Origin: Syntrophobacterales bacterium
Lineage (GTDB): Bacteria; Desulfobacterota; Desulfobaccia; Desulfobaccales; 0-14-0-80-60-11
Assembly: GCA_020060385.1 (NCBI GenBank)
Contig: JAGVAH010000119.1
Coordinates: forward strand, 1-40,014
Direction: 5' to 3'
DNA length: 40,014 bases
Shown: positions 1 through 40,014 of the stretch, in pieces
Layout: the number at the start of each line of letters is the position of its first letter
Position numbering within the stretch: position 1 is the first letter of the stretch
The notes under the pieces: generated by a model
The model's database searches: none
Told to the model about the DNA's origin: nothing
What the model saw: the letters and a program-made list of their open reading frames with translations, nothing else
Translations under genes and position numbers: made by a program

Positions 1-96
1 AGCCTGCGCAAAAAACACTCTGCTTTTTTGGGCTTTTCGATTTAATTAGAATTATTAATAAGTTGTCGTGCATTTCGAAAAGTTCATGAATAAGGC

Positions 97-156
97 GGGT
101 TCGGTCGCTCCGCTCCCTCAGAATGACAAGTTGGAGGACTTTCGCAGAGGTCTCGA
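97..156. repeat. Half copy of a dispersed intergenic repeat
   Basis: The segment cggtcgctccgctccctcag, the following aatgacaa, and after a short gap ttcgcagaggtctcga recur almost unchanged at 9459-9514. Only the right half of the 9.4 kb palindrome is present here. Presence in two unrelated intergenic regions indicates a dispersed non-coding repeat, MITE-like or REP-like. Confidence 0.7.
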
Positions 157-225
157 CTTGGTATCAAACACCGCGTGGGAACGAGGTGAATAAGGCTGGC
201 TGGTGGGGCGGGCCTCCGGGCAGTG

Positions 226-246
226 GGGCGGGCGTCCCCGCCCGCC
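226..246. repeat. GC-rich palindromic repeat, copy 1
   Basis: gggcgggcgtccccgcccgc is a near-perfect palindrome. Its reverse complement recurs at 17317-17340 just before the thioesterase gene. Both copies are intergenic, which suggests a mobile or structural repeat family. Confidence 0.6.
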
Positions 247-507
247 GACCTCTAGCGGCGGCCAGGGACGGCCGCCGCACCAAGTCATGCTCTGTGCCTA
301 GTTTCATTCTGAAACATATGGAATTATACAAAGATTATAGCAAGTTAAATATTTTATCCCCGCAGTATTGGCTTTCTTCTCCAGGAAATACTTTTTCAAA
401 TTGAAACAAGGTTCTCTTTAACCATCCCCCCCATTTTTATATCTCCCTGATTTTCCATTTAATTTCCTCCTGGCCCGGGGCCTGCATATCTGTGAGGCAG
501 CCACGAG

Positions 508-996
508 GTGATGATGAGCAAAAGAGTAGTCGTTGCGGTGTATTTACAGGAGCCCACGCCTTGGGCTGTGCAGTACGCCCTGGGCCTGGCCGGGCGTCTG
601 CAAATCCCCCTCACCTTGCTGGCGGTGGCTCCGGATACCGGCCCCGGCGGGCCAGTCCCTGAGAACCTGGCCGGGGGCCATCTCGACGCCGGCCAGAGGC
701 AGTGGTTGGACCAGATAATGAGGCAGGGCCGGGAAGCGGGAGTCAACCTGGAACTTTTTTGGGCCGCCGGGCCTTTTCCCCAGGTCATCTTGGAATTCGT
801 GGGCTCCCGGAGCGATATCCAGTTCCTGGTCATCGGCGTGGGGGACCCGTCGCCCGCAACTGCGGGGGACAAGCCGGGGCTGGCTTTGAGCAGGCTGCAC
901 CAGGTTTTTACCGGGGAGATCCTGATGGTGCGGGAGCAGGGCAGGATCACCAACCTGTCGGAGATGCCCATCAAAACCAAAGGGAGGGAATCTTAG
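508..996 (+). CDS. Usp-like single-domain protein
   Basis: A 162-residue protein that looks like a UspA-superfamily alpha/beta domain: an N-terminal beta strand (KRVVVAVYL), a helix beginning with PWAVQYALGLAGRL, a central strand IQFLVIGVGD and a final strand EILMVRE. The classical ATP-binding pattern G-2x-G-9x-G-S/T is not preserved after FLVIGVG, so nucleotide binding is doubtful. The GTG at 508 is followed by ATG at 511 and 514. GAGG at 505-508 sits closest to 514, so the true start could be any of the three. The gene ends 2 bases before the TauE/SafE start, so the two are surely co-transcribed, and three further Usp-like genes lie downstream. The assignment rests on fold pattern and context. 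Confidence 0.7.
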   Translation: MMMSKRVVVAVYLQEPTPWAVQYALGLAGRLQIPLTLLAVAPDTGPGGPVPENLAGGHLDAGQRQWLDQIMRQGREAGVNLELFWAAGPFPQVILEFVGSRSDIQFLVIGVGDPSPATAGDKPGLALSRLHQVFTGEILMVREQGRITNLSEMPIKTKGRES

Positions 997-998
997 GG

Positions 999-1928
999 AT
1001 GTGGAACCTATATCTGCCTGTTGCCGGCACTAGCCTCAATATTGTGCTTCTCTTCGGCCTGGGGGGGGCCGTGGGCTTCCTCTCCGGACTCTTCGGGGTG
1101 GGGGGCGGCTTTTTGATGACGCCCCTGTTGCTCATGGTGGGCATCCCCTCCACCGTGGCCGCGGCCAGCGACTCCAACCAGATCGTGGCCGCGTCCACCT
1201 CCGGCACCTATGCCCATTGGCGCATGGGCAACGTGGACTTCAAGATGGGGTTTCTGCTCCTCATCGGCGGCGTGCTGGGGGGCACCCTGGGGGTGCAGAT
1301 CATCAAGGTGCTCCGGGCCATGGGCAACGCCGATTTTGTCATCAAGATCACTTATGTGCTCATGCTGGGCATCGTCGGCATTTATATGTTCCTGGAAAGC
1401 CTCCAGGCCCTCCGCAAGAAAGGGGTCATGGAGGCCAAGCGGATGGAGCCGGGCCAGCCTTCCATCTATGTGCGCCTGATCCAGGCCCTGCCCTGGCAGA
1501 TGCGCTTCGAAAAATCCGGGGTCACCTTTTCCGTGCTCCTGCCCCTGATCCTGGGAATTCTGGTGGGAATCCTGGCGGCCATCATGGGGGTGGGGGGCGG
1601 CTTCATCATGGTGCCGGTGATGGTCTACATGCTGCGCATGCCCATGCACGTGGTGGTGGGCACCAGCCTCTTCCAGATCCTCTTTACCTGCATCAATGTC
1701 ACGGTCATGCAGTCCATCACCAACCACAACGTGGATCTGGTCCTGGCCGTGATTCTTTTGGTGGGCTCCACCCTGGGGGCGCAAATCGGGGCCAAGCTGA
1801 GCCGGCGGCTGCATGCGGACCAGCTCAAGATCCTGCTGGCTTCCATTGTGCTCCTGGTGATGGTGCAAATCCTGGTGAGCCTCATTCTCACCCCGGCCCA
1901 GCTTCTGGCCTATAAAGGAGGACACTGA
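999..1928 (+). CDS. TauE/SafE family anion (sulfite/organosulfonate) exporter
   Basis: A 309-residue polytopic membrane protein. The reading frame is open from 702, but ATG 999 is chosen because AGGGAGG lies at 981-987 and the first hydrophobic segment follows at once. The two internal repeats typical of the family are visible: GVGGGFLMTPLLL near residue 30 and GVGGGFIMVPVMV near residue 190, each followed by a membrane helix. TauE/SafE proteins export sulfite, sulfoacetate or related anions; the substrate cannot be read from sequence. The gene sits between a Usp-like gene and a TIGR02186-type gene that starts 2 bases after its stop, a pairing known for this family. In a sulfur-cycling anaerobe sulfite export would be sensible, but that is inference. 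Confidence 0.9.
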   Translation: MWNLYLPVAGTSLNIVLLFGLGGAVGFLSGLFGVGGGFLMTPLLLMVGIPSTVAAASDSNQIVAASTSGTYAHWRMGNVDFKMGFLLLIGGVLGGTLGVQIIKVLRAMGNADFVIKITYVLMLGIVGIYMFLESLQALRKKGVMEAKRMEPGQPSIYVRLIQALPWQMRFEKSGVTFSVLLPLILGILVGILAAIMGVGGGFIMVPVMVYMLRMPMHVVVGTSLFQILFTCINVTVMQSITNHNVDLVLAVILLVGSTLGAQIGAKLSRRLHADQLKILLASIVLLVMVQILVSLILTPAQLLAYKGGH

Positions 1929-1930
1929 TC

Positions 1931-2710
1931 ATGCTACGGCCCGGCAAAGGTTGGCGGTGGTCAGGGGTCGCCTTGTTTTTTGGCTTGGCACTGGGAGCTT
2001 ACGGAGCCGCGCAGGCAGCCGCGCCGGAGTTCCAGGTTACCCCGGACGCAGTGGAGGTGGGCTCCTTTTTCGAAGGCGCACAGGTGGAACTCCAGGGAGC
2101 CATCCCCCCGGGGGCCACCGCGGTGGTGGAGGTGCTGGGGAGCACGGCCAGCGAAGCCCTGCTCCGCAAGGGCCGGCGGGGCGGCCTGTGGATGTCGGTG
2201 GGGGAGATCCGGGTCCATAATGCCCCCTCCCTGTACCTGGTGTTGAGCAGCTCCCCCCAAATCCCGGAACTGACCGGCCAGGAAACGCCCTGGGGCATTG
2301 CCGCCTTGCAGCGGAAAGTAAAATTCGGCGGCCGCATCGAGCCAGGGGAGCAGGCCAAGTTTTTCCGGGAATTTTTGGAGCTGAAAAAGCATGAGAAGGT
2401 CTACGGGATTCTGCCGGGGGGGCTGAAAGTCTCTCCCGCCCAGGGGGGGAAGAGCGCCATCCGGGGGATCATCCCCCTGCCGGCCAAGGTGCCTGTGGGC
2501 AAGTACCAGGTAAAGCTGTCGGTCATCCAGGATGGCCGTCTGCTGTCCTCCCAAGAAAAGGTGTTAGAGGTTAAGCTGGTGAGTTTCCCGGCCATGCTCC
2601 GGGACCTGGCCCAGCAGCAGGGCGCGCTCTACGGGGTGCTGGCGGTGATCATCGCCATTGCCACCGGCTTTCTCATGGGCTTCCTCTTTAAAGGGAAAAC
2701 CGGGCATTGA
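1931..2710 (+). CDS. TIGR02186-type (Alph_Pro_TM) exported membrane protein
   Basis: A 259-residue protein with a signal-like hydrophobic segment (about residues 10-30, ending near AAQAAAPEF), an extracytoplasmic beta-rich domain (about 35-220) and one C-terminal helix (about 232-254) followed by a short FKGKTGH tail. This topology, the length and position directly after a TauE/SafE gene match the uncharacterised TIGR02186/PF09608 family. The ATG is 2 bases after the TauE/SafE stop and AAAGGAGG lies at 1915-1922. Its role is unknown; it is probably an accessory subunit of the exporter. Confidence 0.8.
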   Translation: MLRPGKGWRWSGVALFFGLALGAYGAAQAAAPEFQVTPDAVEVGSFFEGAQVELQGAIPPGATAVVEVLGSTASEALLRKGRRGGLWMSVGEIRVHNAPSLYLVLSSSPQIPELTGQETPWGIAALQRKVKFGGRIEPGEQAKFFREFLELKKHEKVYGILPGGLKVSPAQGGKSAIRGIIPLPAKVPVGKYQVKLSVIQDGRLLSSQEKVLEVKLVSFPAMLRDLAQQQGALYGVLAVIIAIATGFLMGFLFKGKTGH

Positions 2711-2817
2711 GGTCCGGAGCCTCTGTTATTTCAGGGCGGTAAGACTTATGATGTTAAAAGCTATGGCAAAATTTATTTTCAACGTCAACTTGAATCAGAC
2801 AATGGGGTTTGGGAAGG

Positions 2818-2921
2818 GAAAAAATCATCCTCCCCTTTTCTATAGGGGGGGGCAGGGGGGGATTATATAAGCGCTTGATAATCCCCTTAAATCCCCCTTT
2901 AAAAAGGGGGACTTACCACCT
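2818..2921. repeat. Intergenic inverted-repeat element with poly-C/poly-G arms
   Basis: The gap between the TIGR02186-type gene and the phosphotransfer gene holds two back-to-back hairpins: ccccttttctatagggggg near 2833-2852, and aatcccccttt paired with aaaaaggggga near 2891-2911. Runs of the aaatcccccttt type are typical of small dispersed intergenic elements in many bacteria. It could also act as a terminator or attenuator between the two halves of the cluster. Confidence 0.5.
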
Positions 2922-2989
2922 TTATTTCCAGCCTTGTGCGGGTTGAGGATGTATGGGTAAGCCCATACCTGTAAAAGAAGGATAAGGCG

Positions 2990-5536
2990 GTGTTGGCGGC
3001 ACTTCAGAAACTCTGGCGCAAAGTCTTTAAGCCCCCGGAGGACCTGGTGGCCTTTCCGGAGGTCTTTGAGCATTTCCAGGAGTTGCTGCAGGATCACCAG
3101 AAGGTGATGGAGATCATCGCCGATCTGGGGGAAAAATCGGGCGGGGATTTCATCTTCGACCGCAAATATCTGCAGGACAGCGTCAATGAGCTCCACGTCC
3201 TGCTCCTGCAACTGGTGAAGGGGTTGAATTTGATTTCTTCCAACCGCTACCCGGATCTTTACGCCACCCTGGACCGCATCTTTGTGCCCCTGGAAACGGA
3301 ACTCCGGGGCCGGCTGAGCCTGGCCGCGGAGATGCCCTACACGATGGCTCTCAAGGATCTGCCCGTGGATCATCCCGAGTTGACCGGGGGCAAGGCGGCC
3401 AACCTGGGAGAGATCAGTCAAAGGTTGCACCTGCCGGTGCCGGCGGGTTTCGTCATCACTACCAGGGCCTACCGCCATTTCCTGGAGCAGAACCAATTGG
3501 AAAGCCGGACCCATGCCCTGATCAGCGCCCTGCTGGCCGGGGAGGCGGATACCGCCAATACTTCCCGGCAACTGCAGTATGGCTTTCTGGCCGGAGTGGT
3601 GCCCCAGGAAGTGGGCCGGGAAATCCGGCGCCGCACGGAAAGCGCCCCTTTCTGGGCGGTGCGCAGCAGCGCCCACGGGGAAGACAGCGAAGTCTCCTTT
3701 GCCGGACTCCATGAGAGCCTGATGCAGGTGCCGGCCCGGGGGGTGCCTGACGCCTACAAGAAAGTCCTGGCCAGCCTCTTTTCCCCCGCGGCCCTGAGCT
3801 ACCGGCGGCAGCTGGACATGCTGGGGGAGGAAGCGGCCATGGGGGTGCTCTGCCAGGAGGTCATTGCCAGCCGGGCCAGCGGAGTGGTGCATACCCTGGA
3901 CCCGGAGGCTCCGGATGCCGGCTGCCTCCTCATTTACGCCTATCCCGGGTTGGGGCGCCAGGTCATGGACGGCCGGGCCCGGCCTGACCGCTTTGTGGTG
4001 GAGAGGCAACACCCCCACCTCCTCAGAGCCAGGGACATCTTCCCCAAGAAAAAATACCTGCGGCCGGCCCCGGGCGGCGGCGAAGAAGAGGCCGAACTGG
4101 CCCCGGAGGACCGGGAGCGCCCGGCCATCGGCGAGGAAACGGTGGAGACCCTGGCTCGCTGGGCCATGACCCTGGAAAGATATTTTAAGCGTCCCCAGGA
4201 TATCGAGTGGGCCCTGGATGAGGCCGGCCAGGTCTGGGTGCTCCAGTCCCGGCCCCTGGGCCTCCAGGAAAGCGCGGCCACCCCGAAAGTGGAAATTGCC
4301 CAACTGGAGGCGCAGTATCCCTTGCTGCTGCAGGATCAAGGGGTGGTGGCCCACGCCGGGGTGGGCTCCGGGCCGGTCTGCCTGGTGCAGGCCGACGACG
4401 ATCTGGCCCGCTTTCCCGAAGGTGCGGTCCTGGTCACCCGCTATACCGCGCCCTGGCTGGCCCGGGTGGTGCCCCAGGCTGCGGCCATCGTCTCCGAGAG
4501 AGGTTCCCCGGCCGGGCATCTGGCCACCATCGCCCGGGAGTTCCGGGTGCCCACCCTGGTGGGGGTGGAAGGGGCCACGGACGTGCTGAAGGAAGGGATG
4601 GAAGTCACTGTGGACACCAATAACCGCCTGGTCTTTGGGGGCCGGGTCCAGGAACTGCTGCGCTATGAGCTGATGCAGTCCACGATCTTTGAAGACGCCG
4701 CGGAATTCCGCCTGCTGCGCCGCCTCCTGAAGCGCATCGCCCCCCTGAACCTGGTGGACCCAAAGGATCCGGAATTCACCCCGGCAGGCTGCCGGTCGGT
4801 GCACGACGTCATCCGCTTCGTCCATGAAATGGCGGTGCAGGAGCTGATGGACCTGCCCCGCTTTCTGAAACGCTTTAAAGGGGCGCAACTCTGGACCCTG
4901 GTGTCGGTGATCCCCATCGGCTTAAAGATCTGGGACCTGGGGGGCGGCATCGATCCGGATGCCAGGGGCAGCGAAGTGACCGCGGCCCAGATCACCTCCC
5001 AGCCTCTAAAAACTCTGTGGGAAGGGGTCTGCACCCCGGGGATGTGGAGCACGGAGCCCATTCAGGTGGACTTTTCCGGCTTGATGTCCAGCCTTACCCG
5101 GACCACGGAAGCCGCGACCGCGGCCGGGTTTAATCTGGCGGTGATCACCGGCACCTACCTCAATCTCCACCTGCGGTTGGGCTATCACTTCAACCTGGTG
5201 GACGTGCGCATGGACCCCGATCCCCATCACAACCATATCTACTTCCGCTTTGTGGGGGGGGTGACGGACCTGACCCGCCGCTCCCGGCGGGCCCGGCTCC
5301 TGGCCGACATCCTCAGCAAATATCATTTCAAGGTGGATACCAAAGGGGATCTGGTCATCGCCCGCATCCTGCACCTGCCCCAGGAGGAGATCCGGCGGCG
5401 CCTCCTGGTGTTGGGCCAACTCATCGGCTTTACCCGGCAACTGGACATGCAGCTGAAAAGCGACGAAGACGTGCCGGTCTTTATGGAAAAATTTCTTGGG
5501 GGCCTCCAACCTCTAGGGGAGCCGGAAGGGCCTTAA
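2990..5536 (+). CDS. PEP-synthase-like phosphotransfer protein with a non-standard C-terminal domain
   Basis: An 848-residue cytoplasmic protein. Domains in order: a helical N-terminal region (1-110); a PPDK/PEP-synthase N-terminal ATP-grasp domain (about 115-425) with GGKAANLGE at 133-141, AVRSSAHGED at 223-232 and the C-terminal signature VLQSRP at 417-422; a swivelling phosphohistidine domain (about 435-550) with ERGSPAGHLATIAREF, where H510 aligns with the catalytic histidine; then about 290 residues (560-848) that do not resemble the PEP/pyruvate-binding TIM barrel. Expected chemistry is transfer of phosphate from ATP to His; the final acceptor is unknown. The start is GTG, with AGAAGGA at 2977-2983. 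A lone receiver domain starts 10 bases after the stop. The protein could be a dikinase variant with a different acceptor, as in rifampin phosphotransferase. Confidence 0.85.
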   Translation: MLAALQKLWRKVFKPPEDLVAFPEVFEHFQELLQDHQKVMEIIADLGEKSGGDFIFDRKYLQDSVNELHVLLLQLVKGLNLISSNRYPDLYATLDRIFVPLETELRGRLSLAAEMPYTMALKDLPVDHPELTGGKAANLGEISQRLHLPVPAGFVITTRAYRHFLEQNQLESRTHALISALLAGEADTANTSRQLQYGFLAGVVPQEVGREIRRRTESAPFWAVRSSAHGEDSEVSFAGLHESLMQVPARGVPDAYKKVLASLFSPAALSYRRQLDMLGEEAAMGVLCQEVIASRASGVVHTLDPEAPDAGCLLIYAYPGLGRQVMDGRARPDRFVVERQHPHLLRARDIFPKKKYLRPAPGGGEEEAELAPEDRERPAIGEETVETLARWAMTLERYFKRPQDIEWALDEAGQVWVLQSRPLGLQESAATPKVEIAQLEAQYPLLLQDQGVVAHAGVGSGPVCLVQADDDLARFPEGAVLVTRYTAPWLARVVPQAAAIVSERGSPAGHLATIAREFRVPTLVGVEGATDVLKEGMEVTVDTNNRLVFGGRVQELLRYELMQSTIFEDAAEFRLLRRLLKRIAPLNLVDPKDPEFTPAGCRSVHDVIRFVHEMAVQELMDLPRFLKRFKGAQLWTLVSVIPIGLKIWDLGGGIDPDARGSEVTAAQITSQPLKTLWEGVCTPGMWSTEPIQVDFSGLMSSLTRTTEAATAAGFNLAVITGTYLNLHLRLGYHFNLVDVRMDPDPHHNHIYFRFVGGVTDLTRRSRRARLLADILSKYHFKVDTKGDLVIARILHLPQEEIRRRLLVLGQLIGFTRQLDMQLKSDEDVPVFMEKFLGGLQPLGEPEGP

Positions 5537-5546
5537 GGAGGAAATC

Positions 5547-5936
5547 ATGGCTGAGAACAAGTTAAGAATCTTGATCCTGGATGACGAGCCCATTGTCTGC
5601 AAGCGCCTGAAGCCTTCCCTGGAGAAGTTGGGCTTCGAGGTGGACACCTTCACCCGCAGTTTCGAGGCCATGCAGGCCGTGGAAAAGGCCCGGTATGACA
5701 TCATCGTCACCGACCTGAAGATGGAAGGCATGGACGGCATGCGCTTCCTCCAGGAGGCGAAAAAGCTCTATCCGGAAACGGAAGTGATTGTCATCACCGG
5801 CTTCGCCACCATGGAGACGGCCAAGGAGTCCTTCAAGAAAGGGGTCTTCGATTTCATCGCCAAGCCCTTCAACCTGAATGAGATCCAGAAGGTGGTGCAG
5901 CGCGCCGCGGAGAAGATTCGGAGCGCGGCCCAGTAA
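5547..5936 (+). CDS. Stand-alone response regulator receiver domain
   Basis: A 129-residue CheY-like protein consisting of the receiver domain only. The acidic pocket is D12-D13-E14, the phosphoacceptor is D56 (in VTDLKMEGMDG), the switch threonine is T84 (in VITGFA) and the conserved lysine is K106 (in AKPF). No DNA-binding or enzymatic output domain follows. AAGGAGG at 5535-5541 places the ATG at the right distance. No histidine kinase is encoded in the window; the nearest protein with a phosphohistidine domain is the upstream dikinase-like gene, 10 bases away. It may otherwise be phosphorylated by a distant kinase. Confidence 0.93.
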   Translation: MAENKLRILILDDEPIVCKRLKPSLEKLGFEVDTFTRSFEAMQAVEKARYDIIVTDLKMEGMDGMRFLQEAKKLYPETEVIVITGFATMETAKESFKKGVFDFIAKPFNLNEIQKVVQRAAEKIRSAAQ

Positions 5937-5938
5937 AG

Positions 5939-5971
5939 ATAGTTCAAAGTTCAAGGTTCAAAGTTCCAAGT
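5939..5971. repeat. ttcaaggttcaaagttc repeat, copy 1
   Basis: The sequence gttcaaagttcaaggttcaa, continuing into agttccaag, is a quasi-tandem heptamer-like repeat. Related copies sit at 8744-8780, 16321-16340 (with an inverted partner) and 17262-17286, always between genes, so this is a dispersed intergenic repeat family. Confidence 0.65.
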
Positions 5972-6047
5972 CAAGACCGCGGCTCCCGGGAAATGGGTGA
6001 GTCAATGGCTCAGGGATGAATGGAAGAGAAAAAAGGAGGAATGACCT

Positions 6048-6839
6048 GTGATCAAGGCATTGGTCTCCATTGATGTGGACCTGGCCGCCAGTCGGACCAT
6101 CCGGTTCGCCTGCCAATTGGGTTATTTTATGCCGGTGGAGTTGCACCCGGTGTACATCAAGGAATCTCCCTCCCGGGAGTTATCCATCGGTTCGGGTTGG
6201 GCCCGCCATCACTGGGAGCAGGAGCTCGTCCAGGAAGGCAAAAAAGAGATTGCCGAGTGGATGGCCTCGGAGATCGACTACAGCCCCGAGGTCAAGGTGA
6301 TGGAGCCCCGGGTGGTCTGCGGGGACCGGGACGCGGAACTGCTGCGTTTCATGGAGGCGGAGTCCTTCGATCTTTACGTGGAGGGGGCGCGCTTTCCCTG
6401 GAACCAGGCCATGCTTTACCAGAAGATCCATTCCCGCCTCTTCCAGAGGACGCAGATGCCCATCGCCCTGGCCCCGGTCTTGCGGAAGATACATAAACTT
6501 CTGGTCCCTTGCCTGGACGCGGCCGGCACCCGGGCCCTGGGGCAAGTGTTGCCCCAACTCTGGTCGGGCTGTTCCATTCCGGTGGCCCTGTCTCTGCTGC
6601 AGGGACAGGAGGCGGTCCTGCAGCCGGAGGCGCAACGGGTCCGGGAAGCCCTGGAGCAGGCCTCCTGCCAGGTGGGGCCGGAAGAAGTCTTTACCAACTT
6701 CCCGGCGCCGCCCCCGGATGAGTATCTCCGGGAGTACGGCCTGATGGCCTTGGCCCTGGAGCGGGGCAGCCACAAGGACAATCCCCGGCTGGCATGGCTC
6801 TCCCAGTTCAAGGCGCCTCTGCTCCTGGCGCTTTACTAA
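6048..6839 (+). CDS. Usp-like protein, divergent tandem form
   Basis: A 263-residue protein starting at GTG 6048, with a strong AAGGAGG at 6033-6039. The N-terminal half begins with the Usp strand-helix pattern IKALVSIDVDLAASRTIRFA. The second half begins IHKLLVPCLDAAGTRALGQV, the usual start of a second Usp unit, so it appears to be a two-domain protein. Neither half keeps a recognisable G-2x-G-9x-G-S/T nucleotide motif. Context is strong: two clearer tandem Usp genes follow. The ligand and role are unknown; non-ATP-binding Usp proteins are known in the superfamily. Confidence 0.65.
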   Translation: MIKALVSIDVDLAASRTIRFACQLGYFMPVELHPVYIKESPSRELSIGSGWARHHWEQELVQEGKKEIAEWMASEIDYSPEVKVMEPRVVCGDRDAELLRFMEAESFDLYVEGARFPWNQAMLYQKIHSRLFQRTQMPIALAPVLRKIHKLLVPCLDAAGTRALGQVLPQLWSGCSIPVALSLLQGQEAVLQPEAQRVREALEQASCQVGPEEVFTNFPAPPPDEYLREYGLMALALERGSHKDNPRLAWLSQFKAPLLLALY

Positions 6840-6866
6840 CCGCGGGAAGATGGAAAGGGGAAAGTC

Positions 6867-7730
6867 ATGAGAATCCTGTTTGCTGGAGATGAGCACCCCT
6901 ACAGCGCTTACGCCCTCAAGGAAGCGGCGAAGCTGGCCATGAACACCTGGGCCGAGATGACCCTGCTGGGGATCCAGCCCGGGGGCGGGGCTAATGCGCC
7001 GGTGAACCCGGCCTTGAACCTTGCCCTCACCCGCTACCGGGAATCTTTCCTGGAGGCCTGGGAAGGGGAGGGCTCCCCTTATGCCCTGACCAACTGGCAA
7101 TACGACTGGGTCCCTCTCAAGGAGGGGGTCCTGGAGGAGAGGCTGATCTGCAGGAGCAGCAAGAAAGATTTCAAGGTGAGGTTACGGCTGGGGAACGTGG
7201 CCGGGGGCATCCTGGCGGAGGCCCGGGAGGAGGGCTGCGATCTCATCGTCCTGGGATGCTCCCGGGGCGGCGCCTGCCAATGGGCCGGCACCCCGGGGGT
7301 GCCCCAGAAGGTGGCCGCGGACGCGGATTGCTCCGTGCTCCTGGTGAAGGAGGAACAGCCCATCACCAGGATTCTGGCCTGCCTGGACCAGACCCACGTC
7401 AGCCAGTCCTCCCTGGAGATCTTGAACCAGATGGTCACCCTCCACGGGGCCCAGTTGGAGGTCATCGGCCTCATCCCGGAGGCCGGGCTGAAAAAGGAAG
7501 TCTACACCCGCTTGATCGAAGTGGGTGATTATTACCAGGAGCGCAACATCAAGGTCACCACCCGCATCACCGAAATCGCGGATTTTGAGAGCTTAATCGC
7601 CCGGGAGACCCAGCAGGACCTGCTGGCCCTGTGGATGGGCAAGAAGTCCCTGTTGCCGCGTTTCTTCCCCCGGGATTGGGTGGGCCGTTTTGTGGCCAAG
7701 TCCCAGACTTCGGTGATGGTCATGCGCTAA
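6867..7730 (+). CDS. Tandem universal stress protein
   Basis: A 287-residue protein with two UspA-type units. Unit 1 (about 1-165) starts MRILFAGDEHPYSAYALKEA and ends with the strand CDLIVLGCSRGG, a degenerate ATP-loop region and DCSVLLVKEE. Unit 2 (about 168-287) starts ITRILACLDQTHVSQSSLEI and ends QTSVMVMR. Partial retention of Gly residues after VLG suggests unit 1 may still bind a nucleotide. The ATG follows a purine-rich GGAAAGGGGAAAG at 6852-6864. It is 27 bases after the preceding Usp-like gene, with which it should be co-transcribed. Confidence 0.85.
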   Translation: MRILFAGDEHPYSAYALKEAAKLAMNTWAEMTLLGIQPGGGANAPVNPALNLALTRYRESFLEAWEGEGSPYALTNWQYDWVPLKEGVLEERLICRSSKKDFKVRLRLGNVAGGILAEAREEGCDLIVLGCSRGGACQWAGTPGVPQKVAADADCSVLLVKEEQPITRILACLDQTHVSQSSLEILNQMVTLHGAQLEVIGLIPEAGLKKEVYTRLIEVGDYYQERNIKVTTRITEIADFESLIARETQQDLLALWMGKKSLLPRFFPRDWVGRFVAKSQTSVMVMR

Positions 7731-7880
7731 TAGGTTGGGGAAAATATCTGCATATGGAAATTCAGAGCCTCTTAAAAAAAAGGCTTCGTCTAATCAGGCT
7801 CATAAGCTATTTTTCAACTGACTGCTTAAAAATGGCTTTCCTGGAAAATTTTCTCCGAGGCGGTTAAGGAGGGAGGCGTT

Positions 7881-8729
7881 ATGAAGATTCTGGTGGGGGT
7901 GGACAAAAGCGAAGAATCGCAACTGGCCCTGCGCTATACCTGTCATCTGCTGGAACATTTTCCCGCGGAGGTGGACGCCCTGTACGTCAAACCCGATGTG
8001 GCGGAGATGGCCGGGGAAGGGGCTTACGCGCCTTTTACCACCAGGAAGGAGATCGAGCGGCAGGTGGAGCGGGAGGCCGGCTCGGTGGTGGAAGAGATTA
8101 TCGAGGCCTGCGAAGTCTGTCTGGGGGGAAAAATTCCCTGCGAACCCTGGGAAGGGGAGGGCGACCCTGCGGAGGAGATCCTGCGCCTGGCGGACGAAGG
8201 GCGCTACGATATGATCGTCCTGGGGGGCAGCGACCGCTCCGCGTTGAAGGGCCTGCTCCTGGGCGCGGTCTCCGCCAAGGTTTTGCATTACGCCAAGCAG
8301 CCGGTCCTCATCGTCCGCAATTACCGGGAAATCCAGCGCATCCTGGTGGCCTACCGGGGGTCCCATTGCGACCAGGGGGCCTTGGAATTTATCGCCCCCC
8401 TGTTCGCCAAACAGAAACCGGAAATCACCATCATGCACGTCCAGGAGACCGCGCGGGGGGAATCCCCGGAGTTCGCCGAGGCCTGCGTCATGAGCGGCCG
8501 GGAGACCTTGCATGAGCTGGGTTATGAGCCGGTCACCAAGACCACCCAGGGGGAATTCGAAGAAGAGGTCCTCAAGGAAGTGGCGGTGGGGCGTTACGAC
8601 CTGGTGGTCCTGGGGGCCTACGGGCACCGCCTCCCCAAATACCTGCCGGTCATCAGCGACGAGGCCCTGACCCTGGCCCGTCTCACCACCCGGCCGATTT
8701 TAGTATTTAGAGAATTGGGGAAGGATTAA
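7881..8729 (+). CDS. Tandem universal stress protein
   Basis: A 282-residue, two-unit Usp protein and the best-preserved family member in the cluster. Unit 1 (1-150) starts MKILVGVDKSEESQLALRY and carries DMIVLGGSDRSALKGLLLGA, close to the ATP-loop consensus, then QPVLIVRNY. Unit 2 (about 152-282) starts IQRILVAYRGSHCDQGAL and carries DLVVLGAYGHRLP before RPILVFREL. AAGGAGGGAGG at 7866-7876 fits the ATG. A 150-base AT-rich gap separates it from the previous gene, so it may also have its own promoter. Such proteins respond to starvation or redox stress; the specific role here is unknown. Confidence 0.92.
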   Translation: MKILVGVDKSEESQLALRYTCHLLEHFPAEVDALYVKPDVAEMAGEGAYAPFTTRKEIERQVEREAGSVVEEIIEACEVCLGGKIPCEPWEGEGDPAEEILRLADEGRYDMIVLGGSDRSALKGLLLGAVSAKVLHYAKQPVLIVRNYREIQRILVAYRGSHCDQGALEFIAPLFAKQKPEITIMHVQETARGESPEFAEACVMSGRETLHELGYEPVTKTTQGEFEEEVLKEVAVGRYDLVVLGAYGHRLPKYLPVISDEALTLARLTTRPILVFRELGKD

Positions 8730-8743
8730 GGGACAACTTTGGC

Positions 8744-8780
8744 ATAGTTCCAGGTTCAAGGTTCAAAGTTCAAGGTTAAG
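8744..8780. repeat. ttcaaggttcaaagttc repeat, copy 2
   Basis: The sequence ttccaggttcaaggttcaaa followed by gttcaaggttaagg matches the family seen at 5939, 16321 and 17262. It lies just after the last Usp gene. The rest of 8730-8934 shows no gene. Confidence 0.65.
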
Positions 8781-8938
8781 GGGCCTCCCGGAGACTTTTA
8801 CCGGGTTAGGGGTGAGCCGAAGCCCATTAAGGACTGACTTACCAGGGCTGAACCGCGAAGCGCACAAAGGGCGATCTCCCCAGGGGTGGCAGGTGAGGCA
8901 GATTTAAAGAGATATCGCCAGAGGTCCCTTGAAATAAA

Positions 8939-8978
8939 AAGACAAGTTTTGGATGGCCTCCTGAACTTGTCTTTTTTA
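8939..8978 (-). terminator. Intrinsic terminator, probably bidirectional
   Basis: GACAAGTT and AACTTGTC form the stem around a 13-base loop, with A-rich and T-rich flanks on both sides. On the minus strand the hairpin lies 12 bases beyond the tRNA-Ala 3' end and is followed by a T-run. On the plus strand the T-run after 8970 would also stop transcripts coming from the Usp cluster. Confidence 0.85.
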
Positions 8979-8990
8979 TTGCCTAATTAT

Positions 8991-9066
8991 TGGTGGAGCT
9001 GAGGGGATTTGAACCCCTGACCCCTTGAATGCCATTCAAGTGCTCTTCCAGCTGAGCTACAGCCCC
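8991..9066 (-). tRNA. tRNA-Ala(GGC)
   Basis: A 76-base cloverleaf on the minus strand. The acceptor GGGGCTG pairs with CAGCTCC plus the encoded CCA, the D-arm reads GCTCAGCTGGAAGAGC, the anticodon stem CTTGA/TCAAG holds loop ATGGCAT with anticodon GGC (reads GCC), and the T-arm contains GGTTCAAATCC. GCC is heavily used in the neighbouring GC-rich genes. A promoter and an intrinsic terminator flank it, so it is a single-gene transcript. Confidence 0.96.
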
Positions 9067-9079
9067 AAGCCCAAAAGTT

Positions 9080-9108
9080 TTTTTAACAAAAGCGCCGGGG
9101 GCTGTCAA
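9080..9108 (-). promoter_or_regulatory. Sigma-70-type promoter of tRNA-Ala
   Basis: On the minus strand a perfect TTGACA (-35, 9103-9108) is followed after exactly 17 bases by TAAAAA (-10, 9080-9085). The tRNA 5' end lies 13 bases further on, so transcription would start a few bases before the mature tRNA. Confidence 0.7.
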
Positions 9109-9671
9109 GTCCCCGGAAAACAAATCTTCCCCTCATCTTCCGGGAATTTTCCTCTCCTGCCCACGACCTTGGGAAGACGGCCAGGAGGGCTCTGGCCTGA
9201 CCTGCCCGCCGCGGCCCATGGTGATAAGGGAGTAGGGGAGGGGGCCGAGAGAGGGGAACAGTCCCTCCACAGCCTGAAAAGCCTGGGCTGTCTGCCCCTG
9301 ATCCCTGCCCCAATTTCTTTAATTCCAAACCAAGTCGAGAACTCTGGGAAAATCTCTCTTCTGTCATTCTGAACGGAGCGAAGCGGAGTGAAGAATCTAG
9401 GGTTCGAAGAACCGTAACCGGTTTGCCTGGCTCTTAACTGTCACCAACTCTAGATTCTTCGGTCGCTTCGCTCCCTCAGAATGACAAATCACCAGGACCT
9501 TCGCAGAAGTCTCGAGTGGTAATCTAAGGGCGCCCCATGGTAGGGGCGCAACCCCGCCTGCGCCCGCATTAGGGCGGACAACTGGGTGCGTGCCTACAGG
9601 AGAATTATCGTTTGGTGGCGACTCCGTATCAGGAGGTCGGCCAAGAGACCCAGGCGCGCGGGGAATTGAAG
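9109..9671. other. Gene-free stretch with repeats
   Basis: About 560 bases without a supportable gene. Reading frames on both strands are short, lack ribosome binding sites and cross the repeat at 9362-9514. Apart from that palindrome and a GC-rich segment near 9530-9600, nothing further is seen. Confidence 0.6.
9362..9514. repeat. Large imperfect palindrome, MITE-like
   Basis: The left arm (9362-9402, tgtcattctgaacggagcga, then agcggagtgaagaatctag) and the right arm (9450-9487, ctagattcttcggtcgcttc, then gctccctcagaatgaca) are inverted copies separated by about 47 bases. The right arm and the following ttcgcagaagtctcga recur at 97-156. Terminal inverted repeats without a gene fit a non-autonomous mobile element. 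Confidence 0.7.
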
Positions 9672-9700
9672 TTGACCGGGAATAACGATTATTCTATGAT
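9672..9700 (+). promoter_or_regulatory. Sigma-70-type promoter before the glycosyltransferases
   Basis: TTGACC at 9672-9677 is separated by exactly 17 bases from TATGAT at 9695-9700, close to the consensus at both boxes. The expected start is near 9707, giving a leader of about 68 bases before the ATG at 9775. Confidence 0.65.
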
Positions 9701-9774
9701 ATTTTGGTTAATGGTGGCGGTATTTGGCTGAAAACCCGGTTCCGTAAGCTATTTCTACAATAAAAAGGCAGTGC

Positions 9775-10917
9775 ATGTCCTCTAAAGAAAAGATCAATGT
9801 CCTCTTTGTCGTCAAACCCATACAATGGAGCGGTTCTGATCGAGTCTTGCTGGATCTGGCGACCCGTCTGAATAAAGAAAAATACCAGGTCATCTTTGCG
9901 GTCATCAGCCTTAACCCTGCCGACGAAGCTACTATTCCCGACTCTTTCCCCAAAATAATATTTGACATGCCCGACTTGCATGGCTGGCGGCAATTGCTTT
10001 TTTCCCTGCGCCTTTGTTGGGCGATACATAAATACAAGATCAAAATTATTCACATGAACAGTTACCATCCCGGGAATTATTGCCGGTTGGCTGCCTTTTG
10101 CATGGGGATGCCGGTGATCATCGACCACTGGCACGGGTTTAATCGCTTCAGTCTGAAAAGAAGGGTACTTTGCCGCCTTTATAATCATTTTACCGATCTC
10201 AGTTTCGTGGTTTCGGAGCTCGTGGGTAAATACATCCAGGAGCAATGCGGCACGGCCCCGGAGAGGATTCAGGTCCTTTATAACGGTGTGGATCTGGCCC
10301 AGTATCAAAACCAGGATTTGGCCGCCAAGGTCCGGCAGGAATTGGGACTACCCCCGGACCTGCCGGTGGTAGGGCTGGTGGCCCGCCTGGACCACCGGGC
10401 CAAGGGCCACATCGAATTGCTCCAGGCCCTGTCGCTCCTTAAAGACCGCCATACGGTGCACGCCTTGATGGTGGGGGGCGGCCGCCGCCAGGAGGAGATG
10501 CAGCAACTGGCGGCCTCCCTGGGATTGGCCCAGGTGGTCCATTTTTTGGGGAACCGCAAGGATGTCCCCCGGCTCCTGGCGGCCATGGATATTTTTGTCT
10601 TGCCCAGCCACAGCGAAGGGGTGTCCCTGGCGGTTCTGGAGGCCATGGCCGCGGGGTTGCCGGTGATCGTCAGCGAGGTGGGAGGGTTGCCGGAAATCGT
10701 GCAGCATGAAGACACCGGCCTGTTGATTCCCCCAAAAGACCCGGAGGCCCTGGCCCAGAGCCTGGCCCGGGTCCTGGAAGAGCCGGGCCTGGCCCAGAGG
10801 CTGGGGCAAAAGGCCCGGGAGCAGGTGCAGGAGAAATATTCCCTGGAGCGCCTGGCCCAAATCCTCAACCAGAGTTATGATGAATTGGTGCAGAGGAAGT
10901 TCCGAAATTCGGTTTAA
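9775..10917 (+). CDS. Glycosyltransferase family 4 protein (GT-B fold)
   Basis: A 380-residue cytosolic or membrane-associated glycosyltransferase. The N-terminal acceptor-binding half (about 1-185) starts INVLFVVKPIQWSGSDRVLL. The C-terminal donor-binding half (about 195-360) contains VGLVARLDHRAKG and the retaining GT4 E-x7-E motif, E281 to E289 in EGVSLAVLEAMAAG, followed by GLPEIV. The sugar donor and acceptor cannot be told. The first 500 bases are visibly richer in A and T than the rest, with codons such as aaa and att that the neighbours avoid. A good promoter lies upstream; two more GT4 genes follow on the same strand, suggesting LPS, capsule or glycolipid assembly. Confidence 0.92.
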   Translation: MSSKEKINVLFVVKPIQWSGSDRVLLDLATRLNKEKYQVIFAVISLNPADEATIPDSFPKIIFDMPDLHGWRQLLFSLRLCWAIHKYKIKIIHMNSYHPGNYCRLAAFCMGMPVIIDHWHGFNRFSLKRRVLCRLYNHFTDLSFVVSELVGKYIQEQCGTAPERIQVLYNGVDLAQYQNQDLAAKVRQELGLPPDLPVVGLVARLDHRAKGHIELLQALSLLKDRHTVHALMVGGGRRQEEMQQLAASLGLAQVVHFLGNRKDVPRLLAAMDIFVLPSHSEGVSLAVLEAMAAGLPVIVSEVGGLPEIVQHEDTGLLIPPKDPEALAQSLARVLEEPGLAQRLGQKAREQVQEKYSLERLAQILNQSYDELVQRKFRNSV

Positions 10918-10987
10918 GAGCTTTTAAATAGCAGCTTTCGGCAGGTAGTAAGGAAAAAATTTACCTCACCTTGATTCGTCTGGAATA

Positions 10988-12133
10988 ATGACTGATATCC
11001 TTCAATCACCCATCAAAATCCTGCAACTCCTGGTGACCATGCCCGTGGGCGGGGCGGAGATCATGGTGGCGGATATCGCCACCTCTTTAGACCCGGAAAG
11101 ATTTGCGGTGGTCACCGCCTGCCTGGGCCAGCCCGGGCCCATGGGGGAGGAGCTGCGCAGCCGGGGGCGGCAAGTTATCAGCCTGGGACTGGATATCAAA
11201 CAGGCCGGGACCTTCAGCCTGGTGGGGCGGGTCCGGGAACTGCTCCAAGAAATCCGGCCGGATATCTTGCACACCCACCTGTACCACGCCAATCTTTACG
11301 GCCGCCTGGCGGCCCGGGGGCTGGGGCTGTCCGGGGTGGTGGCCACGGTCCACAATATCTACGCTCGGGTGAAGCTCCATCGCAGCCTGGCCAATTTCCT
11401 GCTGGCCCGGCTGTCCGATTATGTCCTGGTCTTCAGTCCCCAAGTCCGGGAAGACGTATGGCGTTACGATCTGGTGCCGGAGGCCCGGTTGCGGCTGCTG
11501 ACTCCCGGCGTGCGTCTGAATGATTTGCACACCGGCGAGAGCAAAGAGGAGGCCCGGCGCCACTTGGGGATCAGCGGCTTTTGCCTGGGCAACGTGGCCC
11601 GCCTGGAGGAACAAAAAGGGCATGATGATCTCTTGGCGGCGCTGCAGCAGGTTAAGGGGTCGATTCCGGATCTGACGGTGCTGCTGGTGGGGGCGGGGAG
11701 CCGGCAGGAGTATCTCCAGGGCCTGACCCAGGAACTGGGTCTGTCCGAGGTGGTGCGCTTCCTGGGCACCCGCCGGGATATTCCCCGGATCCTGCGTGCC
11801 CTGGATGCCTTTATCATGCCCTCCCGCTGGGAAGGCATCCCCTTGACCCTGCTGGAGGCCATGGGTTGCGCCCTGCCGGTCATCTCCACCCGGGTGGGCC
11901 GGGCCCCGGAGATCATCCGGGACGGCGTCAACGGGCGGCTGACGCCGGTGGGAGAGCCCGCAGCCCTGGCCGCAGGCATCCTGGAGCTTTACCGGGAGCC
12001 CGGCAAAAGGGAGCAATGGGGGCAGGAGGCCCGGCGCACCGTGGAGGAAAAGTACACGCTCAAGCACTTTATGGAGCAGTTTGCAGCCATCTATCTGGAG
12101 CTTTACGAGCAGGGGAGGGGGCGGAGGGAGTGA
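10988..12133 (+). CDS. Glycosyltransferase family 4 protein
   Basis: A 381-residue GT-B glycosyltransferase. The N-terminal half begins ILQLLVTMPVGGAEIMVADI, with the family's glycine-rich GGAE loop at 21-24. HTHLYHANLYGRLAAR follows near 95-110. The C-terminal half has GNVARLEEQKGHDDLL near 201 and the E-x7-E motif E282 to E290 in WEGIPLTLLEAMG. The start ATG has only a weak purine tract before it. It lies 70 bases after the previous GT4 gene. Its TGA stop is part of the downstream heptamer repeat. Substrates are unknown. Confidence 0.92.
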   Translation: MTDILQSPIKILQLLVTMPVGGAEIMVADIATSLDPERFAVVTACLGQPGPMGEELRSRGRQVISLGLDIKQAGTFSLVGRVRELLQEIRPDILHTHLYHANLYGRLAARGLGLSGVVATVHNIYARVKLHRSLANFLLARLSDYVLVFSPQVREDVWRYDLVPEARLRLLTPGVRLNDLHTGESKEEARRHLGISGFCLGNVARLEEQKGHDDLLAALQQVKGSIPDLTVLLVGAGSRQEYLQGLTQELGLSEVVRFLGTRRDIPRILRALDAFIMPSRWEGIPLTLLEAMGCALPVISTRVGRAPEIIRDGVNGRLTPVGEPAALAAGILELYREPGKREQWGQEARRTVEEKYTLKHFMEQFAAIYLELYEQGRGRRE

Positions 12134-12223
12134 GCAGTAAGCAGTAAGCAGTAAGCAGTAAGCAGTATGAAAGGAATGGCCTGCTAGTTTTTATTTTTTT
12201 ACTGCTCACTGCTCACTGCTCAC
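12133..12223. repeat. Heptamer tandem repeat with inverted partner
   Basis: Five units of the heptamer agcagta/gcagtaa run from 12133 to about 12167. After a 33-base spacer ending in a T-rich run, the inverse actgctcactgctcactgct lies at 12201-12220 and continues cac to 12223. The arms can form a long hairpin between the second and third glycosyltransferase genes. A related motif occurs at 13381. Confidence 0.8.
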
Positions 12224-12264
12224 AATTAAAAAGCCCTTCGGCTACAAACCGCCAACAACCTTAT

Positions 12265-13380
12265 ATGTCAAGACCTAGCCGCACTTACACTATCCTGCAC
12301 ACCGAATCCTCCCTGGGGTGGGGGGGGCAGGAGCGGCGCATCCTGGCGGAAGCCCTGGCCATGCGGGCCAGGGGCCACCGCCTGCTCTTGGCCGGCGATC
12401 CCCGGGGGGAACTGCTGACCCGGGGGGAAAAGGCCGGATTTCCCGTGTTCCCCCTCAATTTCGGGGGCTGGCGCAACCTGGGCGCGGGCCTGGCTTTGCG
12501 GGACCTGGTGCGCCGGGAACGGGTGGACTTCCTCAACACCCACAGCTCCCTGGACTCCTGGGTGGGGATGCTGGCCCTGGCGGGCTTACCAAACCCTTTG
12601 CTAATCCGCACCCGGCACCTCTCCACCCCGGTGAAGTCCAGCTGGCCGACGCGACGCCTCTATCAGGCCCCTAAGGCCACCATCACCACCAGTGAAGGCA
12701 TCAAGGCCTTGTTGCAGGAGCGGGTGGGTGTGGACCCGGAGCGGGTTTTTTGTATACCCACGGGGGTGTCCCTGACGGAGTTCGCGCCCCGGGAAGGAGA
12801 TGCCGCCCTGCGGGACCGCTTGCAGATTCCGGCGGACTCTTTTCTCTGGGGCATGGTCTCCGTGCTCCGCTCCTGGAAGGGACACCTCTACGCCCTGGAG
12901 GCCTTGCGAGAGCTGTTGGATTCCGGAATACCAACCCATCTCCTGGTGGTGGGGGAGGGGCCGTACCGCAGCCTCATTGAGCCCCGGATTAAGGAATTGG
13001 GGTTGGAGGCTCAGGTGCGCCTGGTGGGCTACCAGGAGGAGGTGGCCCCCTGGCTGGCTTTGATGGAGGTGGTGGTCATGGCTTCCTACGCCCATGAAGG
13101 CGTGCCCCAGGCTGTTCTCCAGGCCCTGGCTTTGGGGAAACCCGTGTTGGGCACCACCGTGGGGGGCATCCCGGAGGTGATTAGCCCCGGGGAGACCGGC
13201 CTGCTGGTGCCCCCCAAGGATCCCCGGGCCCTGGCCGCGGCCCTGCGCCAGTTGCGGGAGCAGCCGCACCTGCGGGGGGAGATGGGTCGCCGGGGCCGGG
13301 AATTGGTAGTGCAAAAATACTCTTTGGAACAGATGGCCGCGGCGGTGGAGGCGGTGTATGATGGGGTGTGGGGGCAGTGA
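12265..13380 (+). CDS. Glycosyltransferase family 4 protein
   Basis: A 371-residue GT-B glycosyltransferase. The N-terminal half starts YTILHTESSLGWGGQERRIL, with the glycine-rich loop GWGGQE. Its C-terminal half has WGMVSVLRSWKGHLYALEAL near 195 and the donor-site motif E278-x7-Q286 (EGVPQAVLQALALG), so the second glutamate of E-x7-E is glutamine here. GGIPEVISPGETGLLVPP follows. No clear ribosome binding site is seen before ATG 12265. It is the third consecutive GT4 gene. Substrates are unknown. Confidence 0.9.
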   Translation: MSRPSRTYTILHTESSLGWGGQERRILAEALAMRARGHRLLLAGDPRGELLTRGEKAGFPVFPLNFGGWRNLGAGLALRDLVRRERVDFLNTHSSLDSWVGMLALAGLPNPLLIRTRHLSTPVKSSWPTRRLYQAPKATITTSEGIKALLQERVGVDPERVFCIPTGVSLTEFAPREGDAALRDRLQIPADSFLWGMVSVLRSWKGHLYALEALRELLDSGIPTHLLVVGEGPYRSLIEPRIKELGLEAQVRLVGYQEEVAPWLALMEVVVMASYAHEGVPQAVLQALALGKPVLGTTVGGIPEVISPGETGLLVPPKDPRALAAALRQLREQPHLRGEMGRRGRELVVQKYSLEQMAAAVEAVYDGVWGQ

Positions 13381-13412
13381 GCTGTCAGCTATCAGCTTTC
13401 AGCAGTCAGCTT
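13381..13412. repeat. Short tcagc-type tandem repeat
   Basis: gctgtcagctatcagctttc followed by agcagtcagctt is a quasi-heptameric repeat directly after a stop codon, in the same kind of place as the heptamer repeat at 12133. It resembles the other short intergenic repeats in the window. Confidence 0.6.
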
Positions 13413-13456
13413 AATGACTTAGAACAAGATATTGAATCTGAATCCAGTAACTTAGA

Positions 13457-14170
13457 ATGTATGTATCATTAGAAACACACTGGCTGCTCCTGCTCATTGC
13501 CGGGTTCATCCTCCTTTGGGCCGGCTCTCTGGTTCTGGTGCGCCACTGGACCCGGGCCCGCCTGCTCCGGGCCTTGATGGAGCAGGAGGTCAACGGCATC
13601 GAGGCCACGGGCACCCTGGCGGAGGCGCCCCGGAGCGAAGACCAGGCGGCCCGGGAGATCATCCGCAGATACCGCCGCCGCTATCTCCTGAAGTTCTGGC
13701 CGGACACCCCCTTCAGCTTCCGGGTGGTCAACGACCTGGCCCTGGAGATGATCCAGGAGATCGCCGGGGTCTATTATCCCGGGGAGGAGAGGCCGGAACT
13801 CAAGGCCTCCCTCAAGGACCTGGTGGACCTGTATAACCGGGTGGGCGCCCGGCTCCAGGGCCTGATAGAGACCAGGGCCCTCAAACCCTTCCGGGATGTG
13901 GAAGTGCAGACGGTGCTGCGCTATCATGAGATGTACCGCAGCGTCAAGGACCACTGGGGGTATCAGTTCATCAAGCGGCACCACCTGGACAAGGTGGCCC
14001 GCTGGGGCTGGGCCGCCATCAATTACGCCAATCCCTGGTATTGGGGCCGTAAAGCGGCCTATGAAGGGAGCAAGGAACTGGCGGCCCGGGTGGCCCTGGC
14101 CCGGATCGCGGATATCGTCGGGGAAGAAGCCCGGTTGCTTTACGGCCGCCGGGTCTCCAATGCCAACTGA
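13457..14170 (+). CDS. Unrecognised membrane-anchored protein
   Basis: A 237-residue protein of no family I can name. One hydrophobic helix lies at about residues 8-28 (HWLLLLIAGFILLWAGSLVL), followed by a basic stretch RHWTRARLLRAL, so the rest (30-237) is probably cytoplasmic. The body is mostly helical and charged, with aromatic-rich segments near RRYLLKFWPDTPFSF and INYANPWYWGRKAAYEG. The repeated Tyr/Trp/Arg clusters suggest a defined fold rather than a linker. It ends 13 bases before recQ and follows the third glycosyltransferase by 76 bases, so it is probably co-transcribed with one or both. Codon use matches its neighbours. Confidence 0.75.
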   Translation: MYVSLETHWLLLLIAGFILLWAGSLVLVRHWTRARLLRALMEQEVNGIEATGTLAEAPRSEDQAAREIIRRYRRRYLLKFWPDTPFSFRVVNDLALEMIQEIAGVYYPGEERPELKASLKDLVDLYNRVGARLQGLIETRALKPFRDVEVQTVLRYHEMYRSVKDHWGYQFIKRHHLDKVARWGWAAINYANPWYWGRKAAYEGSKELAARVALARIADIVGEEARLLYGRRVSNAN

Positions 14171-14183
14171 CTTTTCCTGAACC

Positions 14184-16316
14184 ATGCTGAAACTCCTGAA
14201 AACCCATTTCGGCTTCGATCAATTCCGGCCTTTGCAGGAGGAGATCATCCGGGAGGTGATGGCGGGGAGAGACGCCCTGGTGCTGATGCCCACCGGCGGC
14301 GGCAAGTCCCTGTGCTTTCAATTGCCGGCGCTGCTGCTGCCGGGATTGACCCTGGTTATTTCCCCTTTGATTTCCCTGATGAAAGACCAGGTGGACGCGC
14401 TCCGGGCCAATGGCGTGGCCGCGGCCTGCATCAACAGCACCTTGAGCCGGGGGGAGATTGTCAAAATCCAGACGGAGGCGCAGCAGGGGAAGATCAAAAT
14501 CCTTTACGCCGCGCCGGAACGCTTGATTCTCCCGGAATTTCAGCATTTCCTGCAAAAAATCAAAGTCAGCCTCTTGGCCATTGACGAATCCCACTGTATC
14601 AGCGAATGGGGGCATGATTTCCGCCCCGATTACCTGAATCTGAAGATCCTGCGCGACCTCTTTCCCGGGGTGCCGGTGCTGGCTCTCACCGCCACCGCCA
14701 CCCCCCAGGTGCGGGAGGATATCAGGGAGCAGTTGGCCCTGGAGCAGGCGAAACTCTTTATCTCCAGCTTCAACCGCCACAATCTCTTCTATACGGTGCT
14801 GCCGCAAAGGGAGGCCTACGGCCAGTTGCTGGAGATATTGGGGGAACACCGGCAGGAAGCCGCGATCATTTATTGTTTTTCCCGGAAAGACACCGAGAAC
14901 CTGGCCGCGGATTTGCGGGGGGAGGGGTTCAAGGCCCTGCCTTATCACGCGGGCCTGGAAAGTGAGGAGCGTCGCACCAACCAAGAGAGTTTCATCCGGG
15001 ACGAAGTGCAAATCATCACGGCCACCATTGCCTTCGGCATGGGCATTGACAAGCCGGATGTGCGCTTGGTGATCCACTATCATCTGCCGAAATCCCTGGA
15101 AGGCTACTACCAGGAAACGGGGAGGGCCGGCCGGGACGGACTGCCCAGCAAGTGTATCCTCTTTTACTCATCGGCGGATGCCGTGAAACAACAGTATTTT
15201 ATCAAGCAGATAGAAGAGGCGACGGAACGGAAAAATGCCTACCGCAAGCTGGAGCAGATGGTGGCCTATGCGGAGCTGACCCACTGCCGCCGCCAGCATT
15301 TACTGGCCTATTTCGGAGAAGACTACCCCCGGGAGAAATGCGATGGCTGCGATATTTGTCTGTCGCCGCCGCAGGAATTCGAGGCCACCATCGTCAGCCA
15401 AAAGATCATGTCCGCGATTGTCCGCACCGGGGAACGCTTCGGCATGAATCATGTTATCGAAGTGCTGCTGGGGTCCAAGAATAAAAATATCCTGGAACGG
15501 GATCACCACCGGCTCTCGGTGTACGGCATCGTGGATGACTTTTCCAAGGAAGATTTAAGGCGCATTATCAATCAATTGGTTTCCAGAAACCTGATCGACA
15601 AGCGGGGCGAGGCATATCCGGTTCTGGCCCTAAGCCAGGAGGGACAGGATTTTTTAAGGACGCGGCAGAAGATTTGTTTGCCCAGGCCTATTGCCCCGGC
15701 CAAATTGTCGCCGGCCAGAGAGGCGGTGGACCGGGAATACGACCGGGAACTATTTGAGAAGTTGCGGGTCTTGCGGAAACAGATCGCGGATGCCCAAGGG
15801 GTGCCGCCCTTTGTCGTCTTTGGGGATCTATCCCTACGCCAGATGGCCGCCTATCTGCCCCAAAGTGAAAAGAGCTTTGCCAGGATCAGCGGCGTGGGTC
15901 AGGAAAAACTGAACAAGTACGGCAAAGTATTTACGGAAGTGATCAGCACTTATGCCGGGGAAAAGAATCTTCCGGAAAAAGGGGTGCCTCTGACCGGAAC
16001 CGAGAAGTCCCGCCGCCTCAAACGGGAGGGATCGACTTATCAGGAGACCAAAAGACTGGTTCTGGAGAAAATGTCCCTCGAAGAGATGGCGGGGGTGAGA
16101 AATCTCACAGCCCGGACCATCCTGGCTCATATTGAAAAATTGGCGGCCGCGGGAGAAGAGATTGATCTGGCCTATTTACGGCCGGGGGCGGAGAGATTCG
16201 CCAAGATCAAGGCCGCCTTTCAACAAGCCGGCGGCCTGGCCCTATCGCCGGTGAAGGAGATGCTGGGCGAGGATTTTTCCTTTGAAGAAATAAGAATTGC
16301 CAGGCTGTTCATCTAG
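14184..16316 (+). CDS. recQ: ATP-dependent DNA helicase RecQ
   Basis: A 710-residue 3'-5' DNA helicase used in recombination and fork repair. It has the Q-motif FDQFRPLQ (11-18), Walker A MPTGGGKS (K41), the DESH box (134-137), TATATPQ (170-174 area), motif VI QETGRAGRDG (310-319), the RQC zinc cysteines C368, C386, C389 and C392, an HRDC domain (about 515-590) and an extra C-terminal helix-turn-helix region (about 610-705) of the HTH_40 type found in longer RecQ proteins. E. coli RecQ is about 610 residues, so the extra length is this tail. The ATG is 13 bases after the preceding stop; no strong ribosome binding site is seen, so translational coupling is likely. Confidence 0.96.
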   Translation: MLKLLKTHFGFDQFRPLQEEIIREVMAGRDALVLMPTGGGKSLCFQLPALLLPGLTLVISPLISLMKDQVDALRANGVAAACINSTLSRGEIVKIQTEAQQGKIKILYAAPERLILPEFQHFLQKIKVSLLAIDESHCISEWGHDFRPDYLNLKILRDLFPGVPVLALTATATPQVREDIREQLALEQAKLFISSFNRHNLFYTVLPQREAYGQLLEILGEHRQEAAIIYCFSRKDTENLAADLRGEGFKALPYHAGLESEERRTNQESFIRDEVQIITATIAFGMGIDKPDVRLVIHYHLPKSLEGYYQETGRAGRDGLPSKCILFYSSADAVKQQYFIKQIEEATERKNAYRKLEQMVAYAELTHCRRQHLLAYFGEDYPREKCDGCDICLSPPQEFEATIVSQKIMSAIVRTGERFGMNHVIEVLLGSKNKNILERDHHRLSVYGIVDDFSKEDLRRIINQLVSRNLIDKRGEAYPVLALSQEGQDFLRTRQKICLPRPIAPAKLSPAREAVDREYDRELFEKLRVLRKQIADAQGVPPFVVFGDLSLRQMAAYLPQSEKSFARISGVGQEKLNKYGKVFTEVISTYAGEKNLPEKGVPLTGTEKSRRLKREGSTYQETKRLVLEKMSLEEMAGVRNLTARTILAHIEKLAAAGEEIDLAYLRPGAERFAKIKAAFQQAGGLALSPVKEMLGEDFSFEEIRIARLFI

Positions 16317-16320
16317 CGAG

Positions 16321-16379
16321 AGTTCCAAGTTCCAGGTTAAGTTAAGCAGCCACCGGCCAAAAGCTTGAAACTTGGAACT
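16321..16379. repeat. Inverted repeat between recQ and the acyltransferase
   Basis: AGTTCCAAGTT at 16321-16331 and AACTTGGAACT at 16369-16379 are perfect 11-base inverted arms. The left arm also belongs to the ttcaaggttcaaagttc family. The hairpin fills almost the whole gap and lies just upstream of the next ribosome binding site. Confidence 0.7.
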
Positions 16380-16392
16380 TGCTAAGGGAGAG

Positions 16393-17241
16393 ATGAAAAA
16401 AAATCTGATCCAGAGCTTTAAAGGACACCTGATAAGCGCCTTGGCATCTTTGTGGTACCGCCTGGACCGGCGGCACCGGGAGATCGTCCGGCGCAACCTG
16501 GAGTTCGCCTATGGGCCGGAACTCAGCGCCGCAGAGCGGGAACGCCTGGCCCGGGGCGTCTTCCGCCATTTTGTCCTCTTCGGCTGGGAAGTCCTGGAGC
16601 TGTTGCTGGCGCCCCTGTCCCGGATTCGCCAAAAGGTGGTTATTCTGGGGGAGGAGCATTTGGCCGCGGCCCTGGCCCAGGGCCGGGGAGCCATCGTCAT
16701 TGCCGCGCACGCGGGTAATTGGGAATATACGGTCCTGGGCTATAGCTTGCAGTACCGGCCCGAAGCGGTGGTGGGCCGGGAGTTGGACCATCCCTGGGGC
16801 CGGTCCCTGGCTCGGTACTTGCGGCAGCGGGGCGGCAACGTCATGGTGGACAAACAACGGGGCCTGAAGGCCATCCTGGTCCAACTGAAGCAGAACCGGT
16901 CCGTGGGCATCGTCATCGACCAGAACACCACTACGGAGGGGGGGCTGCTGGTGGATTTCTTCGGCAAGCCGGCCCGCACCACCCCGGTGGCCGCGCTCCT
17001 GGCCCGGCACCGGGATATTCCCGTGCTGCCGGCCTTTTCCCGGCGGCTGGCCGACGGCAGGCACCTGATGGTCATCTTTCCTCCCCTGCCCATGGAAAAG
17101 ACCCGGGATGCGGAAGCAGATATCCTCCGGCACCTTAAGCTCCAGAGCCGGGCCGTGGAAGCCTGGGTGAGGGCCTGCCCGGAGCAGTGGCTCTGGCTGC
17201 ACCGCCGCTGGAAGAATCAGTTTCCGGAAATTTATGAATAA
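16393..17241 (+). CDS. Lipid A biosynthesis acyltransferase family protein (LpxL/HtrB-like)
   Basis: A 282-residue inner-membrane-associated acyltransferase of family PF03279. The catalytic H-x4-E motif is H106-AGNW-E111 in IVIAAHAGNWEY. GRELDHPWG near 128 and VGIVIDQNTT near 175 match the other conserved blocks. A frame open from TTG 16372 exists, but ATG 16393 has AAGGGAGA directly before it and gives the family's usual N-terminus. These enzymes add secondary acyl chains to Kdo2-lipid IVA; some relatives act on other glycolipids. Proximity to three glycosyltransferases fits outer-membrane glycolipid assembly. Confidence 0.9.
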   Translation: MKKNLIQSFKGHLISALASLWYRLDRRHREIVRRNLEFAYGPELSAAERERLARGVFRHFVLFGWEVLELLLAPLSRIRQKVVILGEEHLAAALAQGRGAIVIAAHAGNWEYTVLGYSLQYRPEAVVGRELDHPWGRSLARYLRQRGGNVMVDKQRGLKAILVQLKQNRSVGIVIDQNTTTEGGLLVDFFGKPARTTPVAALLARHRDIPVLPAFSRRLADGRHLMVIFPPLPMEKTRDAEADILRHLKLQSRAVEAWVRACPEQWLWLHRRWKNQFPEIYE

Positions 17242-17261
17242 GAGGGGCCAGGGGTCAGGGG

Positions 17262-17286
17262 TCAGTAGTTCAAGGTTCAAAGTTGA
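17262..17286. repeat. ttcaaggttcaaagttc repeat, copy 4
   Basis: gtagttcaaggttcaaagtt lies between the acyltransferase and thioesterase genes and matches the copies at 5939, 8744 and 16321. Confidence 0.6.
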
Positions 17287-17316
17287 TGGAGGATAAGACA
17301 CCACGCAGCAAATGGT

Positions 17317-17340
17317 GGCGGGCGGGGACGCCCGCCCTAC
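17317..17340. repeat. GC-rich palindromic repeat, copy 2
   Basis: ggcgggcggggacgcccgcc is the reverse complement of the element at 226-246. It lies about 30 bases upstream of the thioesterase start and could form a hairpin in its leader. Confidence 0.6.
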
Positions 17341-17371
17341 GACCGCAGACTACCCTAAAGGTGAAAGGATA

Positions 17372-17803
17372 ATGAGCGTGGAAAAGAAGGCGATGCTGGC
17401 GGCATTACGGGAGAAGGTGGATGAACAGGGAATAAGCCGGTTTTTCGGGACAGAGTTGGAGGACCTGGGTCCGGGGCGGGCCCGGGCGGCCATGACCTGC
17501 AAGCCGGAGATGGCCAATATCCTGGGCATGGTCCATGGCACCGCGCTCTTCGCCCTGATCGACGAGGCCTTCCAGGCCGCGGTCAACGCCCACGGCACGG
17601 TGGCCGTGGCCCTGAACATGAACCTCACCTTCCACGCGGCCCCGGCCCTGGGGGAACGCCTCACCGCCACCACCCGGGAACTCCATGCGGGCCGGCGCAC
17701 CGCCACTTATTTCATCGAGGTGACAGACTCCCGGGGTGGTCTGGTGGCCACCTGCCAGGCCCTGGCCTACCGTAAGAGCCAGCCGCTGCCCTTTGGGGAT
17801 TGA
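17372..17803 (+). CDS. PaaI-like hotdog-fold thioesterase
   Basis: A 143-residue protein of the 4HBT/PaaI thioesterase family. The helix motif is MVHGTALFALIDEAFQAAVN, with H55-G56 and the likely catalytic acid D64. The strands VALNMNLTFHAAP and GLVATCQALAYRK follow the hotdog fold. It should hydrolyse an acyl-CoA thioester; the substrate is not evident. The frame is open from 17312, but ATG 17372 has AAAGGA at 17364-17369 and gives the usual length. It is the last plus-strand gene before the convergent mla operon. Confidence 0.9.
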   Translation: MSVEKKAMLAALREKVDEQGISRFFGTELEDLGPGRARAAMTCKPEMANILGMVHGTALFALIDEAFQAAVNAHGTVAVALNMNLTFHAAPALGERLTATTRELHAGRRTATYFIEVTDSRGGLVATCQALAYRKSQPLPFGD

Positions 17804-17829
17804 AGCGGTTTCTCATGCGAAGTTTCTGT

Positions 17830-17875
17830 GCCTCTTTTTTGGGAGCAAACATCCCCCCCCTAGAGGCAATTTTTG
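17830..17875 (+). terminator. Terminator-like hairpin after the thioesterase
   Basis: GCCTCT (17830-17835) pairs with AGAGGC (17862-17867), with an inner GGGA/TCCC pair, and is followed by AATTTTT. It lies 27 bases after the thioesterase stop, facing the convergent mla operon. The remainder of the gap to 18053 is GC-rich without a gene. Confidence 0.5.
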
Positions 17876-18053
17876 GGGGGAATGCCGTTTGGGGGAGGCG
17901 AAGAATCTGAAGGGGGAAGGGGGACCTCCAGGCAGGGGCCGGCTGCCGCCGGCGCCGGCCGCTGCCTGGGGTTCCGGGAGAAGGGAACGGGAACCGGGGT
18001 GGAGTCTGGTTGCCGCCTAGTTTTTGCCCTCTAAGGGGTCTTTTTTGCTTGAT

Positions 18054-18677
18054 TTATACCCCTCCGGTTCTCTGGAGTTCATTGATTTTCGTCCGCAGAC
18101 GGCTCACCAGCCCATTATAGGAAGATTCCCTGATCACCTGGCTGAACTGGGAGCGGTAGTTGCTCACCAGGCTGACCCCTTCGATGACCACATCATAGAC
18201 CATCCAGCCCTGATCCGTGCGCATCAGGCGGTAATTCATGGGGATCTTGTCATTTTTCCGCAAAACGACCGTGCGCACCTCCGCGTAGTCCGCATCTTCC
18301 GGGATCTCCCGGAGGTATTGGATTTTTTCCCCCTGGTAGTTCATCACCTTGCCGGAGTAGGAAGCCTCCAAGAGTTCTCCGAAGAGGCGGACGAATTCCT
18401 GGCGCTGGCCGGCGCTGAGGGAGCGCCAGGGCGCGCCCAGGGACCGCCTGGCCATTTCGGTGTAATCAAAGCGGCGGTCCACCACCTGTTTGACCCGGTC
18501 CCGGCGCTGCTTTTTCATGGCCGGAGCTTTCAAGGCCGGGTCTTGCAGGATGCGCAGGACTTCATCCACCACGCTTTTCACTGCGTCAGTGGGACTTTCA
18601 GCCCAGGCCCCCGGGACCGCCAGGGTCAGGTTAAAGGTTAATAATAAGACAATGACCCTTATCACCCCAAACTTCAT
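18054..18677 (-). CDS. mlaC: MlaC-type periplasmic phospholipid-binding protein
   Basis: An exported protein of about 207 residues of the MlaC/Ttg2D family (PF05494), which carries phospholipid across the periplasm between the MCE complex and the outer membrane. A signal peptide (about 1-26, ending PGAWA) is followed by the mature domain with family hallmarks: VVDRRFDYTEMARRSLG, FVRLFGELLEASYSGKVMNY and the C-terminal VVIEGVSLVSNYRSQFSQVI. Two adjacent Met codons are possible; AAGGAG is 6 bases from the second (18677) and 3 from the first (18680). It is the last gene of mlaE-F-D-C. No MlaA lipoprotein is seen in the window. Confidence 0.92.
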   Translation of the reverse strand: MKFGVIRVIVLLLTFNLTLAVPGAWAESPTDAVKSVVDEVLRILQDPALKAPAMKKQRRDRVKQVVDRRFDYTEMARRSLGAPWRSLSAGQRQEFVRLFGELLEASYSGKVMNYQGEKIQYLREIPEDADYAEVRTVVLRKNDKIPMNYRLMRTDQGWMVYDVVIEGVSLVSNYRSQFSQVIRESSYNGLVSRLRTKINELQRTGGV

Positions 18678-18700
18678 CATTGGCTCCTTTGGAAAAGAAT

Positions 18701-19141
18701 CTAAACTTTGCCGTGGATGTATTTGGCGATGAGCTCTTCCCATTCCACCGCGGATTCGGTGTCCCGGATTTTGCCGCCGTTGGCAATCAGTTTACCAGAA
18801 TTGCCACAGGAGAGCTTGACGAATTTGTCCCCGATAATGCCCTTGGTGCGAATGGAAGCGATGGCGTCATCATAAACCTTGATCCCCGGTTGCAGGCGCA
18901 GCACCAGCTTGGCCTGGTCTCCCGGGGACAAGGTGATGGATTCCACCCGGCCCACTTCCACGCCCGCCACTTCCACGGCGGCCCCGGCCTTGAGTCCGGA
19001 GATGTTGTCAAAGTTGGCGGTCACCTGGTAGCCGTGGCCGAAGATTTCCATCTTGCCCAAATGCACGGCCAGATAGGCCAGACAGGCCAGGCCCGCCAGC
19101 ACAAAGACGCCCACCACTAACTCCAGATTGCCCCTTTTCAT
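18701..19141 (-). CDS. mlaD: MlaD-type MCE-domain protein
   Basis: A 146-residue protein with one N-terminal membrane helix (about 8-27) and a single MCE domain (about 36-115) including VTANFDNISGLKAGAAVEVA and GIIGDKFVKLS. MlaD forms a hexameric ring that passes lipid between the MlaFE transporter and MlaC. This is a short, single-domain MlaD of normal size. It starts 8 bases after mlaF and ends 23 bases before mlaC. Confidence 0.94.
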   Translation of the reverse strand: MKRGNLELVVGVFVLAGLACLAYLAVHLGKMEIFGHGYQVTANFDNISGLKAGAAVEVAGVEVGRVESITLSPGDQAKLVLRLQPGIKVYDDAIASIRTKGIIGDKFVKLSCGNSGKLIANGGKIRDTESAVEWEELIAKYIHGKV

Positions 19142-19149
19142 AACGTTAC

Positions 19150-19893
19150 TTAGTCCTCCAGAAAATCTACTTCTCCCTTGATAAAGCTCTGCACCTTGGG
19201 GTCCTGATGATGTTGAATTTCCTCCGGAGTGCCATAGGCGATGATGCGGCCGTGGTGCAGCATGGCCACGTAGTCGGCCACCTGGAAGACTTCCGGCAGA
19301 TCGTGGGCCACCACCAGCGCCGTATATCCACTGTCGTCATGGGTTTTGTTGATCAGGTGGAAGACGGTGTTGGACATGGGGGGGTCCAAACCGGTGACCG
19401 GCTCGTCGAAGAGGATAATCTCCGGCTCCTGGATCATGGCCCGGGCCAGGGCCACCCTCTTTTTCATGCCCCCGCTCAGCTCATCGGGAAATTTGAAGGC
19501 CACCTCCGGGGAGAGGTTCATCTGGTCCAGGCGTTCATGCACCCGGCGGGTGATCTCCGCCTCGGGCAGCTTGGTCTTCTCCTTTAAGGGAAAGGCCACG
19601 TTTTCGAAGACATTCAGGGAATCGAAGAGGGCCCCCCCTTGAAAGAGGACCGCGAACCGCCTTCTCAGCTCCTGGAGTTTGCGGCCCCGGAGTTGGGTGA
19701 CATCCACGTCGTCAATGAGCACCTGCCCCCTATCCGGTCTCAGCAAGCCGATGATATGCTTCAGGAGCACGCTTTTGCCCACGCCGCTCTTGCCGATGAC
19801 CACCGTAATCTTGCCGGTGGGCATCTCCAGGTTGATGCCGTCCAGCACCGCCTGGCCGTTGAAGGATTTGTACAGGTCAATGATCCGGATCAT
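19150..19893 (-). CDS. mlaF: MlaF-type ABC transporter ATPase
   Basis: A 247-residue ATPase of the phospholipid-trafficking ABC transporter. Walker A is GKSGVGKS (34-41), the signature is LSGGMKKR (139-146), Walker B is EIILFDEP (158-165) with TGLD after it, and the switch histidine lies in VVAHDLPE. The C-terminal FIKGEVDFLED is typical for MlaF. It begins 3 bases after the mlaE stop, so the pair is translationally coupled. Confidence 0.95.
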   Translation of the reverse strand: MIRIIDLYKSFNGQAVLDGINLEMPTGKITVVIGKSGVGKSVLLKHIIGLLRPDRGQVLIDDVDVTQLRGRKLQELRRRFAVLFQGGALFDSLNVFENVAFPLKEKTKLPEAEITRRVHERLDQMNLSPEVAFKFPDELSGGMKKRVALARAMIQEPEIILFDEPVTGLDPPMSNTVFHLINKTHDDSGYTALVVAHDLPEVFQVADYVAMLHHGRIIAYGTPEEIQHHQDPKVQSFIKGEVDFLED

Positions 19894-19896
19894 AAC

Positions 19897-20667
19897 TTAC
19901 ATGAAAAAGGAGGTGAGGATGTAATCCCAGGCCAGCACCAGCACTGCGGAGAGCACCACCGTCTGGTTGGTGGCCCGGCTGACGCCTTCCGCGCCGTGTT
20001 CGGTGTAATAGCCCTTGAAACTGGCCACCGTGATGATGGTCAGGCCGAAGACCAGGGATTTGACGACGCCGCCGTTGATGTCCAGGGGCACCACGCTTTG
20101 GACCATGCCGGAAAAATAAGAGCCGGAACTCACCCCCAACAGGACCACGCCCACCAGGTAACCCCCCAGGATGCCCACCACGTCGAAGATGGCGGTGAGC
20201 AGGGGCACCGCGATCAATCCCGCCAGCAGCTTGGGCATCACCACGTATTGCATGGGGTTGACGGCCATGGTGTCCAGGGCGTCCAACTGTTCGGTGATGC
20301 GCATGATGCCGATCTCCGCGGTGACCGCGGAGCCGGCCCGGGCCGAGACCATGAGCGCGGTCAACACCGGCCCCATCTCCCGGATGAGGCTCAGGGCCAC
20401 GGCCGAGCCCAACGCGCCTTCGGAGCCGTATTTCCGCAAGGTGTAGTAGCCTTGCAGGGCCAGGACCATGCCGGTGAACGCGGCCGTCAGGAGCACGATC
20501 AGGGTGGATTTGACCCCGATGAGATTGATCTCCTGGAGCAGGCGGCGGAACCGGAAGGGAGGGACAAAGGCCAGGGCCAAACCTTGGAGAAGAAAGAGGA
20601 GCATAGCCCCGGCTTCCTGCACCCAGTTCAGCAGCCAGCGGCCCAGGTGGCGGATAAAGGTAACCAT
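19897..20667 (-). CDS. mlaE: MlaE-type ABC transporter permease
   Basis: A 256-residue inner-membrane permease of the MlaE family (PF02405) with about five to six hydrophobic segments and the family core FTGMVLALQGYYTLRKYG, REMGPVLTALMVSARAGSAV and EQLDALDTMAVNPMQYVVMP. It is the first gene of the minus-strand mlaE-F-D-C operon. No clear ribosome binding site precedes the ATG. No separate STAS-domain mlaB is present, unlike the second system near 34 kb, where STAS is fused to the permease. Confidence 0.95.
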   Translation of the reverse strand: MVTFIRHLGRWLLNWVQEAGAMLLFLLQGLALAFVPPFRFRRLLQEINLIGVKSTLIVLLTAAFTGMVLALQGYYTLRKYGSEGALGSAVALSLIREMGPVLTALMVSARAGSAVTAEIGIMRITEQLDALDTMAVNPMQYVVMPKLLAGLIAVPLLTAIFDVVGILGGYLVGVVLLGVSSGSYFSGMVQSVVPLDINGGVVKSLVFGLTIITVASFKGYYTEHGAEGVSRATNQTVVLSAVLVLAWDYILTSFFM

Positions 20668-20819
20668 AATATCAGAAAAAATTATTAGCTATCTGGAGAA
20701 CCCATTTTTTTCTAAATTAATGGTGGTGAAAATGCAAGAGGAAAGAAGAATTTCATGCAGATAGGGGGAAGAGCCCTGGTGGGATTGAGGTTGAAAAACG
20801 CGGCCCCGGGACAAAATCG

Positions 20820-20849
20820 TTGACGGCTCCGGTGCTCTCTGATTAAGAT
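20820..20849 (+). promoter_or_regulatory. Possible sigma-70 promoter of the gap operon
   Basis: TTGACG at 20820-20825 and TAAGAT at 20844-20849 with an 18-base spacer lie about 50 bases before the glyceraldehyde-3-phosphate dehydrogenase start. The match is fair at both boxes and placement is sensible. Confidence 0.45.
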
Positions 20850-20903
20850 GACCTCAAACCCCGCCCCCATAGGGGGGTCGTAACTAGCAAATAAGGGGGA
20901 ATG

Positions 20904-21914
20904 ATGGCGGTAAAGATAGCCATAAACGGTTTTGGCCGCATTGGCCGCTGCCTGGCCAGGTTGATCGCCGCACAGAAAAGGGACCTGGAACTGGTGGCCA
21001 TCAACAGCCGGGCGGATACGTCGCGGGACGTCCATCTGCTGCGTTATGACTCGGTGCACGGCCCTTTTCCCGGCGAAGTGGAGGCCCGGGGGGACACCCT
21101 CTATCTCAATGGCCGGGAAGTGCGTATTACCCGCATCCTGCAACCCCAGAACCTGCCCTGGAAAGAACTGGGGGTGCAGATCGTTTTGGAGTCCACCGGC
21201 GCGTTCCGGGATCGGGCCTCCAATGAGGGGCATCTGGCCGCGGGGGCCCGGAAAGTGATCCTGGGGGCCCCGGGGAAAAAGATCGACGCCACCTTTGTTT
21301 ACGGGGTGAATCATTTAAACTATGATCCCCAGCAGCACCATATCGTCTCCAATGCCTCTTGCACCACCAACTGTTTGGCCCCGGTGGTGCAGGTCCTGCA
21401 TGATAACTTCGGCATTCTCCACGGTTTAATGACCACCGTACATTCCTACACCATGGACCAGCGCTTGCTGGACGGCTCCCACGAGGATCTCCGCCGGGCC
21501 CGGGCCGCAGCCCTGTCCATGGTGCCCACTTCCACGGGCGCGGCCAAGGCGGTGACCGAGGTCATTCCGGAACTAAAGGGCCGCCTGGACGGCCTCTCCG
21601 TGCGCGTGCCCACCCCCAACGTTTCCCTGGTGGATTTTGTGGCCACGGTGGAGAAGAGCACCACCAAGGAAGAAGTCAACCAGGCCTTGGCCGCGGCCCA
21701 GGAAGGGACTTTGCGGGGGGTTTTGTCCCTTTGCCAGGAACCCCTGGTGTCCATCGACTTTAATGGCACCCCATTTTCCACGGTGGTGGACGCAGCCCTG
21801 ACCAATGTCCTGGGGGGGACCCTGGTCAAGGTGATGGCCTGGTATGACAATGAGATGGGGTTTTCCAACCGTATGCTGGATCTGGCGGCCTACATCGGCC
21901 AGCGTTTGGGTTAA
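20904..21914 (+). CDS. gap: Glyceraldehyde-3-phosphate dehydrogenase, type I
   Basis: A 336-residue glycolytic/gluconeogenic enzyme converting glyceraldehyde 3-phosphate, NAD(P) and phosphate to 1,3-bisphosphoglycerate. The Rossmann motif INGFGRIGR is at the N-terminus. The active-site signature is [12 protein letters not shown] with nucleophile C153, and the catalytic H180 lies in [18 protein letters not shown] is near the C-terminus. Two Met codons are adjacent; AGGGGGA abuts the first, so the second (20904) is preferred. It is the first gene of gap-pgk-tpiA-secG. Confidence 0.96.
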
Positions 21915-21934
21915 AGCCTAGGGAGGAGAGCACG

Positions 21935-23140
21935 GTGAAATACATCGATGAAGTGGACCTCAAAGGCAAGACCGTATTCATCCGGGTGGATTTTAACGTC
22001 CCTTTGGATCGGAACCGCAACATCACTGACGATACCCGCATCCGCGCGGTGTTGCCCACCATCAACTATTGCCTGGAGGCCAGAGCCAAAGTCATCCTGG
22101 CCTCGCATCTGGGGCGGCCTCATGGGCAGCGCACCGAGCAGGACTCCCTGGCCCCGGTGGCCCGGCGGTTGGCCTACCGGCTCCATAAGAAGGTGAAATT
22201 CGCGCCGGACTGCATCGGCCCGGAGGTGGATAAACTCAAAAAGAAGATGAAAGGCGGGGACGTGCTGCTCCTGGAAAACTTGCGCTTCCACCCCCAAGAG
22301 ACAAAGAACGATCCGGAATTTGCCCAGGAGTTGATGAAGGGCATTGATATTTATATCGATGACGCCTTTGCCGTGGCCCACCGGGCCCATGCCTCGGTGG
22401 AGGCGGTGACTCATTTCGCGCCGGTCTGCGTGGCCGGCTTCCTGATGCGGGACGAAGTTCACTACTTCCATAAGAGCATGGAGGATCCGGCCCGGCCCCT
22501 GGTGGCCATTATCGGCGGCGCCAAGATCTCCAGCAAACTTGATGCTCTGATCAACCTTTTGAAACACGTGGATAAAATGATTGTGGGCGGGGCCATGGCC
22601 AATACCTTTCTAAAGGCCATGGGCTATGAAGTGGGCAAGTCCCTGGTGGACGACAGCCTCCTGAAAGCAGCCAAGGACCTGATGGCCACCACCTTGGACA
22701 AGAAGATAAAATTTTACCTGCCGGTGGACTGCGTGGTCGCGGACCGCCTGGAAAGGCAGGCGGAAACCAAGATTATCCCGGTGCAAGAAGTGCCCACGGA
22801 TTGGCTCATCGTGGATATCGGCCCGGCCACGGTCACCCTCTTCGGGGAAGCCCTGCAAAACGCCAAGACCATCATCTGGAACGGCCCCATGGGGGCCTTT
22901 GAGTACGATGCCTTCGGCCGGGGCACCATGGCCATGGTCCATAAGGTGGCGGAATCCTACGCCCTGACCATCGTCGGCGGCGGGGACACCGACGTGGCGG
23001 TGCACAAGGCCGGGGAATTCCAGAAATTTTCCTACGTGTCCACCGGCGGCGGCGCCTTCCTGGAGTTGATGGAAGGCAAGAAACTGCCGGGCATCAACGC
23101 CCTGGAAGCCTGGGCCAAGAGAAATCGCCATGACGACTGA
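21935..23140 (+). CDS. pgk: Phosphoglycerate kinase
   Basis: A 401-residue enzyme of normal length that interconverts 1,3-bisphosphoglycerate/ADP and 3-phosphoglycerate/ATP. The signature [12 protein letters not shown] is at about 14-25, the substrate-binding HLGRPHG near 63, [11 protein letters not shown] near 110, and the nucleotide loop NGPMGAFE near 313 with GGGDTD near 350. The start is GTG with GGGAGGAG at 21921-21928. It lies 20 bases after gap and overlaps tpiA by 11 bases. Confidence 0.97.
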
Positions 23141-23891
23141 GCGCCAGCCCCTGATCGCCGGTAACTGGAAGATGTACAAGACCCAGGGGGAGGCCCGGGC
23201 CCTGGCCCGGGAGATCCGCCAGGGTTTGAACCCCGGAGCCCGGGCGGAAGTGATGGTGGCGCCGCCTTATACCGCGCTGGCCGCAGTGGCCGGGGAACTG
23301 GCCGGTTCCCCCATTCGCCTGTCCGCCCAGGATACCTTTTGGGAAGGCCAGGGCGCCTATACCGGGGCCATCTCCCCGGTGATGCTCCTGGATGCAGGCT
23401 GCCACTACGTGATCGTGGGCCATTCGGAAAGACGCCAGCATTTCGGTGACACCAATCGGGACATCAACCGCAAGCTTCTGGCGGCCCTGGTGGCCGGTTT
23501 GGTCCCCATTCTGTGCATCGGTGAAACTATTGAAGAACGGCAGGCCGAAAAGACCCTAAAGGTAGTGGCCGAACAGCTCCGGGACGGCCTGGCCGGACTC
23601 CCCGGAGAGGCCCGGGAACGTTTGGTCATCGCCTATGAACCCGTCTGGGCCATCGGCACCGGCCTCACCGCCACCCCAGAGCAGGCCCAGGAGGTGCACG
23701 CCTTCATCCGCAGCCTGCTCCGGGAGTTTTTGGGAGCCGCGGCCGAAACCACCCGCGTCCTTTACGGCGGCAGCGTCACCCCGGACAACGCCCTCTCCCT
23801 GCTCTCCCAAGGGGATATCGACGGCGCCCTGGTGGGGGGCGCGTCCCTCAAGAGCGACTCCTTCCTGAAAATTATCGCCGCGGCGGGGTGA
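23130..23891 (+). CDS. tpiA: Triosephosphate isomerase
   Basis: A 253-residue TIM-barrel enzyme interconverting dihydroxyacetone phosphate and glyceraldehyde 3-phosphate. Catalytic residues are all present: K14 in GNWKMYK, H98 in VGHSERR and E170 in [11 protein letters not shown]. The phosphate-gripping YGGSVTPDN is near the C-terminus. Its ATG lies inside the end of pgk (11-base overlap), so translation is coupled. Confidence 0.97.
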
Positions 23892-24061
23892 GAGGGCAGT
23901 TGGCTTAATCATTAAGGCATTGGCAGCAGGCAGTGAAAAAGAGCGGCCAGAAGGGGTTTGCTTTTTCTCTGGGCACCCCCCGCTTCGCCCCAGCCCTTCT
24001 CCCCCCATCGCGAAAAAGCCCTTGCGTCCGCTGCACGGGTCTTTTATAATTATTGATTAAG

Positions 24062-24391
24062 ATGAGCTCAATTGTCGTAGTCATTCACGTTTTGGTCTGC
24101 TTTGCCCTGATTTTTATCGTGCTGCTGCAGCACGGCAAGGGCGCGGGTATCGGTGCGGCTTTCGGCGGCTCCAGCCAGACGGTATTCGGTAGTACGGGTG
24201 CAGCTCCTCTGCTGGCGAAGCTGACGGCTGCGGCTGCCATTTTATTTATGGTCACCTCTTTGGGACTCACCTTTTTAGGGCGGCAGAAGGATGCTTCGGT
24301 GATGAAGGGGGTCAAACCGGCCGCCCAGCAAACCGTGCCCGCCAGCCCGGCCCCCGCCAAGCCTGCCCCTGCTCCCCAGAGCCAGAAATGA
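24062..24391 (+). CDS. secG: SecG protein-export membrane subunit
   Basis: A 109-residue subunit of the SecYEG translocon with two membrane helices (about 3-22 and 54-75) joined by the conserved loop LLQHGKGAGIGAAFGGSSQT, followed by an Ala/Pro/Lys-rich tail (about 84-109). A TTG three codons upstream is an alternative start; neither has a clear ribosome binding site. It follows tpiA and is followed after 9 bases by tRNA-Leu(GAG), an arrangement (secG then leuU) also known from E. coli. Confidence 0.93.
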   Translation: MSSIVVVIHVLVCFALIFIVLLQHGKGAGIGAAFGGSSQTVFGSTGAAPLLAKLTAAAAILFMVTSLGLTFLGRQKDASVMKGVKPAAQQTVPASPAPAKPAPAPQSQK

Positions 24392-24400
24392 CCTTTCCCT

Positions 24401-24487
24401 GCCGAAGTGGTGGAACCTGGTAGACACGCCATCTTGAGGGGGTGGTGGGGAATACCCGTGCGGGTTCAAATCCCGCCTTCGGCACCA
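24401..24487 (+). tRNA. tRNA-Leu(GAG)
   Basis: An 87-base class II tRNA with a long variable arm. The acceptor GCCGAAG pairs with CTTCGGC and is followed by the encoded ACCA. The anticodon stem CCATC/GGTGG holds the loop TTGAGGG with anticodon GAG (reads CTC). The T-arm contains GGTTCAAATCC. It starts 9 bases after secG, with no promoter of its own visible, so it is probably processed from the secG transcript. Confidence 0.96.
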
Positions 24488-24498
24488 TATTAATATTT

Positions 24499-24530
24499 AA
24501 GGCGTAATTCCAAGGAGTTACGCCTTTTAT
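24499..24530 (+). terminator. Intrinsic terminator after tRNA-Leu
   Basis: AAGGCGTAA (24499-24507) pairs with TTACGCCTT (24518-24526) around a 10-base loop and runs into TTTTAT. It ends the gap-pgk-tpiA-secG-tRNA unit. Confidence 0.85.
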
Positions 24531-24601
24531 TATGGGCTTTTGCCCAGATAATTACACACATTTCGCACACAGGGGGGCATAAAAACCAGCTGAATTGACA
24601 G

Positions 24602-24841
24602 CTATGCGTGTGTGCCGTGTGTGTGGAAACGGCACATTTTTTTTCTCCTGCCTGACCACTCAGAGTCTATTCCGTATGGACGTTTGGTACCCGCAAAGTT
24701 ATAAGCACGTCTTTTTTCCCTTCCTATAATCCGGTAGCCGTAAGTATCCCCTGTGATGGAGATCGAACTTTGCCCCAACTGGTTCTTCAAATAATCGGGT
24801 AAGAAGTGCAGGCCATGCCCCGTGCTTGCCCTGGCAAGCAC
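24602..24841 (-). pseudogene. Tyrosine recombinase C-terminal remnant
   Basis: About 79 codons on the minus strand contain YLKNQLGQSSISITGDTYGY, which matches the end of phage-type integrases (consensus LGHSS...DTYGH). The catalytic tyrosine in DTYGY is present, but the preceding LGH histidine is glutamine and everything upstream, including the Arg and HxxR boxes, is missing. The upstream break coincides with a 13-base palindrome. The fragment points towards tRNA-Leu, as expected of an integrase that once used this tRNA as its site, but no duplicated tRNA end was found. Confidence 0.7.
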
Positions 24842-24845
24842 GGGG
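24818..24845. repeat. Perfect 13-base palindrome with 2-base loop
   Basis: CCCCGTGCTTGCC and GGCAAGCACGGGG are perfect inverted arms around CT. Part of the arm (GGGGCAAGCAC) is repeated directly at 24842-24852. It lies at the broken upstream edge of the minus-strand integrase remnant. Confidence 0.85.
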
Positions 24846-25028
24846 CAAGCACAAAGAGAGGGAGACTTTTGATCCTACCCCTCTTTCGGACGGAGCGGTA
24901 GATCTCTGCGGCAATAATTATCACCCCGACAAGGATTGGCGGCCAAGCGGTCCTCTGCGTAGAAGGTAGAGGCAGAAGCCCAGCATGTTGACTGCCACGT
25001 TGTCCTGGCCCAACGGCACAAGAACTTC

Positions 25029-25310
25029 ACTTTGATAAGAAGCTGGGTATCCATGACAGGCTCTTCCGGATCAACCGCAAGCGAGTTAGCAAATCATTAA
25101 GGATGCCGCGGAGCAGGCCGACATTACTAAGAAAGTGTATCCCCACCTATTGCGGCACTCGGATGCCATCGAACGGCTTAGGCAAACCGGCAACCCCAAG
25201 GCCTGCAGCTTCACCTGGGGCACGTAAGTCGGTTCATGATCCTGCGGTACCTTTCCACCCTTGAGGCCTAGGATGCTTTGCGGATACAGCCAGAGGTGAA
25301 GTTCCATTAG
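25029..25310 (+). pseudogene. Tyrosine recombinase C-terminal remnant, frameshifted
   Basis: Reading across three frames recovers an integrase C-terminus: DKKLGIHDRLFRINRKRVSK, then DAAEQADITKKVYPHLLRHS, then DAIERLRQTGNPKA, then QLHLGHVSRFMILRYLSTLE and DALRIQPEVKFH. The HLLRHS and LGH boxes and the likely nucleophile Tyr are present. Lesions are one lost A in an A-run near 25091, one lost C in a C-run near 25200, and a TAG at about 25268. The N-terminal part is absent. It differs in sequence and orientation from the remnant at 24602-24841, so two different elements have inserted beside tRNA-Leu. Confidence 0.75.
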
Positions 25311-26455
25311 ATTGTGTGGTGGTTTGGGGAGATCCTTTTCAAATACAAAACTGTGATAATCATATAAAATGGCAATTATTTTTAGTTAAACGGCTGATAA
25401 ATAGATGCTATGAAAGGTTCCTCGAGTAAGCCTCTTGGTATAAAAGTGGAATTCCGCAAGAAAAAGGAGGCCTACAATGGACCAGAAGCAGGCAGAGCAA
25501 GCTTTAGAAAAGGGAGCTCAAGTACCGGTATTATATGTCGCCTTCGAACTGGCAAACAGCACCTGGAAGATGGCATGCAGTGATGGAGGCAAGTTGCGGC
25601 ATGTCACCGTGACTGCCAGGGATCTGATGCAGGTGCAAGGAGCGATTCTTGGAGCCAGGCGGCATTTCGGCATGGGCGGCGAGATATGCATAGTGAGCTG
25701 TTATGAGGCTGGAAGGGATGGCTTTTGGCTGCACCGGTAACTCCAAAGCTGTGGGATCGAAAATGTGGTGGTGGATTCTGCCAGCCTGGAAGTGGACCGG
25801 CGGTTGCGGAGGGCAAAAACCGATCGGATCGATGGGGGAAAACTTTTGAGAATGTTGGTCCGTTATCACGGCGGGGAGAAGCACCTGTGGCGGGTGGTGC
25901 GAGTGCCAAGCCGGGAGGATGAGGACGCCAGGCATTTGCATCGGGAATTAGAGGCCTTGAAGAGAGAGCGAACCAAGTACCGCAACCGAATCCACGGGAT
26001 TCTGATCCAGCAAGGGCTGCGCATCAACAACCCGAGCAAGAAAAAGTTTGTCAAAGAATTAGAGCTTATGCGTACCTGGGACGGCCAAGAGCTGCCGTCC
26101 GAAATGAAGGTGAGGCTGGTAAGAGTGCATGAGCGGTTACGGATGGTGGAGGACCAGATCAGCAGCCTGGTAAAAGAGAAAACGCAACGTCTTAAGGAGG
26201 AAAACGCCAGAATGGGGCAAGTGGCCCAGCTTTTGAGGCTGCCCGGGATCGGCCCGGTGAGTTCCTGGACCTTCGTCATGGAGTTTTTCGGCTGGCGCCG
26301 GTTTCGGAACCGGCGGGAAGTGGGCGCCCTGGCGGGCCTGACTCCTACTCCTTACGACAGCGGCAGAAGGCTGCGAGAACAAGGGATCAGCAAAGCCGGC
26401 AGCCGGCGGGTGCGAACCCTGGCCATCGAGATCGCCTGGGCCTGGCTGCGGTGGT
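25311..26455 (+). mobile_element. IS110-family insertion sequence, decayed and truncated
   Basis: It contains the transposase remnant at 25477-26452 preceded by about 165 bases of AT-rich non-coding DNA. In IS110 elements the non-coding end next to the recombinase start encodes the bridge RNA, so 25311-25476 is where such an RNA would lie; no RNA structure could be verified by eye. IS110 elements lack long terminal inverted repeats, so exact ends are not visible. The right boundary at about 26453-26457 is sharp: sequence switches to a fragment of the neighbouring beta-propeller gene. Confidence 0.7.
25477..26452 (+). pseudogene. IS110-family transposase with one in-frame stop and lost C-terminus
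   Basis: Starts at ATG 25477 after AAAAAGGAGG. The N-terminal DEDD (RuvC-like) half includes LYVAFELANSTWKMA, CYEAGRDGFWLHR and AKTDRIDGGKLL. A TAA at 25738-25740 interrupts at codon 88, where a Tyr (TAC/TAT) would be expected before LQSCGIENVVVDSAS; the frame is otherwise unbroken. The Transposase_20 half is clear in RLPGIGPVSSWTFVMEFFGW and EVGALAGLTPTPYDSG. After AIEIAWAWLRW the family normally continues for about 50 more residues, but here unrelated sequence follows. It is not expected to be active. Confidence 0.88.
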
Positions 26456-26943
26456 GGCATCGGCCTTGGCGACGAAGGGACCCGGCGGTACCGGCCCCTT
26501 GAGTAGGGGATTGGTGACTCCTGCGATGTACACTCTCCGGGTTTGCGGTTGTTAATGTAGGCCGTGGCCTGGTACTCGTCCGCGCTCCGCCAGGCGAAAA
26601 ACTGATTGGGCCGACGAATGACCCGGTGAAGGTGTCGCAGGGGAACAGGCGGCTGCGTTGGCCATCGGCGATTTCTGCCGCGTTGAGCGACGGGTAGTAA
26701 CCGGGAGTGGGAAGCCCCTGGCAACAGCGTAACTCCTTGTCGTACAGGCTCACCTCACCGGGGAGGGGCCCGTTCGCAGCAATCTCATTGGAATTGAGCC
26801 CAATCTCGGAGAGCCGCTGCTCGGATTTCGGCCTTATGGAAGTCCATAGCAGGCGATAGGCGACAACCATTACCAGGACGACGAATGCCGCAGTGGCCAG
26901 TTTGGTGATTGCAGACTTTTTCTTATTGCTCCCTTCATCAGCT
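26456..26943 (-). pseudogene. Frameshifted N-terminal fragment of a beta-propeller-like paralog
   Basis: On the minus strand this matches the N-terminus of the protein at 26965-28590: AANGPLPGEVSLYDKELRCC and PGYYPSLNAAEIADGQRS correspond to AANGPLPGNVLLYEKEFQES and PGYYPSLNGAEVGDAQRS. The match continues in a second frame (SADEYQATAYINNRKPGE) and a third (GPVPPGPFVAKADA). Each shift is explained by one lost base in a T-run near 26598 and a G-run near 26530. It ends where the IS110 remnant begins. An N-terminal membrane helix is recognisable near KLATAAFVVLVMVVAYRLLW, but no good start codon remains. Confidence 0.85.
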
Positions 26944-26964
26944 CACTACTAATTGTTCGCCCTG

Positions 26965-28590
26965 TTACTTGTTCGGCGGCGCTCCAGGCTTCGGCTTGAC
27001 CTGAAGCACGATGAACCCGTTCCCGGTCGGGTAGTACACCCGGCCACCGTAAGCGGGCGTGACTAGGGTGTTTATTCCCATTGGTTCGAAGAGGTCTGAC
27101 TCTGCCAGGATTCGTCCCGTCGCGGCGTCGCGCCAGACCACTTGTTCCCGGTAGTCGCCGGAGATCAGGGTTTTCAGGATGGGCAGATGAACCTTGCCGA
27201 ACTTCATGCGCGAGGTCATGAGAACGCGCTGGTCCTTCGGCCCAATCAGAGACTGGAACGAGGTGGTGGGGTTGTCCGCGACCCACACGGTCTTCATCTC
27301 GCCCGTGGCCTGATAGAGTTTGATGCCGGCCAGCTTGCCCATGCCCACGTCCGCTGAGTAGATCATGTTGTTCTCATGGTCGGTGCCGCTCTTGGGCGGG
27401 GCGAAGCTGATCTGGCCCGGCTTGAGCTGCCCGAACGGGAACACCGAGGTCATCCGGCTAGGTTCCTTCTGGTTGATGGCCACAATGCTGGAGGCGATGT
27501 CCTTGGTCACGGGGCCGTTCGTCTGGATCACGATCCAGTCGCCCATGACGCCGGCGCAGGCCCCGTTTTGCTGACCTTTGGCCAGGTAGGAGACCACCCA
27601 GGACTTGTCCTGCGAGAGCTTCTTCGTCTGGGGGTCCCAGAAGTAACGAAACACATGCTTATACGCCACGGCATAGATGGCGATCTTGCCTTCGAACATC
27701 GTGATGACGTGGGGCGAACCCGCTGACTCAGGCATGTCGATGGCGTCCAGCACTTGCAAAGACTCCGGATCGACCGCGACAATCCGGGAATTGTTCGGCT
27801 TCAGACCCTTGGCGTAAGCCTGGATCATCCCCATGCTGCCCTGGCCCGTGCCGCCCACAGGCATGTTCTGGTTTTTGAGGATGAGCGTGCCGTCGGGCGC
27901 GATCGTCAAGTGCTTGAAGTTGGCGTCCCGGGCCGGTGTATCCCCGGTGGGGAGGGTGTTCGCTTTGAGGATGCGGCCCGACTCGGGGGCGATCAGCACG
28001 ATGGTGTTGCCCCAGGACTCGGCGATCTTGCCGCTGGCCAGGATGTTCAAGTTCGTATTGGCGATCCAGCGGACGGTCACATTGGCGTTGTCCAGATAGG
28101 TGCGCCAGATTTGCTCGCCGGTTACCGGGTCCACTTTCGCGACATAGGGTCCGGGGGCCACCGGCCCGGAGATCGCGGGTGAGTCCCCGCCCAAAAGAAA
28201 CAGCTCCCCGGGACGCCGGTTGTTGAGGAACGTCGTTCCCTGGTAGATTGAGGGGCTGCGGTGCGCAAAGACAACGTTGGGACCGGTGAATGAACCGCCA
28301 AACGTGGCCTGGGGGTAAAGAGCGCTCCGCTGCGCATCCCCGACTTCCGCGCCGTTCAGCGACGGGTAGTAGCCGGGACTGGCGTACTTGGCGCTCTCCT
28401 GAAACTCTTTTTCATACAGGAGCACATTGCCGGGCAGGGGCCCGTTAGCGGCTTTTTCGTTCTCGGTCCGGGCATGGGTCAGCCCGCTGACGACGTTCTC
28501 GGCCTTTGGCCAGAACAAGACGACCGCGGTGACGGCGACCAGCGCGCCGAGCACTAACGCTGCCAGCATGATTTCTCTGAACTTACTCAT
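26965..28590 (-). CDS. Exported or membrane-anchored PQQ-like beta-propeller protein
   Basis: A 541-residue protein. An N-terminal hydrophobic helix (about 8-28, ending VVLFWPKAE) acts as an anchor or signal. The remainder is beta-rich with repeated blades resembling PQQ-enzyme repeats, for example PYVAKVDPVTGEQIWRTYL, NTIVLIAPESGRILKANTL, SRIVAVDPESLQVLDAI and EQVVWRDAATGRILAESDL. There are no evident metal or quinone ligands, so it may be a binding or scaffold propeller rather than an enzyme. AGAGGAGA is at good spacing before the ATG. It lies 60 bases after the DUF1254/DUF1214 gene, so the two are probably an operon. A decayed paralog follows downstream. Confidence 0.75.
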   Translation of the reverse strand: MSKFREIMLAALVLGALVAVTAVVLFWPKAENVVSGLTHARTENEKAANGPLPGNVLLYEKEFQESAKYASPGYYPSLNGAEVGDAQRSALYPQATFGGSFTGPNVVFAHRSPSIYQGTTFLNNRRPGELFLLGGDSPAISGPVAPGPYVAKVDPVTGEQIWRTYLDNANVTVRWIANTNLNILASGKIAESWGNTIVLIAPESGRILKANTLPTGDTPARDANFKHLTIAPDGTLILKNQNMPVGGTGQGSMGMIQAYAKGLKPNNSRIVAVDPESLQVLDAIDMPESAGSPHVITMFEGKIAIYAVAYKHVFRYFWDPQTKKLSQDKSWVVSYLAKGQQNGACAGVMGDWIVIQTNGPVTKDIASSIVAINQKEPSRMTSVFPFGQLKPGQISFAPPKSGTDHENNMIYSADVGMGKLAGIKLYQATGEMKTVWVADNPTTSFQSLIGPKDQRVLMTSRMKFGKVHLPILKTLISGDYREQVVWRDAATGRILAESDLFEPMGINTLVTPAYGGRVYYPTGNGFIVLQVKPKPGAPPNK

Positions 28591-28650
28591 AGCGTCTCCT
28601 CTGAAATTCGCATTGCCCAGATAGCGGCATCAATCTTAGGAAAGAACGTG

Positions 28651-31488
28651 CTACTTCTTCATGCCTTCGGCTTCAAATTTCTCCTTCGTGGTGTAGTAGC
28701 CCTTCGGGTAATACGGTCCCATGACGGCTTCCGCGGTGCCGGGCTTGGTCACCTTCTCCGGGCTCTGCACCCAGGCCGGGTTGTTGGCCATGATGCGCAG
28801 CATCAGCATGCCGAAGTCGGCGCGGTTCTTCGGACCGTCGATGCCCTCCCCCCGGGGGCTCCACTCTATCCAGGCCACCCCGTTCTCAAGCGTCGCGTTC
28901 TTCGGCCGGTCCTCGTGGCGGCTATACACGATCGTGAAGTTACCATCCTTGTCCAGGGGCACCTGCATGTCGGTGAGGCCGTCCACGATTTGCCCCGAGG
29001 GCGCGGCCTCGCAACTGACGAGGGACCAGTACTGGGTCTGCGCCTCGGGCATGATCTCGAGGCCCTTGCCGCCCGCCCCGGCGTAGGTGTCGGGAAATGT
29101 CGGCATCTTGCCGCGCATCACGTAAACCGGGCCGAACTTGCGCGAGAGATAGAGAAACATATACTGGGTCGCCGGATCTCCGCCACCGTCTATGGCACTG
29201 GCGTAGGGAATCTTGGCGCGCTCTCCGGGCGTCTTGAACGCGCCGACGATCGAATACCTGATGTTCCAGTACTTCTCCCACTTGGGATCTTGGCGCGCCG
29301 GCGCGGTCGCCGGATCCAGCGTGGGATCATTGTCCTTCGCGTGCACCAGCATTTCCCACTGCTCGGCGGTGATGGGCTGCTTGGTGGCGCCCTTGATGGG
29401 CCGGGCGAAACGCTTGACCACTTCGGCCGCCGAGAGCTTAGTGCCGTTGGCCAGGGTTCCCGAGTAAGCCGGCAGGCCGCGTCCGCCGAAAGACGATGCC
29501 GCCGGGCCCCATCCCGTGCCGTCCCTGCCCTGATCCGGGAGGTAAATGCGAATTACGGCCTCGAGCTTTCCACCGCCCTTGCCCACATAGAGCGTGTTCG
29601 GCTTGCGGCGCTGCGGATCTTTCGGGGCATCCGCGGCCAGGATTCGAAGGGTGAAGTTGCGCTTTGGGGCCAGCCTATTGGCCCCGACCCGGAAGGGATT
29701 GGTGGAGCCAGGATCAGGCTCGATCTTGGGTCCGGCGAGGGCCTCACCGATGGAAACGAATGTGCCGCGCTCGGCCTTATAGAGCGCGAACTGGAAATAG
29801 CGCGCCTGGGGATAGGTACAGTTCAGTTTCAGACTGCTTCCGGCAGGCATTGCCAGTGGGCCGATGAAGTAGGTGGACTGCATGTCGGGCCAGAGGTTCG
29901 GGTTCTGGATCGGCCTGGGGTATTCCAGGTAATTCCAGTAACCCCAGCCCCGCGGTCCCTGGAACAGGCCATCGTGGCCATAGCGCTGGTCGGTGCGGAT
30001 GAAATTCTCCAGGGATTTGTCGCCGAAGCGCGTCACGTCTTTAGCCCTGAGGTTGCGCGCTGGCATGATGCCGGGCGGTTGCCACGTCCCTTTCCCCAGG
30101 GGGAAAACCGAAGGCGGCTCCGTCTTCGGCCAGTAGAGGCGCATCACCATGAACATCGGGCCGTCCGGCGCCGGCAGCCAGTTGGACTCCTTGTCCTTGC
30201 CGGGGGAATCTTTCTGAATGTACAAAGTGATCGACCCGTCGGTGTTCTTCTGCAACTGCGGGAGCATGGGCGAGTTGATGAGATAGCGGTTGATGGGGTT
30301 TTCGATGAGGAGCTGAGTGCGGCCGTCGTACATGGTGATGGACCAGAACGCGTTGACGGGGGGAAGCTGTCCCGCGGGGAAGGTCAGGGTGTAGGTGTGC
30401 AATTTGCCGTTCAGCGGATTGCCGTTCACGTCATGGCGGGTGAAAGGATAGGTGGCTTCGGCTGCGTCATTGCCATAGATGCCGAGCTTGGCGGCCGCAG
30501 CGCGCAGGGCCCAATTGCCATGATAATAAGCGCGATCGCCTGTGGCCGACCCAATCCGCCAGCCGTTGACCTCTGTACCGATACTCTCGGCTGTCGCCTC
30601 GATCTTGGCAAAGGCTTCCTTAATGGCCTCGCCCAGGGCCGCCTTCATTGCCGGCGAGAGTTTCTTCGGAGCAACCTTCCTGTCGGCGCCGATCCCGATC
30701 TTGGCGAACCTTTCCCGCAGTGGTTTCTCCATAGAGGCTGTCCCCACCGGGGGGCAGAATTGCAGCAGAAAACCAAGATACTCGGCGAAGCGGGTCGTGA
30801 AGGCTTCCTGGGTGAATTTCGGCCAGTCGATGGCCGGTGCCGCGGGTGGCGCGGGTTTGCCGAGAAAGGCCGACAGAGGCTGCACCTTGTACCCCGCCTG
30901 GACCTTTTTGACGTTGTCGATGTCGGCGGGGTTGAATAGCTGGGTGCGATAGATCACGAAACTGAACTGCGTTTCGCAGCGAAAGACCTTCTTGATGCCC
31001 GGCGGCGTCTCGCCTTTCCAGTCCGGTCCGGCAACCAGGTAACAGCCCGCGCCGTTCCCGGTGGTGCGGCTGCCCATGTACCCGTAATTGTCGGTGTACA
31101 GGTCCACGAGTTGGACGTCGTAGTAGCGGGCCTTCTCGATCTCCGGCATGCGCAGCACCATGGGCTCAGCGCGCAGATCCAGCCGCACCATGGAGTAGGG
31201 TGTGTCGCTGTTGGGCGTGGTGATGGTGGTGTCCTTGGGGGTGAACACCCGGGCTTCGTTAAAGATCTGGTTGAAAGGCGCCTTGAATTGTCCGGAGGAC
31301 CTGTCCACATTGAATTCATAGAGTGCCTTGTAGCCAACGATCATGGGGAAGCCATAGAGGTAGGCTTCTTTGGCGATCGCTTTGAACTCGCTGCTGGCAG
31401 GCTGGTCCTGAGCCCAGCACGGCCTGGCTACCACCAAGGTAACCATGGCGATGACTGTCACCGCCAGCCTCAATATTATCGTCTGCAT
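28651..31488 (-). CDS. Long exported DUF1254/DUF1214 protein with C-terminal extension
   Basis: About 945 residues. A signal peptide (about 1-27, ending RPCWA) precedes a DUF1254 domain (about 35-200; ITTPNSDTPYSMVRLDLRAE, GCYLVAGPDWKGETPPG) and a DUF1214 domain (about 310-460; NWALRAAAAKLGIYGNDAAE, FWSITMYDGRTQLLIENPIN, PAPDGPMFMVMRLYWPK). Ordinary family members end there at about 470 residues. Here another 480 residues follow, including a second segment with DUF1214-like closing features (EAVIRIYLPDQ and the near-terminal YSRHEDRPKNA plus WIEWSPRGEG). The ATG at 31488 has AAGGAG 6 bases before it and is preferred over the one at 31503. The biochemical role of these domains is unsettled. 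It is upstream of the beta-propeller gene. Confidence 0.85.
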   Translation of the reverse strand: MQTIILRLAVTVIAMVTLVVARPCWAQDQPASSEFKAIAKEAYLYGFPMIVGYKALYEFNVDRSSGQFKAPFNQIFNEARVFTPKDTTITTPNSDTPYSMVRLDLRAEPMVLRMPEIEKARYYDVQLVDLYTDNYGYMGSRTTGNGAGCYLVAGPDWKGETPPGIKKVFRCETQFSFVIYRTQLFNPADIDNVKKVQAGYKVQPLSAFLGKPAPPAAPAIDWPKFTQEAFTTRFAEYLGFLLQFCPPVGTASMEKPLRERFAKIGIGADRKVAPKKLSPAMKAALGEAIKEAFAKIEATAESIGTEVNGWRIGSATGDRAYYHGNWALRAAAAKLGIYGNDAAEATYPFTRHDVNGNPLNGKLHTYTLTFPAGQLPPVNAFWSITMYDGRTQLLIENPINRYLINSPMLPQLQKNTDGSITLYIQKDSPGKDKESNWLPAPDGPMFMVMRLYWPKTEPPSVFPLGKGTWQPPGIMPARNLRAKDVTRFGDKSLENFIRTDQRYGHDGLFQGPRGWGYWNYLEYPRPIQNPNLWPDMQSTYFIGPLAMPAGSSLKLNCTYPQARYFQFALYKAERGTFVSIGEALAGPKIEPDPGSTNPFRVGANRLAPKRNFTLRILAADAPKDPQRRKPNTLYVGKGGGKLEAVIRIYLPDQGRDGTGWGPAASSFGGRGLPAYSGTLANGTKLSAAEVVKRFARPIKGATKQPITAEQWEMLVHAKDNDPTLDPATAPARQDPKWEKYWNIRYSIVGAFKTPGERAKIPYASAIDGGGDPATQYMFLYLSRKFGPVYVMRGKMPTFPDTYAGAGGKGLEIMPEAQTQYWSLVSCEAAPSGQIVDGLTDMQVPLDKDGNFTIVYSRHEDRPKNATLENGVAWIEWSPRGEGIDGPKNRADFGMLMLRIMANNPAWVQSPEKVTKPGTAEAVMGPYYPKGYYTTKEKFEAEGMKK

Positions 31489-31636
31489 AGCTCTCTCCTT
31501 CATTAGTGCTTCCCGAAGCGGCGTTTACCGGTAACCAAGATTAAGAACCGTATTGGCAGTCCTCTCAATGGGACAGGGTTGAGGAATTTCTGCTTGCTGT
31601 TTAAGCAGTGAACACTCTTGGGCTCGCTAACCCTGT

Positions 31637-32254
31637 TCATTTCTTCCCAGCCCCTTGAATCGCCCCGGCAATCTCCTGGCTTAGCTTCGCCACTGTCCGG
31701 CTCTGGGCCTCAACCAAAGCGGCATAATCCGGACCCGTCGCCGGCTCCTGAATGCTGGAGCGACTAATTTTGAACAGCTTTTTCTCCGGACCCTTGAAGA
31801 TGCTCCAACGCGCCTCCAGGGAGGCGGCATCACCCAACCGGCCGTCACAGCGAACCACATCCACGGTAACCTGGTAGTCAATGGGCACTGACGGGCGCCA
31901 GGGATAGAGATAGATCCGTTCAGTGGACAAAAGAAAACCGATATCGTCGGCCAGCACATTAATGAAATTATCCTTGAAGGATCCAACCCAACGGTTGAAT
32001 TGGGCCTTTATCAGCTGATTGTCGCTCGTGCGGGTGACAATTTGCGACTCGTCAAGGTAATCCGCCAGCTTCACCGGGCCAATGCCGATGGCCGCATTTT
32101 GACCAGACCTGGACTTACTGGAGTGTGCCTGGTTCTGTATGGGGGTCAACGCGTAAAAACACGGCGAAGGAGACCGGCTCAGGCAGCTGCCGAGAAAGAT
32201 AGTCACGAGCAGCAGGATCACCGACAGGCTTCGAGAAAACGCTTTTATTTGCAT
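31637..32254 (-). CDS. PqiC/ABC-type transport auxiliary lipoprotein
   Basis: A 205-residue lipoprotein. The signal peptide ends in a lipobox LGSC (Cys at about 24), predicting lipidation and outer-membrane or periplasmic anchoring. The body matches the ABC_trans_aux/PqiC family, with FYALTPI, AAIGIGPVKLADYLDESQIV, WVGSFKDNFINVLADDIG and the C-terminal AALVEAQSRTVAKLSQEIAG. Such lipoproteins partner MCE tunnels in outer-membrane lipid traffic. Its start overlaps the end of the upstream MCE gene by 10 bases. It is the last gene of the second Mla-like operon. Confidence 0.88.
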   Translation of the reverse strand: MQIKAFSRSLSVILLLVTIFLGSCLSRSPSPCFYALTPIQNQAHSSKSRSGQNAAIGIGPVKLADYLDESQIVTRTSDNQLIKAQFNRWVGSFKDNFINVLADDIGFLLSTERIYLYPWRPSVPIDYQVTVDVVRCDGRLGDAASLEARWSIFKGPEKKLFKISRSSIQEPATGPDYAALVEAQSRTVAKLSQEIAGAIQGAGKK

Positions 32255-33219
32255 GGGTTTTTGCCTCCAGATTTCTTCTTGCCGCGAATCAGGGTCTCAG
32301 GGTGCTCATCGAGAAAATTTGCCAACTGCCGAATCGCCCTACTCATGGCGGAAATCTCCTTCAGGGTGTTCTCCAAATCCACTATCAAGGGTGAATCCTC
32401 AGACAGAACCCCTCTGGCCCCGGACAGGGTTTTATCCAAATTGGTAGTCACCGCGCCCACCCGGCCGTCGAGATTACGGGCCAGCTTGCCGATATCATTT
32501 ACGGTTTTTTTCGTGTCTTTGGCCAGAGGATCCACCTGACGATCCAGCTTGCCCACGAACTTGTGGGTGTCTTTCAGGGTAGCTTTCAGGGATTTGATGC
32601 TGGCGGCCAGATCCGGGCTGTTGACGAGGTTAGCGAGGCCGGCCATGGCTGATTCCAAGTGGGTTTCCAGGGACTTGAGGTCCAGCTTCTCCAGGGCCTC
32701 GGCCAGCCTCTGGATGGTGGACTGGCAGGTGGGAATGACGATATATTCCTTATAGGTTTTATCGGTCTGCGCCGGCGGGTAGCACATAGTTGCGTCTGGA
32801 TAAAAACCAATCTCGATCGCCAGCTGTCCGGTAATAAAGCTTTGCGTTGTCAGTACGGCCCGGAGCCCCCTCTCGATGAGCTTGGGTATAGTTTTTCGGG
32901 GGTCTCTTTGTACATGTTTAGCCCCTTCAACCACTATGAATTTATCTGGCTCGTATTCGATGACCACTGGGATCTGTACTTGCAATTTGGCAGGGTCGAC
33001 TTCGAGAATAATGCTTATCACCGACCCTATTTGCACGCCCCGGAAGAGCACCGGCGAACCCACGGTCAACCCCTTAACGGATCCATCGAAGTACATGACG
33101 CATTTAACGGTTTGCTGAAAGAACTTGCCCGAACCGAATACGACCAGGCTAACAGCAAAAATGACCACTGCTACGACCACGAATCCGCCGATCGCCATTC
33201 TGTTTACTTGCTTAGCCAT
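32245..33219 (-). CDS. MCE-domain (MlaD/PqiB-like) protein
   Basis: A 324-residue protein. An N-terminal membrane helix (about 10-30) is followed by one MCE domain (about 40-150; YFDGSVKGLTVGSPVLFRGV, FITGQLAIEIGFYP) and a long helical C-terminal region (about 165-310) with regularly spaced hydrophobics (ALEKLDLKSLETHLESAMAG, DIGKLARNLDGRVGAVTTNL) expected to form a helical bundle or needle in the hexamer. It is more than twice the length of the MlaD at 18.7 kb and resembles the MCE proteins paired with PqiC-type lipoproteins. It begins 18 bases after the ATPase gene. Confidence 0.92.
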   Translation of the reverse strand: MAKQVNRMAIGGFVVVAVVIFAVSLVVFGSGKFFQQTVKCVMYFDGSVKGLTVGSPVLFRGVQIGSVISIILEVDPAKLQVQIPVVIEYEPDKFIVVEGAKHVQRDPRKTIPKLIERGLRAVLTTQSFITGQLAIEIGFYPDATMCYPPAQTDKTYKEYIVIPTCQSTIQRLAEALEKLDLKSLETHLESAMAGLANLVNSPDLAASIKSLKATLKDTHKFVGKLDRQVDPLAKDTKKTVNDIGKLARNLDGRVGAVTTNLDKTLSGARGVLSEDSPLIVDLENTLKEISAMSRAIRQLANFLDEHPETLIRGKKKSGGKNPCK

Positions 33220-33237
33220 CTTTGTCTATCCTATGGG

Positions 33238-33996
33238 TTAAGATTTCTCGCCCCGGGTGAGAAACATACGCAGAGTGGGGTCCTTAGTTTCGGCCAAAAG
33301 CTGGTTGGGATTGCCCGTAGCCGTCATAGTCCGTTGGGATACATCTAAAAAAACGGAGTTGCTGCCTATGGCAAAGATGCTGGCCAACTCATGGGTGACC
33401 ACCACCATGGTCGTTCCCAGACTCTCATTCAGCTCCAGAATCAGGTCATCCAGCCGCCGCGCACTCACCGGGTCCAAGCCGGCAGAGGGCTCATCGAAAA
33501 ACAGGATCTCCGGATCCAGGGCCATGGCCCGGGCGATACCGGCCCGTTTCTGCATGCCGCCGCTGATCTCCGAGGGATAAAACTCTTCGAATCCGGCCAA
33601 TCCCACCAGCGCCAGTTTCAGTTCAACCACCTCGCGGGTCTGGCCCGGGCTCAAATCCGTATAGGTTTCCAGCGGCAAGGAGACATTTTCGGCCAGAGTC
33701 ATGGAACTCCAGAGCGCCCCGCTCTGGTACATCACCCCGGCCCGGCGAATGACCCGGTCCCGGGTCTGGGCATCGGCTCCCCAGAAATCCACCTCCCCAT
33801 AAAGGACCTTTCCCTTAGCCGGGGCCTTCAAACCGATTAGAATGGTCATCAAAGTGCTCTTGCCGCAGCCGCTGCCACCCATGACGATGAAGATGTCGCC
33901 GCGGTTTATGGTAAAGTTCAGGTCCCTCATGAGGACATAGTCACCATAGGCCATGGTGAGATCGCGGACAGTTATGTGGGCTTCTTTTGCAGTCAT
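33238..33996 (-). CDS. MlaF-like ABC transporter ATPase
   Basis: A 252-residue ATPase. Walker A is GGSGCGKST (40-48), the signature is ISGGMQKR (144-151), Walker B is EILFFDEPSAGLDP (163-176) and the switch region is VVVTHELAS. It belongs to the MCE-transporter ATPases and lies between the STAS-MlaE permease (34 bases upstream) and the MCE gene. It is about the same length as the mlaF at 19.1 kb but clearly a different sequence. Confidence 0.94.
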   Translation of the reverse strand: MTAKEAHITVRDLTMAYGDYVLMRDLNFTINRGDIFIVMGGSGCGKSTLMTILIGLKAPAKGKVLYGEVDFWGADAQTRDRVIRRAGVMYQSGALWSSMTLAENVSLPLETYTDLSPGQTREVVELKLALVGLAGFEEFYPSEISGGMQKRAGIARAMALDPEILFFDEPSAGLDPVSARRLDDLILELNESLGTTMVVVTHELASIFAIGSNSVFLDVSQRTMTATGNPNQLLAETKDPTLRMFLTRGEKS

Positions 33997-34030
33997 GTTC
34001 CCTGTTCCTGAGCTCTGTTCTGGCTGTCCC

Positions 34031-35164
34031 TCATATTCCCAGGAAATTGCAAATTATAGTGATCAGGGCGGTGGAGATGATGATGCCGACAATGGCGGTG
34101 ACCACCGCCGAGGTGGCCGCATCACCCACTGCGGCCGCGCTGCGGCCACACTGCATGCCCCGCATACAGCCGGACAGCGCCACGATTATGCCAAAGACGC
34201 AGCCGGAAAAGAGGCCGATGCCCAGGTTCCAGAGACCCACCGCCTTGGCGGTCTCGTTATAGTATTCGATTAAGCCGATATCGAGCATCCCCACCCCCAC
34301 CACCATACCCCCCAATATGCCCATCAGATTGGCGTAGAGGCACAACAGGGGCATCATCAGCCCCAGGGCCAGCATGCGCGGCAGCACCAGAAACTCCATG
34401 GGTGAAATACCCAGAGTTTTCAGGGCGTCGATCTCCTGGTTCACCTGCATGGTTCCCAGCTGGGCGGCAAAGGCGCCTCCGGTGCGGCCGGCCATGACGA
34501 TGCCGGTCATAATCGCCGCCATCAAGCGGACCATGGCAATGCCCACCAGGTCGGCCACATAGATTTGGGCCCCGAACAGCTGCAACTGGATGGCGCCGAT
34601 AAACGCCAGGATCAACCCCACCAAAAAACAGATAAGGGAGACGATGGGCAACGCCTGGGCGCCGACGGCCTGCATGATTGAGCCGAGATCGGCGCGCCGG
34701 AACTGGGCTTTGCCGCGCAGCAGCCGCTGAAAGGCAATGACCGCATCGCCGATGAAGGCCAGCAATGCGCCGGCGGATTGAACCAAATAAATGGTTTCGT
34801 CCCCCAAATAAGTAAAAAACTCCACCCGCTCCTCCGCCTGGCGGGCATCTTTCTTTTCGGGCACTGCCGAGGCCAATTCCAGCAGTTTTTTTGCTCCTCC
34901 AGGCAGTCCGTCGCTGTTGATGTTGATATGTTGTCGGGAGCAAAACTTGCTCAAGTTCATCAGGAAGGTCAGTAGTCCGGTGTCCCAGGTGGCCAGTTCC
35001 CGGGTGTCGAAGACCACCTTACGAACCCCCGGCTTGTCTTGGAGTGTCTGTTGAACCTTATCGTCCCCGGGGAGTTCCCCGCCCAGCTTCCACGCTCCGG
35101 AAAGAACCAGCTTCACTGTGTCTGCTGAGGGGTACTCCATAATCATCTCGCCATGGGCTGTCAT
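34031..35164 (-). CDS. MlaE-type permease with fused N-terminal STAS (MlaB-like) domain
   Basis: About 377 residues. The N-terminal region (about 5-100) has the STAS pattern: VKLVLSGAWKLGGELPG, VRKVVFDTRELATWDTGLLT, FCSRQHININSDGLPGGAKK. The MlaE domain (about 135-375) follows, with LICFLVGLILAFIGAIQLQL, GRTGGAFAAQLGTMQVNQEI and DALKTLGISPMEFLVLPRM. MlaB is a separate subunit in E. coli; fusion is known in other lineages. ATG 35164 has GGAG 9 bases before it; an in-frame ATG at 35179 is the alternative. The gene begins about 30 bases after the extended end of mscS, so it joins that operon. Confidence 0.93.
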   Translation of the reverse strand: MTAHGEMIMEYPSADTVKLVLSGAWKLGGELPGDDKVQQTLQDKPGVRKVVFDTRELATWDTGLLTFLMNLSKFCSRQHININSDGLPGGAKKLLELASAVPEKKDARQAEERVEFFTYLGDETIYLVQSAGALLAFIGDAVIAFQRLLRGKAQFRRADLGSIMQAVGAQALPIVSLICFLVGLILAFIGAIQLQLFGAQIYVADLVGIAMVRLMAAIMTGIVMAGRTGGAFAAQLGTMQVNQEIDALKTLGISPMEFLVLPRMLALGLMMPLLCLYANLMGILGGMVVGVGMLDIGLIEYYNETAKAVGLWNLGIGLFSGCVFGIIVALSGCMRGMQCGRSAAAVGDAATSAVVTAIVGIIISTALITIICNFLGI

Positions 35165-35312
35165 GTGGTTTTTCTCCATGGTAGCTCTTAGCTAATAATT
35201 GAAGGTTTCATCCTTCGCCTGGCCCAGTCCGAAACATTGCTTCAGGAATAGATTTGAGGTGGACGTCCTGTTGGGGATAGGGGATTTCTATCCCATGCTC
35301 CCGGAACCGCTG

Positions 35313-36548
35313 CTAGATACCCCACAAGAGATCGCTCTTTACCGAGCCGATGCCGTTTTGGGGGTCGTTGATCCATACCCGCGCCTCCAGATTGACGGCG
35401 TTATCCCCGAAGCCGGTTAAACGGCAGGCAGGCTTGGGATCTTTGAGGACCCGCTGGCTATCCGCGGCGGCAACCAGCATCAGTTCCCTGGCTTTCTCCA
35501 AATCAGAGCCGTAGGCGACGCCAACGGGTATCCTTAGCCGGACGAGGTTCTGACTGTAAGACCAGTTGATTACCTCACCGGTTATCAGGTTTTCATTTGG
35601 GATGAGATGTTCGGTGCCGTCCCGGGTGATGACGGAGACATAGCGGCTTCCCAGGAAATTGATCCAACCATACCTGTCCTGCAGTTGAATGACATCTCCG
35701 GGCTTGATGGATTTATCCGCCAGGAGGATGAACCCGCTCACCAGGTTGGCAAAGACCTTTTGCAGGCCGAAACCGAGACCCAACCCCAGGGGGCCGCTGA
35801 ACAGGGCGAAGATAGTGAGATCGAGCCCCAGGTAATGTAAGACTATGACGACACACGCAGAAAAGAGAAAAATGCTGCCAAGGCGATACAATAGGATTTG
35901 GGCTGCGGAAGTCAAATTTGATTTGGCTGTCAGCCAGAAATGGAGAAGTATTCGCAGGTTTTTTGATACCCAGAAAAGGCCCAGCAACAGGAAAGAGGCC
36001 CGTTGAATATCTAAAAGAGAAAAGCGCACATGCCCAAGTTGGAAAACAATATCTTGCAAAAAACGAAACCAGAAGTCGATGAAACTAAAAAAACCAAGAG
36101 TGGCTAAGAGTAAGGCATAAGACCAAATAGTAATGGCCAGAATTTTAGCCCAGAAGCGGTTTTTCATCTCGCCGGTGAACAATCGTACCAGGGTTAGGGC
36201 CACCAAAATAATGCCTGCGGCGAACAGTTCATTCCGGGGCCAGTTGAAATGGCCCGCAATGTTATACGCTATCGCCAGGAAGATAAAGGCGATAAAGGCG
36301 TCAATAACCTTGACGAAATCCAGGAGTACGGCCAGGTCAGCACAGGCTTCCGGATGCGTGGCGTATTGCCCCTGCTGGCGGGTCAACCAGGCGCGCATGG
36401 CCCCGCTCACTTTGTGGGCAAACAAAAGAGCGCCGACCAAGACTACAATCTGGGCAACCATGGCCCAGGAGAGCATGTGATGAAAAAAATATTCCCGGGC
36501 CCGGGATACTAATTGGTCAAGGGAGGCAGGACCAAAAGGATTGCCCAT
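35313..36548 (-). CDS. MscS-family mechanosensitive channel, cut short by an amber codon
   Basis: A 411-residue inner-membrane channel. Several N-terminal helices precede the pore helix and gate (GPLGLGLGFGLQKVFANLVS), DKSIKPGDVIQLQDRYGWI starts the cytoplasmic beta domain, and VIRRDG-like VITRDGTEHLIPNENL follows. The frame meets TAG at 35313-35315, but continues in the same frame for 34 more codons to TGA at 35208, and those codons read QRFREHGIEIPYPQQDVHLK, the usual MscS C-terminus. So one substitution, probably at a Trp codon (TGG to TAG), removes the last strand region. The start ATG has GGGAGGA at good spacing. It heads the second Mla-like operon. Confidence 0.88.
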   Translation of the reverse strand: MGNPFGPASLDQLVSRAREYFFHHMLSWAMVAQIVVLVGALLFAHKVSGAMRAWLTRQQGQYATHPEACADLAVLLDFVKVIDAFIAFIFLAIAYNIAGHFNWPRNELFAAGIILVALTLVRLFTGEMKNRFWAKILAITIWSYALLLATLGFFSFIDFWFRFLQDIVFQLGHVRFSLLDIQRASFLLLGLFWVSKNLRILLHFWLTAKSNLTSAAQILLYRLGSIFLFSACVVIVLHYLGLDLTIFALFSGPLGLGLGFGLQKVFANLVSGFILLADKSIKPGDVIQLQDRYGWINFLGSRYVSVITRDGTEHLIPNENLITGEVINWSYSQNLVRLRIPVGVAYGSDLEKARELMLVAAADSQRVLKDPKPACRLTGFGDNAVNLEARVWINDPQNGIGSVKSDLLWGI

Positions 36549-36718
36549 GATGTATCCTCCCGGTAAATATTCTTATCTCTGGACCTTGGAAATCCACCTT
36601 TGGTTTCCACTTGCTGCCAGAACCAGCCCCGCACCTCGTTGCCCCACGAGGTGTCAAAGGAGCACGTCTATTTAGGCCTCACGGCCTTGGTTACTCAGTG
36701 AGAATCCTTGCACTGCTC
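36549..36718. other. Gap before mscS
   Basis: No gene seen. CACCTCGT (36632-36639) and ACGAGGTG (36646-36653) form a perfect 8-base stem with a 6-base loop, without a T-run, so it could be a regulatory hairpin or the end of transcripts from the Gly-rich fragment upstream of it. Confidence 0.5.
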
Positions 36719-37140
36719 TTATTGATTAGGATTCGGGACCACGCAATAGGACACCTCTGAACCTTGGTAACATTTTTGATAATAGGTCTTACCGTCAACA
36801 TAGTAAGTCTGATTGTTCACCACCACTGGTCGGGCCGCAGCGGATAAATATCCCACCGTCGCGCCCACCGCCAGACCCGCAGCCGCCCCGGTGGCTACCC
36901 TGCCGTAGCCGGGGCCATAGTAGGCGTTCCAGTTCCGGGAGACATTCACATTACGGGTGTAGGTCCCACCTCCGGCGGGTGGACGATAGGCAGTTCCCCC
37001 TGCCGGCCCTCTGACAGCCGCGCCGCCATGGGGATCCCTATAGGCCTCGCCTCCCCGGGGAGTCCTGACATATTGACCACCCCTATGACCTTGCGCCACG
37101 GCACCGCCCCGAGGCCCTTGGACATAACCGCCGCTACCAT
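36719..37140 (-). pseudogene. C-terminal fragment of a Gly/Ala-rich surface-type protein
   Basis: From about 37140 down to the stop at 36719, the frame encodes a Gly/Arg-rich stretch (GGYVQGPRGGAVAQGHRGGQ), then GAAAGLAVGATVGYL, a glycine-zipper-like helix, and VVVNNQTYYVDGKTYYQKCY ending YCVVPNPNQ. The ending is closely related to the gene at 39726-40014 (IVNNTTYYYDGTNYYQPC, YCVVSDPN). There is no start codon or ribosome binding site of its own: upstream it runs, out of frame, into the truncated DUF1254 gene. It may be a deletion product lacking its own 5' end. Confidence 0.7.
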
Positions 37141-37923
37141 GGGTGTGTCCGCAACCGCGGGTGGGTTGTCCTTCATGAGGGTCGCCAAGAGCTTGAAGTA
37201 GGAGCCGGCGTCCATCCGGTTCACCTGGTCCCGGACCGGGGTTTTCATGTCGATGGACGGGTCCACCTTGCCCGGGGGTGGAGTATAAGGCCTTCCGTTG
37301 GCGCTGAGCGGCACCAGTTTGCATTGATCCTGGATTTTGTGCACCGCTTGATAATCCGCAGGGGTACCTGTACAGTAGATGCGGCCCAGAATCCAGACTA
37401 TGCTGGTGGGAGATTTGTATTCCGTGACGCCCTGGGGAAGCTTGCCCTTCCAGTTGGGGCCGGTGATGGCATAGGTCTGGGCCTTGGTGCCGGTGGTCCG
37501 CTTGCCCGGGACCTGGAATACGTCGGTCCAGCCTGAGAGCATGGGCATGAGGAAGTAGCGGCCCTGCATGTCCGGCAGGCTCAGGACCCAGGACTCCTTG
37601 GCGACATCCAGCCAGGCCATGGTGTAAAGCGTGTCCGCATTGGGAGCGGTGACCTCTTTGTTCGCCGGAGTCGGATACTCCCGCAGCCTGGCGAACTGGC
37701 CAATAGGCGCCTTATGTGCTTCCGGAGCGGCTGCGTTGGTCAGCACCCGGCGGGTCATTTCCATAGTCACAAGGGGGTAGCCATAGATATATGCCTCAAC
37801 GCCGATCTTCGCGGCATCCTGCTCACTGACTTTAGCCTCTTGCTTTGACCAAGCCGGCCAGACCGCCAGCATGACCGCAATGGACATCGCCAAGACGGTT
37901 AAGAGAACGGCTTTTGCCTTCAT
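36946..37923 (-). pseudogene. DUF1254 protein truncated by a junction with a Gly-rich gene
   Basis: The ATG at 37923 follows AGGAGGAGG. A signal peptide (about 1-26) precedes a full DUF1254 domain: AYIYGYPLVTMEMTRRVLTN, VTAPNADTLYTMAWLDVAKE, GRYFLMPMLSGWTDVFQVPG and AITGPNWKGKLPQGV. Family-like sequence ends at LMKDNPPAVADTPMVA (about 37150-37130). The frame then stays open to 36946, but those residues (for example KVIGVVNMSGLPGEARP) are the wrong-frame reading of the Gly-rich fragment. The DUF1214 domain that normally follows is missing. It is likely non-functional or only a DUF1254 half-protein. Confidence 0.75.
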
Positions 37924-38014
37924 GCCTCCTCCTGGTAATTGACCATAGTATCCTCGCCTCAATCAAACCGTTGCCTCTCATTTTGCGGCATGATATCCCA
38001 GTTGGCTGATTAAG

Positions 38015-38575
38015 TTAGCGCCAACCGGGACCGCGGCGGCCGACGCCGACGCCGTGGAAGCCGAAGCCGACGCCGCCACCAGCTCCGATCCAATCGATGA
38101 ATAGCGCGGTCGCGCCGCCTTTGGCGGGCATCTTACCGTTGAGAACTTTATAGCTGTAGACGAGGTCCGCACCGTCCACCACCGGATTGGTGAGCGTGAC
38201 CACCACAATGGTATTCTCGGGTTTTCCCGGCTCATAGACGGATAGCGTGGCGTTGGGTGGGTTGGCGCCAAAATTGTCCTTGCCGGCTTTTGCGGTCCAT
38301 TCCTTGAGATAGTCGGCCATTTTAATATGCCCGGCGATACGCTGCGGCCGATCTGAAAAAAACAATGTCTGCGGGTTTACCTTCACCAGCCGAAAGGTGC
38401 CCTTAGCAGAATCAACCTTGAGATCCTCTGCACTCTGCACGAACATGAGCTGGGGCGCTTCGGCAGCAGCCGCAGTCTGCGCCAAAGCCGCAATCGATAA
38501 ACCTACTAATGCCACCAAGAGAAAAACCCGGTGGGTGTGTTTGAGATGTTTGTGAAATTCGCTTAGTATTTTCAT
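38015..38575 (-). CDS. Exported protein of unknown function
   Basis: About 186 residues. The start at 38575 has AAAGGAG at good spacing; the frame is open further upstream without such support. A signal peptide (about 15-37, ending QTAAAAEA) is followed by a beta-rich domain (LMFVQSAEDLKVDSAKGTFR, TLFFSDRPQRIAGHIKMADY, ATLSVYEPGKPENTIVVVTL, VYSYKVLNGKMPAKGGATAL) and a Gly/Arg-rich C-terminus with GFHGVGVGRRGPGWR. I recognise the pattern as a recurrent uncharacterised secreted family, but know no function. It lies among the other exported proteins of this block. Confidence 0.8.
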   Translation of the reverse strand: MKILSEFHKHLKHTHRVFLLVALVGLSIAALAQTAAAAEAPQLMFVQSAEDLKVDSAKGTFRLVKVNPQTLFFSDRPQRIAGHIKMADYLKEWTAKAGKDNFGANPPNATLSVYEPGKPENTIVVVTLTNPVVDGADLVYSYKVLNGKMPAKGGATALFIDWIGAGGGVGFGFHGVGVGRRGPGWR

Positions 38576-38739
38576 GGCTTGCTCCTTTCCTGATCTTTTA
38601 AAATAGCCCTGCTGTCGAGGGACAAAAAGGGGACGAGAGCAAGTGTCGAGGGAAGTGCGTTGACCGTGGTGCGATCTCTGTAGGTTTTGCGCCCCTCTTG
38701 CCACTCGACACCTGCTCCGCGCTCCTTATGGATACTGCA

Positions 38740-39654
38740 CTACTCGCTCGTCCGGTTGCTACGCTGCGCCGCTTCGAGTTTCTTGATGTCCCCGGGCGAC
38801 AGCTTGGGCCGGTGGATGGTCAGGGTGATCTTCTTGATCTTGCCGGTGAACTTGAAGGGCACCTGATAGTCCCTGTCGTCCACCGGGGTGCCGGTGTCGG
38901 ACCCCACGTCCAGGTTTTCATCCCATTGCAAGATGAAGGGGATGGTGCGCTCCATCTTCTGGGTGGGCACTTCCTTGCCGTCCACCTTGAGGACACCCGT
39001 GCCGGAGCGGCCGATACCGCTCATGTTATTAAAAGCCAGGGTGCCCATCCCCAGGCTGGCCTGGTGGGGAGGAGCATTGGCCCCGTTGCCATTCGGGAAC
39101 AGTCCCTGGAGATTTTGCAAGACCAGAAAGTTGGCGTCCCCCTGCCGCCAGCCCCGTCCCACAGGCTGGCCCTGGTCCCGGATGGTCCAAACCTTATCTT
39201 GGGAGTGGCGGCAGGATACCGCCCGGATAATGACCCCAGCCAAGCCCTCCCCCCAGGGCGGCTGGCCCTGTATATAGGTAAATGGACTTGCCGGGGAAAT
39301 GCCTGCGGCGCTGAGGGCTGCGTTCCGGGCGGCCAGGACTGAGGCCCTCGCCGTCAGGCTCCCAAAGAGGCGCTCTTGCACGATTGCCAGGCCCCATTCC
39401 TGCAATAATCTGGCAATCTCGCGGTAGGTGGCTCGAGCAGCGATCGCCGCATCTGCACCCCACGCTGTTGGCACCACCAAAAAGGCTTGGCCCGGTCCGG
39501 CAACGCGTATATGCACCCTGCTCAATTCCAGATAAGAGCCGGTGGAGCCGGAGAAGAACTTCTTTGCCTGCCAACGGACAGGTGGGAAACCCCCTAGAGC
39601 AGATTCTGCTAACTCCGTATCTCTGCTAGGGGGTTCCTTGGAGTTTGCTGGCAT
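38740..39654 (-). CDS. Chimeric ORF: chorismatase/RidA-like N-terminus joined to arylsulfatase C-terminus
   Basis: A 304-residue ORF; ATG 39654 has AAGGGAGG before it. Residues about 30-185 resemble the N-terminal half of FkbO/Hyg5-type chorismatases, whose fold is related to RidA: REIARLLQEWGLAIVQERLF, SPFTYIQGQPPWGEGLAGVI and DANFLVLQNLQGL. From about residue 203 the sequence is the C-terminal tail of arylsulfatases: MGTLAFNNMSGIGRSGTGVL, KMERTIPFILQWDENLDVGS and KFTGKIKKITLTI. The sulfatase catalytic Cys/Ser-x-Pro-x-Arg core is absent. The joint near 39045-39100 is in frame. No signal peptide is obvious. It is either a remnant of a deletion or a new fusion protein; the first half's assignment is less certain than the second's. 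Confidence 0.75.
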   Translation of the reverse strand: MPANSKEPPSRDTELAESALGGFPPVRWQAKKFFSGSTGSYLELSRVHIRVAGPGQAFLVVPTAWGADAAIAARATYREIARLLQEWGLAIVQERLFGSLTARASVLAARNAALSAAGISPASPFTYIQGQPPWGEGLAGVIIRAVSCRHSQDKVWTIRDQGQPVGRGWRQGDANFLVLQNLQGLFPNGNGANAPPHQASLGMGTLAFNNMSGIGRSGTGVLKVDGKEVPTQKMERTIPFILQWDENLDVGSDTGTPVDDRDYQVPFKFTGKIKKITLTIHRPKLSPGDIKKLEAAQRSNRTSE

Positions 39655-39725
39655 TGGGCCTCCCTTAATATTTCTCCTGTGCGGGGGCAGATCAGCCATA
39701 CCGGCCCAAGAGCTATGGCGCCCTA

Positions 39726-40014
39726 TTAATTCGGGTCCGATACCACGCAGTAATTTATATCGGCGCCCTGGCCGCAGGGCTGGTAGTAGTTGGTGCCATC
39801 GTAGTAGTAAGTGGTGTTATTCACTATCAGGGGTTGGGCCGCGGCCGGCAAGGAGGCCACGGTGGCGCCGATGGCCAGACCCGCGGCCGCACCCACCACG
39901 GCCCCGGCGGCCGCCGCACCCGCGCCGTAATAGCCCCAACCACCGGTAGCGGTGACGCTTCGGGAGACATTAACATCAGCATAGCCACCACGGGCACCCG
40001 CAGCACCGTAGCCC
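39726..40014 (-). CDS. Partial Gly/Ala-rich protein, 5' end beyond the window
   Basis: About 95 codons are visible, ending at TAA 39726-39728. They read ADVNVSRSVTATGGWGYYGA, then a glycine-zipper-like stretch GAAAGLAIGATVASLPAAAQ, then IVNNTTYYYDGTNYYQPCGQ and INYCVVSDPN. The ending is paralogous to the fragment at 36719-37140, including two Cys residues and the TYY/YYQ pattern. The glycine zipper suggests membrane association of an exported protein. The function is unknown and the start is outside the window. Confidence 0.75.
   Translation of the reverse strand, partial: GYGAAGARGGYADVNVSRSVTATGGWGYYGAGAAAAGAVVGAAAGLAIGATVASLPAAAQPLIVNNTTYYYDGTNYYQPCGQGADINYCVVSDPN

Follow-up and report, generated by a model that had tools for sequence, protein, structure and literature searches.

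An in-frame chimera of two truncated genes, a chorismatase-like Rid gene and an arylsulfatase gene, probably made by a recent deletion in a Syntrophobacterales bacterium

Introduction

What is a reading frame that begins like a chorismatase-like Rid protein and ends like an arylsulfatase: a new two-domain protein, the joined remains of broken genes, or a product of assembly? The question is raised by a locus in a Syntrophobacterales bacterium (assembly GCA_020060385.1, 4.15 Mb in 175 contigs), in which the window, i.e. the whole 40,014-nucleotide stretch analysed here, is the entire contig C105 (JAGVAH010000119.1). Gene fusions born of deletions are documented in bacteria (PMC12803068; PMC7671302 for M. 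tuberculosis), and such fusions can be expressed and fixed (PMC12803068, PMC7671302). Using homology searches, structure prediction and comparison with related loci, we propose that a recent deletion in a same-strand gene array probably created the frame, and that its product probably has no selected function.

Results

The reading frame and its joint

The frame runs on the minus strand from an ATG at 39654 to a stop at 38740 and encodes 304 residues, with a further in-frame ATG at 39699 as an alternative start. Its parts are as follows.

39657 to 39670, minus strand: ribosome-binding-site-like sequence AAGGGAGG upstream of the ATG at 39654, read directly from the sequence
39058 to 39654, minus strand: Rid/YjgF part, chorismatase-like, N-terminal 199 residues, from profile, AlphaFold2 model and fold matches
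39050 to 39064, minus strand: in-frame joint of the two gene remnants, at about 39057, from the limits of homology
38740 to 39057, minus strand: arylsulfatase part, last 105 residues of a parent of about 835 residues with its natural stop codon, from sequence matches

The joint is placed at about 39057 because homology to the Rid family extends to a conserved 'QA' at residues 198-199 and sulfatase homology begins at residue 201. Separate searches with the two halves led to unrelated families, Rid and arylsulfatase, as the sequence-only reading had anticipated, and its description of an in-frame joint preceded by a good ribosome binding site also agrees with the letters, in which an AGGGAGG-like site lies directly 5' of the ATG at 39654. 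At the level of sequence, the frame is thus confirmed as an in-frame chimera of two unrelated truncated genes: a 5' part and a 3' part from two unrelated parents on the same strand, joined in frame. No long repeats occur at the joint, the DNA there folds no better than shuffled sequences, which gives no support to a hairpin as its cause, and no clear microhomology could be demonstrated. The same fusion, which was to be looked for in other genomes, is absent from 99 relatives and 34 related loci.

The N-terminal half derives from a chorismatase-like Rid family

Residues 1-199 gave no convincing match in Pfam, NCBIfam, PDB sequences, plasmids or 395 + 17 + 398 genomes, and before a family profile was used the bacterium's own phylum yielded chance matches only; early weak matches to a dikinase-like family, a flagellar-type protein and cysteine synthase were likewise discarded as chance. 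The best homologue, from Planctomycetota, matches with an E-value of 2.8e-29 and 44% identity. The planctomycete homologues are full-length proteins of about 390 residues with a Ribonuc_L-PSP match (E 5e-14) and a weak match to the FkbO/Hyg5 chorismatase family TIGR04444, which stays below threshold (E 5e-11). One full-length relative (L073) passes the PF01042 gathering score (52.7 versus 27.3 bits), reaches 42 bits against the TIGR04444 cut-off of 325, and matches the FkbO structure PDB 4bps at E 1.8e-5; the window protein itself matches neither PF01042 nor TIGR04444 (NCBIfam). A Rid-family profile of ten rows, one of them the window fragment itself, matched the window protein at E 5.2e-52 over profile positions 2-174 of 399. 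The same profile detected five further long relatives in the bacterium's own phylum and no full-length gene in its own genus, family or order; one member of its own genus has a Rid-only match of 143 residues.

An AlphaFold2 model of residues 1-199, built on ten sequences, has a pLDDT of about 90 for most residues between 70 and 180 and adopts the Rid fold: over residues 48-148 it aligns with RidA-type structures at Z 10.5 and an rmsd of 2.4-2.7 (95-96 residues aligned), and its best Foldseek matches are chorismatase structures. Residues of about 46-149 are accordingly predicted by the model to form one complete Rid domain, the rest holding the first strands of a second. A single-sequence fold of the whole chimera was uninformative (pLDDT 33).

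The chorismatase/RidA-like character claimed for this half is therefore supported by the planctomycete homologues, the profile and the fold matches. Its length needed correction: the family assignment stood, but the half comprises 199 residues, with homology up to the 'QA' at 198-199, rather than about 185. That it might be a normal arylsulfatase segment is ruled out by the Rid-family alignment, profile and fold matches, and a frameshifted or diverged arylsulfatase was rejected as well, the Rid family aligning through residue 199 and no sulfatase appearing in the other frames. Five loci seemed to match residues 161-304, but the match ahead of the tail proved to be a chance extension; their reading frames are ordinary arylsulfatases, and residues 161-200 fit the Rid family.

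In every full-length homologue seen, the N-terminal domain comes with two following domains, and almost every strongly conserved position of the full-length family falls after the joint, outside the part kept here. The conserved RTW, PASTGI, YGSAFSR, SGTA and DVCR motifs lie beyond it, and the catalytic C-terminal domain of chorismatases is absent. The half thus resembles the FkbO/Hyg5 chorismatases (TIGR04444; PDB 4bps, 5ag3, 5a3k) in that its family matches FkbO, but of the family's domains the window frame has the first and just the beginning of the second, and even the full-length relatives score far under the family cut-off. With the Rid/YjgF/YER057c/UK114 proteins (PF01042) it shares the Rid fold predicted for residues of about 46-149; unlike them, the window domain has no PF01042 match and originates near the N-terminus of a larger protein.

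Elsewhere in the genome, on contig C30 (G000:C30:21451-21597, minus strand; L101, L107:7434-7601), an intergenic scrap of 50-60 residues lies between stop codons. It corresponds to the catalytic domain of the chorismatase-like Rid family (YGSAFSRG...SGAAAIDPQG) and is, by its sequence, a second relic of this family in the same genome.

The C-terminal half is the end of an arylsulfatase extension

Residues 200-304 are 78% identical to the last 105 residues of an arylsulfatase from a genome of the same family (G013), 83% identical to the end of an Accumulibacter arylsulfatase and 73-77% identical to several others, so that the proposed arylsulfatase tail is borne out at 78-83% identity over 105 residues. 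The parent-type enzyme has about 835 residues, and the matched span corresponds to residues 730-834 of an 834-residue homologue. In this homologue the sulfatase domain occupies residues 81-497 and similarity to solved sulfatases stops at 605; the tail is therefore the end of an extra C-terminal extension, and is homologous to that of other 830-residue sulfatases. Compared with the S1 arylsulfatases of this type (PF00884), the window frame shares the last 105 residues at 78-83% identity, but has only the end of the extension, without the sulfatase domain. The catalytic CSPTR segment of the parent, an instance of the PF00884 CxPxR motif, is missing. The only other trace of the sulfatase in the genome is a 52%-identical paralogue on contig C135. 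A PF21168 search of the bacterium's own genome was empty, and its controls were silent as well.

As the sequence-only reading had it, neither parent's catalytic core is left in the 304-residue frame; the conserved Rid motifs and the sulfatase domain both fall outside. As judged from these missing parts, the product can act neither as a chorismatase nor as a sulfatase.

Compared pairwise with intact sulfatases, the tail gives dN/dS values of 0.09-0.16, the same as among the intact sulfatases (0.09-0.22); as one genome carries the fusion, the value for the tail does not separate the history after the joint. On these values the tail shows no sign of relaxed selection, and appears to have evolved as functional sequence until recently. 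The joint would hence be recent or under constraint.

The surrounding block is a place of gene decay

The genes around the chimera lie on the same strand.

39726 to 40014, minus strand: second DUF6515-like gene, cut off by the end of the contig
38015 to 38704, minus strand: intact gene for a small secreted-type protein of 229 residues, open from a GTG at 38704, probable start near 38575
37134 to 37962, minus strand: DUF1254 gene, 5' part, truncated at about 37134
36719 to 37134, minus strand: glycine-rich DUF6515-like gene, 3' part, truncated at its 5' end, in another frame than the DUF1254 part and upstream of MscS

Downstream of the chimera the order is the 229-residue frame, the DUF1254 part, the DUF6515-like part, MscS and the mla genes. 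Homologues of the 229-residue gene adjoin arylsulfatase and DUF1254 genes at two related loci (L035 and L041), and an intact paralogue of the DUF6515-like gene at 36719-37134 lies on contig C111. In two genomes of the same family (G013 and G018), an arylsulfatase, a DUF6515 remnant and MscS follow in the same order with the sulfatase intact. Because in these relatives an intact arylsulfatase stands at the corresponding position, upstream of the MscS/mla genes, the tail is best read as a remnant in situ. In the same two genomes the DUF6515-like gene upstream of MscS is cut to about 93 residues (G013, L066:12182-12496) and 27 residues (G018, L069:5707-5787), and sequence has therefore been lost repeatedly at this spot in the family.

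Three joints are present in the block, and the chimera is the one in frame. The joint at about 37134 links DUF1254 to DUF6515 out of frame, and at 26429-26915 on the minus strand a frameshifted copy of the first 165 or so residues of a PQQ-like gene abuts an IS110 transposase; this copy is about 49% identical to the 541-residue gene at 26965-28590. The suggestion of repeated gene fusion in this block did not hold, as the 37.1 kb joint and the IS110-side piece are broken genes, and since the former is out of frame and the latter frameshifted, the block is a place of gene decay.

Discussion

We consider it fairly likely that a recent deletion in a same-strand gene array made the fusion frame and that its product has no selected function. 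At 39057 and at about 37134 alike, the gene lying upstream contributes its 5' part and the one lying downstream its 3' part, both on one strand, which is the pattern that deletions leave, and for this reason we infer a deletion as the event; its recency and the lack of a selected function in the product are likewise inferred. Also in favour are the tail in the place expected of a sulfatase, the decay of the block, the Rid-family scrap on contig C30 and the loss of nearly all conserved Rid positions. In the proposed sequence of events, a deletion would have struck the array upstream of the MscS/mla cluster, taking the end of a chorismatase-like Rid gene (a 3' part that measures about 230 codons in relatives) together with the first 730 or so codons of an arylsulfatase gene. 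The remnants would have met in frame by chance, giving a 304-residue frame that inherits its start signals from the Rid gene and its stop codon from the sulfatase gene and that could encode, at most, one Rid domain with a tail from the sulfatase C-terminal extension. Two deletions would account for both joints, with one in frame as expected in one of three. Against this stands that an unfused ancestor, with the Rid gene beside an intact sulfatase, was not seen in any relative: no Rid gene lies beside a related sulfatase in three genomes (G196, G1102 and G327), and in a fourth (G117) the only sulfatases, 6 kb from its Rid gene, are distant ones at about 30% identity. The undecayed tail fits a very recent event, but would fit retained constraint or misassembly too.

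Assembly error is the main rival to a deletion-born fusion, because the contig ends just 957 bases beyond the joint. Here the last 957 bases, carrying the Rid half and the DUF6515 copy, would have been misjoined to the sulfatase remnant, as might happen in a genome of 175 contigs; both halves are clean and undecayed, and with the fusion in no other genome the joint has no support from any relative. The halves, however, share no long common sequence that could mislead an assembler, strand and orientation suit a deletion, G+C lies at about 60-64% to either side, other contigs of the genome also carry DUF6515-like sequence and a piece of the Rid family, and a misjoin would be in frame by a chance of 1 in 3. 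We regard a misassembly as unlikely. Still less probable, in our view, is a genuinely new two-domain protein under selection, i.e. a Rid domain given a new C-terminal tail, for which speak the open frame with its good ribosome binding site, the one complete Rid domain predicted with high confidence, the tail free of relaxed selection and the precedent of expressed and fixed deletion-born fusions (PMC12803068, PMC7671302). Yet the fusion was seen once, the joint cuts the second Rid domain directly behind its first strands, the tail starts partway into the sulfatase extension (residue 730) and the adjacent genes are broken. Similarly improbable is the more specific version in which selection keeps a newly born functional protein whose solitary Rid domain came from a chorismatase-like gene gained by horizontal transfer and whose tail derives from the sulfatase; a selected new function is possible, with the open frame and the intact Rid domain as its only support. 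That the Rid domain alone functions as a truncated protein, the sulfatase tail being a mere readthrough appendage, we hold to be highly improbable: residues 46-149 are modelled as a complete domain of the Rid type, with Z 10.5 against RidA proteins, but in the full-length homologues this domain is always joined to the two domains that hold most conserved positions.

We therefore see in the chimera a real event of an ordinary kind, and in its product probably no functioning new enzyme. Like the documented deletion-born bacterial fusions (PMC12803068; PMC7671302), it joins a 5' part and a 3' part in frame on the same strand under inherited start signals; unlike them, it is present in a single genome and known from sequence alone, its unfused ancestor was not found, and both parents lack their catalytic parts. 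It would offer a clean single example of a deletion assembling an intact-looking chimeric frame from two broken genes, and this in a lineage only distantly related to the well-sampled species in which such fusions were catalogued. To annotators it is a warning, as the frame has the look of a sound gene, down to its good ribosome binding site, although both parent enzymes are lost. Should sister strains retain the chimera under selection, gene birth would be open to direct tracking.

We note two further features of the window. A 950-residue DUF1254/DUF1214 protein is encoded at 28651-31503 on the minus strand, and its homologue at L063 has only 524 residues, the extra 470 or so being C-terminal. 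The genome holds two MscS-type genes, at 35313-36548 of the window and at G000:C51:36469-37701, which are 79% identical, a divergence equal to that of orthologues in other genera.
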